A stretch of DNA of 64,000 bases, taken from assembly GCF_900128995.1 (NCBI RefSeq), contig NZ_FQUE01000003.1, positions 248,001 to 312,000 on the forward strand, in the 5' to 3' direction. Positions 1 through 64,000 of the stretch are shown piece after piece (within the stretch, counting starts at the first letter, position 1; every line of letters begins with the position of its first letter). The DNA is from Loktanella atrilutea (lineage in GTDB: Bacteria; Pseudomonadota; Alphaproteobacteria; Rhodobacterales; Rhodobacteraceae). A model generated the notes under the pieces. The model ran no database searches. It was given only the letters and a program-made list of their open reading frames with translations, and had not been told where the DNA came from. The position numbers were made by a program, and so were the translations under genes.

Positions 1-721
1 ATGGAAGCACAGCGACATGCTGTCCAAGATTGACCGCTACTTCGATCATATCTGGGTCTACGGGCCGCCGGATTTCCATGACCCGCTCAGCGGCCTCGAT
101 GTCCCGCCTGGCGTGCACGACCGGATGGATTTCGTGGGGTTCCTGCAGCGCAGCGCGCGCGGCGATCAGCCGTCGCAACATCAGCCGGATGGCGACTACA
201 TCCTTGTTACCACCGGCGGTGGCGGCGACGGGGCCGACCTGATCGAAAACGTGCTGCGCGCTTTCGAGCACGACCCCACGTTGACCACACGTACGCTGAT
301 CGTGCTGGGCCCCTACATGACAGCAGACCTGCGGGCTGGGTTCACCCAGCGGGGGACCGCCTTTCCACATGTGGATGTCATCGACTTCGACCCCCGGATG
401 GAGGAGTTGACCGCAAACGCGCAGTCCGTCGTCGCCATGGGGGGCTACAATACCTTCTGCGAAATTCTCTCCTTCGACAAACCCGCCCTCATCGTGCCGC
501 GGATCGCGCCGAGAGAGGAGCAACTGCTTCGTGCCAGTCGTGCTGCAGAACTGGGGATGGTCGACATGCTGCTGCCCGGCGATGCGGCCGATCCGGCCCG
601 CATGGCAGAAGCGCTGCGCCGCCTACCGCACCGCAAGCGGCCATCGGAGGGGTGGGACGGCTTGACGCTGGACGGGCTGCACAACATCTCGGACCTCGTC
701 GGCAAGGAGCTCGGGCGGTGA
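1..721 (+). CDS. MurG-like glycosyltransferase, 5'-truncated by the window edge
   Basis: The frame is already open at the first bases, so only the last ~240 residues are present. They look like the nucleotide-sugar-binding half of a GT-B glycosyltransferase of the MurG/GT28 kind: a Gly-rich loop (VTTGGGGDGADL) opens a Rossmann domain, and a hinge motif MGGYNTFCEILSF follows. The third gene of this cluster carries the matching QAGYNTVADIL, so the two are probably paralogues. No membrane segment is visible. The stop overlaps the GTG start of the next glycosyltransferase (GTGA), which points to one transcript. The sugar and acceptor are unknown; a role in extracellular polysaccharide or glycolipid assembly is inference from the cluster. 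Confidence 0.8.
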   Translation, partial: WKHSDMLSKIDRYFDHIWVYGPPDFHDPLSGLDVPPGVHDRMDFVGFLQRSARGDQPSQHQPDGDYILVTTGGGGDGADLIENVLRAFEHDPTLTTRTLIVLGPYMTADLRAGFTQRGTAFPHVDVIDFDPRMEELTANAQSVVAMGGYNTFCEILSFDKPALIVPRIAPREEQLLRASRAAELGMVDMLLPGDAADPARMAEALRRLPHRKRPSEGWDGLTLDGLHNISDLVGKELGR

Positions 722-1959
722 CGCAACAGCGGTTGGTTGTCGTCGTCAAAGGCTATCCGCGCCTGTCGGAAACCTTCATTGCACAAGAACTGCGCGGGCT
801 GGAGCTTGCTGGATATAAGCTGACCATCGTGTCGCTTCGCCACCCGACGGACCGGAAACGGCATGCCGTCCATGACGAGATGCAAGCAGACCTGCTTTAT
901 CTGCCCGAATACCTGCATCATGAACCCCTGCGCGTGTTGCGTGGCCTTGTGGCGACTGCCCGGCGGGCAAGGTTCTGGCGGTTGCTTCCAGCTGTCGTGC
1001 GAGATTTCTTGCGCGATCCCAGCCGGAACCGGTTGCGCCGTCTTGGACAGGCCGCTGTCCTCGTGCGCGAATGGCCGTCCAAGAATGCTTTGCTTCACGC
1101 GCATTTTATCCATACGCCGGCGTCTGTCACGGATTACGCGGCGCGGATCATGGGAATGGATTGGTCCGTCTCTGCCCATGCCAAGGACATCTGGACCCAA
1201 GCCGCGTGGGACCTGCGCGGAAAGTTAGCGAGGGCGCGCTGGGCGGTCACCTGCACGGCCAGCGGGTTTGCCCATCTGCAGGGTCTGGCGCGCGAGCCGG
1301 CGCGCGTGCACCTGAGTTATCATGGCCTTAACCTTAATCGCTTCCCGCCCTTCGAGGCCCGACGTGAACTGCGCGACGGACAAGATCGTGCGGACCCCGT
1401 GCGACTGGTCAGCGTCGGGCGCGCTGTGCCGAAAAAAGGCTATGATGTGCTGCTTCGAGGATTGGCGCAGCTGCCCGGCGACCTGTACTGGACCTTCGAT
1501 CACATGGGCGGTGGCGGGGATCTGCAAATGTTGCAGGCGCTTGCAAAAGATCTGGGCATTGCCGACCGGTGCCGGTGGCGCGGTGCCGTCGATCAGAGCG
1601 AGGTGCTGGCTGCCTACCGCGCAGCAGATGTCTTCGTGCTTGCCAGCCGGATCACCGCCGACGGCGACCGCGACGGCCTGCCCAACGTGCTGGTCGAGGC
1701 CGCAAGCCAGACTCTCGCCTGCGTTGCAAGCGATCTGTCGGGCATTCCCGAACTGATCTCCGATCCTTCCCTCGGCTGGCTCGTGCCATCGGAAGACCCC
1801 GCCGCGCTCGCCCTGACCTTGCAAGAGGCGATCACGCGACCGGACCTGCGTGCAGCAAAGGGTGCAGCCGTCGCGGCAAAGGTGCGTCAGCACTTCGACT
1901 ATCGTAACAGTGTTGCGCAGTTAACGTGTCTGTTTGAATCCGGCGGTGCGCGGCCATGA
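718..1959 (+). CDS. Glycosyltransferase family 4 (GT-B) protein
   Basis: About 413 residues. The N-terminal domain starts VVVVKGYPRLSETFIAQEL, the usual beginning of GT4 enzymes. The C-terminal domain has the donor-binding start VRLVSVGRAVPKKGYDVLL and the E-x7-E region DGLPNVLVEAASQ, followed by the GIPELI segment typical of GT4. I chose the GTG at 718 because it overlaps the previous stop (GTGA) and begins exactly at the conserved domain; an in-frame ATG at 652 would add residues that look like out-of-frame translation of the preceding gene. It probably transfers a sugar from a nucleotide donor at the cytoplasmic membrane face. Its acceptor is unknown. The next gene starts inside its stop codon (ATGA). 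Confidence 0.85.
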   Translation: MTQQRLVVVVKGYPRLSETFIAQELRGLELAGYKLTIVSLRHPTDRKRHAVHDEMQADLLYLPEYLHHEPLRVLRGLVATARRARFWRLLPAVVRDFLRDPSRNRLRRLGQAAVLVREWPSKNALLHAHFIHTPASVTDYAARIMGMDWSVSAHAKDIWTQAAWDLRGKLARARWAVTCTASGFAHLQGLAREPARVHLSYHGLNLNRFPPFEARRELRDGQDRADPVRLVSVGRAVPKKGYDVLLRGLAQLPGDLYWTFDHMGGGGDLQMLQALAKDLGIADRCRWRGAVDQSEVLAAYRAADVFVLASRITADGDRDGLPNVLVEAASQTLACVASDLSGIPELISDPSLGWLVPSEDPAALALTLQEAITRPDLRAAKGAAVAAKVRQHFDYRNSVAQLTCLFESGGARP

Positions 1960-3098
1960 CGGCCATCCGCGCCTTCTTCTATGTACAACACCTGCTTGGC
2001 ATCGGCCATTTGGCGCGGGCCAGCCGTATTGCGCAGGCAATGGTCGAGGCAGGCATGGAGGTGACGATGGTGACGGGTGGCATGCCGGTCCCGGGTTTTC
2101 CGGGTGCCGGTGTGCATCACGTTGCACTGCCAGCGCTTGCGATCGGCGAAGGAGGTTTCTCGGGGCTTGTCAATGCCAGCGGTCAGCCCGCTGACGCGGA
2201 TGAGTTGGCGCATCGTCGCGATCTGCTACTTGAGGCCTTTGCATCGGCGCGGCCTGATGTCGTCATAACGGAGGCATTTCCATTCGGTCGCCGCCAGATG
2301 CGGTTCGAATTGCTGCCGTTGCTCGACGCTATTTCCGCCGCACGGCCAAGACCGTTGTTGATGGCATCGGTCCGCGACATCCTTCAGGCCCGAGCGAAGC
2401 CACAACGGGATCAGGAAACGGTCGACCTGATTCGCAATCACTATGACAGGGTTCTGGTGCATGGCGATCCCGCCTTCGCCGCCCTCTCGGATTCATTCCC
2501 GCTGACTTCTCAGATCGCGGATCGCGTGATGCATACAGGGCTGGTCTGCCAGCCGGCGCCGCGGCCATCGGCAGAGAGGTTCGATGTCGTCGTCTCTGCC
2601 GGCGGCGGTGCGGTCGGTGCGACACTTGTGCAGGCCGCCGTTGCGGCCATCCGGCTGAGGCCTGCGCTGGGTGCCTGCCTTGTCATCACTGGACCGAACC
2701 TGCCGCAGGCGGATTACGACGCCTTGATTCAGTCGGCATCTGACAACGTCACGGTTGCACGATTTCGGACGGATTTTGCGGCTGTGCTGGCTTCAGCGCG
2801 TCTGTCGATTTCCCAAGCGGGCTACAATACCGTCGCCGATATCCTGCAGGCAGGGTGCCGCGCCTTGCTTGTGCCCTTCGCTTCGGGTGGCGAGACGGAA
2901 CAGACCCAGCGCGCGACGCTGCTGAGTCGCGCCGGTCGCGCCGTCATTCTGTCCGAAGCAGAGACGGATGGCCATTCAATGGCCATCGCGATGGACCGTG
3001 CGCTGGCGCAGGACCCTTCCGCCGCGACGACGTTCGCGAAAACGGATGGTGCCGCGCGGACGGCAGCGATCCTGCAGGATCTTTTGGCCTCACGTTAG
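1956..3098 (+). CDS. MurG-like glycosyltransferase (GT28-type)
   Basis: 380 residues with a two-domain GT-B layout. The N-terminal domain begins FYVQHLLGIGHLARASRI, where GxGHxxR is the sugar-acceptor-side motif of MurG-like enzymes. The C-terminal domain begins VVVSAGGGAVGATLV and contains SQAGYNTVADILQAGCRAL, the donor-binding hinge. It is translationally coupled to the preceding GT4 gene by an ATGA overlap, making three glycosyltransferases in one run. Its stop overlaps the stop of the convergent MBL-fold gene by three to four bases, so there is no room for a separate terminator. The substrate cannot be read from sequence; cell-surface glycan synthesis is the likeliest role. Confidence 0.82.
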   Translation: MTAIRAFFYVQHLLGIGHLARASRIAQAMVEAGMEVTMVTGGMPVPGFPGAGVHHVALPALAIGEGGFSGLVNASGQPADADELAHRRDLLLEAFASARPDVVITEAFPFGRRQMRFELLPLLDAISAARPRPLLMASVRDILQARAKPQRDQETVDLIRNHYDRVLVHGDPAFAALSDSFPLTSQIADRVMHTGLVCQPAPRPSAERFDVVVSAGGGAVGATLVQAAVAAIRLRPALGACLVITGPNLPQADYDALIQSASDNVTVARFRTDFAAVLASARLSISQAGYNTVADILQAGCRALLVPFASGGETEQTQRATLLSRAGRAVILSEAETDGHSMAIAMDRALAQDPSAATTFAKTDGAARTAAILQDLLASR

Positions 3099-3919
3099 AC
3101 GTCGACGATCTGAAAATCGCGAGCGAAGAAGGCGCCGGGAAACTCTGCCTGCGCCTCCGCCTCCATCACAAGAAGATCGGCATCGCTGCGGAATGTCGCG
3201 TGATGGACAAAGCCGATCCGTGCCGCACCGGCAGCCTGCGCCAGTCGCAGTCCCTGTTGCCATGTCGAATGGCCGAAACCGCTATGGCTAGGAAACTCCG
3301 CGTCAGTAAAGGTGGCATCGTACAAACACAGATCGGCACCAGCCATAAGCTCCAGTGCCACGGGGTCCAGCGTCCCGGGCGTATGGTCGGTATCGAAGAC
3401 CAGCGCGATGACCCGCGCGCCATAGGTCACCCGATATCCTGTTGCGCCGCCTGGATGACTGAGCAGGGCCGTCTGGATCGAAAGTCCCGGCGCAAGCGGC
3501 AGTGTGTCGCCGGGGCGAAAATCGTGCGTCTCGATCTGCGCCGTGAACACTTCCGGTCCAACCGGAAAGAACGGGCGACGCATGAAATCGGTCAACATTG
3601 TCCGTGTCGGCGTGCCATCGGCAAGCCCTGACCAGATGCGGATCGTTCGTTCAGAGTCGAAGAACGGTCGGAAGAACGGAAGGCCCACGATGTGATCGTA
3701 GTGACAGTGAGTGAAAAAGAGGTCGATGTCCCGATGCCCGTCGTCGAGCATCGTGCGGCCCGCGACGGGCAGACCGGAGCCTGCATCGAACAGCAGCACC
3801 CGGTCGCCGCACCGCAGTTCCATGCACATGGTGTTGCCGCCAAAAACGGCGGTCTGTGCCGTCGCCATCGGCATGCTGCCCCGTGCGCCCCAGACCTTCA
3901 GGTAAAAGGGGTCAGTCAT
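3095..3919 (-). CDS. MBL-fold metallo-hydrolase
   Basis: 274 residues. The metal-binding motif HxHxDH is intact (THCHYDH, His71, His73, Asp75, His76). Further candidate ligands are His155 in LLSHPGG, Asp176 in VFDTDHT and His239/240 in FVHHATF. This arrangement, with an early GARGSMP and a later GHST, resembles RNase Z-like or phosphodiesterase-like members of the metallo-beta-lactamase superfamily. No signal peptide is visible, so it is probably cytoplasmic. It is the last gene of a minus-strand trio after an ABC-exporter-like gene and a cyclic-nucleotide-binding gene, 39 bases downstream of the latter. The pairing with a cNMP sensor makes a phosphodiesterase function tempting, but that is inference. 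Confidence 0.85.
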   Translation of the reverse strand: MTDPFYLKVWGARGSMPMATAQTAVFGGNTMCMELRCGDRVLLFDAGSGLPVAGRTMLDDGHRDIDLFFTHCHYDHIVGLPFFRPFFDSERTIRIWSGLADGTPTRTMLTDFMRRPFFPVGPEVFTAQIETHDFRPGDTLPLAPGLSIQTALLSHPGGATGYRVTYGARVIALVFDTDHTPGTLDPVALELMAGADLCLYDATFTDAEFPSHSGFGHSTWQQGLRLAQAAGAARIGFVHHATFRSDADLLVMEAEAQAEFPGAFFARDFQIVDV

Positions 3920-3958
3920 GTCGGCGATGGCTGCGTCCGGCCTCTGGCGCAGTCCGTA

Positions 3959-4435
3959 TCAATGGATCGAATGGTTTGCGCTGTGACGCGCTGCGGCCAG
4001 TTCCGCGGATAGCGTCGCGGTCGTGTCGCTCAGACGTGCGGCAAGGACGCGCACGATCTCCAGCGTCATCTCGGGGAAGTCCATCAGCAGCTTCACGAAG
4101 TTCTCCTTGCTGATGCGCAAGGCTTCGACCGGGGTGACGGCCCGGACAGTCGCGGTACGGGCTACGTCGCAAAGAATCGCGATCTCGCCCACCATTGCGT
4201 TCTCTGCGACCTGGGCCACGCGCAGTTCCCCTTGCGGGGTCGTCACCATCACATCCGCCTGACCCTGCAGGATGACATAGGCGGCATCGCCATCATCGCC
4301 CTGATGGAACAATACCTCGCCGCTTCGATAGGCAACCCGGTCAGAGGTATAGGCTAGAAGCCGCAGTTTGGCCGCCGCCATGCCGGCGAAGATCGGCACC
4401 TGCCGAAGCATCTTGACTTCATCGTTCAGCAGCAC
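3959..4435 (-). CDS. Stand-alone cyclic nucleotide-binding domain protein
   Basis: 158 residues comprising one CRP-type beta-roll and a C-terminal helix, with no helix-turn-helix. The phosphate-binding cassette is recognisable as MVGEIAILCDVARTATVRA, with Gly83-Glu84 (ribose contact) and Arg93-Thr94 (phosphate contact) kept, so nucleotide binding looks competent. The start is a GTG at 4435 with a GGGAG ribosome-binding site about ten bases upstream; an ATG just upstream is out of frame. Lacking a DNA-binding domain, it probably acts by protein-protein contact, most plausibly on the ABC-like protein encoded 41 bases upstream. The length fits single-domain CNB proteins. The ligand (cAMP or cGMP) is unknown. 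Confidence 0.85.
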   Translation of the reverse strand: MLLNDEVKMLRQVPIFAGMAAAKLRLLAYTSDRVAYRSGEVLFHQGDDGDAAYVILQGQADVMVTTPQGELRVAQVAENAMVGEIAILCDVARTATVRAVTPVEALRISKENFVKLLMDFPEMTLEIVRVLAARLSDTTATLSAELAAARHSANHSIH

Positions 4436-4476
4436 GCGCAGGTTTCTCCCGCTTTCATGGTGGACTGTTGCAGGTA

Positions 4477-7185
4477 TTATGACGCGATCATATCGCTGAA
4501 GATACCGTTACTTTCCTCGAGTGCTGTCGGCGTGCCGACCTCGACCAGTTTGCCGGCTTCGAAGACGGCGATCCGGTCGAAATGGCGCGCCATCTGTGGG
4601 TTGGATAGGGTCCAAAGGACGGCAGGGGCGCGGTCGGCATTTCGCAGGCGGCTCAGGACGCGCGTCAGCACCAGATCCTGCGACCGGTTGTCCAGCGCCG
4701 TCAGGGGGCGATTGAAGATGTAATAATCCGATGGTCGCACGAGGGCGCGGGCCAAGGCGACCTTTTGACGCTGTCCTGCGCTCAGTCTGCGGCCGCCGGT
4801 GCCGACATCAAAACCAAGGCCGATGGTCAGTACCTCGGCGAAGACGCCCTGCCGCTGCAGTAGATCGAGGATCGCGGACCTGACCTGATCCGCGCCGTCG
4901 CGATATTTCTGGCTGACCCTGCCAAAGAGGATGTTGTCCATCAATGTCGCGGAGTCGGTGAATCGCCCGGCGTCGTAGATCTCTATGACCGGCCTCAGAT
5001 GATCCGGGATTGCATTGTGAAAGAAGCGCCGGAAAGCAACGATTTCGGCCATCAGGTCCGTGTCCAGCAAGCCGAAGCGGTGACGCGGTTCGATGTATTC
5101 GAAGGCGAGACCGACCATCATCGTCCGGTCCTGTTCGGTTGGCACACCACCGGATTTGTCGAATTTCAGCAGTAATGCCTGATAGGTCGGTATGTCGTCC
5201 GGCGACATGAAGGTCATCTGGCGAAAGAACGGATGATCGGGGGGAAGATCCGCGAACAGTCCGATCACGTTCCGTGCGATCTCGACTCCTGCATCGCAAA
5301 GGCGATCGTAAAGACCGGCCTGCTGCAGAAGGCGCCGAAAGAACGCGGTGCGCTCTGATGGATCCAACAAGGCACTGTTCGGGCGCAGGCGACCGAACAG
5401 CAGGTTTTCAAGAATGGTCGCCTCAGTATTGTAGGCCTCGATGGCGAACGGCACGATCAGTTCCGCAAGCCCGCCCTGTTCCAGTTCCGTCCGCAACTGG
5501 CCACGAATGGCAACGATACGGCCGGCTAGGTCCGGGTAGTCGCGTTCCGACACGGTCGAATTAAGGGCAAGGTCCTGCATGTCGCGGGTCATGTCGACGC
5601 AATCCAGCACCTCTAGCAGGTGCCTGGTCAGACTCTCCGGCCCGGTCAAGTCGAGCGCGTCGTAATCGATCCAGTCGGCATCGCGGTCGTAATCTGGGTT
5701 GCCGGATCGTCTCGCCTCCTGCAGTTGCCAGCGGCGGGACGGGGACGGTGCACGGCCGTCCGGATCGGGCGGACTGTTGCGCAGGCCATAGGTCAGGTTG
5801 TCCAGCAGGCTGCCGGACAACAGCACGGCGTCGCCGCCAGCATAACTGATCGATCGACCGGTGACGGCCTCTGGCAGCGCGAGGATGTTCGATTGTCCGG
5901 CCACGATCCGTCCGCTGCTTGGCCAGACCTGCCGGGCAAAAAGCTCTGCGAAGGTCTCGCTGCCGGACCCGGCGGGTCCGATGGCAGCAAGCGCCTCTCC
6001 CGGTTCGAGCGTGAAATCCGTGTGATCGAGGCTGACGACACCGCCGTCGTCCATCACCCGGACACCGATTGCGGCCAGCGGCGTGTCCAGCGGTTCGGCG
6101 GTGCGGCGCGCCGTATGCAAATCCGAAGCGATCATGTTGTCGACGGCGAATTGGCCGATTACCTGCTGGTACTTGATCTCGACATCCTGCCGGTTCTGGT
6201 CCCAGTCGATCAGCTCTTTCATCGGTCCCGGAAGGTTCGAATAGGCACCGATCACCGCGACAAGCTGCCCGATGTCCAGATGCCCGGTCAGGGCCAGATA
6301 ACCGCCAAGGCTGTAGAAGATGAAAGGCGCGAGGGACGCGAGGAAGTTGTTGATGAATTTGACCAGGAATTTCCACTGATAGATATCATAACGGATCGTG
6401 AAGATCCGCCCCAGCCGGGCCGAGATGTCGGCCCTTTCGAAATTGGTGGTGTCGTTGGCGTGAATGGTTCCGATGCTTTCCACGATCTCTCCGACCCGGC
6501 CCGACAGCTGTCGCGCGGTCAGTTGGCGTTCACGACCCAAGACCAGCAGGCGGCGGCGCATCCGCGGAATAATCAGGATCTGCGCGCCGATCAGGGCGGC
6601 GGTAATGCCTCCCAGCATCAGGTTTTGCGCAAAGATAAAGGCCAAAGCCGTCAGGGCCTGACCGCCCAGCAGCGCTGGCGAAACGAAGGCATCGCCGGTG
6701 AAGCCGCCCATCGGCTCCACCTCGTCCTTGATCATGCTGGCGATCTCGGGGCTTTTCAGAAACTTGAACGTGGCCGGAGGGAACCGCAGCACGTGATCGA
6801 CAAGGGCATACCGGATCCGGCGCAGCAGGCGTTCTCCCAGCTTGCCCTTGTAGGCATTGATGTAGAACTTGAAGAGTCCGTTGACGATGACGAGCAGCAG
6901 GAACACGCCACTGAGCGCAAAGAGCATGTGGACCCTGTCGAGGGTGATGCCTTGAAAGAGAACAAGGACATCGGCCCCCGGAAGTGGCAAAGCGATCCTT
7001 AGAAAGGTCTGCGTGGCATCCGCTGTCTCGAACCCGTCGCCCTGTATGGGGCCGTTGACGATCGTTTTCGGCAGGCTGAAAGCCATGTAGTAGGGGATCA
7101 TCGACAGCGCGACGATCGCCAGGATCCAAAGCTGCTGCCGCCGGGTGTGCTCCCAGATGTAGCGCGACAGGCTGGCGTTAAACAC
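4477..7185 (-). CDS. ABC-exporter-like membrane protein with degenerate ATPase domain and ~290-residue insert
   Basis: About 902 residues from the chosen GTG start at 7185 (GGGGG ribosome-binding site upstream); an ATG at 7302 would add 39 unconserved residues. Residues ~1-350 form an ABC type-I exporter membrane domain with hydrophobic segments near 20-38, 87-105, 170-205 and 283-315. The nucleotide-binding domain is abnormal. The Walker A is GPAGSGSET (403-411), lacking the Lys and Ser/Thr; the Q-loop Gln is gone (SYAGGD); Walker B is YYIFNRPLTALD (821-832), with Asp-Glu replaced by Asn-Arg; and the switch His is absent (LWTLSNPQ). Only the signature LSAGQ (801-805) is nearly normal. About 290 extra residues separate the Q-loop from the signature. 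It is probably not a classical ATP-driven pump. It is first in an operon with the CNB and MBL genes. Confidence 0.8.
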   Translation of the reverse strand: MFNASLSRYIWEHTRRQQLWILAIVALSMIPYYMAFSLPKTIVNGPIQGDGFETADATQTFLRIALPLPGADVLVLFQGITLDRVHMLFALSGVFLLLVIVNGLFKFYINAYKGKLGERLLRRIRYALVDHVLRFPPATFKFLKSPEIASMIKDEVEPMGGFTGDAFVSPALLGGQALTALAFIFAQNLMLGGITAALIGAQILIIPRMRRRLLVLGRERQLTARQLSGRVGEIVESIGTIHANDTTNFERADISARLGRIFTIRYDIYQWKFLVKFINNFLASLAPFIFYSLGGYLALTGHLDIGQLVAVIGAYSNLPGPMKELIDWDQNRQDVEIKYQQVIGQFAVDNMIASDLHTARRTAEPLDTPLAAIGVRVMDDGGVVSLDHTDFTLEPGEALAAIGPAGSGSETFAELFARQVWPSSGRIVAGQSNILALPEAVTGRSISYAGGDAVLLSGSLLDNLTYGLRNSPPDPDGRAPSPSRRWQLQEARRSGNPDYDRDADWIDYDALDLTGPESLTRHLLEVLDCVDMTRDMQDLALNSTVSERDYPDLAGRIVAIRGQLRTELEQGGLAELIVPFAIEAYNTEATILENLLFGRLRPNSALLDPSERTAFFRRLLQQAGLYDRLCDAGVEIARNVIGLFADLPPDHPFFRQMTFMSPDDIPTYQALLLKFDKSGGVPTEQDRTMMVGLAFEYIEPRHRFGLLDTDLMAEIVAFRRFFHNAIPDHLRPVIEIYDAGRFTDSATLMDNILFGRVSQKYRDGADQVRSAILDLLQRQGVFAEVLTIGLGFDVGTGGRRLSAGQRQKVALARALVRPSDYYIFNRPLTALDNRSQDLVLTRVLSRLRNADRAPAVLWTLSNPQMARHFDRIAVFEAGKLVEVGTPTALEESNGIFSDMIAS

Positions 7186-7555
7186 TGTGCGGAACCCCCG
7201 TGCGTTCGGGCGATCCGGGGACGCTGTGCGAAATGGTAGGTAAACGCTGTATCGGCATGGCGGATTTCTAGCCCAAGTTACCCGTAAGGCACAGTCCCTC
7301 ATGTGATGCCCAGCCGCACAGGACCTGAGCGTGGGTGGCTTCGAACTGGCGCGGCTGAGATGCTATAGCTTGCCAGCAGGGCGTGACGGATTGCCCCGGG
7401 TCGCAGGCGACCGACGGCAATTTCCTCGTCTTGCCAAGACGTTTCGTGATTATTCGACCTGCGTCAGATCAAGTTCGGGTGGCATGGCCGTGGGTTTGAC
7501 CTTGCCGCTTTGTCTCGTTGCTATAGACTTGACCCTACCCAAAACGGTGAGACCC
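7186..7555. promoter_or_regulatory. Divergent intergenic region between the ABC-like gene and the formate dehydrogenase operon
   Basis: About 370 bases with no convincing gene. A possible promoter for the formate dehydrogenase operon is TTGACC at 7496-7501 with TATAGA at 7522-7527, but the 20-base spacer is longer than usual, so this is weak. A small hairpin (CGTCTT, loop GCC, AAGACG) lies at 7427-7441. The last bases before the 7556 start hold a poor ribosome-binding site. No FNR-like TTGAT-N4-ATCAA box is seen. Confidence 0.25.
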
Positions 7556-7744
7556 ATGTCCGACAACCCCGATCCGATCCGTCGCCGCTTCCTCGCGGGT
7601 GTGCCCTTGGCCTCGGTCAGCCTGGCTCTCGGGGCAGGCGCGGCAGAGGCGGCGGTCCCTGCGCCGCTATCCGTCGATCCCCGTCAGCCGCAGTTCGTGA
7701 CAACGGACCACGTCGCCACCTACTACCGGCTGTCCCGCAGCTGA
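7556..7744 (+). CDS. Small Tat-target protein of the formate dehydrogenase locus
   Basis: 62 residues. The N terminus has a twin-arginine-type signal (PIRRRFLAGVPLASVSLALG), followed by an Ala-rich cleavage region and a short tail ending TYYRLSRS. This matches the 'formate dehydrogenase region TAT target' family, small proteins found just upstream of formate dehydrogenase alpha genes. The start is the ATG at 7556; sequence upstream in the same frame does not look coding. It lies 22 bases before the alpha subunit, in the same operon. The family has no firmly established role; helping assembly or export of the Tat-exported FDH is an inference from position. Confidence 0.82.
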   Translation: MSDNPDPIRRRFLAGVPLASVSLALGAGAAEAAVPAPLSVDPRQPQFVTTDHVATYYRLSRS

Positions 7745-7766
7745 TCCCCAACAGGAAGACCTTGTG

Positions 7767-10700
7767 ATGTTGCGCCGCCGTACAACGACACCGACCGCCC
7801 CGACGCCCCGCACGGGCGGCACCCGCCGTGAATTCCTGCGCAACTCGGGCCTGGCCGGCCTTGCGCTGGGCGCCATCGGCAGCAGCGCAGGCCGCGTCGT
7901 CCAGGCCCAGGCAGCTCCCGCTACGCCGCCCATGTCGACCACGTATCACAAGACGATCTGCCAGTTCTGCTCGGTCGGCTGCTCCCTTTGGGCAGAGGTC
8001 GAGAACGGGGTCTGGGTCGGGCAGGAGCCGGCCTTTGAATCGCCGATCAACCAAGGCACGCATTGCGCCAAGGGTGCTGCCATGCGCGAAATCGCCGTGG
8101 GCGATCGCCGTCTGAAGTATCCGATGAAGAAAGTCGCAGGCGAGTGGACCCGGATCAGCTGGGATCAGGCGATCAGCGAGCTTGGCGAAAAGCTGAACGG
8201 GATTCGCGACGAGTTCGGACCGGATTCCGTCTACTGGCTGGGTTCTGCCAAATTCTCGAACGAGCAGAGCTACCTGTTCCGCAAGCTGGCAGCGTTCTGG
8301 GGGACGAACAACGTCGATCATCAGGCGCGGATCTGTCATTCGACTACCGTCGCCGGCGTGGCCAACATCTATGGCTACGGCGCCATGACGAACACGTTCA
8401 ACGACATCCGCAATTCGAAGTCGATCCTCATCATCGGCGGCAACCCCGCCGAGGCGCACCCCGTGTCGATGCTGCATGTGCTGGCCGGGCGCGAGAACGG
8501 CGGCAAGATGATCGTCGTCGATCCCCGCTTCACGCGCACTGCCGCTCATGCCGATGAATACGTGCGCATTCGGCCGGGTGCCGACATCGGCTTCATGCTG
8601 GGTCTGGTGCGGGAAATTTTCGCCAACGGGTGGGAAGACAAGGAATACATCAAAAGCCGCGTCTGGGGCATGGATCAGATCAGGGAAGAGGTCGAGCGCT
8701 GGACTCTGGAAGAGGTCGAGCGCGTCTCCGGCATCCCGGCAGAACAGACCGCCCGCGTGGCCAGGACGCTGGCCGAAAACCGCCCCGGTACATTGATCTG
8801 GTGCATGGGCCTGACCCAGTCCACCGTCGGCAGCTCCAAGACCCGCGCGGCATCCATCTTGCAGCTCGTTCTGGGCAACATCGGCAAGAAGGGCGGCGGG
8901 GCGAACATCTTCCGCGGCCATGACAATGTGCAGGGTGCTACCGATCTTGGTGTGTCCTGCGATACGCTGCCAGCCTACTATGGCCTGAGTGGCGGAGCGT
9001 GGAAGCACTGGTGCCGCGTCTGGGACGTGGACTATGAGTGGATGAAGGGCCGGTTTGGTAGCCAGGACCTGATGCAGGCCGAGGGGATGCCTCTGTCGCG
9101 CTACATGGATGCCATTCTCGAACCCGCAGATAACCTTGACCAACCCAGCCCGGTCAAGGGCATGATCTTCTGGGGCCATGCCGCCAACTCCATCACCCGC
9201 GGGCCAGAGCAGCGCGAGGCGCTGGACAAGGTCGACGTTCTTTGCGTGGTCGACCCGCATCCGACGCAAGTCGCGATCATGTCGAACAAGCAGGACAACG
9301 TCTATCTCCTGCCCGCCTCCTCGACGGCAGAGATTCACGGCTCCGTCACGAACTCCAGCCGGTCCCTGCAGTGGCGAGACAAGGTGTTTGATCCGCTGTT
9401 CGAGGCGAAGTCGGATTACGAGATTACCTATCTTTTGGCCAAGGCATTCGGTTTTGCGGACGAGATGTTCAAACACATCGGCGTCCAGAACAACGAGCCG
9501 ATTGCAGAGGACATGCTGCGCGAGATCAATGCGGGCACTTGGACCATCGGCTACACTGCACAAAGCCCGGAGCGGCTGAAGCTGCACATGCAGCATCAGG
9601 ACAAGTTCGACAGCGTTACGCTGAAAGGCATGGCGGAACCCGTGCTGGGTGAATACTACTGTTTGCCCTGGCCGGCGTGGGGCAATCCCAAGGACGGGCA
9701 CCCGGGTACTCCGATCCTCTATGACGCATCAGAACCGGTAGCCGAAGGCGGCCTGCCGTTCCGCGCCCGCTGGGGGGTGGAGCATGACGGTGAGAACCTT
9801 CTGGCCGAGGACAGCTGGACGCCGGGTTCCGAAATTCAGGACGGTTATCCTGAAGGCACGCTCGGCATGATCGAGGCGTTGGGATGGGCTGACGAGTTCA
9901 CCCCTCGCGAACGGCTTATCATCGCCGCGATTGGTGCAGACCGGTTCACCCATGACATGCTGGCCATGGACGATGCAGCGGCGCAGGTTGCGCTCGACGA
10001 CCTGTCTGGCGCGTTCGAAGGCAGCATGAAAGCGCAGATGAACGACGTCAGCGCCGATTTCCCCGGCTATCCGAAAAATGCCCTGACGGCGATCGCCGCC
10101 TATCTGGTCACGCAGAAACCCGACGGGTCCAACGCCGACGGTGGCGGCAACGATCTGGCTGGCCAGGTGCGCGGCGTGAACTGGAAAACCGACCTGTCCG
10201 GCGGCATCCAGCGCGTGATGATCGCCCACGGGCTGGCGCCCTACGGCAATGGTAAGGCAAGGTCTGTCGTCTGGACTTTCCCGGACGCGATTCCAAAGCA
10301 CCGCGAACCGCTTTTGACGGCGCGCCGCGACCTGCTGCCGGAGTACAAGACCTACGAAGACCAGCGCAAATGGCGTGTGCCGGTGCTGTATGAAAGCATC
10401 CAGAACATTGATTACGCCAAGGACTATCCGATCCAGCTGACCTCCGGTCGCCTCGTGGAATACGAGGGCGGCGGCGACGAGACCCGGTCGAACAAGTGGC
10501 TGGCCGAGTTCCAGCAGCAGATGTTCGTCGAGATCAACCCAGCCGACGCCGGTCGTGCCGGTGTGGCCGACGGCAACGATTGCTGGGTCGCGTCCCCCAA
10601 CGGACGGATCAAGGTCAAGGCGCTGGTAACACCGCGTGTCGGAGAGGGAACGGTATTCCTGCCGTTCCACTTTGCAGGCTTCTGGATGGGCGAAGATCTG

Positions 10701-10835
10701 ACGCCCAAGTATCCAAAAGGTACCGAACCCTACGTCTTTGGCGAGGCGACGAATACGATTCAGACCTACGGGTATGATATCGTGACACAAATGCAAGAAA
10801 CAAAGGCAACGCTCTGCCGGATCGAGGCTGTCTGA
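7767..10835 (+). CDS. fdhA: Formate dehydrogenase alpha subunit (molybdopterin, Cys-type)
   Basis: About 1022 residues. It oxidises formate to CO2 at a Mo/W-bis-MGD centre. A Tat signal (TRREFLRNSGLAGLALG) at residues 19-35 indicates folded export to the periplasmic side. A [4Fe-4S] site follows at Cys65, Cys68, Cys72 and Cys100. The metal ligand lies in DHQARICHSTTVAG: Cys190 (TGT at 8334-8336) followed by His191, the place where FDH-N enzymes carry selenocysteine. The C-terminal part contains the molydopterin dinucleotide-binding domain (TSGRLVEYEGGGDETRSN). I chose the ATG at 7767, preceded by AGGAAG; a GTG at 7764 is equally in frame. The stop abuts the beta-subunit start. Confidence 0.95.
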   Translation: MLRRRTTTPTAPTPRTGGTRREFLRNSGLAGLALGAIGSSAGRVVQAQAAPATPPMSTTYHKTICQFCSVGCSLWAEVENGVWVGQEPAFESPINQGTHCAKGAAMREIAVGDRRLKYPMKKVAGEWTRISWDQAISELGEKLNGIRDEFGPDSVYWLGSAKFSNEQSYLFRKLAAFWGTNNVDHQARICHSTTVAGVANIYGYGAMTNTFNDIRNSKSILIIGGNPAEAHPVSMLHVLAGRENGGKMIVVDPRFTRTAAHADEYVRIRPGADIGFMLGLVREIFANGWEDKEYIKSRVWGMDQIREEVERWTLEEVERVSGIPAEQTARVARTLAENRPGTLIWCMGLTQSTVGSSKTRAASILQLVLGNIGKKGGGANIFRGHDNVQGATDLGVSCDTLPAYYGLSGGAWKHWCRVWDVDYEWMKGRFGSQDLMQAEGMPLSRYMDAILEPADNLDQPSPVKGMIFWGHAANSITRGPEQREALDKVDVLCVVDPHPTQVAIMSNKQDNVYLLPASSTAEIHGSVTNSSRSLQWRDKVFDPLFEAKSDYEITYLLAKAFGFADEMFKHIGVQNNEPIAEDMLREINAGTWTIGYTAQSPERLKLHMQHQDKFDSVTLKGMAEPVLGEYYCLPWPAWGNPKDGHPGTPILYDASEPVAEGGLPFRARWGVEHDGENLLAEDSWTPGSEIQDGYPEGTLGMIEALGWADEFTPRERLIIAAIGADRFTHDMLAMDDAAAQVALDDLSGAFEGSMKAQMNDVSADFPGYPKNALTAIAAYLVTQKPDGSNADGGGNDLAGQVRGVNWKTDLSGGIQRVMIAHGLAPYGNGKARSVVWTFPDAIPKHREPLLTARRDLLPEYKTYEDQRKWRVPVLYESIQNIDYAKDYPIQLTSGRLVEYEGGGDETRSNKWLAEFQQQMFVEINPADAGRAGVADGNDCWVASPNGRIKVKALVTPRVGEGTVFLPFHFAGFWMGEDLTPKYPKGTEPYVFGEATNTIQTYGYDIVTQMQETKATLCRIEAV

Positions 10836-11431
10836 TGGCACGTTTGAAATTTCTTTGCGACACGGACCGCTGCATCGAATGCAACGCCTGCGCGACTTCG
10901 TGCAAGAACGAGCATGAAGTGCCTTGGGGCATGGTCCGGCGACGGGTCGTGACCATCGATGACGGTCAGCCCGGCGAGAAATCGGTCGCGATCTCCTGCA
11001 TGCACTGCACTGATGCGCCCTGCGTCGCGGTCTGCCCGGTCAGCACGCTTTACCAGACTGATATCGGCGTCGTCCTGCATGACAAGGACACCTGCATCGG
11101 GTGCGGTTACTGCTTCTATGCCTGCCCCTTCGGTGCGCCGCAGTTCCCGCGCGCGACGCTGTTCGGCACGCGCGGCACGATGGACAAATGCACCTATTGC
11201 GCAGGCGGACCCGAGGAGAACGGGTCCGAGGCGGAGTTCAAGAAGTACGGCCGTAACCGCATTGCGGAAGGCAAACTGCCGATCTGCGCCGAAGTCTGTT
11301 CGACCCGCGCGCTGCTCGCCGGCGACGGCGACGTCATCGGAGAGATTTACCGCGAGCGCGTCGTCGCACGAGGCTTCGGGTCCGGTGCCTGGGGCTGGAA
11401 AACCGCATATTATCCGGAGCAGGGCGCATGA
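10835..11431 (+). CDS. fdh3B: Formate dehydrogenase FDH3-type beta subunit (4 x [4Fe-4S])
   Basis: 198 residues carrying ferredoxin-type cysteine clusters: CIECNACATSCKNE, CMHCTDAPCVAVCPV, CIGCGYCFYACPFGAPQ, and a last set made from CTYCAGG and CAEVC. It wires electrons from the alpha subunit to the cytochrome b subunit. It is shorter than E. coli FdnH and lacks its C-terminal membrane helix, as expected for the FDH3-type beta family. It has no signal peptide of its own, so export would be by hitch-hiking on the Tat signal of alpha. The start ATG follows the alpha stop immediately, and its stop overlaps the gamma start (ATGA). Confidence 0.93.
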   Translation: MARLKFLCDTDRCIECNACATSCKNEHEVPWGMVRRRVVTIDDGQPGEKSVAISCMHCTDAPCVAVCPVSTLYQTDIGVVLHDKDTCIGCGYCFYACPFGAPQFPRATLFGTRGTMDKCTYCAGGPEENGSEAEFKKYGRNRIAEGKLPICAEVCSTRALLAGDGDVIGEIYRERVVARGFGSGAWGWKTAYYPEQGA

Positions 11432-12666
11432 GCGACGAGGTCATTGTTCACGGGCGGGACTTCACCCGCTACCGGATCGGCGGCGCCATCGTTGCCTTCA
11501 TCCTCGCGATTGCGCTGGCGTGGCAGATCTTCGAGATCTTCGACGGCGATGCCCGCACGGTGCCCGAAGTCCGTTGGGGTGTGACGGAGTACAACGGCAA
11601 GGAAATGGGGGCGCAGGATGCGGCCAGTGGGCTGCTAAGCGGCGTGGCACTCGCCGACCGGACGACCTTTCAGGCGGAACGCTATCAAACCGGACCCTCT
11701 CCGGAAAAGGCGCGTCCGGATTACAGCGTCGTGCCTGACACGATGATGACGACCGCCCCGATGGACAACGGCGACAAGCTGACCCAAAGCTGGGCGATCT
11801 ATGGCGACGATACCGGCACGATGTTGCGACCGGCGCAGCGGACCAGCGGAATTTCTTCACTGCCTTATCCAAACGCGGCACTGTTCGAGAGACCTTTCGG
11901 TCGCGACTGGCGACTGGGGGTCGCCGATATCGCAACGCATCTGGGTGCGATGGCGATCCTCGGGATGGGCTTTCTGCTGGCATTGATCCTGGCCGTCCGC
12001 GGTCGCGTACCGATTGCCCACGGGCGCAGCAACCACACGGTCCGTCGCTTTACGCTGTTCGAACGTGCGACCCACTGGCTGACTTCCGTCAGCTTCATCG
12101 GGTTGGCGTTGACAGGGCTGGTCATCGCTTTCGGCAAGACCCTTTTGGCCCCGTTCGGCGAAGCTGCCTTGGGCGCGGTTGGCTGGATTTCGACCTGGGG
12201 CCACATGATGTTCTTCCCCTCCTTCGCGATCGGGATCATCCTGATGGCCGTCATGTGGATGGGTCGCAACATCCCGGAAAAGCGTGACCTGCACTGGTTG
12301 CGGCATCTGGGCGGCATGGCGACGGACGGTGGCCATGTCCCCGCCAAAAAGTTCAACGCCGGACAAAAGCTGATCTTCTGGTCGGCTATCCTCGGCGGCG
12401 CGCTGATGGTCGCCAGTGGCGTCACGCTGATGTTCCCCTATTACTGGGCGACACTCGGCACGCTGTCCTGGGCAATGCTGATCCATGCAATCATCGGGCT
12501 GTTGCTGATCGCGATCTTCATCGGACATATCTACATCGGTACCGTGGGCATGCAGGGCGCGTTCTGGGCCATGTGGGGCGGTCGGGTCGACCGCAACTGG
12601 GCAAAGGAACACCACGAAATCTGGCTTGATCAGATCGAAGGACGCACGGGAAGGACATACAAATGA
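11428..12666 (+). CDS. Formate dehydrogenase gamma subunit (cytochrome b556)
   Basis: 412 residues. An N-terminal anchor (YRIGGAIVAFILAIALAWQI) is followed by a ~130-residue soluble stretch, then four or more membrane helices of the di-haem cytochrome b type. The FDH-gamma motif RRFTLFERATHWLTSVSFIG contains a candidate haem histidine; others lie in WGHMMFFPSF, LIHAIIG and GHIYIG. It passes electrons from the beta subunit to the quinone pool. The extended N terminus is common in the longer alphaproteobacterial FDH gamma proteins. It overlaps the beta gene by four bases, and its own stop overlaps the start of a 47-residue peptide gene. Confidence 0.92.
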   Translation: MSDEVIVHGRDFTRYRIGGAIVAFILAIALAWQIFEIFDGDARTVPEVRWGVTEYNGKEMGAQDAASGLLSGVALADRTTFQAERYQTGPSPEKARPDYSVVPDTMMTTAPMDNGDKLTQSWAIYGDDTGTMLRPAQRTSGISSLPYPNAALFERPFGRDWRLGVADIATHLGAMAILGMGFLLALILAVRGRVPIAHGRSNHTVRRFTLFERATHWLTSVSFIGLALTGLVIAFGKTLLAPFGEAALGAVGWISTWGHMMFFPSFAIGIILMAVMWMGRNIPEKRDLHWLRHLGGMATDGGHVPAKKFNAGQKLIFWSAILGGALMVASGVTLMFPYYWATLGTLSWAMLIHAIIGLLLIAIFIGHIYIGTVGMQGAFWAMWGGRVDRNWAKEHHEIWLDQIEGRTGRTYK

Positions 12667-12806
12667 CCGCGTTTCTGATGGGTGCCGGAACTGCCATCGT
12701 GCTGGCGACGCTGACATTCTTCGCCATGCAGGCCGGGACCGTCGCGATGACGGCACGGTTCGACTCACCCAATCTGCACCTGACGGATTACATGCTGCCA
12801 GATTGA
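12663..12806 (+). CDS. 47-residue predicted membrane peptide coupled to FDH gamma
   Basis: The ATG at 12663 overlaps the gamma-subunit stop (ATGA), a strong sign of translational coupling. The product has one hydrophobic helix (residues 3-24, FLMGAGTAIVLATLTFFAMQ) and a short polar tail ending DYMLPD. I do not recognise the family. Because it is coupled to a membrane subunit, a small accessory or stabilising subunit of the formate dehydrogenase membrane arm is a reasonable guess, but no motif shows this. It is followed by 107 bases without a gene before the aldehyde oxidoreductase operon. Confidence 0.6.
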   Translation: MTAFLMGAGTAIVLATLTFFAMQAGTVAMTARFDSPNLHLTDYMLPD

Positions 12807-12913
12807 CGCAGACCGGCGGTCGCCGGGAACCTGCGGGGACTTCGGCGTGTTGGATGATCAGACGGTGAACGGGTGTTCGCCAGACCGATATTCCCAGCAC
12901 GAAGGACGGCCCG

Positions 12914-13423
12914 ATGAAGACGAGCCTCAAGATCAATGGCGAGGTCCATGACCTCGACGCGGACAGCCGCACGACGCTTCTGGATGCCCTGCGCAACCAT
13001 CTTGACCTGACCGGCACGAAGAAGGGCTGCGACCACGGGCAATGCGGCGCCTGCACGGTCATCGTGAATGGCCGTCGCATCAATTCCTGCCTGTCGCTGG
13101 CGTGCATGCACGACGGTGATGAGATCACGACGATCGAGGGGCTGGGCCAGCCCGGCAATCTGTCGGATCTGCAGGCTGCTTTCGTCAAGCACGACGGCTA
13201 CCAGTGCGGTTACTGCACCCCCGGGCAGATTTGTTCGGCCACTGCGATGCTGCAAGAAGTCAAGGACGGATGGCCCAGCCACGTATCTGACAGCCTTACG
13301 GGAACCTACGACCTGACCGAAGCCGAAATCTCGGAACGGATGTCCGGCAACTTGTGCCGCTGCGCGGCCTATCCCAACATCGTCGACGCCATTCGCGACG
13401 CAGCCGGAAAGGTCCAGTCATGA
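12914..13423 (+). CDS. paoA: 2Fe-2S subunit of a xanthine dehydrogenase-family aldehyde oxidoreductase (PaoA-like)
   Basis: 169 residues. A plant-type ferredoxin cluster is formed by Cys39, Cys44, Cys47 and Cys59 ([13 protein letters not shown]...NSC). A second, all-helical [2Fe-2S] site is formed by QCGYCTPGQ (Cys98, Cys101) and LCRC (Cys148, Cys150). This is the small subunit of xanthine dehydrogenase/aldehyde oxidoreductase enzymes. E. coli PaoA has an N-terminal Tat signal; this protein starts directly with [11 protein letters not shown], so the complex is probably cytoplasmic. Its TGA overlaps the ATG of the FAD subunit. Confidence 0.92.
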
Positions 13424-14403
13424 AGCCTTTCGACTACATTCGCGCCGAGGATACCGGCCATGCGACATCTGCCGCGGGACAGGGGGCCACGATCATCGCC
13501 GGCGGCACCAACCTGCTGGACCTGATGAAGCTGGAGGTCCTGCAGCCTGACGCGCTCATCGACATCAACCGCCTTGATCTGAAGCAGATCACAGAAGCGG
13601 ATGGTGGCCTGCGCATCGGTGCGCTGGTCACGAACTCCGACCTTGCGGCCGACATGCGCGTTCGTACCGATTACCCGGTGCTGAGCGAGGCTTTGTTGGC
13701 GGGCGCATCTGGTCAGCTGCGTAACAAGGCGACGACCGCCGGCAACCTGCTGCAGCGGACGCGGTGCTATTATTTTTACGACACCGCCATGCCCTGCAAC
13801 AAGCGAGAGCCAGGGACGGGCTGCCAGGCCATGGAAGGCGCGACCCGTCTGCATGCGATCCTCGGCGGCAGCGATCAGTGCATCGCAACCCATCCCAGCG
13901 ACATGGCGGTCGCCATGCGGGCACTTGCTGCGGTGGTGGAAATCGAAGCTGCCAATGGTGAAACCCGGCATGTGCCCTTGTCCGACTTCTACCTTCTGCC
14001 CGGCGACACGCCGCATATCGAAAACGTCCTGCGCAAGGGGGATCTGATTACCGCGGTGATCCTGCCTGCCGCTCCCAAGGGGGCGCAGACCTACCGCAAG
14101 GTGCGCGACCGCGCATCCTACGCGTTTGCCATGGTTTCCGTCGCCGCTCGGATCGAGATGGACGGGGATACGGTAAAGGACGCGGCACTGGCCTTTGGCG
14201 GCATCGCGCCGCAACCATGGCGGGATGCAGACGCGGAAAACGCGTTGATCGGCAAGCCTGCCACGAAAGAGACCTTCAACGCCGTCGCGGATATCCTTCT
14301 GAAGAACGCTGATCCGAAGAAGGACAACGCGTTCAAGGTGCCATTGGCGCGGCGGACCCTGATCGCGACACTCAACGAACTTTGCGGAAAGGACGTCGCA
14401 TGA
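13420..14403 (+). CDS. paoB: FAD and 4Fe-4S subunit of aldehyde oxidoreductase (PaoB-like)
   Basis: 327 residues. The FAD-binding motif [18 protein letters not shown] is near residues 22-39. The segment [18 protein letters not shown] plus GTGCQA and [11 protein letters not shown] carries the extra cysteines that bind a [4Fe-4S] cluster in PaoB and 4-hydroxybenzoyl-CoA reductase-like flavoproteins, which xanthine dehydrogenase lacks. It relays electrons between the Mo centre, Fe-S clusters and FAD. The ATG at 13420 overlaps the previous stop; upstream codons in the same frame lie inside the previous gene. Confidence 0.92.
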
Positions 14404-16595
14404 ACGCCCATCTGAAAATGGACAAGCCTGACAACCGGAACCGGTTGGACAACATGGCGCAGGGCCTGATCCATACGGGCATGGATCGCCCGGAAGGCCC
14501 GCTGAAAGTCACCGGCACGGCAACCTACGCACACGAGGATCATCAGCCCGGCATGCTGCATGGTGTCTTGGTCCGCGCGACGATCGCACGTGGCACGCTC
14601 GACAGCATCGACGCTGCTGCGATCGAAAAGCTGCCCGGGATCCGCAAGGTGATGCACGGCGATAAATTCCTCCGCAACCCGGCGCAAGGCACGGCCAACG
14701 AAGCCCCGGTGCAGGGCAGTTCCGAGATCTATTATCTTGGACAGCCCGTCGCCCTCGTGGTGGCAGAGACATTCGAGCAGGCGCGCCACGGTGCACAGTC
14801 GCTCGAACTGCAAGTGACGGCAAAGAGCGCAGTTACTAGCCCGGATTCGGATGACGCCAAGGTCGAGACGCCGGACGACCAGCAAAGCAGCATGGGCGAC
14901 CTCGATGCAGCAATGAAAGATGCGGCATATACGGTCGAGGAAACCTACACTACGCCCGGTCACACCTCTGCGCCGATGGAGCCGCATGCCGCGATTGCAT
15001 GGTGGGAAGACGACAAGCTGATCCTGCGGTCGACCTCCCAGATGGTCAAATACAACGTCAACGAAGTTGCCGACTCCGTAGGCATTTCGGCGGATGACGT
15101 CCATCTGATGTCGCCCTACGTCGGCGGCGGGTTCGGGTCCAAGCTGGGCATCTCGCCCGATGCGGTCGCCGCCGCATTGGCCGCCCGCGAATTGGGGGCC
15201 CCCGTTTCTGTCGCAATGTCGCGGCAACAGGTCTTCGAGTCGACCATGCGCCGGTCGGAAACTGTGCAGCATTTTCGCCTTGCCGCTGACAAAGACGGCA
15301 AACTGACGGGGATTGGCCATCGCGCGCGCGTTTCGCAACTGCCGGACGAGAGCTTTTCAGAGCCGGTGACGCAGGCAACCCCATTTCTCTATCGCGGTGA
15401 AAACCGAGAGATCGGAATGGAAATCGTGCGCATCAACTCCACCTGCGCCGGATCCGTCCGCGCGCCGGGCGAGGCGGTGGGGATTACGGCCCTCGAAATC
15501 GCGATGGACGAATTGGCCGTGAAGACGGGCATCGATCCTGTCGAACTGCGCAAGCGCAACATTCCCGAAAAGGACCCCAGCGACGGACGCGATTTTTCAT
15601 CCCATACACTTGCGGCGGCCCTCGACGACGGTGCGGAAACGTTTGGCTGGAAAGATCGCACGTCCGGCCAGACGGATGGCGAGTGGCTCATCGGCTACGG
15701 CATGTCCTCTGCCGTGCGCGTCAACATGATCGGTGAAAGCCACGCCCGCGTAACCCTGAATCCCGACGGCACGGTTTTGATTGAAACCGACATGACCGAC
15801 ATCGGCACGGGGACCTATGCAATTTTGACACAAATTGCCGGAGAGATGCTGGGCGTCTCGCAGGACCGGATCGAAACGCGTCTCGGCGACAGCAACCTGC
15901 CGAAATCGGCAGGATCGGGTGGCTCCTGGGGGGCTTCCTCTGCCGGATCGTCCGTGTTTCTGGCTTGCGAAAAGCTGCGGCAGGAGATCGCAAAGAAGCT
16001 TGGCTGTGACGAGGCGGACCTGACACTCAGGGACGGCACCGCCACGGCGGCCAACAAGCAGACACCGCTGTCTGACCTTGTCGGTGGCAGCCCGATGGAG
16101 TCGACCGGCGTGATCGAACCCGGCAAGACGATGAAGGAAGTGCGTCAGGCCACCTTTGGCGCGTTCTTCTGCGAGGTCGGTGTCAACCGAGTCACCGGCG
16201 AAACGCGGCTCCGTCGGATGCACGGCAGCTTTGCCGCCGGGCGCATTCTGAACGCGAAAACCGCGCGGTCCCAGTGTCTGGGCGGCATGACCTTTGGCAT
16301 TGGTATGGCCCTGACCGAAGAGCTGATCCACGACGCCCGTGACGGACACATCGTCAATCGCGATCTGGGTGAATACCACATCCCGGTAAACGCTGACGTG
16401 CCGCAATTAACGGTTAATTTTCTGGAAGAGCGTGATCCCTACGCCAACCCTATGCAATCCAAGGGCATCGGCGAATTGGGGATCTGCGGCGCTGCCGCCT
16501 GCATTCTGAACGCAATCCACGACGCGACGGGCGTGAGGGTTCGCGACCTGCCGGCCACGATGGACAAGGTCCTGCCCGGCCTGCCCGACCTTTGA
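14400..16595 (+). CDS. paoC: Molybdopterin-binding subunit of aldehyde oxidoreductase (PaoC-like)
   Basis: 731 residues, close to the length of E. coli PaoC. The N-terminal aldehyde oxidase 'hammerhead' domain ([19 protein letters not shown]) is followed by the Mo-cofactor-binding domain with [22 protein letters not shown] and [14 protein letters not shown]. The catalytic glutamate is in [16 protein letters not shown], and I count it as Glu692, the equivalent position in E. coli PaoC. It should oxidise aldehydes to acids; the substrate range cannot be read. It is coupled to the FAD subunit by ATGA. No paoD/xdhC-type cofactor-insertion gene is adjacent. Confidence 0.93.
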
Positions 16596-16602
16596 TCGAC
16601 CG

Positions 16603-16630
16603 CGCACCGCCCGCTGACCCGGGCGGTGCG
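16603..16630 (+). terminator. GC-rich hairpin after the aldehyde oxidoreductase operon
   Basis: Perfect 10-base arms CGCACCGCCC and GGGCGGTGCG (extendable by one pair) around an 8-base loop, seven bases after the paoC stop. No T-run follows (CTACCG), so it may be a weak or Rho-assisted terminator or a 3'-end stabiliser. Confidence 0.5.
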
Positions 16631-16746
16631 CTACCGACGATAAGTCGCGCTTCAGGGGAACGCCGCTGCTGCCGCCGAAGTGATATCGCATACGCATCGT
16701 GCCTGACATAAGGTGCCGCAACCTTTCCGTCTCATGGATGACACCG

Positions 16747-17394
16747 ATGCTTCGCCTGCCCTTGATTGCTGCTCTCACGTTGCTCGCCGGCTCCGCAGTC
16801 GCGGAGCAACAGAATTTTGCCATGATGCTTGGTAATCGCCAGCTTGGGACCCTCGCTTTCAATGGCAGTGGATCGGACGTTCACCTGGTTTCACGGCTCG
16901 ACAACACGCCGCTCGGTGTCGCAGATGGCACGTTCGAAGCTGTAACCCGGAGCAAGGGCGAAACCGTCGAATACCTGGGGAGCAATCGCGGCAGCAAGAC
17001 CCGCGACATCGCCCTGACCCGCGAAGGCACGAAAGTGACCGCGGTAACGGTAACGCCGGCCGACGAAATGACGAACCTGTCTGACGTGGCCAGTGTGCCT
17101 GACGGAACATTGACGACTGCAGAAATCTTCGGCGTTCTTGCGAACGGTACGACCTGCCCGAACCCCCTGACCATGTACGATGGCCGTCGTGTCGTGCAGA
17201 TGGCCACCACGGCCATGAATAAGAGCGCAGAGATGGTGACCTGTGACATGTCCTACCGCGTCACGGCAGGGAAGGGGCATCTGTCACCCTTCAACTTCAA
17301 ATCCCTCTCGATGACAGCAGTCTATCGCTCTGGCGCCCTTGCGCAGATCACTGTCAGCGCAGGAGGGTTCGACCTGAACCTGGTTCGTCAGTAG
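16747..17394 (+). CDS. Uncharacterised secreted protein
   Basis: 215 residues. A Sec signal peptide is clear (LRLPLIAALTLLAGSAVAEQ, probable cleavage after Ala19). The mature part is rich in beta-strand-like segments (GTLAFNGSGSDVHLVSRLDN, TRDIALTREGTKVTAVTV) and has two cysteines (TTCPNP and MVTCDM) that could form a disulphide. The pattern is loosely like DUF3108-type periplasmic proteins, but I cannot confirm the family. Starts at 16738 or 16747 both work; 16747 puts the signal peptide at the N terminus. It is a single gene, convergent with the ASCH-domain gene seven bases away. Confidence 0.7.
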   Translation: MLRLPLIAALTLLAGSAVAEQQNFAMMLGNRQLGTLAFNGSGSDVHLVSRLDNTPLGVADGTFEAVTRSKGETVEYLGSNRGSKTRDIALTREGTKVTAVTVTPADEMTNLSDVASVPDGTLTTAEIFGVLANGTTCPNPLTMYDGRRVVQMATTAMNKSAEMVTCDMSYRVTAGKGHLSPFNFKSLSMTAVYRSGALAQITVSAGGFDLNLVRQ

Positions 17395-17401
17395 CAGCCG
17401 A

Positions 17402-17848
17402 CTAAAGGCTGCGTCCGTCCAGATCCTCGACCAATTCGGAGAATTCGAAAATCAGGGGCATGTCGTCGGACCAGCCGCCATTGCGCTTGAAATAGGCCTC
17501 TTTCGACGTGCGCCAGCCCTGCAGCGTATAGGTGCTGCTTTCCGCCTCGGCCATCTCCTCGGTCACGTCGCAGAACCTGACCTGCACGACTTGGGTCGTG
17601 TGCACGACCAATGCAGGCGACCCGCCCCAGTTCGCGGCGATATCGCAGCGGCCGACGACGGGCATGGCGTCCGGATCGTCCTTCAGATCTCGCCACGGCG
17701 CGCAATTCGCTGACTTCTGACCCTTGCGGACAAGATCGATCTGCTGCTGGCACTCGGCCTTCGTGTTGCCAAAGCGAAAGGTGCCGGCCCCGGGATAAAG
17801 GTCGTTCAGGTCCACGATCGCGTCGTAATCATCGTCGCTGTTCGTCAT
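17402..17848 (-). CDS. ASCH domain-containing protein (YhfF-like)
   Basis: 148 residues. The layout fits the ASCH superfamily as in YhfF: FGNTKAECQQQIDLVRKGQK, then MPVVGRCDIAANWGGSPALV, HTTQVVQVRFCDVTEEMAEA and TYTLQGWRTSKEAYFKRNG. ASCH domains are PUA-like folds thought to bind RNA or modified nucleosides; some members are amidohydrolases for acylated cytidine. It is the last gene of the rpmI-rplT-pheS-YrhK run, three bases after the YrhK-like gene, so it is probably co-transcribed. The acidic start (TNSDDDYD) is unremarkable. The biochemical role here is unknown. Confidence 0.75.
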   Translation of the reverse strand: MTNSDDDYDAIVDLNDLYPGAGTFRFGNTKAECQQQIDLVRKGQKSANCAPWRDLKDDPDAMPVVGRCDIAANWGGSPALVVHTTQVVQVRFCDVTEEMAEAESSTYTLQGWRTSKEAYFKRNGGWSDDMPLIFEFSELVEDLDGRSL

Positions 17849-17851
17849 CGA

Positions 17852-18133
17852 TTAGCCCTCGTATCGGTGGGCCAGATCAGCGGCATCGCCGATCCGGGCA
17901 AGATGGATTTCACGCGACAACTTCAGTGTGGGTTTGACGGCAAACAGAATCGATCCGACCAGGAACAACCATAGGGCTACGGTTTCGGTGGTGGACCAGA
18001 AGAAAAAGATGGACCCGACGACAAAGCAGCTTGCCGCGCCGAAATCCACGCTGGTCCGGGCGATCTCGTAGAGCGCGAAAATGCGTTTTTGTCGCCGTGA
18101 CGACCGGTTGTCCTGATGGAACAGAATAGCCAT
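17852..18133 (-). CDS. YrhK-like small membrane protein
   Basis: 93 residues. Two hydrophobic helices (SVDFGAASCFVVGSIFFFW and VALWLFLVGSILFAVKP) with ALYEIARTSVDF before them and PTLKLSREI after them match the YrhK domain family, small integral membrane proteins of unknown function. The ATG at 18133 shares one base with the pheS stop (TGATG), so it is translated by coupling to pheS; longer frames upstream lie inside pheS. The domain's function has not been established. Confidence 0.75.
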   Translation of the reverse strand: MAILFHQDNRSSRRQKRIFALYEIARTSVDFGAASCFVVGSIFFFWSTTETVALWLFLVGSILFAVKPTLKLSREIHLARIGDAADLAHRYEG

Positions 18134-19203
18134 CACCGCGACAACCCGCCTCGTAGTGTCGGCACGTCCAGTGCAGAAAACCCGTAATGCCGGAGCCAGC
18201 GCAGGTCGCTGTCGAAGAACGCCCGCAGGTCGGGGATGCCGTACTTCAGCATAGCGATCCGGTCGATGCCCATGCCAAAGGCAAAGCCCTGCCATTGCGT
18301 TGGATCGACCTTCGCCGCCTCCAGCACCTTGGGGTGCACCATGCCGCTGCCAAGCACTTCCAGCCAGCCATCACCCTCCCCGACCTTCAGCTGCCCGTCG
18401 ACCCATGTACATTGGATGTCGACCTCTGCCGATGGCTCGGTGAACGGGAAATGAGAGGCCCGGAACCGCGTCTTCACGTCGGCATCGAAGTAGGCAGAGA
18501 AGAACTCTTCCAGCACCCATTTCAGGTTCGCCATGCTGACGTCCCTGTCGATGGCCAACCCCTCGACCTGATTGAACATCGGCGTGTGGGTCTGGTCGTA
18601 ATCGGCACGGTAGACGCGGCCGGGGCAGATGATCCGCATCGGCGCGCCCTGCGCCTCCAGCGAGCGGATCTGCACGGGGCTGGTATGAGTGCGGAGTACG
18701 GCGGGTGCGCGATCGTCGCCGGCTGCCCGCTTCATGTAGAAGGTATCCATCTCGGCCCGGGCCGGGTGGTGGCCGGGGATGTTCAACGCGTCAAAATTAT
18801 ACCAGTCGCTTTCGACTTGCGGGCCTTCGGCCACGGCGAAACCCATGTCCGCGAAAATTGCGGTCACTTCCTCCGTGACCTGCGAAATCGGGTGCAGCGT
18901 TCCTTGCGGGCGGTGGCGTATTGGCAGGGTGACGTCCAGCCACTCACTGCGCAGACGCGCATCCAGGGCGGCATCGCCCAGCGCAGTCTTCTTGGCGATC
19001 AATGCCGAGTTGATCTCGTCCTTCAGCGCATTCAGGGCGGGACCCGCGGTCTGGCGCTGCTCGGGGCTCATCTTGCCCAACTCGCGCATTTGCAAGGAAA
19101 TTTCGCCCTTCTTGCCAAGCGCCTGCACGCGCAGATCCTCGATACGGGCCTCGTTCGAGGCATCCGCGATCAGGCCAAGGTATTTCTGCTTGAGGTCATC
19201 CAT
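18133..19203 (-). CDS. pheS: Phenylalanine--tRNA ligase alpha subunit
   Basis: 356 residues, standard length. An N-terminal coiled coil (residues ~1-90) binds tRNA. The class II catalytic core has motif 2 ([20 protein letters not shown]), [11 protein letters not shown] for the phenylalanine/ATP pocket, and motif 3 ([18 protein letters not shown]). It charges tRNA-Phe together with PheT. pheT is not next to it: YrhK-like and ASCH genes follow and then a convergent gene, so the beta subunit must lie outside the window. It is separated from rplT by a terminator-like hairpin. Confidence 0.97.
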
Positions 19204-19289
19204 GAGAACCGCTCCGCGCCCGCATCAAAAGTTGTGGTGTGAATAGGCGTTCCACCCTTGCGCCGCAAGGGCGTGGCGGCGGAACGACA

Positions 19290-19314
19290 AAGGCCGCCCC
19301 GACGGGGCGGCCTT
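19290..19314 (-). terminator. Hairpin between rplT and pheS
   Basis: Arms AAGGCCGCCCC and GGGGCGGCCTT around a three-base loop. On the minus strand it follows rplT by about 20 bases and is trailed by TTGTCGTT, a modest T-rich tail. It probably terminates or attenuates transcription from the ribosomal protein genes into pheS. Confidence 0.7.
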
Positions 19315-19336
19315 CGCGGAAACACTTCGGATCGGT

Positions 19337-19699
19337 TCAGGCGGCCAGGGCGTCCTTGGCCTTGTTCACGATCGCAGCGAAAGCATCGGGCTCGTGCACG
19401 GCCAGATCGGCCAAGACCTTGCGGTCCACTTCGATCCCGGCCAGCGACAGGCCGTTGATGAAGCGGGAATAGGTCATCGCCTCGTCCACGGACCGGACAC
19501 CTGCGTTGATCCGCTGGATCCACAGGCTGCGGAAGTTCCGCTTGCGGACGTGCCGGTCGCGGGTTGCATATTGGTTCGCCTTGTCGACGGCCTGCTTGGC
19601 GACCTTGAAGGTCTTGGAGCGACGGTCGAAATAACCCTTGGCAGCGTCGAGAACTTTCTTGTGACGACGGTGCGTGACGGTTCCACCTTTAACGCGCAT
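19337..19699 (-). CDS. rplT: 50S ribosomal protein L20
   Basis: 120 residues, usual length. Highly basic, starting [20 protein letters not shown], with the L20 hallmarks [35 protein letters not shown] and [20 protein letters not shown]. It binds 23S rRNA early in large-subunit assembly. It lies 12 bases downstream of rpmI, the classical rpmI-rplT order; no infC is nearby. A hairpin separates it from pheS. Confidence 0.98.
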
Positions 19700-19711
19700 A
19701 TCAAATTCTCC

Positions 19712-19912
19712 TTATCGTGCGTAGGGCATCATCGGCTTGATGATCTTCTCATCAGCCTTCGACAGGATGGTCGTGCCGCGTGCGTCACGAATGAACTTGG
19801 TGGTGCGCTTGATCATGCCGTGGCGCTTGCCGGCCTGACCCGCCTTGATCCGGCCGGAGGCCGTCATGCTGAACCGCTTTTTGCAGCTCGATTTCGTCTT
19901 CATCTTCGGCAT
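19712..19912 (-). CDS. rpmI: 50S ribosomal protein L35
   Basis: 66 residues, starting [20 protein letters not shown] and containing the L35 signature [20 protein letters not shown] chose the ATG at 19912, which follows an AGGAGACGG ribosome-binding site; an upstream in-frame ATG would add 14 residues not found in L35. It is the first gene of the rpmI-rplT unit. Confidence 0.97.
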
Positions 19913-20020
19913 TTCCGTCTCCTCTGGGGTAGCGGTGAACGCGCGACTCGGCATGCCAACTTGGCCGGACGCGCGGGTTGAAGGCGCCGTATAGGCGGAG
20001 GTCGCGGGAATGGCAAGCCG

Positions 20021-20245
20021 TCAGTGGGTAAAGGACGCGATGACCCGCATAAAGGCATCCGGAGTATTTGCCAGCGTGTAGGTCATCGGACGTTCATTCA
20101 CGACATAGCCGATCATCACGGCACCGATCAGGATGATTAGTGCAGGCGCACGTGGCGCGCGCCCGTCCATGAACGCACTCAGGGTCGCGGGAATGGCCAT
20201 CACGCAAATGATGACACCGACGACGAAGACCAGGTCGGTGTCCAA
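20021..20245 (-). CDS. Small predicted membrane protein
   Basis: 74 residues with two hydrophobic segments (FVVGVIICVMAIPATLSAF near 7-25 and APALIILIGAVMIGYVV near 33-49) joined by a short charged loop (MDGRAPR). I do not recognise a named family. It lies 32 bases downstream of pyruvate kinase on the same strand and may share its transcript. No enzymatic motif is visible. Confidence 0.65.
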   Translation of the reverse strand: MDTDLVFVVGVIICVMAIPATLSAFMDGRAPRAPALIILIGAVMIGYVVNERPMTYTLANTPDAFMRVIASFTH

Positions 20246-20277
20246 AACGAAGCCTCATAACTTGCTATGTCGCAAGG

Positions 20278-21723
20278 TTACTCGGAATCGGAGGCGTAAA
20301 TCAACCGTTCTGCACAGGGGGCGACGCGCAGGATGTTCGTCGAACCCGGGGTATTGAAGGGCACGCCGGCAGTGACGACGATCATGTCGTCTTCCGTGGC
20401 CATGCCTTCGGCCTTGGCCGCGCGGACTGCGGCAATCACCGCGTCCTTGAACCGGTCGACTGACCCGGTCATCACGCAGTTCGTCCCCCAGGTCAGACAC
20501 AGCCGCCGCGCCGTTCCCATTTCGTTGGTCAGGGCAAGGATCGGCACGCGCGGCCGTTCACGCGCAACCAGAAGCGCCGTCGTGCCCCGTTGGGAAAAGC
20601 AGACGATCGCCTTGATATCGGCGGTCTCCGCGATTTCGCGGGCGGCCGCGACGATGCCATCAGCCACAGAAGTGCGCGCGGCGCGCCGGCTGCTTTCGAT
20701 GATCTCCGTATAGGTCGGGTCGGCTTCCACCTCCTGCGCGACGTTGTCCATCGTCTGGACGGCCTCTATCGGAAAGGAGCCGGCGGCGGATTCGGCGGAC
20801 AGCATGATCGCATCGGCGCCTTCGTAGATCGCGGTCGCGACGTCGGACACCTCTGCCCGGGTCGGCATCGGCGACTCGATCATGGATTCCAGCATCTGCG
20901 TCGCCACGATCACCGGTTTGGCGGCGGCGCGGCACTTGCGCACCAGTTGCTTCTGGATCGGCGGAACGTTCTGCACGGGCAGTTCGACGCCCAGGTCGCC
21001 GCGGGCGACCATGATGCCGTCGCTGACGGCCAAAATTTCGTCAAAGACCTTTACGGCGTTCGGCTTCTCGATCTTGGACAGGATTGCGGCCCGGCCCTTG
21101 GCCAGTTCGCGCGCCTCGGTCACGTCGGCGGCCCGCTGGACGAACGACAACGCCAGCCAGTCGACGCCAAGGTCGCAGACGAAGTCCAGATCCTTCCGGT
21201 CCTTGGCGGACAAGGCGGCAAGTGGCAGGATCACGTCCGGGACGTTGACACCCTTGCGGTTAGAGATCGTGCCGCCGACGATGACCTCGCAATCCGCGAA
21301 ATCGGCACCGCAATCCTTCACGCGCAGCTTGATCTTACCGTCGTTCACCAACAGATGCGCACCCGGCTCCAGGGCATCGAAGATCTCTTTGTGCGGTAAT
21401 TTCACACGGGTGGCGTCGCCTTCGTCATCCTTCAGGTCCAGACGGAAGGACGCGCCGACTGCGAGGTTTTCTTCGCCATTTTTGAAGACGCCGACACGCA
21501 GTTTCGGCCCCTGCAGGTCCGCGAGGATGCAGATCGGGCTGCCAATGTCCGCCTCTACCTTGCGGATCATCGCATGGCGCACGCGGATTTCGTCGTGACT
21601 GCCGTGGGACATGTTCAGGCGAAATACATCTGCACCGGCCTCGTGCAGTTTGCGGATCATGTCGTAGCTGTTCGACGCCGGTCCAAGGGTGGCAACGATC
21701 TTCACGTGGCGGTTGCGTTTCAT
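20278..21723 (-). CDS. pyk: Pyruvate kinase
   Basis: 481 residues. It makes pyruvate and ATP from phosphoenolpyruvate, the last step of glycolysis. The start KIVATLGPASNSYDMIRKLH, the substrate-loop region FRLNMSHGSHDEI, the catalytic Lys in ILSKIEKPNAVKVFDEIL, and the signature MVARGDLGVEL with VIVATQMLESMIESPMPTRA are intact. The C-terminal domain is normal length. The ATG at 21723 follows AGGGACAAGAGCC. A candidate promoter lies 60-90 bases upstream. Confidence 0.97.
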   Translation of the reverse strand: MKRNRHVKIVATLGPASNSYDMIRKLHEAGADVFRLNMSHGSHDEIRVRHAMIRKVEADIGSPICILADLQGPKLRVGVFKNGEENLAVGASFRLDLKDDEGDATRVKLPHKEIFDALEPGAHLLVNDGKIKLRVKDCGADFADCEVIVGGTISNRKGVNVPDVILPLAALSAKDRKDLDFVCDLGVDWLALSFVQRAADVTEARELAKGRAAILSKIEKPNAVKVFDEILAVSDGIMVARGDLGVELPVQNVPPIQKQLVRKCRAAAKPVIVATQMLESMIESPMPTRAEVSDVATAIYEGADAIMLSAESAAGSFPIEAVQTMDNVAQEVEADPTYTEIIESSRRAARTSVADGIVAAAREIAETADIKAIVCFSQRGTTALLVARERPRVPILALTNEMGTARRLCLTWGTNCVMTGSVDRFKDAVIAAVRAAKAEGMATEDDMIVVTAGVPFNTPGSTNILRVAPCAERLIYASDSE

Positions 21724-21785
21724 CGGCTCTTGTCCCTTTCGCAGCGAAGTTGACGGGTGTTAGCGGTAACGTCGCCGTCACGGCC

Positions 21786-21814
21786 CTTATTGCGCAATTC
21801 CAATCCTGTCACAA
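21786..21814 (-). promoter_or_regulatory. Possible pyk promoter
   Basis: On the minus strand TTGTGA (21809-21814) is followed after exactly 17 bases by AATAAG (21786-21791). Each box matches the sigma-70 consensus at four of six positions. It sits about 65 bases upstream of the pyk start. Confidence 0.35.
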
Positions 21815-21851
21815 CTAGCGTAAATGGCGTGTTTAAAGAATGACAGGTTCC

Positions 21852-22589
21852 ATGACCGATACTGCCTACGAAATCACTGGCGCCGGCCGCCCGGGACGCT
21901 GGTTGATCACCTGCGATCACGCGACAAACATCGTGCCCGACTGGGTGAACGGCGGCGACCTCGGCCTGCCCTCGGCAGAGATGCAGCGCCATATTGCCTA
22001 TGATGTCGGCGCCCTCGGCGTGGCCTTGGCCTTGGGAGAGGCGCTCGATTCTCCGGTTGCCGCGTCGCGCTTTTCCCGCCTCGTCATCGACCCCAACAGG
22101 GGAGAGCAGGACCCGACCCTGCTGATGAAGCTTTACGACGGGACCGTGATACCGGCCAACGCCCGTGCCGACGATGCAGACCTGACGCGCCGCCTGCAAC
22201 TTTTGCACCGCCCCTATCACCGGGCTGTCGCGTCACTCGCCGAGAAACGGTCGGATCCGGTGATCTGCGCGGTCCACAGTTTCACACCCCAGCTGAATGG
22301 TCGCCCGCCACGCCCGTGGGAGATCGGCATACTCTATGCGACAGACGACCGGCTTGCGCGGCCTTTCATCGCCGCCTGTCGCGCGCAGGGCTGGACGACG
22401 GGGGACAATCAGCCCTACACCGGGCACCTGCCGGGCGACAGCATCGACCGGCATGCCCTCCAGCACGGCCGCCCGAACTTGCTGATCGAGGTGCGCCACG
22501 ATCTGATCGCCACCGCAGCCGGACAAGCGACTTGGGCCACCCGTCTGGCGCCGATCCTGCAGCAGGTGCTGGCGGACAGCGAACTTTGA
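21852..22589 (+). CDS. N-formylglutamate amidohydrolase family protein
   Basis: About 245 residues. The family pattern is clear: WLITCDHATNIVP at the N terminus (zinc-type HxxN), AYDVGALGVALALGEALDSP, SRLVIDPNRG, AVHSFTPQLNGRPRP-like segment (VICAVHSFTPQLNG) and RPNLLIEVRHDLI at the C terminus, with His and Glu residues for a metal site. The family hydrolyses N-formyl or related amides, as in histidine degradation (HutG-type), but no other hut gene is present, so the substrate is uncertain. Starts at 21840 and 21852 are both possible; I prefer 21852 for its AGG upstream. It is divergent from pyk and precedes the DUF1244 gene by 12 bases. Confidence 0.85.
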   Translation: MTDTAYEITGAGRPGRWLITCDHATNIVPDWVNGGDLGLPSAEMQRHIAYDVGALGVALALGEALDSPVAASRFSRLVIDPNRGEQDPTLLMKLYDGTVIPANARADDADLTRRLQLLHRPYHRAVASLAEKRSDPVICAVHSFTPQLNGRPPRPWEIGILYATDDRLARPFIAACRAQGWTTGDNQPYTGHLPGDSIDRHALQHGRPNLLIEVRHDLIATAAGQATWATRLAPILQQVLADSEL

Positions 22590-22601
22590 AGGAGTATGAC
22601 G

Positions 22602-22892
22602 ATGGACGACCAGACCCGTATCGAGCTTGAAGCCGCTGCGTTTCGTCGCCTGCAACAGCATCTGATGCAGGACCGCCATGACGTGCAGAACATCGACCTG
22701 ATGAATATGGCCGGCTTCTGCCGGAACTGCCTGTCCCGTTGGTATCAGGAAGCGGCGAATGCCCGTGGCATCCCGATGTCGAAGGACGAGGGGCGCGAAG
22801 CATTCTATGGCATGCCCTATGCAGAATGGCAGGCCAACCACCAGACCGAGGCGACGCCGGACGCGAAGGCTGCGTTCAAGGACAGCCATTAG
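22602..22892 (+). CDS. DUF1244 family protein
   Basis: 96 residues. It matches the short DUF1244 family: AAAFRRLQQHLMQDRHDVQN, MNMAGFCRNCLSRWYQEAA, then GREAFYGMPYAEWQANHQ. The conserved FCRNCL Cys pair could bind a metal, but no activity is established. I chose the ATG at 22602 because AAGGAG lies seven bases upstream; the ATG at 22596 would be only one base from it. It probably shares a transcript with the preceding amidohydrolase and ends at a strong hairpin. Confidence 0.85.
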   Translation: MDDQTRIELEAAAFRRLQQHLMQDRHDVQNIDLMNMAGFCRNCLSRWYQEAANARGIPMSKDEGREAFYGMPYAEWQANHQTEATPDAKAAFKDSH

Positions 22893-22898
22893 AACGTC

Positions 22899-22923
22899 CC
22901 GGCACCCCCGGCGGGGGTGCCGG
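22899..22923. terminator. Hairpin between convergent DUF1244 gene and preA
   Basis: Perfect 11-base arms CCGGCACCCCC and GGGGGTGCCGG with a GGC loop in the 38-base gap between two convergent genes. It has no long T-run on either side but is well placed to end transcription in both directions. Confidence 0.7.
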
Positions 22924-22930
22924 CGATGGC

Positions 22931-24235
22931 TCATTCGGCTGCGACGGCGCCCGGATTGTTCGGGTGCGTCGTCCAGTTTGCGTAGTCGTCCAAGACGAGC
23001 TTGCCGGTCCGGGGGTCCGTCCGACCCGACGGCAGCTGCTCCATCGAAATGCAGTCCTGCACCGGGCAGACGTCGACGCAAAGGTTGCAGGCCACGCACT
23101 CCTCATCGATCACCGTAAAGGTCCGGTCTGCCGACATGGCGATCGCTTGGTGCGAAGTATCCTCGCAAGCCGCATAGCAGCGCCCGCAGGAAATGCATTT
23201 GTCCTGATCGATCTTTGCTTTGGCGATGTAGTTCAGGTTCAGATACTGCCAGTCCGTCACGTTGGGCACGGCGCGGCCGACGAAATCGGCGGTCGAGGCA
23301 TAGCCCTTCTCGTCCATCCATTGCGACAGGCCGGACTTCATCTCGGCTACGATCTTGAAGCCGTAAGTCATCGCCGCCGTGCAGACCTGCACGTTGCCGC
23401 AGCCGAGCGCCATGAACTCCGCCGCGTCGCGCCAGGTGGTGATGCCGCCGATGCCGGAGATCGGCATCCCGCGCGTCGCCGGGTCGCGGGCGATCTCGGC
23501 CACCATGTTCATCGCGATGGGCTTCACGGCCGGCCCGCAATAGCCGCCGTGGGTGCCCTTGCCGTCGATCATCGGCTCGGGCGACATCGCGTCGAGGTTG
23601 ACGGAGGTGATCGAGTTGATCGTGTTGATCAGGCTGACCGCATCCGCGCCGCCGTTCTTCGCCGCCTGCGCTGGCTTGCGGATGTCGGTGATATTGGGCG
23701 TCAGCTTCACGATCACCGGCCGCTGGTAGTACTGCTTGCACCAGCGCACGACCATTTCGATATATTCGGGCACTTGGCCCACGGCGGAGCCCATGCCGCG
23801 CTCGGCCATGCCGTGCGGGCAGCCGAAGTTCAGCTCGATCCCGTCGGCGTTCGTCTCCTCCACGCGCGGCAGGATGTCCTTCCATGCCTGCTCCTCGCAG
23901 GGCACCATGATCGAGGCGATCAGCGCGCGGTCGGGGTAGTCCGCCTTGACGCGGGCCATCTCCTCCAGGTTCACCTCGAGCGGGCGGTCGGTGATCAACT
24001 CGATGTTGTTCAAACCCAGCAATCGCCGGTCGGCGCCATAGATCGCGCCGTAACGCGGGCCGTTCACATTGACGACGGGCGGACCTTCGGCGCCAAGCGT
24101 CTTCCACACGACACCGCCCCACCCCGCCTCGAACGCGCGCCGGACGTTGTATTCCTTGTCCGTCGGCGGGGCGGAGGCGAGCCAGAATGGGTTGGGGCTT
24201 TGGATGCCAAGAAAGTCGGTGGTCAGGTCGGCCAT
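22931..24235 (-). CDS. preA: NAD-dependent dihydropyrimidine dehydrogenase subunit PreA
   Basis: 434 residues. The N-terminal FMN-binding TIM barrel of the dihydroorotate dehydrogenase type starts TDFLGIQSPNPFWLASAPPT, with LNFGCPHGMAERGMG and INTINSITSVNLDAM (substrate-binding Asn residues) and the phosphate site SGIGGITTWRDAAEFM. Two [4Fe-4S] motifs follow (CISCGRCYAACEDTSHQ and CVACNLCVDVCPVQDC). With PreT it reduces uracil/thymine to dihydropyrimidines in the reductive degradation route. It is the last gene of preT-(Fpg-like)-preA. The later pathway genes (dihydropyrimidinase, ureidopropionase) are not in the window. Confidence 0.95.
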   Translation of the reverse strand: MADLTTDFLGIQSPNPFWLASAPPTDKEYNVRRAFEAGWGGVVWKTLGAEGPPVVNVNGPRYGAIYGADRRLLGLNNIELITDRPLEVNLEEMARVKADYPDRALIASIMVPCEEQAWKDILPRVEETNADGIELNFGCPHGMAERGMGSAVGQVPEYIEMVVRWCKQYYQRPVIVKLTPNITDIRKPAQAAKNGGADAVSLINTINSITSVNLDAMSPEPMIDGKGTHGGYCGPAVKPIAMNMVAEIARDPATRGMPISGIGGITTWRDAAEFMALGCGNVQVCTAAMTYGFKIVAEMKSGLSQWMDEKGYASTADFVGRAVPNVTDWQYLNLNYIAKAKIDQDKCISCGRCYAACEDTSHQAIAMSADRTFTVIDEECVACNLCVDVCPVQDCISMEQLPSGRTDPRTGKLVLDDYANWTTHPNNPGAVAAE

Positions 24236-24257
24236 TGTGGGTTCTCCGGGTTGGGGC

Positions 24258-25046
24258 TCAGCCCGCGTGGGTCTGGTGATCGGGACAGTGGTAGGCGGTG
24301 CGACCGCCGACCTTTTTCTTGGTAATGGTGCCGCCGCAGCGGGGGCAGTCGGCCCCGTCCTTGCGGTGGTGGATCAGCCAGTCGGCGGGCAGCTGGCTGT
24401 AATCGGCGTTCTTTGCCATGACGTGGCCCATGATGTCCTGCACGGCGCGGTGCAGGTGGGCGACGGCCTTGCCGTCCAGATCGGTGCCACGCGTATCCGG
24501 CATGATACCGCAGCGATAAAGCGCCTCGTCCGACCACAGGTTGCCGACGCCCGCCATCTTCGACTGGTCGAGCAAGGCAGATTTCACCGCGGTCTTGGTG
24601 CTGCCGATGGCCTGGGCAAAGGCATTGTCACCCATCTTCATCGCGTCGGGGCCCAGACCCTTCGCGGCGATGAACGCGTCCACATCCTCGATCAGCTTCA
24701 CGCGACCGAACTTGCGCGGGTCGCGAAAGGCGAGGCGGCGGGTCCCTTCGAAGATTACGATGAGGCGGGCGTAGTCGGGTGGCGTCTCGCCCTCGTCGTA
24801 GACCCGAAGCGACCCGGACATCCCGAGGTGAATGTGCAGCCAAGGACCGTCGGAGGTTCCGGCAAAGATATATTTGCCGTGTCGCCGCGTCTGGCTGAAT
24901 TGCGTGCCGACCAGACGCTCGCGCTCTGCCTCTGACGGCAGTTGAACGTGGGTAACCTCGCCTAGGTCGAAGCCCGCAATCGTCCGGTGCAGACAGTGGT
25001 CCGCGATCCGCCGCCGGGCGGCGTCGGATTCGGGCAATTCAGGCAC
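24258..25046 (-). CDS. Formamidopyrimidine-DNA glycosylase (Fpg/Nei) family protein
   Basis: 262 residues. The mature N terminus Pro-Glu (MPELPES) and RRHGKYIFAG (catalytic Lys) match Fpg. The H2TH motif is GVGNLWSDEALYRCGI. The C-terminal zinc finger reads CPRCGG...RTAYHCPDHQ: the fourth ligand, normally Cys, is His. Fpg enzymes excise oxidised bases from DNA. Here the gene sits inside a pyrimidine-reduction operon, overlapping the end of preT by 8 bases and 22 bases before preA. Whether it is the main MutM of the cell or a side paralogue cannot be told from the window. Confidence 0.85.
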   Translation of the reverse strand: MPELPESDAARRRIADHCLHRTIAGFDLGEVTHVQLPSEAERERLVGTQFSQTRRHGKYIFAGTSDGPWLHIHLGMSGSLRVYDEGETPPDYARLIVIFEGTRRLAFRDPRKFGRVKLIEDVDAFIAAKGLGPDAMKMGDNAFAQAIGSTKTAVKSALLDQSKMAGVGNLWSDEALYRCGIMPDTRGTDLDGKAVAHLHRAVQDIMGHVMAKNADYSQLPADWLIHHRKDGADCPRCGGTITKKKVGGRTAYHCPDHQTHAG

Positions 25047-26358
25047 CGGTCAGCGCAGCATGGATGTCCATGGCCGCATCGCGACCCTGCGCCACGGCAG
25101 TCACGGTCAGATCGTCGCCGCCCAGCGCGCAGTCGCCGCCGGCCCAGACGCCGTCGCGGGTCGTGCGGCCGGCACCGGAGACCTTGATCTTGCGCCCCTC
25201 GACCGTCAGGCCGCCGTCGGTGGTCAGGGTCTGGCCGATGGCGCGGAAGACCTGGTCGGCGGGCAGCGTGACGGTCTCGCCCGTGCCCTTCAGCCCGTCA
25301 CCGTCGTCGGTAGTGTATTCAAGGTTGATGCCGCCGTCGTGGACGAAGTGCGGCTGGACGTTGAACATCAGCCGCACGCCGTGGCTGGCGGCGAGGTCCT
25401 GCTCGTAGCGGCTGGCCCCCATGGCCTCGCGGCCCCGGCGGTAGGCGATGGTGACGTTTTCGGCACCCAGAAGCTTCGACTGCACGGCGGCATCCACTGC
25501 CGTCATGCCGCCGCCGATCACGACGACGTTGCGACCAACCGGCAGCGACCCAAGGTCGGCGCTTTGCCGAAGCTCGCCGATGAAATCGACCGCGTTGGCC
25601 ACGCCTTCGCGGTCGTCGCCCGCAATGCCCAGCGCGTTCACGCCGCCAAGGCCGACGCCGAGGAACACCGCGTCGAAATCCTCGGCCAGCGCGTCTAGGC
25701 TCAGGTCCCCGCCCAGCGCCTTGCCGGTTTCCAATGTGATGCCACCGATGCCCATCAGCCAGTCGACCTCGCGCTGTGCAAAGCCGTTCGTCGATTTGTA
25801 GGCGGCGATGCCATACTCGTTCAGTCCGCCGGGCTTCGCTTTCGCATCGTACATCGTCACCGCATGGCCCAGCATCGCCAGCCTGTGGGCGCAGGACAGG
25901 CCCGCGGGGCCGGCCCCGACGACGGCGACGCGCTTTCCGGTCTCGGGTGCGCGGGTGAAAGGGTGCCCCTGCTGCGCCATCAGCGTATCGGTGGCGTGGC
26001 GCTGCAGGCGTCCGATCTCGACCGGCTTGCCCTCGGCGGCCTCGCGCACGCAGGCCCCTTCGCACAGGTCCTCGGTCGGGCAGACACGAGCGCACATGCC
26101 GCCCAGGATGTTACTTTCGAAGATCGTTCGCGCCGCGGCCTCCGGCGTGCCGGTGGCGATCTGGCGGATGAACAGCGGGATGTCGATCGACGTCGGGCAG
26201 GCGGTCACACAGGGCGCATCGTAGCAGAAATAGCAGCGGTCGGCGGCGACATTGACTTCATGCGGTGCGAGCGGCGCATGAAGGTCGGCAAAGCCGGCCG
26301 CGATCTGTTCGGCCGCAATACGACCGGCGGCAATTCCGGGCGCGGTGGGGGATGTCAT
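25039..26358 (-). CDS. preT: NAD(P)-dependent oxidoreductase, dihydropyrimidine dehydrogenase subunit PreT
   Basis: 439 residues. The N-terminal [4Fe-4S] domain of the GltD type has CYFCYDAPCVTACPTSIDIP and GGMCARVCPTEDLCEGACVR. The FAD-binding loop is VAVVGAGPAGLSCAHRL, and the NAD(P) loop is VVVIGGGMTAVDAAV. It takes electrons from NAD(P)H and passes them to PreA. It is the first gene of the operon, with ATG at 26358. A long A/T-rich stretch upstream (26396-26425) could hold the promoter, but I see no clear boxes. Confidence 0.94.
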   Translation of the reverse strand: MTSPTAPGIAAGRIAAEQIAAGFADLHAPLAPHEVNVAADRCYFCYDAPCVTACPTSIDIPLFIRQIATGTPEAAARTIFESNILGGMCARVCPTEDLCEGACVREAAEGKPVEIGRLQRHATDTLMAQQGHPFTRAPETGKRVAVVGAGPAGLSCAHRLAMLGHAVTMYDAKAKPGGLNEYGIAAYKSTNGFAQREVDWLMGIGGITLETGKALGGDLSLDALAEDFDAVFLGVGLGGVNALGIAGDDREGVANAVDFIGELRQSADLGSLPVGRNVVVIGGGMTAVDAAVQSKLLGAENVTIAYRRGREAMGASRYEQDLAASHGVRLMFNVQPHFVHDGGINLEYTTDDGDGLKGTGETVTLPADQVFRAIGQTLTTDGGLTVEGRKIKVSGAGRTTRDGVWAGGDCALGGDDLTVTAVAQGRDAAMDIHAALTGA

Positions 26359-26524
26359 GGGCTGTCTCCGGGTCTGATACCCACGCAGCCTGCCACAGCT
26401 TCATTTTTTATCAAACGGTAAATTTTAGGCGGAATGCGAAAGGTGGTGAGCGCTTGGGCGCACTTCAAGCCCAAGCAATTTGCTTTCGTCGCCACGCCGC
26501 TAAGGAGAGCATCGGGCCAAAATC

Positions 26525-26562
26525 AAAAAGCCCCCGAAAACCGAGGTTTTCAGGGGCTTTTT
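26525..26562 (-). terminator. Rho-independent terminator downstream of tRNA-Leu
   Basis: A long stem: AAAAAGCCCC (26525-26534) pairs with GGGGCTTTTT (26553-26562), and GAAAACC with GGTTTTC inside it, with one mismatch and a tight loop. Read on the minus strand it ends in a T-run 14 bases after the tRNA, a textbook terminator. Confidence 0.85.
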
Positions 26563-26575
26563 GATAATTAGACTT

Positions 26576-26661
26576 TGGTGCCCAGGAGAGGACTCGAACC
26601 TCCACGTCCTTGCGAACACTAGCACCTGAAGCTAGCGCGTCTACCATTCCGCCACCTGGGC
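26576..26661 (-). tRNA. tRNA-Leu (CAG anticodon)
   Basis: 86 bases including an encoded CCA (26576-26578). On the minus strand the acceptor stem GCCCAGG pairs with CCTGGGC, followed by discriminator A. The anticodon arm is CTAGC-TTCAGGT-GCTAG, giving anticodon CAG. The T arm is GGAGGTTCGAGTCCTCT-like, and a long variable arm (class II) is present, as expected for leucine. A promoter lies just upstream and a terminator just downstream, so it is a single-gene unit. Confidence 0.97.
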
Positions 26662-26677
26662 CGGTGTCGTGAGGGGC

Positions 26678-26706
26678 GATTTAGAGGGGGGCAGGGGGCG
26701 TGTCAA
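26678..26706 (-). promoter_or_regulatory. Promoter of tRNA-Leu
   Basis: On the minus strand a perfect TTGACA (26701-26706) is followed after exactly 17 bases by TAAATC (26678-26683). The implied start is ten or so bases before the mature tRNA. The -10 box is weak (three of six), but the perfect -35 and spacing support it. Confidence 0.5.
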
Positions 26707-26817
26707 CGCGAATTTCACGCGATTCAGATAAATCGTCGCGCCGATGTCTGTGGCGTTTCGGCTTGTCTGGCACGGGGGTGCGGTCTAAACCCCGTGCAGC
26801 AGCGAAGGAGGCCCCTC

Positions 26818-27801
26818 ATGTCCAAGCTTGTCACCATCTTCGGCGGTTCCGGCTTCGTCGGGCGATACATCGTGCGACGTCTGGCACAGAACGGCTGGCG
26901 TATCCGCGTGGCCTGTCGCTCTCCCGAAGAGGCGGGCTTCGTGCGGACCTACGGTGTGGTAGGGCAGGTCGAACCCGTGTTCTGCAACATCCGCAACGAC
27001 GACAGCGTGCGTGGCGTCACCCGGGGTGTCGACGCCGTGGTCAACTGCGTGGGCGTGCTGGCGGAAACGTGCAAGAATACCTTCAAGGCCGTGCAGGCCG
27101 AGGCGCCGGGGCGTATCGCCCGCATCGCGCGCGCCGAAGGTGTCGCGCGCATGGTCCAGATTTCGGCCATCGGGGCGGACAGCGATGCAGCCAGCGCCTA
27201 TGCGCGCACCAAGGCCGAAGGCGAGGCAGCCGTGACCGAACACATGCCGGGCGCTGTCATCTTGCGCCCTTCGGTCATCTTCGGGCCGGAGGATGAATTC
27301 TTCAACCGCTTCGCCGGTATGTCGCGCCTGGGTCCGGTTTTGCCCGTCGTCGGGGCCGGCACGCGCTTTCAGCCGGTTTACGTTGACGACGTCGCTGCGG
27401 CAGCAGTCGCGGCGCTCGACAGCCCGACGGTCCAGGGTGTCTACGAACTCGGCGGCCCCGACGTGGCGACCTTCCGCGAGTTGATGCAGCGGATGCTGTC
27501 GGTCATCCAGCGCAAGCGTATCGTGGCGAACATTCCCTTTCCGGTCGCGCGACTCATGGCTGGTGGCTTCGGCCTGCTCAAGACCCTGACACTCGGTCTC
27601 GTGACGCCGCCGCTGACGACCGATCAGGTGCGCAACCTTGCGGTAGACAACGTCGTATCGGATGGTGCCCGCGGGCTGCGCGATCTTGGGGTGGCGCCGA
27701 CCGCGATGGAGTCCGTCCTGCCGGACTACCTGTGGCGGTTCCGGCCCTCCGGGCAATACACGGCGATCAAGAACAGCGCCAAGAACCTGAAGCAGTCGTA
27801 A
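26818..27801 (+). CDS. NDUFA9-like SDR protein (complex I NDUFA9 subunit family)
   Basis: 327 residues. Atypical short-chain dehydrogenase/reductase with the nucleotide loop VTIFGGSGFVGRYIVRRL, DAVVNCVGVL, and SAIGADSDAASAYARTKAEGE (Ser and YxxxK-like Tyr/Lys), then VILRPSVIFGPEDEFFNRF. This order matches the bacterial relatives of the complex I assembly/accessory subunit NDUFA9. It probably binds NAD(P) without strong catalysis; association with NADH dehydrogenase is family inference, as no nuo genes are nearby. The ATG at 26818 follows GGAGGCCCCTC. It is four bases upstream of uppP. Confidence 0.87.
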   Translation: MSKLVTIFGGSGFVGRYIVRRLAQNGWRIRVACRSPEEAGFVRTYGVVGQVEPVFCNIRNDDSVRGVTRGVDAVVNCVGVLAETCKNTFKAVQAEAPGRIARIARAEGVARMVQISAIGADSDAASAYARTKAEGEAAVTEHMPGAVILRPSVIFGPEDEFFNRFAGMSRLGPVLPVVGAGTRFQPVYVDDVAAAAVAALDSPTVQGVYELGGPDVATFRELMQRMLSVIQRKRIVANIPFPVARLMAGGFGLLKTLTLGLVTPPLTTDQVRNLAVDNVVSDGARGLRDLGVAPTAMESVLPDYLWRFRPSGQYTAIKNSAKNLKQS

Positions 27802-27804
27802 CCC

Positions 27805-28611
27805 ATGGATGCCCACACAACCCTCATCGCCGCACTACTCGGATTGATCGAGGGGTTGACGGAATTCATTCCCGTATCATCCACGGGCCATCTGCTGCTG
27901 GCCGGCCATTTTCTTGGCTTCGAAAGCGCCGGCAAGACATTCGAGGTCGTCATTCAGCTTGGTGCGGTGCTGGCGCTGCTGACCGTCTATTTCGGCAAGC
28001 TGTGGCAAGTGTTCCGCGATGCGCCCCGGGATCCCGCCGCGCGGCGGTTCATCGTCTCGGTGCTGGTTGCGTTCCTGCCGGCGGTCGTGATCGGCGTGCT
28101 GGCCCATGACTTCATCAAGACCGTCCTGTTCGAGACGCCGCGCCTGATCGCGGTCATGCTGGTGCTGGGTGGTATCGTGCTGTTGTTTGTCGAGCGGATT
28201 GCGCCCCAACCGCGGCACGACGACGCCACCGCCTTCCCGCTCCGCATGTCGCTGATCATCGGCTTCATCCAATGCCTCGCCATGATCCCCGGCGTCTCCC
28301 GGTCCGGAGCGACCATCGTCGGCGCGCTGATGCTGGGCGCCAGCAAGCGAGCCGCCGCGGAATTCAGCTTCTTTTTGTCCTTGCCGACGATGGCCGGTGC
28401 CTTTGCCTATGATATCTACAAGAACCGTGACGTCCTCGACGTCGGGGCGGTGAACGAGATTGCAGTGGGTCTGATCTGTGCGTTCATCAGTGCCGTGCTG
28501 GTGGTGCGATGGTTGCTGGGCTTCGTCAGCCGGCATGGTTACGCGCCTTTTGGCTGGTGGCGAATCATCATTGGATCGATCGCATTCGTAGCGCTGTCGC
28601 TGAACTTTTAG
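27805..28611 (+). CDS. uppP: Undecaprenyl-diphosphatase
   Basis: 268 residues, usual length. An integral membrane protein with about eight helices. The two catalytic motifs are [20 protein letters not shown] (Glu-rich box) and [17 protein letters not shown] (PGxSRSGxT). It recycles undecaprenyl diphosphate to the monophosphate carrier for peptidoglycan and surface glycan synthesis, at the periplasmic face of the membrane. It starts four bases after the SDR gene. Confidence 0.96.
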
Positions 28612-28626
28612 TATATAGGTAATATT

Positions 28627-28699
28627 TGCTGACCTTGTTTGGCGACTTTTCGCTATAATTTCTCAGCAGAGCATCGATCTTTTGCAGTTTAGGTCAGCA
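28627..28699 (+). promoter_or_regulatory. gltDB promoter region with a 9-base inverted repeat
   Basis: A perfect -10 box TATAAT lies at 28654-28659; no good -35 stands at 17 bases (GACCTT at 28631-28636). It is flanked by TGCTGACCT (28627-28635) and its exact reverse complement AGGTCAGCA (28691-28699). The arms are 55 bases apart, one over the -35 area and one about 30 bases into the transcript, so a looping regulator or an RNA stem are both possible. Confidence 0.45.
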
Positions 28700-28763
28700 T
28701 TGCTGCCTTTTCTTTCCGCATGACCCGCCGTAAAACGGCGCCAGCGTGAGGATGGAGAAGACA

Positions 28764-30233
28764 ATGGCCGGCCAGAAGATGCTGAAGTTCACGACCGTCA
28801 GTCGGGATATGCCGGAAAAGCGGCCACCCGATCTGCGTCGTACGGATTTCCACGAGATCTACGCCGAGTATGCGAGGTCCAAGGCCGAGGAGCAGGCAAG
28901 CCGTTGCAGTCAATGCGGCGTGCCCTATTGCCAGTCCCATTGCCCGCTGCAGAACAACATTCCCGACTGGCTGCGTCTGACCGCCGAAGGCCGGTTGCAA
29001 GAGGCCTACGAGATCAGTCAGGCCACGAACACCTTCCCCGAGATTTGCGGTCGCATCTGCCCGCAGGATCGCCTCTGCGAAGGCAACTGCGTGATCGAAC
29101 AGTCGGGCCACGGAACGGTGACAATCGGATCCGTCGAGAAATACATCACCGACACCGCCTTCGATGAAGGCTGGGTCAAACCGATCCGCCCCCATGCGGA
29201 GCGGACCGAAAGCGTCGGCATCATCGGCGCCGGCCCCGGTGGACTTGCCGCCGCCGACATGTTGCGGCGTCAGGGCGTGCAGGTGACGGTCTACGACCGT
29301 TATGACCGTGGCGGCGGCCTGCTGACTTACGGCATCCCCGGCTTCAAGCTGGAAAAGGATGTCGTGATGAAGCGGATGGCACAGCTGGAAGACGGCGGCG
29401 TCGAATTCGTGATGAATTGCAACGTGGGTGACGACCTGTCCTTCGACGCGATCCGGGGCAAGCATGACGCCGTGCTGATCGCGACGGGTGTCTACAAGAC
29501 GCGCAATCTGGATAACCATGGGGTCGATGCGGACGGAATCGTCAACGCGATCGATTATCTGACCGCCAGCAACCGTGTCAGCTTCGGCGACGACGTGGTC
29601 GAGTTCAACTCTGGCGAACTGAATGCCGCGGGAAAGAAGGTTGTCGTGATCGGCGGCGGCGATACCGCGATGGACTGCGTGCGCACAGCGATCCGTCAGG
29701 GCGCGACATCCGTGAAGTGCCTCTATCGCCGCGACCGTGCGAACATGCCCGGATCGCAGCGCGAGGTGCAGAATGCCGAGGAAGAGGGCGTCGAATTCGT
29801 GTGGCTGTCCGCGCCCAAGATGTTCGTCGACGATGCAGCCAACTTGAACGACACCCGGGCTATCACCGGCCCGCTGCGCGGTGTGGTCGTCGACAAGATG
29901 CGCCTCGGCCAGCCCGACGCCACCGGACGCCGCAGCCCGGAACTGATCGACGGCGCCCATTACGTCGAAGAGGCGGACCTCGTCATCAAGGCGCTGGGGT
30001 TCGAGCCAGAGGATCTGCCGACGCTTTGGGGTGTCGAGGGGTTGGAGGTGACGCGGTGGGGGACGGTCAAGGCCGATTTCACCACCGGCAAGACCACGCT
30101 GGACGGCGTCTTTGCCGCCGGTGACATCGTACGGGGTGCAAGCCTTGTGGTTTGGGCAATTAAGGACGGCCGTGACTGCGCAACGGCGATCCTCGATTAT
30201 CTGTCCCAATCCGACGCGGTGGCGGCGGAATGA
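28764..30233 (+). CDS. gltD: Glutamate synthase small subunit (NADPH-dependent)
   Basis: 489 residues. The N-terminal Fe-S domain has RCSQCGVPYCQSHCPLQNNI and CGRICPQDRLCEGNC. The FAD loop is VGIIGAGPGGLAAADMLRRQ and the NADPH loop is VVVIGGGDTAMDCVRTAI. It feeds electrons from NADPH to GltB. I chose the ATG at 28764 with GGAG six bases upstream; GTG 28746 and ATG 28752 are also in frame but poorly placed. Here gltD precedes gltB, with a secreted-protein gene between them that overlaps both. Confidence 0.95.
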   Translation: MAGQKMLKFTTVSRDMPEKRPPDLRRTDFHEIYAEYARSKAEEQASRCSQCGVPYCQSHCPLQNNIPDWLRLTAEGRLQEAYEISQATNTFPEICGRICPQDRLCEGNCVIEQSGHGTVTIGSVEKYITDTAFDEGWVKPIRPHAERTESVGIIGAGPGGLAAADMLRRQGVQVTVYDRYDRGGGLLTYGIPGFKLEKDVVMKRMAQLEDGGVEFVMNCNVGDDLSFDAIRGKHDAVLIATGVYKTRNLDNHGVDADGIVNAIDYLTASNRVSFGDDVVEFNSGELNAAGKKVVVIGGGDTAMDCVRTAIRQGATSVKCLYRRDRANMPGSQREVQNAEEEGVEFVWLSAPKMFVDDAANLNDTRAITGPLRGVVVDKMRLGQPDATGRRSPELIDGAHYVEEADLVIKALGFEPEDLPTLWGVEGLEVTRWGTVKADFTTGKTTLDGVFAAGDIVRGASLVVWAIKDGRDCATAILDYLSQSDAVAAE

Positions 30234-30943
30234 TGCGGCGGACGCTGGTCGTCCTGTCGCTGATCGGCTCGCCCGCAATGGCGGCCGACGTGTTTGCGCT
30301 GCCGCAGGGCTGCACGGCCTTTCTGACGATCCAAAGCCGCAGCTGCGCTGTAGAGCACCATTTCACCTGCGCCGCAGACCCCGAAGGCTTGAAGCGCAGG
30401 GTCAGCCTGTCCGAGGACGGCCTGACCTATCTGGGCAGCACCGACGAGGACGCCCAGTGGCTGTCCAGCTTCTATCCCTTCACCAACCATCGGGAGCAAT
30501 TGGAAGATAGCCCCAAGGACCCCGCGTCCCTCAGTACATTGCTGAAAACCGGGGCTGACAGTTATGATTTCCGTACCTTGTCTGACGAGATCGGTTCGAC
30601 CCGCTACGTCGGCGAAGACCGACTGACCGGCAAGGTCGTGACCATCGACGACGTCGCGCTGCAGCAGACGGAATACGAGATTACGGCCTATGCCGATGAC
30701 GGCAGCACGCTCTGGTCGTCGCAGGGCAACGAATTCGTCAATGCCAAATGGCGCATATTCATCGGCGGCACCGGGACCGTCACTGTGCCCGAAAGACCTT
30801 TCGACAAGGATGACCGCCCGGTGCAGTTCATCTATCCGGGCGAACCCGGCTTCCTGTCCGCCAATCCGAAATTCGACTGCGGCGCGATCCTGTCGTCCGC
30901 ACCGTCCGTGACACCCAAGGAGTATCCCCATGACAACCTATGA
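30230..30943 (+). CDS. Uncharacterised secreted protein embedded between gltD and gltB
   Basis: 237 residues. The Sec signal MRRTLVVLSLIGSPAMAAD has a likely cleavage after AMA. The mature protein has several cysteines (QGCTAF, SRSCAV, HFTCAAD, FDCGAI), suggesting disulphides in the periplasm, and an Asp/Glu-rich middle (DYTLSD-like and SLSEDGLTYLGSTDEDAQ). I recognise no family. It is locked into the gltD-gltB transcript: its ATG overlaps the gltD stop (ATGA) and its end overlaps the gltB start by 14 bases. A role in nitrogen metabolism is not shown; the position may reflect regulation only. Confidence 0.75.
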   Translation: MMRRTLVVLSLIGSPAMAADVFALPQGCTAFLTIQSRSCAVEHHFTCAADPEGLKRRVSLSEDGLTYLGSTDEDAQWLSSFYPFTNHREQLEDSPKDPASLSTLLKTGADSYDFRTLSDEIGSTRYVGEDRLTGKVVTIDDVALQQTEYEITAYADDGSTLWSSQGNEFVNAKWRIFIGGTGTVTVPERPFDKDDRPVQFIYPGEPGFLSANPKFDCGAILSSAPSVTPKEYPHDNL

Positions 30944-33900
30944 TGAAACCTGGGTCGCCGCCGAGGAAGCCAAGCGCAAGTGGATGGCCGAGAACAGCCT
31001 TTATCGGGACGAGGACGAACATGCGTCATGCGGGGTCGGTCTTGTCGTGTCGATCAAGGGCGAGGCGTCCCGCGACGTCGTCGAAAAGGGCATCAACGCA
31101 TTGAAGGCGATCTGGCACCGGGGCGCTGTCGATGCCGACGGCAAGACCGGCGACGGCGCCGGTATCCACGTCCAGATCCCGCAGGCGTTCTTTCATGACC
31201 AGATCCGTCGCACGGGGCACGAACACGCCGAAGGCGAGCGTATCGCCGTGGGCCAGATCTTTTTGCCGCGCACGGATTTCGCCGCGCAGGAGCGTTGCCG
31301 CACGATCGTCGAATCCGAAGTGCTGCGCATGGGCCACTGGATCTACGGCTGGCGCCACGTCCCGGTGAACATCGACGTGCTGGGCGAAAAGGCCAATGCC
31401 ACCCGGCCAGAGATCGAGCAGATCCTGATCCGCTGCGAGGGTCACATCGACGAGGAGCAGTTCGAGCGCGAACTCTACATCATCCGCCGCCGGATCGAAA
31501 AGGCCGTGACCGCCGCGGGTGTGGCGGGGTTCTACATCTGTTCGATGTCGACGCGGTCGATCATCTACAAGGGCATGATGCTGGCCGAACAGGTCGCCGT
31601 CTTCTACCCCGACCTGATGGACCAGCGCTTCGAATCCGCCTTCGCGATCTATCACCAGCGTTACTCAACCAACACCTTCCCGCAGTGGTCTCTGGCGCAG
31701 CCATTCCGCATGCTTGCACACAACGGCGAGATCAACACGCTGAAGGGCAACGTCAACTGGATGCGCAGCCACGAGATTCGCATGGCCTCTTCGGCATTCG
31801 GCGAAGCGGCGGGCGACATCAAACCGATCATCCCGTCGGGGGCGTCTGACTCTGCGGCGCTCGATTCCGTGTTCGAGGTGCTGGTCCGTGCGGGCCGCAC
31901 AGCGCCCATGGCCAAAACCATGATGGTACCCGAGGCGTGGTCAAAGCAGCAGGCCGAGATGCCGCAAAGCTGGCAGGACATGTACGGCTACTGCAACGCC
32001 GTGATGGAACCATGGGACGGCCCCGCCGCACTTGCAATGACCGATGGCCGCTGGGTCTGCGGCGGTCTGGACCGCAACGGTCTGCGTCCGCTGCGCTATG
32101 TCGTGACCGGTGACGGCCTCTTGGTCGCCGGGTCCGAAGCCGGGATGGTCCCGGTGGACGAGGCGACCGTCGTGGAAAAGGGCGCGCTTGGCCCCGGCCA
32201 GATGATCGCCGTCGACATGACCGAAGGGCGGCTTTACCACGACACGGAATTGAAGAACAAACTCGCCGTCGCGCAGCCTTTCGGCGACTGGGTCGAAAAG
32301 GTCGTCGAACTCTCCGACCTGCTGAAGAACGTGCCGGAAAAGGCGCTGTTCGAAGGCGAGGTCCTGCGCCGCCGGCAGCGCGCTGCCGGCTACAGCATCG
32401 AGGAGTTGGAGCAGGTGCTGGCGCCAATGGCAGAGGACGGCAAGGAAATGATCGCGTCGATGGGTGACGACACGCCCTCTGCCGTGCTGTCCACGACCTT
32501 CCGCCCGCTGTCGCATTTCTTCCGCCAGAACTTCAGCCAGGTCACGAACCCGCCAATCGACAGCCTGCGCGAAAGCCGGGTGATGAGCCTCAAGACACGC
32601 TTCGGCAACCTCAAGAACGTGCTGGACGAGGACAGCAGCCAGACCGAGATCCTCGTGCTGGAAAGCCCCTTCGTTGCCAATGCCGAATTCGACGAGATGG
32701 TGAATCATTTCGGTGAAAGCGTCGCCCACATCGACTGCACCTTCGCACCGGGCGATCACGCACTGGCGCATGCCCTCGAACGCATTCGGTCAGAGGCGGA
32801 AGATGCCGTCCGGTCCGGTGCCGGTCACATCGTGCTGACCGATCAGCATCAGTCAGAGACGCGTGTCGCGATGCCGATGATCCTCGCAACCAGCGCCGTC
32901 CATTCCGGCCTGACGCGGAATGGCCTGCGGACCTTCTGCTCCGTCAACGTGCGCTCGGCCGAATGCATGGACCCGCACTATTTCGCCGTGCTGATCGGCT
33001 GCGGTGCAACCACCGTGAACGCCTACCTTGCGCAGGACAGCATCGCAGACCGCCTGAACCGCGGTCTGATCGACGGCACCCTGACAGAGGCCGTGGGCCG
33101 CTACCGCGCCGCCATCGATGCGGGGCTGCTCAAGATCATGTCCAAGATGGGGATTTCGGTTCTGTCGTCCTACCGGGGCGGCCTGAACTTCGAGGCAGTG
33201 GGCCTGTCGCGCGCCATGGTCGCCGAATACTTCCCCGGCATGCAATCGCGCATCTCTGGCATCGGCATCAATGGCATTCAATCCAAGCTGGAAGAAGTCC
33301 ACGCCCATGGCTGGCGCCAGACCGAACAGGTCCTGCCCATCGGTGGCTTCTACAAGGCGCGGCGTTCCGGCGAGAAGCACGCCTGGGAAGCGCAGACCAT
33401 GCACATGCTGCAGGCGGCCTGTGCCAAATCCTCCTACGCGATGTGGCAGCAATTTTCGAAGGCGATGCAGTCGAATCCGCCGATCCACTTGCGCGACCTG
33501 CTGGCAATCAAGCCGCTGGGCAAGGCTATTCCCATCGAGGAAGTGGAGAGCATCACATCGATCCGCAAGCGGTTCGTGACGCCGGGCATGTCGCTGGGCG
33601 CCCTGTCGCCAGAGGCGCACAAGACTCTGAACGTCGCCATGAACCGAATCGGCGCGAAATCCGACAGCGGCGAGGGCGGCGAGGATCCGGCGCACTTCCT
33701 GCCGGAGGCGAACGGCGACAATCCGTCCGCCAAGATCAAGCAAGTTGCCTCCGGTCGTTTCGGCGTCACGGCGGAATACCTGAACGCCTGCGAGGAACTG
33801 GAGATCAAGGTCGCGCAAGGCGCCAAGCCCGGCGAGGGAGGGCAACTGCCCGGCATGAAGGTTACCAAGCTCATCGCGCGCCTGCGTCACTCGACCGAGG

Positions 33901-35462
33901 GCGTCACGCTGATCTCTCCGCCGCCGCACCACGACATTTACTCGATCGAGGATCTGGCGCAGCTGATCTACGACCTTAAGCAGATCAACCCGCGCGCCAA
34001 GGTAACAGTAAAGCTGGTGGCCTCCTCCGGCGTCGGCACGATCGCCGCGGGCGTGGCCAAGGCCAAGGCCGACGTGATCCTGATCTCGGGCCATAACGGC
34101 GGCACCGGGGCCTCCCCCGCGACCAGCATCAAGTATGCCGGCCTGCCGTGGGAGATGGGCCTGACTGAGGCACATCAGGTGCTTGCCATGAACAAACTAC
34201 GCGAGCGGGTCGTGCTGCGGACCGACGGCGGCCTGCGCACGGGCCGCGACATCGTCATGGCCGCGATGATGGGGGCCGAGGAATACGGTATCGGCACCGC
34301 AGCACTGATCGCCATGGGTTGCATCATGGTCCGCCAGTGCCAGTCCAACACCTGCCCGGTTGGCGTCTGCACGCAGGACCCTGCCTTGCGCGAGAAGTTC
34401 GTGGGCAACGCCGACAAGGTTGTGAACCTGATCACATTCTACGCCACGGAAGTGCGGGAAATCCTCGCCTCCATCGGGGCAAGGTCGATACAGGAGGTCA
34501 TCGGCCGGGCGGACCTGCTGACGCAGGTCAGCCGCGGCTCGGCGCATCTCGATGACCTCGACCTGAACCCACTGCTGATCACCGTCGATGGCGCCAGCAA
34601 GATCAAGTACGACCGCAACCAGCCGCGCAACGCGGTGCTGGATACGCTCGACGTGGAGATCGTGAAGGACGCCGAACGCTTCCTGAAGGACGGCGAGAAG
34701 ATGCAGCTGGAATACGCGGTGCAGAACACGCTGCGCACCATCGGCACCCGCACCTCGAGCCATATCGTCAGCCGGTTCGGCATGAACAACGATCTGCAGG
34801 ACGACCACCTGACGGTAAAGCTGCGCGGATCGGCCGGCCAGTCGCTGGGGGCGTTCCTCGTCCACGGGCTGAAGCTGGAAGTCAGCGGCGATGCCAACGA
34901 CTATGTCGGCAAGGGTCTGTCGGGTGGCACCATCGTGGTCCGTCCGCAGATGCAAAGCCCGCTGGTGGCCTCTGAAAACACGATCATTGGCAACACGGTG
35001 CTATACGGTGCCACGAAGGGGTATCTCTTTGCCTCCGGCCGTGCCGGCGAACGCTTTGCCGTCCGCAATTCCGGCGCACATGTCGTGATCGAGGGCTGCG
35101 GCACTAACGGCTGCGAATACATGACCGGCGGCGTTGCGGTCATTCTTGGCAGCATCGGCGCAAACTTCGGCGCCGGCATGACCGGCGGGATGGCGTACCT
35201 TTACGATCCGGACGGCACCGGGGCGGAACTGATCAACATGGAAACGCTCGTGACCTGCCCGGTCACCGTGCCGCATTGGGAAAATCAGTTGCTGCGGCTG
35301 ATTGAACGTCACGTGGCCGAGACCTCCAGCCGCAAGGCGCAGGACATCCTGCAGCACTGGGATGCCGAGCGGCAGAATTTCATTCAGGTCTGCCCGAAGG
35401 AAATGCTGATTCACCTCAAGGCCCCGCTGAACATTGAGGAGCAGGCCATCCCGGCTGAATGA
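30930..35462 (+). CDS. gltB: Glutamate synthase large subunit
   Basis: 1510 residues. The class II glutamine amidotransferase domain starts at Cys34 in [13 protein letters not shown], implying removal of a 33-residue propeptide to expose the catalytic cysteine. The central domain, the FMN-binding barrel ([18 protein letters not shown]) and the [3Fe-4S] cysteines ([19 protein letters not shown]) follow, then the C-terminal beta-helix (GxxxG repeats such as GGTIVVRP and [13 protein letters not shown]). It makes two glutamates from glutamine and 2-oxoglutarate. It ends at a strong terminator. Confidence 0.97.
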
Positions 35463-35483
35463 AGATCTTTTGACGGTCAGAAG

Positions 35484-35518
35484 ACACCTCGCGGCGGGAC
35501 ACGCCGCGGGGTGTTTTC
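35484..35518 (+). terminator. Rho-independent terminator of the gltD-gltB operon
   Basis: A 13-pair stem (ACACCTCGCGGCG with CGCCGCGGGGTGT, one G-T pair), a five-base loop and a TTTTC tail, 22 bases after the gltB stop. Confidence 0.85.
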
Positions 35519-35565
35519 GGCTCTGCAATCTTGACCGCGGGCGGGCCCGCGTGACTTATGGGGCC

Positions 35566-36285
35566 ATGGCGAAAACCCGCAAATCCGTAAAGTCCGACAC
35601 TCCCTTGCCGCGCTTGACGGGCCGGTCGATCCGGCGCCTTCTACGGCGTGGAGTGCTGGGGCTGATTGGTGCGGTCGTGCTGGTGACACTCCTCTACCGG
35701 GTCGTGAACCCGCTGACGACACCCTACATGCTGGCAGAGGGCCACAGGCGTGGTGGTGTGACGCAAGACTGGGTGCCGATGGCGCGCATCGCGCCGGTCA
35801 TGGCACGGTCCGTCGTGGCCGCCGAGGACGCGAACTTCTGCCTGCACTGGGGTCTCGATATCGGTGCGATCCGCGCGGCACTGGCAGCAGGCGGCGATCG
35901 TGGCGCTTCCACGATTTCTCAGCAGGTGGTGAAGAACGTCTACCTCTGGCAGGGGCGAAACTGGGTCCGCAAGGCGGTGGAGGCGGTCTGGACCCCACTC
36001 GTAGAACTGCTGTGGAACAAGCGGCGGATCCTCGAGGTCTACCTGAATGTCGCCGAATTCGGGAGCGGCATCTTCGGCGTGCAGGCGGCGGCGCAACACT
36101 ACTTCGGTGTCGATGCCGAGAGCCTCAGCGCCGTGCAGGCGGCGCGGTTGGCGATGGTGCTGCCGGACCCGAAGGCGCGCGACGCCGCGGATCCGACATC
36201 GTCGCAGCGCCGCCGGGCGGCCAGCATCCTGGACGGGGCCGCGACGATTGCCGCCGACGGACGGGCGTCCTGTTTCGAGAGTTGA
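35566..36285 (+). CDS. mtgA: Monofunctional biosynthetic peptidoglycan transglycosylase
   Basis: 239 residues. One N-terminal membrane anchor ([19 protein letters not shown], ~29-47) is followed by a GT51 domain with [12 protein letters not shown] (catalytic Glu), [36 protein letters not shown] and [17 protein letters not shown]. There is no transpeptidase domain. It polymerises lipid II into glycan strands in the periplasm. I chose the ATG at 35566; an earlier in-frame start would run through the gltB terminator. A short spacer separates it from the GST gene. Confidence 0.94.
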
Positions 36286-36338
36286 ACGCAGGGCAAAGGT
36301 GCGGCATTGAGGGTGCAATCCCGAACCGCGAGTGTCCC

Positions 36339-37004
36339 ATGAACCGCCTCTATCATTTCCCCCTTTCCCCGTTTTCACGCAAGGTAAGGCTCAGCCTTGC
36401 GGAGAAGCGCATCGAGGTGGAACTGATCGAGGAACGATACTGGGAGCAGGACAGCGATTTCCTGCACCGCAATCCGGCCGGCAAGGTACCCGTGCTCCGG
36501 CTGAGCAACCGGATGCTGAGCGAGAGCGCCGCGATCTGCGAATACCTCGAGGATACCCACCCCAATCCTCCGCTGATGCCCCGCGATGCCGACGCACGGT
36601 ACGAGGTGCGGCGCCTGGTGGGCTGGTTCGACGACAAGTTCTATCGCGAGTGCACCGAGAAGCTTCTGGGCGAGCGCGTATTTCGCAAGGTGAAGGGCAC
36701 GGGTTATCCGGACAGCACGAACGTGAAGGCAGGGAGCCGCGCCATGCGGTTCCACCTTGACTACATGACGAAGCTGCTGGAGCATCGCCGTTGGCTGGCG
36801 GGCAACGAGATGACGCTGGCCGATTTCGCCGCCGCGGCGCAACTGTCCTGCCTCGACTACATCTCCGACGTGGACTGGAACCGGTCGGAGGTCGTGAAGG
36901 ACTGGTATGCGAAGATCAAGTCGCGCCCGGCGTTCCGGTCGCTGTTGGCCGATCAGGTGCCGGGATTCCTGCCGCCGTCGCATTATGCCAACCTTGATTT
37001 CTGA
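36339..37004 (+). CDS. Glutathione S-transferase family protein
   Basis: 221 residues. The N-terminal thioredoxin-like domain has LYHFPLSPFSRKVRLSLAEK, GKVPVLRLSNRMLSESAAIC (cis-Pro and the glutathione-binding Glu-Ser) and EYLEDTHPNPPLMP. The C-terminal helical domain has LAGNEMTLADFAAAAQLSCL, the N-capping box of GSTs. The electrophilic substrate is unknown. The ATG at 36339 is used because upstream codons fall inside mtgA. It is followed three bases later by a large palindrome. Confidence 0.88.
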   Translation: MNRLYHFPLSPFSRKVRLSLAEKRIEVELIEERYWEQDSDFLHRNPAGKVPVLRLSNRMLSESAAICEYLEDTHPNPPLMPRDADARYEVRRLVGWFDDKFYRECTEKLLGERVFRKVKGTGYPDSTNVKAGSRAMRFHLDYMTKLLEHRRWLAGNEMTLADFAAAAQLSCLDYISDVDWNRSEVVKDWYAKIKSRPAFRSLLADQVPGFLPPSHYANLDF

Positions 37005-37006
37005 TT

Positions 37007-37034
37007 GGTGGGTGGGCGGGCCCGCCCACCCACC
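37007..37034. repeat. Perfect 28-base palindrome after the GST gene
   Basis: Arms GGTGGGTGGGCGGG and CCCGCCCACCCACC meet with no loop, starting three bases after the GST stop. A second short hairpin, CGGGGCGCTGCCCCG, follows at about 37039-37055. Such GC-rich stem pairs resemble the short interspersed intergenic repeats of Rhodobacteraceae; it may serve as terminator or transcript stabiliser. Confidence 0.7.
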
Positions 37035-37085
37035 CCATTTCGGGGCGCTGCCCCGGACCCCGCCGTATCCAAAGTCGGCAGGCCG

Positions 37086-38150
37086 ATGGGACTGAAGGAG
37101 GACCTGTCCGCCTTTGCCGTCACCTCCGGGTTCGCCAAGATCGGGATCTGTCGGCCCGACGCCGTGCCCGAGGCGGCGGCGCGGCTGGCGGCCTTCGTCG
37201 ATGCAGGGCGGCACGGGCAGATGGGGTGGATGGCAGAGCGCATGGCATGGCGCGGGGATCCGACGGCGCTCTGGCCCGAGGCCCGGTCGGTCATCATGCT
37301 GGCAGAGAGCTATACCCCGGACGTCGATCCTTTGGCTGTCCTGTCGCTGCGGGATCGGGCGGCGATTTCAGTCTATGCGCAGGGACGGGATTATCACGAT
37401 GTGGTCAAGAAGCGACTGAAGGCCGTGGGGCGCTGGCTGATCGACCGGGTACCGGGGGCCGAGATCAAGGTCTTCGTCGATACGGCGCCAGTGATGGAGA
37501 AGCCCCTGGCGCAGGCGGCGGGGCTGGGCTGGCAGGGCAAGCACACCAACCTGCTGGGGCGCGATCTGGGCAACTGGATCTTTCTGGGCGCGATCTTTAC
37601 CACCGTGGATATGGAACCGGACGCGGCAAGCGTCGGCCATTGCGGGTCCTGCACCGCCTGCCTGGACATCTGCCCAACGCAGGCCTTCCCCGCGCCCTAT
37701 CAATTGGATGCGCGGCGCTGCATCTCTTACTTGACGATCGAACACCGTGGTCCGGTTGATGCTGAACTTCGGCCCCTGATGGGAAATCGCATCTATGGCT
37801 GCGACGATTGCCTCGCCGTCTGTCCGTGGAACAAGTTTGCCGTCGATGGACGGGACGCGCGGCTGGCGGCGCGGGGCGATCTGCGTGCGCCACCGCTGAC
37901 CGAGCTTGCCGGTCTCGACGATACTGCCTTTCGGACCCGCTTTTCGGGCAGTCCGATCAAGCGGATCGGCCGCGACCGCTTCGTGCGCAACGTGTGCTAT
38001 GCCATCGGCAACAGCGGGAACCCCGCGCTGGCAGAAGTGTTGAGACCCCTGACGACAGACGCCGACCCCGCCGTGGCCGACGCCGCAATCTGGGCCTTGG
38101 CACACCTGCAGAAGGATGACCCATGCGCACCGCAGCTTTCATCGCCCTGA
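37086..38150 (+). CDS. queG: Epoxyqueuosine reductase
   Basis: 354 residues. It reduces epoxyqueuosine to queuosine in tRNA, the last step of queuosine synthesis. The N-terminal cobalamin-binding part ([27 protein letters not shown]) is followed by two [4Fe-4S] motifs ([17 protein letters not shown] and [14 protein letters not shown]) and a C-terminal HEAT-like repeat ([20 protein letters not shown]). The ATG at 37086 is the first start after the palindromic spacer. Its last 28 bases overlap the next gene. Confidence 0.95.
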
Positions 38151-39280
38151 TCCCGACATTGTCTTGCGCGCAGGTCGATCAGGGTCCGCGTAACGCCGAT
38201 TTCAACCCCGCTTTCGAAAACCAGACCCGCGCGCCGGCCTTGCCGGACACGCCCGTCGCCGTAAGCACCTTCGCCGAGGGGCTGGCGAACCCTTGGGGAA
38301 TCGCCGCCCTGCCGGACGGGACATTCCTTGTGACCGAACGATCCGGCACCCTGCGCCGGATATCGGCCGATGGCGCACTGTCCGATCCGATCGGCGGCGT
38401 GCCGCAGGTCGATGCAAAGCAACAGGGTGGGCTTCTCGACGTCGCCATCGCGCCCGATTTCGTCGACAGCAGCGTATTATATCTGACCTATGCCAAGGGT
38501 GTAGAGGGCGGCACCGTCACGGCAGCTGCACGTGCAGTGCTGGATGGCGACAAGCTGACGGATGTGAAGGACATCTTCGTGCAGGATCCGCCGGCCGATA
38601 CCTATGCCCACTACGGAAGTCGCGTCGTGCCGACGCCGGACGGAAAGGTCTTCATCACGACCGGCGAGCATTTTACCGAAAACAACCGTCAACTGGCGCA
38701 GGACATCAACACGACCTACGGCAAGACGATCCGTCTGAACGCCGACGGCAGCGTGCCGCAGGACAATCCTTTCGTGGGCCGCGACGGTGTCGACGGCATC
38801 TGGTCCTACGGCCACCGCAACGTGCAGGGTGCGACGTTGGGGCCGGACGGAACGCTCTGGACGATGGAACATGGGCCTGCCGGCGGGGACGAGTTGAACC
38901 ATCCGCAAGCCGGCCTGAACTATGGCTGGCCGGTGATCTCCTATGGGGTCAACTACGACGGCAGCCCGGTCGGTTCGGGCAAGTCCGCGATGGAGGGGAT
39001 GGAGCAGCCCGTCTACTACTGGGACCCTGTGATCGCACCGGGGGGCATGGCGTTCTATGATGGCGATTACGCCGACTGGCAGGGGGATCTGCTCATTGCC
39101 GGCCTCAATCCCGGGTCGCTGACGCGCCTTCGGCTTGACGGTAATCGTGTTGCCGGAGAAGAGCGTCTGCTGCAGGACGTGGGCCGCATCCGTGATGTCG
39201 AGGTTCTGAACGACGGTGATTTGCTGATCCTGATCGACGCCGACCCCGGTCAGGTGTTGCGGGTCAACATCGGCGGGTGA
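38123..39280 (+). CDS. PQQ-dependent sugar dehydrogenase (soluble aldose dehydrogenase-like)
   Basis: 385 residues. An N-terminal signal sequence ending near LSCAQ precedes a six-bladed beta-propeller of the glucose/sorbosone dehydrogenase family: [20 protein letters not shown] (blade 1), [53 protein letters not shown] and [14 protein letters not shown]. These are the PQQ and calcium-site segments of the YliI/Asd family. It should oxidise sugars in the periplasm with PQQ; whether the cell makes PQQ is not shown. The start lies 28 bases inside queG. Confidence 0.9.
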
Positions 39281-40269
39281 TGGGCCTGGGGAAAAGTCTC
39301 TTGCGTGCGGCTGCAATCGTCGAGGTCGCGGCGGAACGCGTCTTCTTTCAGGGCGATCTGGAGAGGCTGACCATCGAACCCTACGACGGTTACGCCACGC
39401 CCGATCACCTGATTGCACGGGGTCGCGTGCTGGCCGCGCGCGAGGTCGAGAAGATCGACGGGCGCAGCAAACTGGCGAATGCGCGCCAGATGATGCGCCT
39501 TTTCGCGACCCATGAAGTTGCCGACGTGACCGTGACGAGTGGCGCAAGCTCTGCGGTGACGGATGCGGAGGGGTATTTCACACTTTTCCTGCCGCGGACC
39601 GATCAGGTTGGCTGGGTGAATGTGGCCGTGTCGATTTCCGGTCATGCCGCGATCTGCCCGGTGCTGGTCGCACGGCCGGATGCCGATGTCGTCGTCATCT
39701 CGGATATCGATGACACGATGATCCATACGGGCGCATGGTCCACTCCCCGCAACCTCTGGACGTCCTTCACCGGCAACGTCGAAAGCCGAGAGGTGTTTGC
39801 CGATGCGGTGACGCTGATCCGGGCGCTGTCGCAACAGGACCGCAACCCTGTCTATTTCGTCAGTTCGTCGCCTTGGAACTTCCACGGTTTCCTGACCACC
39901 GTCTTCGCCCGCGCTGGTCTGCCAAACGCGCCGAAATTCTTGCGCGACTACGGCTTCGGCACGGATCAGTTCATCACCGGTCGTCATGGCGATCACAAGG
40001 GCAGTGCGATCGACCGCATCCTTGCCGCACATCCGGCGCTGCCGGCGGTGCTGATCGGCGACACCGGGCAGCACGATGCGCAGATCTATGCTGATGCCGC
40101 CGTACGCCATCCCGGACGAATTGCGCGGGTGATCCTGCGCGCACCGGGGCGGGGTGCGGATACGGATGACCTGCTGCAGGTGGAACGCCTGCGGTCGCTC
40201 GCGATCCCCGTCTTCGTTGGCCCGGACTTTCGTCCGGTTTTGCGGGAATTGACGCCGCACAGGGTTTAA
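39280..40269 (+). CDS. App1-like phosphatase domain protein (DUF2183)
   Basis: 329 residues. The HAD-like catalytic motif is VVVISDIDDTMIHTGAW (DxDxT), with PVYFVSSSPWNFHGFLTT and HKGSAIDRILAAHP plus VLIGDTGQHDAQIYADAAVR as later motifs. This is the catalytic domain of yeast App1 phosphatidate phosphatase and its bacterial relatives. An N-terminal ~140-residue region precedes it. Lipid phosphate hydrolysis is family inference. The ATG at 39280 overlaps the preceding stop (TGATG); a GTG at 39277 is also possible. Confidence 0.87.
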   Translation: MGLGKSLLRAAAIVEVAAERVFFQGDLERLTIEPYDGYATPDHLIARGRVLAAREVEKIDGRSKLANARQMMRLFATHEVADVTVTSGASSAVTDAEGYFTLFLPRTDQVGWVNVAVSISGHAAICPVLVARPDADVVVISDIDDTMIHTGAWSTPRNLWTSFTGNVESREVFADAVTLIRALSQQDRNPVYFVSSSPWNFHGFLTTVFARAGLPNAPKFLRDYGFGTDQFITGRHGDHKGSAIDRILAAHPALPAVLIGDTGQHDAQIYADAAVRHPGRIARVILRAPGRGADTDDLLQVERLRSLAIPVFVGPDFRPVLRELTPHRV

Positions 40270-40313
40270 CCTGCCGGTTCGCGCGCCTAGGGTGCCGCCG
40301 AAAGGGGCCGTCC

Positions 40314-41237
40314 ATGCAGCCTTTGCGCGGTATTTCCTACAAGATTGTTTCGGTCATGGTCTTCGTGGCCATGTCGTCCCTCGTCAAGGCGGTGTCCGAA
40401 AACGTGCCGCCCGGTCAGGCGGTGTTCTTTCGCAGTGCCTTCGCGCTGCCCGTGATCGTCGCTTGGCTGGCGATGCGGCACGAACTGCGCAACGGCTGGA
40501 AGACGGCGCACCCCATGGGGCACGTCTGGCGCGGGTTAGTCGGCACGTCCGCCATGGGCCTTGGCTTTGCGGGCCTTGGCCTTTTGCCCCTGCCCGAAGT
40601 GACGGCCATCGGCTATGCCGCCCCGCTGCTGGTCGTGATCTTCGCCGCGATGTTCCTGAACGAAGAGGTGCGCGCCTTTCGCTTGTCCGCCGTGGCACTG
40701 GGGCTGGCCGGCGTTCTGATCGTGCTAAGTCCCCGTCTGTCGCTGGGGGCGCAGGTCGATCATGCGCAGACGCTGGGGGCGGTGCTGGTGCTGATGGGGG
40801 CGGTCTGCGCGGCACTGGCGCAGGTCTTCGTGCGCAAACTGGTCTTCACCGAGGATACCGCCGCCATCGTCTTCTGGTTTTCAGTGACGGCAACGGTTCT
40901 GTCGCTGTTGACCTTGCCATGGGGTTGGGCGTGGCCGACGCCGGCGCAATGGGTGATGCTGATCATGGCAGGGCTTCTGGGCGGCATCGGACAGATCTTC
41001 CTGACCTCCAGCTACCGGTTCGCCGATGCGTCGCTCGTGGCGCCGTTCGACTACACCTCGATGATCCTGGCCCTGATCGTCGGCTACGCCATCTTCGACG
41101 AGGTGCCGACCCTGACCATGATGATCGGTGCGGCGATCGTCATTTCTGCTGGGGTGATGATCATCCTGCGCGAGAGGCATCTGGGACTGAAGCGGGCCCG
41201 GCAACGCAAGGTCACCGGGACCGTCGGTCACAACTAG
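40314..41237 (+). CDS. DMT-superfamily (EamA) transporter
   Basis: 307 residues with about ten hydrophobic helices in two repeats. Each half ends in an EamA pattern: PEVTAIGYAAPLLVVIFAAM and SLVAPFDYTSMILALIVGYA. Family members export or import small metabolites such as amino acids or nucleotides; the substrate is unknown. It follows the App1-like gene by 44 bases and converges tail-to-tail with the FNT gene, overlapping it by four bases. Confidence 0.88.
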   Translation: MQPLRGISYKIVSVMVFVAMSSLVKAVSENVPPGQAVFFRSAFALPVIVAWLAMRHELRNGWKTAHPMGHVWRGLVGTSAMGLGFAGLGLLPLPEVTAIGYAAPLLVVIFAAMFLNEEVRAFRLSAVALGLAGVLIVLSPRLSLGAQVDHAQTLGAVLVLMGAVCAALAQVFVRKLVFTEDTAAIVFWFSVTATVLSLLTLPWGWAWPTPAQWVMLIMAGLLGGIGQIFLTSSYRFADASLVAPFDYTSMILALIVGYAIFDEVPTLTMMIGAAIVISAGVMIILRERHLGLKRARQRKVTGTVGHN

Positions 41238-42166
41238 TCCGACTGCGTCGTGGCACCATGCTGGTCGGTGGAATCGTGGACTTCTTCCCGGACCTGACCC
41301 CATGTGATCAGACCGAAGACGACCGTGCCGCCGAACACGTTGCCAAGAAAGACCGGGATGAAAAAGCCGAAGATCGCGGCCATCAGCCCCAGTTCTCCGG
41401 TCAACAACAGAAAGGCCATCTCGACCGATCCGGCGATGATGTGGGTAAAGCCCCCGGCGGCGATCAGCCATGTCATCAGGATGATGATGAAAAAGTTCTC
41501 TTGCTCGCCGGCCGCCAGCATCCAGACCAGGGCCGCAATCAGCAGACCCGCAGGCACGGCCTTGGCAAAGCCGATCCAGGCGCCGTGTTCTGTCGCGTGC
41601 TTGCTGATCTCCGTGATGCTGGCAAGGATGTCGGGCTCGAACGTCGGCATGTAGGCGATGAAACCGGCAGCGATGAAGCAGCCGATCACGTTGGCGCCCA
41701 GCACGATTCCCCACAGACGCCCGACACACCACAGATTGTAAAGGCTGGGGCGTGCAAAGAGCGGCAGAACCGTCGTCAGCGTATTTTCCGTGAACAACTG
41801 CATCCGCCCGACGATGACGATCAGGAAACCAAAGGTATAGCCCAGGCTTTCCAGCAACGGCAGCCATTTCACGTCCGGCAGATAGGTCTTGAACAGCGCT
41901 TCGCCGATCACCGAAAAACTGATGCAGACGCCGGCCGCGATCCCCGACCAGAAAAGCGAGGTCTGCGGACGGCGCAGTTCCTCGTCGCCTTCACGACGAA
42001 CGACCTGATAGACCAGCTTGGCGGACAGGTGGGACGCCTCGCGGACGGCCTCCTCCTCATCGGGCTCGTTGCTTTCCTTTTCCTTGCGGTCTGATTCAGC
42101 CTGCTGCCTGCGGGATTCGTTTTCTTCTACGGCGCGTCTGATTTCAGGTTCGATCTTCTCTGCCAT
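41234..42166 (-). CDS. Formate/nitrite transporter-family protein, YfdC-like
   Basis: 310 residues. The charged N-terminal ~65 residues (rich in Glu, Lys and Arg) are followed by six FNT-type helices, with the FNT loop segments GRMQLFTENTLTTVLP and ITHIIAGSVE-like (GGFTHIIAGSVEMAFLL) and GNVFGGTVVFGLITW. The long hydrophilic N-terminus and length match E. coli YfdC rather than FocA. The transported anion is uncertain. It lies ~30 kb from the formate dehydrogenase, so no link is implied by position. Confidence 0.88.
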   Translation of the reverse strand: MAEKIEPEIRRAVEENESRRQQAESDRKEKESNEPDEEEAVREASHLSAKLVYQVVRREGDEELRRPQTSLFWSGIAAGVCISFSVIGEALFKTYLPDVKWLPLLESLGYTFGFLIVIVGRMQLFTENTLTTVLPLFARPSLYNLWCVGRLWGIVLGANVIGCFIAAGFIAYMPTFEPDILASITEISKHATEHGAWIGFAKAVPAGLLIAALVWMLAAGEQENFFIIILMTWLIAAGGFTHIIAGSVEMAFLLLTGELGLMAAIFGFFIPVFLGNVFGGTVVFGLITWGQVREEVHDSTDQHGATTQSD

Positions 42167-42308
42167 GGCGGTCCTCGTGATGATCGCTTAAAAGTGGCGT
42201 AACCCCCCGATCCGTCAAGGCTGCAGCAGTGTCATGACGGCGCGCACGGGTCCGTGGTTTTGAGATCGGGCAGGATTGTGGTATATTGCGCTGCAGGAGG
42301 ACCCGATC

Positions 42309-42500
42309 ATGACAAGACACATCCTTGATTTGCCCCGCGACACGACCGACAGCGCGCGCCTTGACCGCTTCTTGCAGATCGCGCGACGCGACCTGCGCCA
42401 TCACGCCATCGATCAGCTGCTTAGGCGGCCCCGCGCACGCTACGAAGACAGCGGACGCGTTGCCGGGCTGTTGCGGCCGCAACGCGGCCAAATCGCCTGA
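42309..42500 (+). CDS. Small Arg-rich hypothetical protein
   Basis: 63 residues with 14 arginines (for example FLQIARRDLRHH and LLRRPRARYEDS) and no membrane segment. The ATG has a strong GGAGG ribosome-binding site eight bases upstream. The stop abuts the ilvE stop on the other strand. I recognise no family. It might bind nucleic acid, given its charge, but nothing shows this; a chance open frame with a good ribosome-binding site remains possible. Confidence 0.5.
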   Translation: MTRHILDLPRDTTDSARLDRFLQIARRDLRHHAIDQLLRRPRARYEDSGRVAGLLRPQRGQIA

Positions 42501-43370
42501 TCAGGCGCGGACCAGCTTTTCGTAATCCGAAGCGATATCCAGCGTCAGTCTGCCGACCTCGAAGTTGTAGTCGCCGATCTGGCCCACAGGGGTCACTTCG
42601 GCGGCTGTGCCCGTCAGCCAGCACTGCTCGAAGCCTTCAAGCTCCTCCGGCATGATGTGGCGTTCGTGAACGGTGACGCCTTTTTCACGCAGCATGCCGA
42701 TCACGGTCTGCCGGGTCAGGCCGTTCAGAAAGCAATCGGGCTTGGGTGTATGGACCTCGCCATCCTTGACGAAGAAGATGTTGGCCCCCGTCGCCTCGGC
42801 CACATAGCCGCGATAGTCGAACATCATCGCGTCGGAACAGCCTTTCGCCTCGGCCTCGTGCTTTGACATGGTGCAGATCATGTAAAGCCCGGCAGCCTTG
42901 GCCTGATGCGGAATCGTTTCGGGGCTGGGGCGCTTCCATTTCGCGATGTCGAGTTTGGCACCCTTGGTCTTTGCTTCGCCATAGTAGTTGCCCCACGACC
43001 AGACGGCGATCGCCGTGCGAACCGGGTTGCGCGCCGATGCGACACCCATGTCCGGCCCGGCACCGCGCCACGCGAAGGCCCGGACATAGGCGTCCGTCAG
43101 TCCGTTGGCCTTCAGCGTTTCTGCCTTCGCGGCAATCAGCTCGTCGACGGAATACGGGATTTCGAAGTCCAGGCAACCGGCAGAAAAATGCAGTCGCTCC
43201 GCATGTTCGCGGTCCTTGAAGATCTTGCCGGAATAGCAGCGCTCTCCCTCGAACACCGAAGAGGCATAGTGCAGGGCGTGCGTCAGCACGTGGACTTTGG
43301 CATCGCGCCAATCGATCAGCTGGCCGTCCATCCAGATTTTACCGTCGCGGTCGTCGTAGGCGCCTTCCAT
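42501..43370 (-). CDS. ilvE: Branched-chain amino acid aminotransferase
   Basis: 289 residues. Fold-type IV PLP enzyme: KIWMDGQLIDWRDAKVHVL and HALHYASSVFEGERCY at the N terminus, the PLP-lysine region HQAKAAGLYMICTMSKHEAE, and EATGANIFFVKDGEVHTPKP for the phosphate-binding side. It catalyses the last step of valine, leucine and isoleucine synthesis. It is divergent from petP; a GTTGAC-N9-GTCAAC inverted repeat lies between them and contains a TTGACA on the ilvE strand. Confidence 0.94.
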   Translation of the reverse strand: MEGAYDDRDGKIWMDGQLIDWRDAKVHVLTHALHYASSVFEGERCYSGKIFKDREHAERLHFSAGCLDFEIPYSVDELIAAKAETLKANGLTDAYVRAFAWRGAGPDMGVASARNPVRTAIAVWSWGNYYGEAKTKGAKLDIAKWKRPSPETIPHQAKAAGLYMICTMSKHEAEAKGCSDAMMFDYRGYVAEATGANIFFVKDGEVHTPKPDCFLNGLTRQTVIGMLREKGVTVHERHIMPEELEGFEQCWLTGTAAEVTPVGQIGDYNFEVGRLTLDIASDYEKLVRA

Positions 43371-43456
43371 GGCGAAACCCCTTCAAATTTCCATTTGTAT
43401 CGTGACTAGGTCCGTTTCGGACATAAAGTTGCGCGATTTGTGACGATTCGCTATCA

Positions 43457-43477
43457 GTTGACTCTAGTCATGTCAAC
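43457..43477. promoter_or_regulatory. Candidate operator between ilvE and petP
   Basis: A perfect interrupted palindrome GTTGAC-TCTAGTCAT-GTCAAC, 21 bases, the size expected for a MarR dimer site. It lies 44 bases before the petP start. On the minus strand its TTGACA has TAGCGA 17 bases downstream, a weak promoter toward ilvE. Confidence 0.45.
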
Positions 43478-43520
43478 ATCACTGACGTATTGTGCTGCCG
43501 AACCATGGGGGACGAAGCCG

Positions 43521-44033
43521 ATGAACCAGCCGATACAGGGCCAGTCGGGGCAGGCGCTGCTGTTCCTGACCGACGATCAGCTGCGCAAGGGTATCGAGGC
43601 GATGTTCTTTGCCTACCGCGGTTTCACGGCCGATCCCGACCGTATCCTCGAGGATATGGCCTATGGTCGCGCCCATCATCGCGCCATCCACTTCATCCAT
43701 CGCAGCCCAGGCACGACGGTCAACAACCTGTTGGGAATCCTCGGCGTCACGAAACAGTCACTGAACCGTGTCCTGCGCACCCTGATCGCCGATGGTCTGG
43801 TGTCGAGCACGGTGGGCCATCGCGACAAGCGCGAACGTCACCTGCACCTGACCGAAAAGGGCGCTGCGCTCGAACGCAGCCTTTCAGATGCCCAGCGCGA
43901 GAGGATGCGCACCGCCTACCGCGCGGCGGGCCCGGTTGCGGTCGCCGGGTTCAGGCAGGTGCTGGAGGCGATGATGGACGATGAGATGCGGCATCATTAC
44001 CGGGCCATGGTGGACAAGCCCGATGGCCGCTGA
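43521..44033 (+). CDS. petP: MarR-family transcriptional regulator, PetP-like
   Basis: 170 residues. Winged helix-turn-helix of the MarR type: HFIHRSPGTTVNNLLGILGV, then the recognition helix TKQSLNRVLRTLIADGLV and the wing VGHRDKRERHLHLTEKGAAL. The order MarR gene followed by an overlapping OmpR-type response regulator matches petP-petR of Rhodobacter capsulatus, where they lie before the cytochrome bc1 genes; bc1 genes are not present here. I chose the ATG at 43521 over a GTG at 43440. An inverted repeat lies 44 bases upstream and could be its own operator. Confidence 0.85.
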   Translation: MNQPIQGQSGQALLFLTDDQLRKGIEAMFFAYRGFTADPDRILEDMAYGRAHHRAIHFIHRSPGTTVNNLLGILGVTKQSLNRVLRTLIADGLVSSTVGHRDKRERHLHLTEKGAALERSLSDAQRERMRTAYRAAGPVAVAGFRQVLEAMMDDEMRHHYRAMVDKPDGR

Positions 44034-44730
44034 CGATGCACATCTTCTGGTTGTCGACGACGACGAACGCATCCGCAGCCTGCTGCGCAAGTTTCTGGTC
44101 CGATCCGGCTTCCTTGTCACCACGGCACGCGACGCGGCGCACGCCCGCCGCATCCTCGCGGGTCTCGAATTCGATCTGATCGTGCTGGACGTGATGATGC
44201 CGGGCGAGGACGGGATAAGTTTCTGCCGCGCACTGCGCCACCAGTCCGGCACCCCCGTCATGCTGCTGACTGCCCGGGGAGAGACCGAGGACCGTATCGC
44301 CGGGCTGGAAGCGGGGGCGGACGATTATCTCCCCAAGCCCTTCGAGCCGAAGGAGCTCCTGCTCCGTATCAATGCAATTCTGCGTCGCGCGCCGCAGGCA
44401 GAGGCAAAGCCGATCCCCAAGACCATCCTGCATCTGGGTCCCGTCCGCTATGACATCACGAAGGGCGAGATGCGGCAGGACGAGGCGCTGGTGCGGCTGA
44501 CCGCGACGGAAAGTCAACTCATGCGCATCTTCTCCGCCCGGCCGCACGAGCCTGTCAGCCGTCTGGAACTGGTCGAGGAACTGAGCCGTTCCGGTGGCCA
44601 GACGCAGGAACGCGCGGTCGACGTGCAGATCACCCGTCTGCGCCGCAAGATAGAGGCCGACCCCAAGCAGCCGCGCTATCTGCAGACCGTCCGCGGTTCG
44701 GGCTACATGCTGGCGCCCGACGACGCCTGA
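44023..44730 (+). CDS. petR: OmpR-family response regulator, PetR-like
   Basis: 235 residues. Receiver domain with acidic pocket VVDDDE (12-15), phospho-acceptor Asp56 in LIVLDVMMPG, Thr83 and Lys105 in DYLPKPFEP. The C-terminal winged helix has LTATESQLMRIFSARPHEPV and RAVDVQITRLRRKIE, RGSGYML. It overlaps petP by 11 bases and is surely co-expressed. No sensor kinase gene is adjacent, so its phosphodonor is unknown. In R. capsulatus PetR was linked to cytochrome gene expression. Confidence 0.9.
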   Translation: MAADDAHLLVVDDDERIRSLLRKFLVRSGFLVTTARDAAHARRILAGLEFDLIVLDVMMPGEDGISFCRALRHQSGTPVMLLTARGETEDRIAGLEAGADDYLPKPFEPKELLLRINAILRRAPQAEAKPIPKTILHLGPVRYDITKGEMRQDEALVRLTATESQLMRIFSARPHEPVSRLELVEELSRSGGQTQERAVDVQITRLRRKIEADPKQPRYLQTVRGSGYMLAPDDA

Positions 44731-44841
44731 GTTGCGGCAAAGGGTGTCACTTCCTCTTTTCCGCTTACGGCCCTTGGCGGGAGTCTGTCGGGCCGAATGA
44801 AGGTCCTTGTCCTTTCGACTGGCTTTCGGTTTTGTGGGAAC

Positions 44842-45783
44842 ATGACAACTGCATTGATTTCCCACCCCGATTGCCTTGAACACGTCACGCCGCCGGGCCA
44901 CCCGGAACAGGTCGCCCGGATGGACGCCGTGCTGGGGGCGCTCCGGGACTTGGATCTACTGCGGGTGGACGCACCGCTGGCTGCCGAGGATGACGTCCTG
45001 CGCGTACATCCGAAATCCCACCTCGATGCAATCAAGCGGGCGGCACCCGACGGCGGCATCGTTTCACTGGACGCTGACACGCATATGTCGCCCGGTACGC
45101 TGGCGGCGGTCTGGCGCGCGGCGGGTGGCGCGGTACGCGCCGTTGATCTGGTGCTGGGCGGCGAGGTCGGCAACGCCTTCGTCGCCATGCGACCGCCCGG
45201 GCACCATGCGGAACGCACGACGGCGATGGGGTTCTGCTTTTTCGGCAATGTGGCGATCGCGGCGAAACATGCGCTGGACCACCACGGCCTCAGCCGTGTG
45301 GTGATCGTCGACTTCGATGTCCATCACGGCAACGGCACGCAGGATCTGGTAGAGGACGACCCCCGCATCCTCTTTTGCTCAACCCATCAAAGCCCGCTTT
45401 ATCCCGGCACCGGTGCGGCGGACGAGACGGGCGTCGCCGACAATGTCGTGAACGTGCCGTTGGACGAAGGCACCAACGGGCGCGGGTTCCGTGTCGCGAT
45501 GGAGGAGCGGGTGCTGCCCCGTATCGATGCCTTCCGGCCGGAACTGATCCTCGTCTCGGCTGGCTTCGATGCCCACCGGGCCGATCCGCTGGCCGGCCTT
45601 GCATTGGTCGAGGACGATTTCACGTGGATCACCGAACGGCTTTGTGATCTGGCCGACGAACACTGCGGTGGGCGGCTGGTGTCATGCCTCGAGGGCGGCT
45701 ATGACCTGACGGCGCTGGGGGCTTCCGCCGCCGCGCATGTGAACGTGTTGAGGGAGCGCAGCCATGGCAGAAACGCCGGTTGA
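44842..45783 (+). CDS. Histone deacetylase-like amidohydrolase
   Basis: 313 residues. The zinc deacetylase motifs are intact: RPPGHHAERTTAMGFCFFGN (tandem His), VVIVDFDVHHGNGTQD (Asp and His zinc ligands), SAGFDAHRADPLAGL and CLEGGYDLTAL. Bacterial members act on acetylpolyamines or similar substrates, not on histones. I chose the ATG at 44842 after GTGGGAAC; an in-frame ATG at 44797 is possible. It overlaps the xseB start by 20 bases, so it heads the xseB-ispA-dxs run, an order common in alphaproteobacteria. Confidence 0.92.
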   Translation: MTTALISHPDCLEHVTPPGHPEQVARMDAVLGALRDLDLLRVDAPLAAEDDVLRVHPKSHLDAIKRAAPDGGIVSLDADTHMSPGTLAAVWRAAGGAVRAVDLVLGGEVGNAFVAMRPPGHHAERTTAMGFCFFGNVAIAAKHALDHHGLSRVVIVDFDVHHGNGTQDLVEDDPRILFCSTHQSPLYPGTGAADETGVADNVVNVPLDEGTNGRGFRVAMEERVLPRIDAFRPELILVSAGFDAHRADPLAGLALVEDDFTWITERLCDLADEHCGGRLVSCLEGGYDLTALGASAAAHVNVLRERSHGRNAG

Positions 45784-46003
45784 AAGCATGACATTCGAGG
45801 ACGCGATCCGCGAGCTGGAACAGGTCGTGGGCAAGCTGGAACGCGGCGACGTGGCGCTGGACGACAGCATCGCACTTTACGAACGCGGCGCCGCGCTGAA
45901 GAAGCGTTGCGAAACCAAGCTGAGCGAGGCCGAGGAAAAGGTCGCGCGAATCACGACCGGGCCGGACGGTCAGGCTGCGGGCACGGCACCGCTCGACCCG
46001 TGA
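45764..46003 (+). CDS. xseB: Exodeoxyribonuclease VII small subunit
   Basis: 79 residues, normal length. MTFEDAIRELEQVVGKLERG, DVALDDSIALYERGAALKKR and CETKLSEAEEKVARI are the family signature. It pairs with XseA (not in the window) to degrade single-stranded DNA. It starts inside the deacetylase-like gene, and its TGA overlaps the ispA GTG. Confidence 0.95.
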   Translation: MAETPVESMTFEDAIRELEQVVGKLERGDVALDDSIALYERGAALKKRCETKLSEAEEKVARITTGPDGQAAGTAPLDP

Positions 46004-46866
46004 CCTTTGCCAATCAGCTGGCGCTGGACGCCACCACGGCGCAGCGTCTGATCGAACTTGCCCTGACGCCGGTGCCGGATGTGCCGCTGCGGGATGCCAT
46101 GCTTTACGCGGTGCAGGGCGGCAAAGGACTGCGCGCCTTTCTGGTGCTCGAAGGCGCCCGTCTGCACGACGTCGGCGACCGCGCCGGTCATGCCGCCGCG
46201 GCGATCGAGGCGCTGCATGCCTATTCCCTTGTCCACGACGATCTGCCGGCAATGGATGACGATGACGTGCGCCGCGGGCGCCCGACCGTTCATCGTCAAT
46301 GGGACGAGGCGACGGCGATCCTCGTTGGTGACGCGCTGCAATCGCTGGCGTTCGAAATGATTTGTGCACCGGGGTCAGGCGTGAGCGATGCGGCCCGAGC
46401 GACCCTTGCGCTGACGCTGGCACAGGCCGCCGGGGCGCATGGGATGGTGCTGGGACAGGCGCTGGACATCGCGGCTGAAAATGGGCCGCCCTTGACGCTC
46501 GATCAAATTACCACACTGCAGGCCGGCAAAACCGGCGCTTTGATCACGTGGGCATGCTGTTGTGGCCCTCGCATTTGTCAGTCTGACATTGCGCCGCTGA
46601 AAACTTACGGTGACGCCCTCGGCCTCGCATTCCAGATCGCTGACGACATCCTGGACGAAACAGGGGACGCGACGGCCGTCGGCAAGGCGGTCGGCAAGGA
46701 TGCGGCTGCGGGCAAGGCGACCTTCGTGTCTTTGCTGGGGCTCGATGGGGCGCGCCGACGCGCAGGTGAATTGGTGGACGCGGCCTGTGATGCGCTAGGT
46801 TGTTACGGACAGCGCGCCGATACCCTGAAGGACGCTGCGCGTTTCGTCATTGCGCGCGACAAGTGA
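46000..46866 (+). CDS. ispA: Farnesyl/geranyl diphosphate synthase
   Basis: 288 residues. First Asp-rich motif SLVHDDLPAMDDDDVRRGRP and second LAFQIADDILDETGD are intact, with HGMVLGQALDI and KTGALI between. The usual GGKRLRP reads GGKGLRAFLV, so the first Arg of that motif is Gly. It condenses isopentenyl and allylic diphosphates. The GTG at 46000 overlaps the xseB stop (GTGA). It precedes dxs by 9 bases, so both isoprenoid steps are made together. Confidence 0.94.
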   Translation: MTFANQLALDATTAQRLIELALTPVPDVPLRDAMLYAVQGGKGLRAFLVLEGARLHDVGDRAGHAAAAIEALHAYSLVHDDLPAMDDDDVRRGRPTVHRQWDEATAILVGDALQSLAFEMICAPGSGVSDAARATLALTLAQAAGAHGMVLGQALDIAAENGPPLTLDQITTLQAGKTGALITWACCCGPRICQSDIAPLKTYGDALGLAFQIADDILDETGDATAVGKAVGKDAAAGKATFVSLLGLDGARRRAGELVDAACDALGCYGQRADTLKDAARFVIARDK

Positions 46867-46875
46867 GGACATGAC

Positions 46876-48789
46876 ATGACCGATCGCCCCAAGACCCCGC
46901 TGCTGGATCGCGTACACCTGCCCGCCGACATGAAGGGCCTGTCGGACGTCCAGTTGCGACGTCTTGCGGACGAGCTGCGGGCGGAAACGATTGCCACGGT
47001 TGCCAGCACCGGCGGGCACCTTGGCGCCGGTCTGGGCGTGGTGGAAATCACGGTTGCACTGCATGCGGTCTTCGACGCGCCGCGCGACAAGATCATCTGG
47101 GACGTCAGCCACCAGTGCTATCCCCACAAGATCCTGACCGGACGCCGCGATCGGATTCGCACCTTACGGATGAAGGACGGACTGTCGGGCTTCACCAAGC
47201 GCAGCGAAAGCTCCTATGACCCGTTCGGAGCCGCCCATTCCAGTACCTCGATTTCCGCCGCGCTGGGCTTTGCCACCGCCCGCGATCTGGGCGGCGATCC
47301 GGGCGATGCAATCGCCGTCATCGGCGACGGGGCCCTGTCCGCAGGCATGGCCTACGAGGCGATGAACAACGCCGGCCATCTGAAGAAGCGTCTTATCGTC
47401 ATCCTGAACGACAACGAGATGTCGATCGCGCCACCCGTGGGTGCCATGTCGTCCTATCTGTCGCGCCTCTATGCCGAGGGTCCGTTTCAGGATCTGAAGG
47501 CCGCGGCCAAGGGGGCGGTATCTTTCCTGCCACCGCCGTTCCGCGAAGGGGCAAAGCGGGCGAAGGACATGCTGAAACACATGACCGTCGGGGGCACCCT
47601 GTTCGAGGAATTGGGTTTTTCCTATGTCGGCCCGATTGACGGGCACGACATGGATCAACTGCTGGCCGTCCTGCGGACCGTCAAGGACCGGGCGACCGGC
47701 CCGATCCTGATCCATGCGATCACGAAAAAGGGCAAGGGCTTCGGCCCCGCGGAAGGTGCGGCCGACCGCGGTCATGCGCGCAGCAAATTCGACGTGCTGA
47801 CGGGCGAACAGCAGAAAGCCAAAAGCAATGCACCATCCTACACATCGGTTTTTGCAGAAGCTCTGATCACGCAGGCATCCAAGGATGACAAGATTGTTGC
47901 GGTCACGGCGGCCATGCCGGACGGCACGGGTCTCGACAAGTTCATGGCGCGCTACGCCAGCAGGTGTTTCGACGTGGGCATTGCCGAACAGCACGCGGTA
48001 ACATTCTGCGCCGGCCTCGCGGCGGGTGGCATGAAGCCGTTCTGCGCCCTCTATTCGACCTTTCTGCAGCGCGGCTACGATCAGGTCGTGCACGATGTCG
48101 CGATACAGCGCCTGCCGGTTCGCTTCGCGATCGATCGTGCGGGTCTGGTCGGTGCTGACGGTGCGACGCACGCGGGATCCTTCGACGTCGCCTTCCTTGC
48201 CAACCTGCCCGGGTTCGTCGTCATGGCAGCGGCCGACGAGGCGGAACTCGTGCGCATGGTCGCCACCGCCGCGGCGCATGACACGGGCCCCATCGCCTTT
48301 CGCTTCCCCCGTGGCGAGGGCGTCGGTGTCGAAATTCCCGTCGACGCGCAACCGCTGGAAATCGGCCGCGGCCGCATGATTCGCGACGGCAAGCGCGTCG
48401 CGATCCTGTCCTTCGGCACCCGTCTGCAAGAAGTCGAACGGGCCTGCGAAGCCTTGGGTGCAAAGGGCATCACGCCGACGATCGCCGACGCCCGCTTTGC
48501 CAAACCCCTCGACCGCGACATGATCCTGAAACTCGCTGCCGACCACGAGGCGCTGATCACGATCGAGGAAGGCGCCATCGGCGGCTTCGGAAGTCACGTT
48601 GCCCAGTTGCTGGCCGAAGAAGGCGTCTTCGATACGGGCCTGAAGTTCCGGTCCATGGTCCTGCCGGATACCTTCATCGACCAGTCAAGCCCGACGGACA
48701 TGTATGCGACGGCCGGGCTCAACGCCTCCGATATCGAAACCAAGGTGCTGGAGGTTCTGGGCGTCGGCGTCATCGGCAAGCGAGCCTAG
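46876..48789 (+). CDS. dxs: 1-deoxy-D-xylulose-5-phosphate synthase
   Basis: 637 residues. Thiamine diphosphate enzyme of the MEP pathway, making DXP from pyruvate and glyceraldehyde 3-phosphate. TPP-binding motif [18 protein letters not shown], active-site regions [17 protein letters not shown] and [19 protein letters not shown] (catalytic Glu), and the C-terminal transketolase domain [19 protein letters not shown] are present. Its last bases overlap the stop of the convergent sodium-channel gene. Confidence 0.97.
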
Positions 48790-49589
48790 GACTCCGATCT
48801 GCGGATGCTGCCCGGTGCCGCGCGATCTTCCAGCCGCCGCTCGATGGCGATCAGCCGCGCCATCACTTCGTCGCGATAGGCGTCCGTCGCGGCGATGCCT
48901 TCCTCGGCATGAGCGTCCTGCATAGCGTTGACGATCAGACCGACCAGAAGGTTTACCACTGCGAAGGTCGTGATCAGGATGAACGGGATGAAGAACGCCC
49001 ACGCGAATGGAAATTGCTCCATCACCGGGCGCACGATGCCCATCGACCAGCTTTCCAATGTCATGATCTGGAAAAGCGAATAGGCCGAATGCGCCAGCGT
49101 GCCGAACCAGTCGGGAAACGCCGCACCGAACAGTTGCGTCGCCATGACCGAGGCAATGTAAAAGATGATCCCCATCAGCAGAAAGACAGAGGCCATGCCG
49201 GGCAGGGCGCTGACGAACCCCTCGACCACGCGGCGGAGCGCCGGGGCCGCCGAGATGACGCGTAACGCGCGCAGTACCCGCAGGGCGCGCAGCACCGACA
49301 GCCCCTTGCCGGCAGGAATCAGCGCGATTCCCACGACCAGAAAGTCGAAGACGTTCCAGCCGTTGCGAAAGAACGCCCCGCGCTGGACATAAAGCTTGGC
49401 CGAAAGCTCGGCCACAAAAATTGCAAGGCAGGCCGTATCCAGGGCGATGATGAGCGGCCCTGCAGCGCCCATGATGGCATCGGATGTCTCCAGCCCCAGC
49501 AGGATGGCGTTTAACACGATGATCGCGACGATGCCGCGGGTGACGGCGGGACGGTCCAGCAGGCGGGCGAGTGTCGTGCGGAGGGTCAT
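48786..49589 (-). CDS. Bacterial voltage-gated sodium channel (NavAb/NaChBac family)
   Basis: 267 residues, the length of BacNav channels. S1-S3 helices are followed by the S4 voltage sensor [17 protein letters not shown] with Arg101, 104, 107 and 110 every third residue. The pore selectivity filter is TLESWSM (177-183), the sodium-selective filter of the NavAb family, then S6 ([18 protein letters not shown]). A C-terminal helix (235-255, rich in Glu, Arg, Leu) could form the four-helix coiled coil. The ATG at 49589 follows AAGG five bases upstream. It is a single gene, tail-to-tail with dxs. Confidence 0.93.
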
Positions 49590-49682
49590 GGCGGCCTTAT
49601 CGGGATGATCACGTGTTTGCAGATCGGGTCGCCGGGGTTTCGGCACAAGGGTCGGTGTCGAAGTTCTGCGAACTGTCGCCCC

Positions 49683-50537
49683 TTACTCCTCCTGCGCCAG
49701 CAGGGCGCGCAGACCGCTGTGGTAGTCCGGGAACAGCAGCTCCACGCCTAGCTCTGTTTTGATACGGTCATTCCGCACCTTCTTGCTTTCGGCATAGAAG
49801 CTGCGGGCCATCGGCGACATCTCGGCCTCATCGAATTGCACCGCCTCCGGCACCGGCAGGCCAAGCAGTTCGGCGGCATAGGCGATGACATCCTGCGGCG
49901 GCGCGGGATCATCGTCGCAGACGTTGTAGATCGCGCCGGGATTCGGTTGACGAATGGAAGCGGCCAGCACGCGCCCGATATCGGCGACATGTGTGCGGCT
50001 GAAGACTTGTCCATCCTTCACGATCCGGCGCGCGGTGCCGTTGCGGACCTTTGCAAAGGGGCCGCGGCCCGGCCCATAGATGCCTGCCAGCCGGAAGATG
50101 TGCAGCGGCAATCCGGGGATCGCCTGCCATGCCGCCTCTGCCGCGACGCGGGCGCGTCCGCGCGCCGTTGCCGGCGTCAGCGGTGTGCTCTCGTCCACCC
50201 ATCCGCCCGCATGATCGCCGTACACTCCGGTCGTGGACAGATAGCCGACCCATGCGAACTGACCGGCCCGTGCAGCGATATCATCTTGCAAGGCGTCAAG
50301 GACGGGGTCGCTGCCATCGTCCGGACTGGTGGAGATCAGCAGGTGCGTTGCCCGGTCCAGCGCAGGCGTCATGTCGGCACCGGGCCAGATCCGGGGTTCC
50401 ACCCCGCGGGCCATCAAAGCGGCGGCTTTGGCTTCCGATCGCGTGGTCCCGATGATCTGCCAGTCCTGCGGCAGCAGGATGCGTTCGAGCGCCCGCGCCG
50501 AATACCCGTGACCGAAGGACAGAAGCGTCTGCGTCAT
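49683..50537 (-). CDS. NAD(P)-binding SDR-type epimerase/reductase
   Basis: 284 residues. An extended-SDR nucleotide loop variant (LSFGHGYSARALERIL), the YLSTTGVYGDHAGGWVDEST segment and the R-box RLAGIYGPGRGPFAKVRNG are seen. It resembles the YeeZ-like group of epimerases. The canonical YxxxK is not obvious, so activity is uncertain. It lies 12 bases downstream of the DUF1810 gene on the same strand; the two may be co-transcribed. Confidence 0.8.
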   Translation of the reverse strand: MTQTLLSFGHGYSARALERILLPQDWQIIGTTRSEAKAAALMARGVEPRIWPGADMTPALDRATHLLISTSPDDGSDPVLDALQDDIAARAGQFAWVGYLSTTGVYGDHAGGWVDESTPLTPATARGRARVAAEAAWQAIPGLPLHIFRLAGIYGPGRGPFAKVRNGTARRIVKDGQVFSRTHVADIGRVLAASIRQPNPGAIYNVCDDDPAPPQDVIAYAAELLGLPVPEAVQFDEAEMSPMARSFYAESKKVRNDRIKTELGVELLFPDYHSGLRALLAQEE

Positions 50538-50549
50538 CAGCCGACCCGA

Positions 50550-51035
50550 TCAGACGAACAAGTCGTCAGAGGCCGGCCTGCGCAGGATGCGCAGCGTCTT
50601 GTTGCAACGCTGCCCGCTGAACATCTCGTCCAGCACGGTCGCAAAGACCGGGCTGGTCGGGGCGGCATGTTCGAACAGCGTCGCGCAGGCCCGCAGCTTG
50701 TAGGCATCGGTTTCGCCCATGATGGTGACCGGGTCGGTGCCGCGGTGATCCAGCAACAGGTGCATGCAGTCGGTCAGGCGTGGTCCCAGAAGCGGATGCG
50801 CCAGATAGGCCCGAGCCTCGTCCGCATCGCGCAGGGAATAGAACATGGCCATCGGCGATTCCCCAATCCCCGTCAGGACTGGAAAGACGAACCACATCCA
50901 ATGGGTCTTCTTGCGACCCGCTGTCAGCTCCGCCACGACCGTATTGTGGACCGTGTCCTGCGCCGCGACGAAATGGTCGAACTCGTCCTCGTCCTCGTCA
51001 AAGACATCTTCGTCAAGATCATGGTCTTTGCTCAT
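50550..51035 (-). CDS. DUF1810 family protein
   Basis: 161 residues. After an acidic N terminus (DLDEDVFDEDEDEFDHF), the family motif FVAAQDTVHNTVVAELTAGR, KKTHWMWFVFPVLTGIG and SMAMFYSLRDADEARAYLAH-like segment (residues ~75-100) match DUF1810, a small all-helical family of unknown function. The acidic leader is an addition to the usual domain. It is the first gene of a short minus-strand unit with the SDR gene and diverges from serC. Confidence 0.85.
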   Translation of the reverse strand: MSKDHDLDEDVFDEDEDEFDHFVAAQDTVHNTVVAELTAGRKKTHWMWFVFPVLTGIGESPMAMFYSLRDADEARAYLAHPLLGPRLTDCMHLLLDHRGTDPVTIMGETDAYKLRACATLFEHAAPTSPVFATVLDEMFSGQRCNKTLRILRRPASDDLFV

Positions 51036-51242
51036 CTGGCGTCGTCCAATTCATTTCGGTCTGGTCGCGTTGCAGGTCCGGTCATCCGGCCCGTACCCAA
51101 GGCAAGCCTTCCGTGATTTTGAAGGAAGGTCCACCATAAGACCACCGGAAAAGTTGTCGTCCTCAATCAGGTCGCGCTGCGCAGAAGGTCGCCGGAATTT
51201 CAATTGCCATTTCACTGGCGCGCAGCTACATCCGGCGGTGGG

Positions 51243-51287
51243 ACACCCTTCCCCAACGAAGGGCGCATATCTGTGAGGATACCAGCA
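51243..51287 (+). ncRNA. serC leader RNA element
   Basis: Directly upstream of serC. A hairpin CCCTTC (51246-51251) with GAAGGG (51258-51263) is followed by GCATATCTGTGAGGATA, in which TATC (51268-51271) can pair with GATA (51278-51281) and hide the AGGA ribosome-binding site. This agrees in layout with the Rfam serC leader motif of alphaproteobacteria, whose last stem covers the serC ribosome-binding site. It is probably a cis-regulator of serine synthesis; the signal is unknown to me. Confidence 0.7.
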
Positions 51288-52427
51288 ATGGTGACGACCA
51301 AACCGGCAACGCGGCCGGATAACGCGCGTTTTTCGTCCGGCCCCTGTGCCAAACCCCCTACATGGTCACTCGACGCACTCGGCGACGCCCCTCTGGGCCG
51401 CTCGCACCGTGCCGCCGTGGGCAAGTCCAAACTGGCCGAGGCCATTGACCTGACCCGCGAGGTCCTGGGCGTGCCCGCCGACTATCGCATCGGCATCGTG
51501 CCCGCGTCCGACACCGGCGCGTTCGAAATGGCGATGTGGACCATGCTGGGTGAACGCCCGGCCGAGATGGTCGCCTGGGAATCCTTCGGTGCGGGCTGGG
51601 TCACGGACGTGGTCAAGCAGCTGAAGATCGAGGCCACGGTTCACGAGGCGCCCTACGGCGAGATCGTCGACATGGCCGCGCTGAACTACGACAACGACGT
51701 CTGCTTCACCTGGAACGGCACGACCTCCGGCGTGCGGATGCCGCATGGCGAGATGATCCCGGCCGACCGCGCGGGCCTGACGCTCTGCGACGCGACCTCT
51801 GCCGCCTTCGCGCAGGACCTGCCGTGGGACAAGCTCGACGTGACCACCTTCTCCTGGCAGAAGGTCATGGGCGGAGAGGCGGCGCATGGCATGCTGATCC
51901 TGTCGCCCCGCGCCGTCGAACGCCTTGAAAGCTACACCCCCGCATGGCCGCTGCCCAAGATCTTCCGCATGACGAAGGGCGGCAAGCTGATCGAAGGCAT
52001 CTTCAAGGGCGAGACGATCAATACGCCCTCCATGCTCTGCGTGGAGGATTACCTCGTCGCGTTGAAGTGGGGCCAGTCCATTGGCGGGCTGCCGGCGCTG
52101 AAGGCGCGGGCCGACGCCAATGCCGGCGTGATCTTCGATTTCTGCGAAAAGCACGACTGGATCGCGAACCTCGCCGTCGATCCGGCGACGCGGTCGAATA
52201 CCAGCGTCTGCCTGAAGTTCACGGACGATCGCATCACCGACGGTGCCGCCTTTGCCAAAGCAGTCGCCAAGCGGCTCGAATCCGAAGGCGTGGCGCTTGA
52301 CGTGGGGGCATACCGCGACGCCCCTGCCGGCCTGCGGATCTGGTGCGGCGCCACAGTGGAAGCCTCCGATCTCAAGGCGCTGATGCCCTGGATCGAGTGG
52401 GCCTTCGACGCCGAGATCAACGCCTGA
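51288..52427 (+). CDS. serC: Phosphoserine aminotransferase
   Basis: 379 residues. The PLP-lysine lies in [36 protein letters not shown] at the start and [15 protein letters not shown] are typical of the alphaproteobacterial SerC group. It converts 3-phosphohydroxypyruvate to phosphoserine. The ATG at 51288 directly follows the leader element; an in-frame ATG at 51204 lies upstream of it. serA follows after 60 bases with a small hairpin between. Confidence 0.95.
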
Positions 52428-52433
52428 TTTCCC

Positions 52434-52455
52434 GGCGGGCCGCTGCCGGCCCGCC
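52434..52455 (+). other. Hairpin between serC and serA
   Basis: Arms GGCGGGCC and GGCCCGCC with a six-base loop, seven bases after the serC stop. There is no T-run, so it is more likely an RNA stability or partial-attenuation element than a full terminator. Confidence 0.45.
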
Positions 52456-52487
52456 CCATCCCCCATTCTGCAAGAGGAGTGCCAAAA

Positions 52488-54080
52488 ATGGCCCCCAAGG
52501 TTCTCATTTCCGACGAGCTGTCGGACGCCGCCGTCCAGATCTTCAAGGACCGCGGCATCGACGTCGACTTCCAGCCCAAGCTGGGCAAGGACAAGGAGGC
52601 GCTGGCCGCCATCATCGGCAACTATGACGGCCTCGCCATCCGCTCCGCCACCAAGGCGACGGAAAAGCTGATCAGCGCCGCGACCAACCTCAAGGTCATC
52701 GGCCGCGCGGGCATCGGTGTCGACAATGTCGACATTCCGGCCGCGTCGAAGAAGGGCATCATCGTGATGAACACGCCCTTCGGCAATTCGATCACCACCG
52801 CCGAACATGCCATTTCGCTGATGATGGCCGTGGCCCGCCAAATCCCCGAGGCGAACGCCTCCACACATGCCGGAAAATGGGAAAAGTCCCGTTTCATGGG
52901 TGTGGAGCTGACCAACAAGGTGCTTGGCGTCATCGGTGCCGGCAACATCGGGTCCATCGTGATCGACCGGGCGAAGGGCCTGAAGATGAAGGTCATCGCC
53001 TACGATCCCTTCCTGTCCGAAGATCGCGCCGTCGAACTGGGCGTCGAAAAGGTGGAACTGGACGCCTTGCTGGGCCGCGCGGACTTCATCACTTTCCACG
53101 TGCCCCTGACCGACCAGACCCGCAACATCCTCAGCCGCGAAGCGATCGCCAAGCTCAAGCCCGGCGTACGCATCGTGAACTGCGCCCGCGGCGGTCTGGT
53201 GGACGAGGACGCGCTGGCCGAGGCGCTGAAGGACGGCCGCGTCGCCGGGGCCGCCTTCGACGTTTTCGCCGTCGAACCCGCAATGGAAAGCCCGCTCTTC
53301 AACCTGCCCAATGTCGTCGTGACCCCGCACCTGGGGGCCGCCACGACCGAGGCGCAGGAAAACGTCGCCCTTCAGGTGGCAGAGCAGATGTCCGACTACT
53401 TGCTGACAGGCGCCGTCACCAACGCGATCAACATGCCTTCGATCACCGCCGAGGAATCGAAGATCATGGGGCCGTGGATCACACTTTCGGGCCACCTCGG
53501 CAACTTCGTCGGCCAGATGACGGACGAACCGATCAAGGCGATCAACATCCTGTTCGACGGCGAAGCCTCCGAGATGAACCTCAAGGCCCTGACCGCCGCC
53601 ACCATCGCCGGCATCATGCGCCGCAGGAATCCGGACGTGAACATGGTCAGCGCACCGGTCATCGCCAAGGACAACGGCGTGCAGGTCAGCACGACGAAAC
53701 AGGACCAGTCCGGCGTCTTCGAAGGTTACATCAAGGTCACTGTCGTCACGGACAAGCGCGAGCGGTCCGTCGCCGGTACCGTCTTCAGCGATCACAAGCC
53801 GCGCTTCATCCAGATCAAGGGCATCAACGTCGACGCAGAAATCGGTGCCAACATGCTTTACACCACCAACGAGGATGTGCCCGGCATCATCGGCAAGCTC
53901 GGCACCACGTTGGGCGACCATGGCGTGAACATCGCGAACTTCACCCTGGGCCGCGCGGCCGCCAAGGGCGAAGCCATCGCATTGCTCTACATCGACGAAC
54001 CGGTCCCCGCCGCTGCCATCACGGCGCTCGAAGACACCGGCATGTTCCAGCAGGTCAAGCCGCTGACCTTCCAGGTGTGA
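52488..54080 (+). CDS. serA: D-3-phosphoglycerate dehydrogenase
   Basis: 530 residues, the long type with extra domains. Substrate domain with AIRSATKATEKLI; NAD loop VLGVIGAGNIGSIVIDRA; Arg in VNCARGGLVDEDAL, and the His in VVVTPHLGAATTEAQ. The C terminus has an intervening domain and an ACT domain (NEDVPGIIGKLGTTLGDHGV), a possible serine-feedback site. First step of serine synthesis. The ATG at 52488 has GAGGAG eight bases upstream. Confidence 0.97.
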   Translation: MAPKVLISDELSDAAVQIFKDRGIDVDFQPKLGKDKEALAAIIGNYDGLAIRSATKATEKLISAATNLKVIGRAGIGVDNVDIPAASKKGIIVMNTPFGNSITTAEHAISLMMAVARQIPEANASTHAGKWEKSRFMGVELTNKVLGVIGAGNIGSIVIDRAKGLKMKVIAYDPFLSEDRAVELGVEKVELDALLGRADFITFHVPLTDQTRNILSREAIAKLKPGVRIVNCARGGLVDEDALAEALKDGRVAGAAFDVFAVEPAMESPLFNLPNVVVTPHLGAATTEAQENVALQVAEQMSDYLLTGAVTNAINMPSITAEESKIMGPWITLSGHLGNFVGQMTDEPIKAINILFDGEASEMNLKALTAATIAGIMRRRNPDVNMVSAPVIAKDNGVQVSTTKQDQSGVFEGYIKVTVVTDKRERSVAGTVFSDHKPRFIQIKGINVDAEIGANMLYTTNEDVPGIIGKLGTTLGDHGVNIANFTLGRAAAKGEAIALLYIDEPVPAAAITALEDTGMFQQVKPLTFQV

Positions 54081-54087
54081 TCCCCCG

Positions 54088-54116
54088 GGGCCTCGCGTCT
54101 GACCGACGCGGGGCCC
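54088..54116 (+). terminator. Terminator of the serC-serA operon
   Basis: A 12-pair stem (GGGCCTCGCGTC with GACGCGGGGCCC, one G-T pair) with a five-base loop and TTCCTT after it, eight bases downstream of the serA stop. Confidence 0.75.
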
Positions 54117-54215
54117 TTCCTTCATCCGACAAGATAAACGCCTGCCGAAGGCTCCGAGGCTGTCAATCCCCGCGACCTCTGTTAAGTCAGTCCCGAAATG
54201 CAAAGGGACCGCCCC

Positions 54216-55007
54216 ATGATCTACGCCATTGGTGATATCCACGGTCAGAAGGCCATGCTCGACCGTGCGCTCCTCCTGATCGCGGCGGACGGCGGGGCCG
54301 ATGCGCCGCTGGTCTTCCTGGGCGACTACACCGACCGCGGACCCGACAGCCGCGGCGTCATCGACACGTTGATCCACGGTCGCGATGCAGGGCTGGACTG
54401 GACCTTCATCAAGGGGAACCATGACCGCATGTTCCTGCGCTTCGTGGAAGAGGGCGTGACCCACGATCCCGCAATCAAGTCGGGCCTCTCATGGCTGAAC
54501 CCGCGCCTTGGCGGGGACAGGACCCTTGAATCCTACGGTATCGTGCCGACGGCGCCCGCAAGCTATATCCGCGATGCTGACGGATTGGAAACGCTGGTGA
54601 ACTACCCGACGACAGAAGGCGATCTGACGCTTCAGGAACTCGTCGCACTCGCCCGCGACCGGGTGCCGGAAGCGCACCGCCAGTTCCTCGCCACCAACCC
54701 GCTGATGCACGAGGCAAAAGGTCATCTTTTCGTCCACGCCGGGATCCGTCCCGGTGTCGCGATAGCGGACCAGGTAGAGGACGACCTGATCTGGATCCGC
54801 GACGGCTGGCTCGACAATCACGACGATCACGGATCGATGGTCGTTCATGGCCACACGGCGCTGGATGAGCCGGAACACTTCGGCAACCGTATCGATCTCG
54901 ACGGCGGCGCAGGCTACGGGCGCCCGCTCGTCCCTGCGGTGCTGGACGATGGCCAGTGGTTCACCTTGCACGACGACGGGCGCCGACCGTTGCGGCCAGC
55001 GGGGTGA
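54216..55007 (+). CDS. Metallophosphoesterase, serine/threonine phosphatase-like
   Basis: 263 residues. The PPP-type metal motifs are in order: IYAIGDIHGQKAML (GDxHG), VFLGDYTDRGPDSRG (GDxxDRG), FIKGNHDRMFLRF (GNHE-like, here GNHD), then LFVHAGIRPG and VVHGHTALDEP. It may remove phosphate from proteins or small molecules; the substrate is unknown. I chose the ATG at 54216 (AAGGGA seven bases upstream) over 54198. It is three bases upstream of mnmH and probably in its transcript. Confidence 0.88.
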   Translation: MIYAIGDIHGQKAMLDRALLLIAADGGADAPLVFLGDYTDRGPDSRGVIDTLIHGRDAGLDWTFIKGNHDRMFLRFVEEGVTHDPAIKSGLSWLNPRLGGDRTLESYGIVPTAPASYIRDADGLETLVNYPTTEGDLTLQELVALARDRVPEAHRQFLATNPLMHEAKGHLFVHAGIRPGVAIADQVEDDLIWIRDGWLDNHDDHGSMVVHGHTALDEPEHFGNRIDLDGGAGYGRPLVPAVLDDGQWFTLHDDGRRPLRPAG

Positions 55008-55010
55008 ACC

Positions 55011-56063
55011 ATGCCGCAAACCTTCCAAAGTCTGCGCGACCTGATGGCCCACGGGTTCGACACCGTGATCGACGTGCGCAGCCCCGCTGAATACGCCGAG
55101 GACCATATCCCCGGCGCCATCAACCTGCCCGCCCTGTCGAACGACCAGCGGGCGGAAGTCGGCACGATGTACAAGCAGGTCAGCGCCTTCGACGCCCGCA
55201 AGATCGGTGCAGCAATGGTCGCACGCAACGTTGCCGATCATGTCGACGGGCCGCTGGCACATCACGACGGGGCGTGGCAGCCGCTGGTCTATTGCTGGCG
55301 CGGCGGTCAGCGGTCAGGGTCCTTCTCGTCGATCCTGCAGCAGATCGGCTGGCGTGCGGACACGATCAAGGGCGGCTACCAGACCTATCGGCGTCTGGTC
55401 CACGACGCGCTCTACCTCGATCCGGTGCCGCACCGCCTGATCCTGCTCGACGGCTATACCGGCACCGCCAAGACCGCTCTGTTGCACCTGCTGGCGGAAC
55501 GCGACGTGCAGATCCTCGATCTGGAGGGGCTGGCCGCCCACCGCGGATCCCTGCTGGGCGGGGTGGCCGGTGGACAGCCCGCACAGAAGGGGTTCGAGTC
55601 CAAACTGGCGCAGGCCCTGTCCGCGCTGGATCCCGACAGGCCGACCATCGTCGAGGCCGAAAGCAGCAAGATCGGCCAGATCGTCCTGCCAAAGCAGATC
55701 TGGGCGCGCATGACCGCCGCTCCCCGGATCAACGTAAAGGCACCACTTGCCGCCCGTGCCGCCTATCTGACGCAGGCCTATGCCGACATCATCGCCGATC
55801 CCAATGCCCTGCGTGCCCGTCTGCAGCCGTTGCGAAACCTGCGCGGCCATGCCGTCGTCGACGACTGGGAAGCGATGCTGGACGCCGGCGATTTCGAAGG
55901 GCTGGCAACATCGCTGATGGACCGTCACTACGATGCGGCCTATGCCCGATCCCGTCGGGTGGACGACCGCGAATGGCTGGGCGAGGTGACGGCGGACTCA
56001 CTTGATGCAACGGGCCGTGCGCGGGCGGCCGATGATCTGGCGGCCCTCATCCGCAGGCTTTAG
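55011..56063 (+). CDS. mnmH: tRNA 2-selenouridine synthase
   Basis: 350 residues. An N-terminal rhodanese domain (VIDVRSPAEYAEDHIPGAIN) with the catalytic Cys95 in VYCWRGGQRSGS, then a P-loop GYTGTAKTAL (148-157) in the C-terminal half. This is the YbbB/SelU layout. It replaces sulfur by selenium at wobble uridine of Lys, Glu and Gln tRNAs, using selenophosphate from SelD. Its end overlaps the convergent selD-fusion gene by four bases. Confidence 0.93.
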   Translation: MPQTFQSLRDLMAHGFDTVIDVRSPAEYAEDHIPGAINLPALSNDQRAEVGTMYKQVSAFDARKIGAAMVARNVADHVDGPLAHHDGAWQPLVYCWRGGQRSGSFSSILQQIGWRADTIKGGYQTYRRLVHDALYLDPVPHRLILLDGYTGTAKTALLHLLAERDVQILDLEGLAAHRGSLLGGVAGGQPAQKGFESKLAQALSALDPDRPTIVEAESSKIGQIVLPKQIWARMTAAPRINVKAPLAARAAYLTQAYADIIADPNALRARLQPLRNLRGHAVVDDWEAMLDAGDFEGLATSLMDRHYDAAYARSRRVDDREWLGEVTADSLDATGRARAADDLAALIRRL

Positions 56064-58222
56064 ATCAGCGTGATGCCCGGTTCGGCAGTCACCAAACCGA
56101 TGATCGCTGCCTCGGCGTATCCAGCATCTTGAAGCTGCTGTATCAGCCCCGCGGCATCCGCCTCCGCCACTGCGGCCAGCAGTCCGCCCGCCGTCTGCGG
56201 ATCGTAAAGCAGGTCGGTCATGGGCCCCATCGGTCCCGTGACGGGGCCGCTGCCGGCGATATTGTCCCGTAGCAGTGTCGAATGGACGCCTGCCGCTGCC
56301 AGATCGACGGCCCCCGACATGACCGGGATCTCCGCCAGCGTCAGCCGCGCGCCGGTTCCCGATGCGTCTGTGATCCCCGACAGATGCCCGGCCAATCCAA
56401 ATCCCGTCACGTCGGTCATCGCATGGGCCTCGCACAGGATCTCGCTCGCCCGCGCCTGTGACCTGCACATCGCGGCGAGCGCCCCGAAGACCGTATCCCC
56501 ACGCGCCTGACCGGCCATCTCGGCCGCCATGATGACACCACTGCCGAGCGGTTTGGTCAAAATCAGCGCGTCACCCGGTCGCGCCCCGCGCAGGGTGATC
56601 GGCGCTTGGTCGCACAGCCCCGTCACCGTGAATCCGATCGTCAGTTCCGACCCGACAGAGGTATGTCCCCCGACGATCGCCGCCCCCGCCGCCCGCAGGC
56701 AGTCATCGGCCGTTTCCATGATCTCGCGCAGGGTGCGGGTCTGCAGGTCCGCCGACAGTTTCGGCAGGATCAGGTTCACCGTCGCCGCCTGCGGCGCGGC
56801 ACCCATCGCCCAGATATCGCCAAGCGCATGATTGACCGCGATCCGGGTCATCACTACGGGGTCCGCCGTCAGCGCGCGCAGGTGGTCGGTGCTGACGACC
56901 TGACGCACCGCACCCATCTGCAGCAGCCCTGCATCATCACCCGGCACCATCACGACGTCGTCACGCCCTGCCGGCGGCAGGTCGGCCAATGCCGCCCGCA
57001 ACGCCCCGCGCCCGACCTTGGCGCCGCAACCGCCGCACATCGGCTTGTCGCCCACCGCCTCGACCAGCCCTTCCGCCCTTGTCAACGGAAGGTCGGGCTG
57101 CCCCATGAAGGTCAGATCATCGAACTGCCGCATGAATTTGCGATCGATGCGGTCCTTCCAGCGCCATAGCATCGGACCGGCCAGTGCGGTGCCGAACCGT
57201 TCCGCCAGCGCCGCCTTCCCGCCCAGAGAGATCAGCTTCAGGTAATCGCGCTGCGGCACATAGGCGCGAAGCTGACCCCCAGAGAGCACGGCGCGCAGGT
57301 TGTCGAACAGCACGGGCGCTTGTCTTACCGCATAGACGCCAGCCTTGGGTCGGGGGGCGTGGGTCATGTGGGCGCAGTCGCCAACCGCAAAGATCGCAGG
57401 GTTGGAAGACTGCAGATGCCGATCAACTGCAACGAAACCGTCGTGCAACGCGACCCCGATACCGGCCTGCCAATCATGCGGCCGCGCACCGGCGGCCCCG
57501 GTGGTGAAATCGGACCGGATTCGGCGTCCGTCGGCCAGGATGACGCTGTCCGCGGTCACCTCCGTCACCTCTGCCGCCTCGATCAAAGTCACGCCGTTTG
57601 CCAGCAGCGCCTCTCGCATGCGCCGCTGCGCATTGGGACCAAGCGAATCGACGATTTGACCCCGGTCGATCAGCTGCAGCACCGGCGCCAGGCCACGCGT
57701 CTTCAGGCTGCAAGCCATCGCCATCGCCAGTTCCGCCCCCGCGACACCACCGCCGATTACGGCGACATGCGGCGCTGTCGCCGCTTCTCGGAAGGCCGTC
57801 CAGCGACCGGCGAAATTGCCGAGCGGTTTTGCCGGCACCCCGTGATCGGCAAAGCCGGGCAGGGCGGGCATCTCGGAGGTGATTCCGACATCGAGGCTCA
57901 ACACGTCGTAGGCCACGGGCGGCCGACCGGGCACGGTGATCAGCCGCGCCGCCGGGTCGATCGCCGTCACCGCCCCGTCGATCAACCGCGCACCGGCGAA
58001 GCGCGCCAGCCGCACGAGGTCGATATCCAGATCGTCCCGCCCGTAATGTCCGGCGACATAGCCGGGCAGCATCCCCGAATAGGCTGCCGTCGGGCCGGGG
58101 TTGATCAACGTGACACGGACACCGGCCAGCGCCTTCATGCCCCATTTGCGCAGCACCAGCGCATGGGTATGGCCGCCGCCGACCAGCACCAGATCCTTGA
58201 CGAGGGGCAGGCCGTCGTTCAC
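56060..58222 (-). CDS. selD: FAD-dependent oxidoreductase fused to selenide, water dikinase
   Basis: 720 residues. Residues ~1-385 are a pyridine-nucleotide-disulphide oxidoreductase-type flavoprotein with FAD loop LVLVGGGHTHALVL, a second loop PHVAVIGGGVAGAELAMAMA and IFAVGDCAHM. Residues ~390-720 are SelD, with active Cys399 and Lys402 in MCGGCGAKVG, matching Cys17 and Lys20 of E. coli SelD; the site is Cys, not selenocysteine. Later SelD motifs include VSTDHLRAL, GGHTSVGSE and MTDVTGFGLAGHL. It makes selenophosphate. The GTG at 58222 overlaps the upstream stop (GTGA). The oxidoreductase may supply reduced selenide; that is inference. Confidence 0.93.
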   Translation of the reverse strand: MNDGLPLVKDLVLVGGGHTHALVLRKWGMKALAGVRVTLINPGPTAAYSGMLPGYVAGHYGRDDLDIDLVRLARFAGARLIDGAVTAIDPAARLITVPGRPPVAYDVLSLDVGITSEMPALPGFADHGVPAKPLGNFAGRWTAFREAATAPHVAVIGGGVAGAELAMAMACSLKTRGLAPVLQLIDRGQIVDSLGPNAQRRMREALLANGVTLIEAAEVTEVTADSVILADGRRIRSDFTTGAAGARPHDWQAGIGVALHDGFVAVDRHLQSSNPAIFAVGDCAHMTHAPRPKAGVYAVRQAPVLFDNLRAVLSGGQLRAYVPQRDYLKLISLGGKAALAERFGTALAGPMLWRWKDRIDRKFMRQFDDLTFMGQPDLPLTRAEGLVEAVGDKPMCGGCGAKVGRGALRAALADLPPAGRDDVVMVPGDDAGLLQMGAVRQVVSTDHLRALTADPVVMTRIAVNHALGDIWAMGAAPQAATVNLILPKLSADLQTRTLREIMETADDCLRAAGAAIVGGHTSVGSELTIGFTVTGLCDQAPITLRGARPGDALILTKPLGSGVIMAAEMAGQARGDTVFGALAAMCRSQARASEILCEAHAMTDVTGFGLAGHLSGITDASGTGARLTLAEIPVMSGAVDLAAAGVHSTLLRDNIAGSGPVTGPMGPMTDLLYDPQTAGGLLAAVAEADAAGLIQQLQDAGYAEAAIIGLVTAEPGITLI

Positions 58223-58776
58223 GGAACCAGCCACTGCCCGGCCCAGCCGTCGTCCGCACGATACGCGGCCCGGCGATGAGCCTCGCCCAGATGCACCACG
58301 TCGATATGGACCAGCGCCAGCGTCAGCACGCAGAACCGGCCCTGATCGGCAGATTTCTCGTAGTCCAGCGCGGCATCGATGGGCGTGCCCGGTGGCGGCA
58401 CCACGCCGTAGGACAGGCGCGCCGCCTCCGGCAGGGGATCCCACCGGTCTGCAACCGCATCTCCTTCGGACGGGGTCACATCCGCCTGCAGCCGGATCTG
58501 AAGATCAAGCTTCGGCTCCCAGACATGCAAAGCGGCCCAAGGCGAAGTCTTCAGGCTTTTCATCTTGTCTGACAGGCTGTCGGTATAGACCTCCAGCAGC
58601 GCCGTCGACCGCTCTACCCGGCGCAGCACGACGGTGCGGGCTTCGGGCCGGCCGTCGGGGCCGACTGTCGCAAGCGTCGGCTGCCTCGCCGGTGCGTGCC
58701 TGTCCGCGACGCCGCACTTCAGAAGTTGCCAGACCCGGTCCTGCAACCCCGTCAGCGTCTCGAACCACTCAGTCAT
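58219..58776 (-). CDS. Pyridoxamine 5'-phosphate oxidase-like flavin-binding protein
   Basis: 185 residues. Split-barrel flavin domain: LATVGPDGRPEARTVVLRRV, LEVYTDSLSDKMKSLKTSPW (FMN phosphate region) and AALHVWEPKLDLQIRLQADV. It belongs to the Alr4036-type PNPOx-like group rather than classical PdxH, whose C-terminal signature is missing. It overlaps the AttH-like gene by eight bases and the selD gene by four, so it is part of the overlapping operon. Substrate unknown. Confidence 0.82.
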   Translation of the reverse strand: MTEWFETLTGLQDRVWQLLKCGVADRHAPARQPTLATVGPDGRPEARTVVLRRVERSTALLEVYTDSLSDKMKSLKTSPWAALHVWEPKLDLQIRLQADVTPSEGDAVADRWDPLPEAARLSYGVVPPPGTPIDAALDYEKSADQGRFCVLTLALVHIDVVHLGEAHRRAAYRADDGWAGQWLVP

Positions 58777-59800
58777 AGCCTGTCATCTCCAGATAGCCGA
58801 CGCCCTTGGCGCTGCCGTCGACCGTCACCGGCCCCTCCCAATAGGGGACGCTGGTCGTCATCCACGCCTGCGTGTTGACCGCCGCGACCGTGACGTCAAC
58901 ACCCTCCGCCGGCAGCTCCACCTGCCAGCGGGTCGGTACCGTATGGCCGTCGACGGTCGTCTCCTCCAGCGGCGTTGCCGTGACCTCCCCGTCGGTATAG
59001 GGCGTCGACGTGCCGTCCGCCGCGATCCAGGTGGCGGAATAGTAGTCCGCGCCGTCGCTCTGCCGCAGGCGATAGACCATCATCCGCGTGCCTGCATCGA
59101 AGGCGACAGAGAACCAGTCCCAACCGGTCTGGTTCTCGGCCAGCGGCTGGCTCGACCATTCCCGGTCCAGCCATCCTGTGCCGGTCACCGGCACGTCGCC
59201 GTCCGGCAGATGCAGCGTGCCGCCGATCCGGTAGAACGGCTGCGAATAATAGTAGGACGCCTGCCCGCTGGTCGACTTGACCGAGTAGCCGTCTTCGCCC
59301 TGCCGCACCAAAGGGCCCTCTGCCGTCAGCGTCATGTCATAGCCGAAGTCGGGTCCGGTTGCGCGCAGCGTGCCTTCGTCGATCCCGTCGAAGTGCCAGT
59401 CGTCGATCCATGCCGCAAAGGGCTGCGCCTCGACGCCCGCCTGCCCGATCCCGCCCCGGGCCAGTCGTTCGGTGACGAAATGATCCGTAGGAGTCGTGAC
59501 CGCCGCGTGACCCATCCAAAGCTGCGGATCATCCCAACCGGGCCGGACCGCTGGCGCCAGGGCTGACCGAAACAGTGTCCATTGCAGGCCGTAAGGGGTG
59601 CCGTCCGGTCCGGTCAGGTTCGCCGTGACATACCACCATTCGATCCGGAAATCCGGATGCGCCCCATGATCGGCGGGAAATTCGAACTGCGGGTGCGGCT
59701 GCGGCAGGGTAAAGCCGGCCGCATCGCTGCCCAGCCCGGAAAACCCCTGCGCCTGTGTCATCGCAGGCAGTATACAAAGGATCAGAACCTTAGCGTTCAT
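58769..59800 (-). CDS. AttH/CrtC-like lipocalin-type secreted protein
   Basis: 343 residues. A signal peptide ([15 protein letters not shown]) is followed by the AttH/CrtC pattern: HPDFRIEWWYVTANLTGPDG, GHAAVTTPTDHFVTERLARG, VTGTGWLDREWSSQPLAENQ and DWFSVAFDAGTRMMVYRLRQ. CrtC-type enzymes hydrate carotenoids; AttH proteins accompany FtsX-type ABC permeases and probably bind lipids. The ABC genes next door make the AttH reading more likely. It overlaps the permease gene by 11 bases. Confidence 0.88.
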   Translation of the reverse strand: MNAKVLILCILPAMTQAQGFSGLGSDAAGFTLPQPHPQFEFPADHGAHPDFRIEWWYVTANLTGPDGTPYGLQWTLFRSALAPAVRPGWDDPQLWMGHAAVTTPTDHFVTERLARGGIGQAGVEAQPFAAWIDDWHFDGIDEGTLRATGPDFGYDMTLTAEGPLVRQGEDGYSVKSTSGQASYYYSQPFYRIGGTLHLPDGDVPVTGTGWLDREWSSQPLAENQTGWDWFSVAFDAGTRMMVYRLRQSDGADYYSATWIAADGTSTPYTDGEVTATPLEETTVDGHTVPTRWQVELPAEGVDVTVAAVNTQAWMTTSVPYWEGPVTVDGSAKGVGYLEMTGYD

Positions 59801-62177
59801 TGGAAAACACCTTCAACAGATCGCTCGGCGGCGTCCGTGCCAGCCGCCATGCAGGCCAAAGCGCCGCCAGTGCGGCGGCCAGCAGGGCGAAGCCCCCCAG
59901 CCGCAGATAATCGAGCGGGAACAGGAACATTGGCAGCCGCCAGCCGAAGGCCGCAACGTTGACGACCGCCAGCAGTGCCCAGGCCAGCGCCAGCCCAAGC
60001 GGCAGCGCGACGAGGGCGGTCAGCACCGCCAGCAGCACCGCCCGCACCAGTTCCAGCAGCCCAAGCTCCCGCCGTGTCAGCCCCATGGCCCAAGCGGGCG
60101 CCAGTTGCGGCACGCGCAGCGCGGCAAGGGTCAGCAGGCTCATTAGGATGGCAAAGCCGGCGACGGTCAGCGTCAGGATGTTCAGCGCCGTGGTGACGGT
60201 AAAGGTCCGGTCGAAGATATCGAGAGAGATCCGCTTGATCCCGGCTTGATTGACGGTATTCGCCGCCGGGATGCCGACATCATTTTCCAGCGCCTCGACC
60301 AGCGACGGCACCTCCGCCGCAGGCAACCGCAGGCCAAAGCGCAGCGGTGTCACGTCAGGGTAAAGCGCCTCGAACGCGGCTTCCGTCAGGATAGCCTGAC
60401 CGATCGGATTGCCATAATCACCGTATACCCCCTCGACGGCAAATTGCCGTCCGCCAAGTGTCACCGCATCGTTCAGCGACAACCCCGACCGCCGCGATAG
60501 CTGTTCGTTGATCAGGATACCATCGCCTGCGGCAACGGCGTCCCAGGTGTCTGGGTTAGCGGACAGAAAGGCCCAGTTGTCGCGATAGGTGGCATCGTCG
60601 CGCGCGCCGAAGACCTCAGCCGGGAAACCAGCGATCTGCGCCGGGGCAGACTGGATGGGCAGCACGGCGCGGACGCGCGGCGTTACGTAATCCACCAGCC
60701 GTTTGGCATCTGCCGGGTCGGCAGCGGTGACGTAAAGCTCTGACGCCAGCCGCTGGTCAAGGAACCCGGTGAACGTCAGACGAAAGCTGCTGACCATGGT
60801 CGAGACGCCGACGTTCGCCGCCATCGCCAACAGCAACGCCGCCAGCGCCAGCGATAGGCCCGGCAACTGCTGCCGCGTATCGGCCCAGAACCATTGCGCG
60901 CGAACCCCTCGCGACAGCCTCTCTGCCATCGCCAGCACACGGTCAAGGATCAGCGGCAGTGCGAGTGCGGCCCCGATCAGCATCGACCCCAGCAGGGCGA
61001 AACCGGCGACAAGTCCCTGTGCCGTCAGCGCCAGCGCGCCGGCCGCTACCAGCAGGACCAGCGCCAGTGCCCCCTGCACGCGGGCCGACCGCCCCGCCGC
61101 CATGCTCAGTGCCCGGGGCGAGCCGCCGGCCAGCAGCGGCAGACGCGCCAGCCGCCAGAATGCGGCGGCAGAGGCCATTGCCGTCCCGCCGAACGCGATT
61201 GCAAGGCCGGACGCCCACCAGACCGGGCGCAATTGCAGCGTTCCTGCGACGGTGGCGCCATACAGGCCCTGCAACGTCGCGGCGACATCGGGCAACAGCA
61301 GCGACGCGATGACATAGCCCAGCGCGACACCGATTCCGCCTGCGACCAGCGCCATCAGCGCCAGTTCCAGCGCCATCAGCACCATCAGCCGCCGCAGCGG
61401 CACCCCCAGCGCCCGCAGGGTCCGCACGACGGGCCTGCGCTGCTCGAACGCAAGGCCGATGGCACCGTTGACGATGAAGATGCCGACCGCGAAGGACAGC
61501 AGCCCGAAGGCCGTCAGATTCAGATGAAAGCTGTCAGTCAAGCGTCCAAGGTCTGATCCACCCTGTGCCACCTTCCGGATCAACTCTGGCGCAATTTCGG
61601 ACAGGGGCGCTTGACCGATGGGCTGCGTCATGGCGACGATCAACCGATCGATCTGGCCATCACGGCCCAGCAGCCGCTGCGCGACGCCGATGTCGGTAAT
61701 GACCGTATCCGGTGCCACATCCGGGGATTCGACCTTTTCAGGCCCGGCGGGCAGGGCGGCCAGCGCCGCGGCCCGGCCAAAGACCTGCCCCTGACCAGAC
61801 AGGAACGCCCCCACGTCGGCGCCGTCCGCGATCTGCACCGGCCCCAACCCGCCGGGCGCCGTCAGCGGGTCGAGTCCGACGATCCGCACGCCGTCCAGCC
61901 GTCCTTCGGTCACCGGTGATACCAGCCAGCCGGCGCGCCGAAGGGCGACATAGCTCGCCACCGTCAGGGGCTGGCCATCGCTGCGCGTCAACTGGTCAAA
62001 GGTGCCTTCCCCCAGCGTCGCGGCAGCGGAATCGTAGCTCGCGCGCGCCTCTGCATTGATCGCCTGCACGCCGGACCACAGCGCCGTCGCCAGCGCCAGA
62101 CCTGCCAGCAGTGTGAACAGCTGCAGCGGATTGCGCCGCCAGTGCGACAGCAGGGCACGCAGGACGGTACCCGTCAC
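59790..62177 (-). CDS. FtsX-like ABC transporter permease
   Basis: 795 residues. An N-terminal anchor ([20 protein letters not shown]) and a large periplasmic domain are followed by helices grouped in two FtsX/MacB-type units. The FtsX pattern [20 protein letters not shown] and [20 protein letters not shown] marks the two repeats. With the ATPase it would form a type VII-like exporter or lipoprotein/lipid extraction system (Att or Lol type). It starts within the ATPase stop (ATGA) and overlaps the AttH-like gene. Confidence 0.9.
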
Positions 62178-62830
62178 GCGATCACGCCCCGCGACAGGTG
62201 CAGACGCCGCTGCATCTGCCCCGCCAGCCGGTCGGAGTGCGTGACCATCAGCAGACCCGCGCCAGTGTCCGTTACCAGTTCCAGCATCAGCGCCAGCACC
62301 TGCGCCGCCGCCGCCTCGTCGAGGTTGCCCGTCGGTTCGTCCGCCAGCACGAGGCGGGGGCGCGGCGCCAGCGTCCGGGCAATCGCCACCCGCTGCTGCT
62401 GGCCACCGGACAACTGCTCGGGATACTTGCGCAACTGGGGCGTCAGACCCATGCGTTCTGCCAGCGTATCACACCACGCCCCATCATGCCGGCCCGCCAG
62501 CCGCGCCTGAAAGGCGATATTGTCCACGACGCGAAGGGACGGGATCAGATTGAACTGCTGGAACACGACCCCCACCGTCTCTCGCCGCATGCGCGCACGG
62601 CCCGCATCATCGAGCGCGGTCAGGTCGGTGCCGTCCAGCACGATCCGCCCGCCGTCCGGCACATCCAGTCCTCCGATCAGGTGCAGCAGCGTGCTCTTGC
62701 CCGACCCGCTCTCGCCGGTCAGGGCAAGGGTCTGCCCCGCATCCAAAGACAGATCGACGCCCCGCAGAACGTCGAAATCGCCATCAGCGGTGGCATAGGT
62801 CTTGCGCAGGTCGGTGACGGTCAGCAGCAT
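62174..62830 (-). CDS. ABC transporter ATP-binding protein, LolD/MacB-type
   Basis: 218 residues. Walker [22 protein letters not shown]-loop [15 protein letters not shown], signature [15 protein letters not shown], Walker [15 protein letters not shown] and switch His MVTHSD are all intact, in contrast to the ABC-like protein at 4477-7185. The short linker and LNLIPS-type Q-loop fit the LolD/MacB group. It energises the adjacent FtsX-like permease and heads the five-gene operon. Confidence 0.94.
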
Positions 62831-62975
62831 CGGATTTCCTTCGTTCGACTGCTACATAAGCCGCCACCCTGTGCAGCACAGCGGAACCGGGCCCTTTGCC
62901 GCAGGTGACCAAAGGTTTCTCTGGCCTCCGCCATCGCTGCTTGCCATCCTGCGCCGGAACAGAGGGGGACATTCC

Positions 62976-64000
62976 ATGACCGACATCGTCATTCTGGGCG
63001 GCGCGCGCACCGCAATCGGCACCTTCGGGGGCGCCTTGGCCGGGACGCCGCCGATCGCGCTGGGCGCCACGGTCGCCCGCGCAGCCATCGCCCGCGGCGG
63101 GCTGGACGCGGCGCAGATCGGTCACGTCGCCTTTGGCCATGTCATCAACACCGAACCGCGCGACATGTACCTGAGCCGGGTCGCGGCGATGGACGCAGGC
63201 GTGCCCGACACCACGCCCGCGATGAACGTCAACCGCCTCTGCGGGTCCGGCGTGCAGGCCATCGTCTCGGTCGTGCAGGCGCTGCAACTGGGTGACGCCG
63301 ATTTCGGCCTCGCCGGCGGGGCTGAAAGCATGTCGCGCTCGCCCTTCATCGTCAGCGACCAGCGCTGGGGCGCCAAGATGGGCGACATCAAGACCCGCGA
63401 CATGATGTTGGGCGCGCTGAACTGCCCCTTCGGCACCGGCCACATGGGCATCACGGCGGAAAACGTCAGCGCCGAACACGACGTCAGCCGGGCGGCACAG
63501 GACGCCTTCGCGCTGGAAAGCCAGCAGCGCGCGGCTAGGGCCATCGCCGAGGGCCGCTTCGACGACCAGATCGTCCCGGTGGAACTCAAGACCCGAAGAG
63601 AGACCTTCGACTTCAAGACCGACGAACACCCAAAGGCCACAACGGCCGAGGCGCTGGCCGCCCTGCGCCCCGCCTTTCGAAAGGACGGCACCGTGACGGC
63701 CGGCAACGCTTCCGGCCTGAACGACGGCGCCGCCGCGATCACGCTGGCACGGCTGGATGCGGCGGAACGCGCCGGCCTGACGCCGCGGTTCCGCATTCTG
63801 GGCTACGCCCACGCCGGCGTCCGGCCAGAGGTGATGGGCATCGGCCCTGTGCCCGCCGTGCGTCGTCTGCTGGACCGCACCGGCCTGAAGGTCGAAGACT
63901 TCGACGTGATCGAAAGCAACGAGGCCTTCGCCGCGCAGGCCCTCGCGGTCAGCGCGGAACTCAGATTCGACCCGGCAAAGGTCAATCCCAACGGCGGCGC
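62976..64000 (+). CDS. Acetyl-CoA C-acyltransferase (thiolase), 3'-truncated by the window edge
   Basis: The first 341 residues are in the window; the frame is open at the end. The start IVILGGARTAIGTFGGALAG and the active-site Cys in MNVNRLCGSGVQAIVSVV, near residue 90, are typical of thiolase II; later GNASGLNDGAAAI and FDVIESNEAFAAQALAV with NPNGGA follow. It condenses or cleaves acyl-CoA units and may feed polyhydroxyalkanoate or ketone metabolism. The ATG at 62976 follows AGGGGGACATTCC. It is divergent from the ABC operon. Confidence 0.95.
   Translation, partial: MTDIVILGGARTAIGTFGGALAGTPPIALGATVARAAIARGGLDAAQIGHVAFGHVINTEPRDMYLSRVAAMDAGVPDTTPAMNVNRLCGSGVQAIVSVVQALQLGDADFGLAGGAESMSRSPFIVSDQRWGAKMGDIKTRDMMLGALNCPFGTGHMGITAENVSAEHDVSRAAQDAFALESQQRAARAIAEGRFDDQIVPVELKTRRETFDFKTDEHPKATTAEALAALRPAFRKDGTVTAGNASGLNDGAAAITLARLDAAERAGLTPRFRILGYAHAGVRPEVMGIGPVPAVRRLLDRTGLKVEDFDVIESNEAFAAQALAVSAELRFDPAKVNPNGG

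Follow-up and report, generated by a model that had tools for sequence, protein, structure and literature searches.

Heterodimeric ABC exporters with a degenerate site combine impaired catalytic residues with a preserved fold (PMC7756269). SbmA provides a precedent for an ABC-like transmembrane domain (TMD) driven by protons, and in the SbmA/BacA-like peptide transporters (SLiPTs) generally the ABC-related membrane domain works on the proton gradient (PMC13316013). Sinorhizobium meliloti carries a phazolicin-protecting-polysaccharide (PPP) gene cluster, smb21252-smb21271, in which nine genes are reported to be necessary for surface polysaccharide (PMC10128002). Analysis of a 64,000-nucleotide stretch of the Loktanella atrilutea genome (the window) indicates that it encodes a protein resembling type I ABC exporters such as MsbA and TmrAB in the type and order of its TMD and nucleotide-binding domain (NBD) and in a partly kept signature, but differing from them in the loss of Walker A, the Q-loop, Walker B and the switch histidine and in the possession of a ~300-residue repeat insert and a cyclic-nucleotide-binding (CNB) partner (Table 1). 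It differs from SLiPTs, which are not known to have an NBD, in having one; the SbmA/BacA Pfam family is absent among its matches (E up to 1), and proton coupling is put forward for it as a hypothesis. A search of the open-licence literature found no paper on this protein.

Table 1. Features of the pseudo-ABC locus (coordinates are positions in the window)
Feature	Coordinates	Strand	Remarks
ABC-exporter-like protein, predicted to be ATPase-dead	4477..7185	-	902 aa, GTG start; central element of the locus
Transmembrane domain (TMD)	6151..7185	-	residues 1-345; six long helices in the model
Degenerate Walker A, GPAGSGSET	5953..5979	-	Lys -> Ser409, Ser/Thr -> Glu410
Degenerate Q-loop and first 'DNLTYG' element	5782..5850	-	Gln -> Gly451
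Stretch of residues ~470-790, most of it insert	4816..5778	-	two further post-Q-loop-like elements inside
Second post-Q-loop-like element (EAYNTEATILENLLFGRL)	5386..5439	-	
Third post-Q-loop-like element (GRFTDSATLMDNILFGRV)	4915..4968	-	
Signature LSAGQR	4768..4785	-	Gln805 in 81/81 rows
Degenerate Walker B, YYIFNR	4708..4725	-	Asn825 in 81/81 rows
Region of the lost switch His	4600..4617	-	Ser861
Cyclic-nucleotide-binding (CNB) protein	3959..4435	-	158 aa; one cNMP-binding domain; conserved partner
Metallo-beta-lactamase-fold (MBL) hydrolase	3095..3919	-	frequent third gene
GT28-type glycosyltransferase	1956..3098	+	member of the conserved set
GT4-type glycosyltransferase	652..1959	+	conserved set; true start probably downstream
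Another GT28-type glycosyltransferase, C-terminal part	1..721	+	start outside the window (L089:11532-12722)

The window protein appears to be a conserved pseudo-ATPase ABC exporter, in which an exporter-type TMD is joined to an ABC-type NBD whose catalytic residues have been lost. Its frame is open from the GTG codon at 7185 to the stop at 4477, and its Pfam matches at E values up to 1 consist of ABC_membrane (E 4.8e-16; 59.7 bits against a cut-off of 28) and ABC_tran (E 5.8e-11; 43.6 bits against a cut-off of 25, split over two stretches). An AlphaFold2 model made from an 18-row alignment (mean pLDDT 76.5, pTM 0.68) consists of long helices followed by the NBD; it is of moderate quality, with TMD blocks mostly at pLDDT 55-80 and some at 36-50, and no claim is built on its details. 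The best 50 of 1403 Foldseek matches to this model are exporter-fold ABC transporters, headed by TmrAB (E 1.9e-16), to which the TM-score is only 0.37 normalized to the query and 0.56 to the target, with an rmsd of 17 Å, over the whole chain. The type-I exporter membrane domain that had been proposed from the letters of the DNA is thus borne out by the ABC_membrane match and by the exporter fold. The TMD is also the best-conserved part of the protein, with a mean column identity of 78% across 18 rows, compared with 53% in the insert stretch.

Three ordinary exporters encoded by the same genome, in which all six scored residues are present, served as the reference for the motifs. Relative to these, the window protein has Ser409 in place of the Walker A lysine and Glu410 in place of the adjoining serine or threonine, Gly451 in place of the Q-loop glutamine, Asn825 and Arg826 in place of the Walker B aspartate and glutamate, and Ser861 in place of the switch histidine; its A-loop column is Asp379, where two of the ordinary exporters have tyrosine and one has alanine. 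One scan of species genomes yielded 110 relatives, the best 80 of which (mostly from Mesorhizobium, with Sinorhizobium, Rhizobium, Shinella, Paracoccus and others) were kept and aligned with the window protein. The Walker A lysine and serine/threonine, the Walker B aspartate and the switch histidine are each kept in none of the 81 rows, and the recurrence of these same losses throughout the alignment makes them more than a matter of chance. The Walker B aspartate has become asparagine in all 81 rows, the neighbouring glutamate persists in six and the Q-loop glutamine in two, and the A-loop position is aspartate in 76. Every motif loss in the original prediction, namely those of the Walker A lysine and serine/threonine, the Q-loop glutamine, the Walker B pair (replaced by Asn-Arg) and the switch histidine, was confirmed in this way, and the altered motifs proved to be conserved among aligned homologues. 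Its statement that the signature is kept was nearly right: the glutamine is invariant in the 81 rows, but one glycine of LSGGQ is already alanine in the window protein (LSAGQ), and the two glycines are kept in 40 and 59 rows. Judged from established ABC biochemistry, the absence of the catalytic residues makes ATP hydrolysis by the window protein alone very unlikely.

An insert of ~300 residues separates the Walker A half from the signature; in the alignment, a few dozen residues fill this space in ordinary exporters. The segment that follows the Q-loop (DNLLYGL) is repeated twice downstream, as ENLLFG and DNILFG; profile comparison relates the second unit to the third across 85 columns (P 2e-17), and the first unit shares the short motif alone with the others (P 2e-5 and 3e-4). 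Across the phylum, the insert profile matched 31 of the 398 genomes scanned, and each of these is either the window's own genome or labelled as the same family or the same class. Identification of the insert with a known domain was rejected: Pfam lists ABC_membrane and ABC_tran alone for the window protein (E up to 1), and comparison of the profile with the sequences of solved structures gave no match with E below 0.1, the top hits (E 0.13 or worse) being chains of vimentin and TRAPP. The insert (residues ~470-790) did not figure in the original prediction.

The CNB protein encoded next to the exporter-like gene has no second Pfam domain above its cut-off. At a threshold of E<=1e-8, a CNB domain was found in 115 of 120 loci (the 80 kept loci and 40 hand-picked ones described below), and was not found in L070, L073, L074, L162 and L163. 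It starts 21-323 nt downstream of the exporter-like gene in 76 of the 80 kept loci; in L072 the distance is 4.4 kb. Among the 40 hand-picked loci it is adjacent or fused in 38, and in five of these 40 (L159, L168, L169, L170 and L183) it forms the C-terminus of the exporter-like protein itself; Pfam confirms the fusion in all three cases tested (L159, L168 and L183). The glutamate and arginine of the phosphate-binding cassette, which we take to be the key residues of a cNMP pocket, are present in 107 and 114 of 116 rows, respectively, and both are present in the window, with more diverged pockets in L168-L170. The genome has six CNB domains in total, which argues that the one beside the exporter-like gene is not a chance neighbour, and the existence of natural fusions suggests that the CNB protein docks on the exporter-like protein, most simply on its pseudo-NBD. 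R. leguminosarum and S. meliloti both have an adenylate/guanylate cyclase in the cluster; within flanks of about 6 kb, a cyclase was found near just 8-11 of the 120 loci, depending on the cyclase query.

Glycosyltransferases accompany the pair. Genes of the GT28 type were seen in 72 of the 80 kept loci and 28 of the 40 hand-picked loci, and not seen in the other 8 and 12. In those 28 hand-picked loci, the glycosyltransferases run divergently from the exporter-like gene in 22 and convergently with it in 1; where co-directional, they lie upstream of it in 4 and downstream in 1. Mesorhizobium loci showing glycosyltransferases have them co-directional with the exporter-like gene, and in the window they are convergent with it. 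The association is found in several gene orders and has thus survived rearrangement. The R. leguminosarum cluster begins with a cyclase and continues with an ABC importer (four genes), three glycosyltransferases, pseudo-ABC and CNB. The MBL hydrolase weakly resembles RNase Z and a cyclic-nucleotide phosphodiesterase model, with no score that reaches a curated cut-off.

The gene order in S. meliloti ml46 is GT4, polysaccharide deacetylase, MBL hydrolase, DUF3095, nucleotide-sugar dehydrogenase, adenylate/guanylate cyclase, polysaccharide lyase, an importer (four genes), GT28, GT4, GT28, methyltransferase, pseudo-ABC, CNB (annotated as Crp/Fnr), FkbM methyltransferase and LacI regulator; the two GT28 genes are annotation gaps in the ml46 record and are seen as frames in strain 2011. 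The window genome shares with this cluster three glycosyltransferases, a further GT4, a deacetylase-like gene, an importer, the pseudo-ABC, the CNB and the MBL genes, in a different arrangement. In the numbered genome, smb21252 is a glycosyltransferase and smb21265 is listed as a glycosyltransferase family protein (PMC10128002), smb21257 is listed as a truncated adenylate cyclase (PMC12542648), and SM_b21272 is a LacI regulator (PMC11387232). Counting back from SM_b21272 places the first GT28 gene at smb21265, and counting forward from smb21252 places the cyclase at smb21257, both in agreement with the listed functions; by counting, the ml46 order thus fits the numbered genes smb21252, smb21257, smb21265 and smb21272. 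Two numbers are left over between the smb21257 and smb21265 counts, and some gene is therefore probably split in the numbered genome. By gene count, the pseudo-ABC orthologue would be smb21269 and the CNB gene smb21270, which fits a position inside the PPP cluster; the portion of PMC10128002 that was available mentions neither the dead ATPase nor the CNB gene, and the window genome belongs to another lineage. The adenylate cyclase gene cyaA was strongly depleted in the same phazolicin screen, and the authors connect cAMP with polysaccharide regulation; the MIC for an independent cyaA mutant was just twofold lower (0.74 vs 1.47 ug/mL), which they termed a small change (PMC10128002). cAMP acts on S. 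meliloti polysaccharide genes via the transcription factor Clr (PMC5498481), a route that could explain the cyaA effect with no CNB subunit involved. A first lead, the CuxR/arabinose-polysaccharide cluster, was dropped, as nothing was found that ties that cluster to this locus, and no paper on smb2080x/2081x was found in the open-licence literature.

The original prediction left the role of the protein open among a sensor, a scaffold, and a transporter that is passive or has another energy source. The CNB protein, its natural fusions and the nearby glycosyltransferases narrow this choice to a membrane component of a cyclic-nucleotide-linked glycan system. The reading that we prefer, with a probability of about 0.45, is that the window protein is an ATPase-dead protein of exporter fold, under cyclic-nucleotide control, that acts as a flippase or assembly factor for a surface polysaccharide. 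It would form a homodimer in the inner membrane, with the NBD acting as a coupling and docking platform rather than as an engine; the CNB subunit would dock on the NBD, and binding of cAMP (or cGMP) would switch the membrane domain, which would move, or organise the transfer of, a lipid-linked or anionic glycan from the nearby glycosyltransferases, driven by the proton gradient or by the push of synthesis in place of ATP hydrolysis. Against this reading stand the loci in which no CNB domain, no GT28-type gene or no nearby cyclase was found, the small change in the cyaA mutant, the Clr route of cAMP, and the lysine or histidine that several of the diverse members described below keep, some of which may still bind ATP. 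The strong conservation of the TMD suggests that the membrane domain still does the work. It also weighs against the main rival, a non-transporting scaffold or sensor that would bring glycosyltransferases and CNB subunit together at the membrane and pass on the cNMP signal, leaving export of the polymer to another system. Such a role, which we consider possible if somewhat unlikely, would agree with the loss of the ATPase residues and with the CNB pairing, and the large NBD insert could serve as its docking surface; however, from the first GT4 gene to FkbM the ml46 annotation names no other exporter, the two unannotated GT28 gaps aside. The flippase reading can be sharpened into a new mechanism, which in this full form is rather doubtful: a cyclic-nucleotide-gated, ATP-independent flippase of a lipid-linked or polymeric surface glycan, in which a CNB regulatory subunit on a repeat-expanded pseudo-NBD would have replaced the ATPase, and whose origin, in Alphaproteobacteria, would lie in a step-by-step loss of ATPase residues, with intermediates still living.

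The wider family provides a view of such intermediates. At E<=1e-40, a TMD profile had hits in 58 of 190 genomes sampled from the class, hits that include a TMD-only paralogue and for which the NBD is not confirmed one by one. Forty of the matching sites were hand-picked for spread and their neighbourhoods fetched; together with 18 representatives of the 81 rows (below 80% identity, window included) they make up 58 diverse members. Lysine is kept in 19 of these, serine/threonine in 3, glutamine in 9, aspartate in 9, glutamate in 22 and histidine in 10. None of the six residues is kept in 25 members, one in 9, two in 11, three in 11 and four, the maximum, in 2. Homologues with intact motifs in the same neighbourhood had been named in the original prediction as evidence against it; there are none with a complete set among the 58, but relatives in similar neighbourhoods retain individual residues, most often the glutamate, the lysine and the histidine, and the loss is therefore graded. 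In a TMD-only tree, inferred by a quick method and with 23 of 58 inner branches below a support of 80, the window protein falls inside a 23-row set (support 99) from which the lysine, serine/threonine, aspartate and histidine are absent throughout. Parsimony on this tree requires 6-10 changes each for the lysine, aspartate, glutamate, histidine and glutamine; repeated, stepwise loss of ATPase residues is the simplest reading, though many forks are weak, and the canonical outgroup (branches of 8-10) and L162/L163 (on a branch of 10) leave the root and the placement of these two unsure.

These distributions bear on two further alternatives in which ATP would still have a part. In the first, which appears improbable, the window protein would form a heterodimer with an ATPase-competent half-exporter from a gene elsewhere, whose Walker motifs would pair with the signature that is retained here. 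Degenerate-site heterodimers are well known among exporters (PMC7756269), and the signature of the 81 rows (Gln805 invariant, the two glycines in about half and three quarters of them) would suit such a pairing; among the 58 diverse members, however, the signature glutamine is kept in 50 and each glycine in just 7, and the window protein, unlike the described heterodimeric exporters, also lacks Walker A and the Walker B aspartate. A canonical partner half encoded locally was rejected, since L168 is the one locus of 58 with a canonical exporter next to the family gene, on crude gene calls that cover the neighbourhoods and may miss genes. In the second, slightly less probable still, ATP or another nucleotide would be bound and not hydrolysed, as a structural switch, and the relatives whose Walker A reads 'GKE' or 'GKD' would represent the transition. 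The residue after the lysine position is glutamate or aspartate in 41 of the 58 members and in 16 of the 19 that keep the lysine; with the lysine kept in those 19, nucleotide binding may therefore persist in them, and the aspartate in 9 members and the histidine in 10 point the same way. The 23-row group of the window protein, however, keeps none of the lysine, serine/threonine, aspartate and histidine, and the prevalence of aspartate at the A-loop position (76 of 81 rows) also speaks against this switch.

Purifying selection acts in the close relatives of the window protein. Pairwise dN/dS among the 80 relatives (mostly Mesorhizobium, window excluded; 1,459 pairs of 88-97% amino-acid identity, which are not independent, with 1,215-1,386 pairs within the dS limits per region) has medians of 0.153 for the TMD, 0.166 for the Walker A half, 0.155 for the insert stretch and 0.210 from the signature to Walker B, with single pairs reaching 0.64. 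Relaxed selection (dN/dS near 1), which had been suggested as a check, does not show in the medians of these relatives, and the original argument that the full-length frame is not a decaying pseudogene stands, reinforced by these medians and by the conservation of the motif changes. A decaying pseudogene or annotation artefact, for which motif loss by itself might speak, has a negligible chance in view of the full-length open frame, the dN/dS of the relatives and the 80 further loci, the 81 rows having lengths of 896-919 aa and no internal stop (L034 holds two X).

A branch of dead ATPases with graded intermediates offers a way to ask how the exporter fold works without ATP hydrolysis, which so far has been asked of SbmA-type proteins. 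The pairing with CNB points to a post-translational link between cyclic nucleotide and surface polysaccharide, in a system whose S. meliloti cluster is tied to antimicrobial-peptide tolerance and probably to symbiosis (PMC10128002). The family is also a warning that proteins annotated as 'ABC transporter ATP-binding protein' need not be ATPases.

The genome of L. atrilutea encodes a membrane-domain-only paralogue of the ATPase-dead ABC-exporter-like protein (pseudo-ABC), a frame of 413 aa on contig C43; a search of that contig gave no nucleotide-binding domain match. A relative of 425 aa, 52% identical, occurs in one other genome (G280). The paralogue represents an apparent second route to ATPase loss, beside the loss of residues in pseudo-ABC.

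Near the cluster lie genes for adenylate/guanylate cyclases as well as one for DUF3095, the latter present in 61 of the 120 pseudo-ABC loci; together they may constitute a local cNMP circuit. The metallo-beta-lactamase-fold (MBL) hydrolase matches a cyclic-nucleotide phosphodiesterase model weakly (E 7.5e-8, far under the curated cut-off), and it might break down the signal read by the cyclic-nucleotide-binding protein (CNB). An ABC importer is embedded in the cluster at three loci; in L. atrilutea it begins with a double ATPase, which has two Walker A motifs and C-terminal regions of the oligopeptide type, and continues with one secreted-type and two permease-like proteins.

Coordinates of features related to pseudo-ABC and its cluster
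Feature	Location	Strand
TMD-only paralogue	L090:8842-10083	minus
Relative of the paralogue	G280:C4:21611-22765	
ABC importer	L089:5443-11512; L192:2135-8105; L194:9378-15340	
Cyclase genes and DUF3095 gene	L089:2-589; L192:637-1980; L194:6742-8091; L194:3765-4967 and L010:12264-13442	
MBL hydrolase	window 3095-3919	
Pseudo-ABC loop	window 6934-7056	

Residues 44-84 of pseudo-ABC form a long conserved loop joining the first two long helices, with beta strands predicted in the AlphaFold2 model and several residues invariant in the alignment; the loop is possibly a substrate or gate element. The Walker A Lys is kept in 19 members (among L154-L190), in 16 of which Glu or Asp, rather than Ser/Thr, directly follows it, an unusual neighbour in a P-loop.

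Members L162 and L163 form a divergent sub-branch with low profile scores (272-274 bits) and an altered signature region; CNB is not adjacent to pseudo-ABC at either locus. Diverged copies, two or three per genome, occur in part of the family to which the window belongs: G083 has three matches to the pseudo-ABC insert (frames of 1008-1080 aa) and G115 has two, and loci L168-L170 belong to this group. One copy was retrieved per genome from G083, G115 and G067, and in each case it is a CNB-fused pseudo-ABC.
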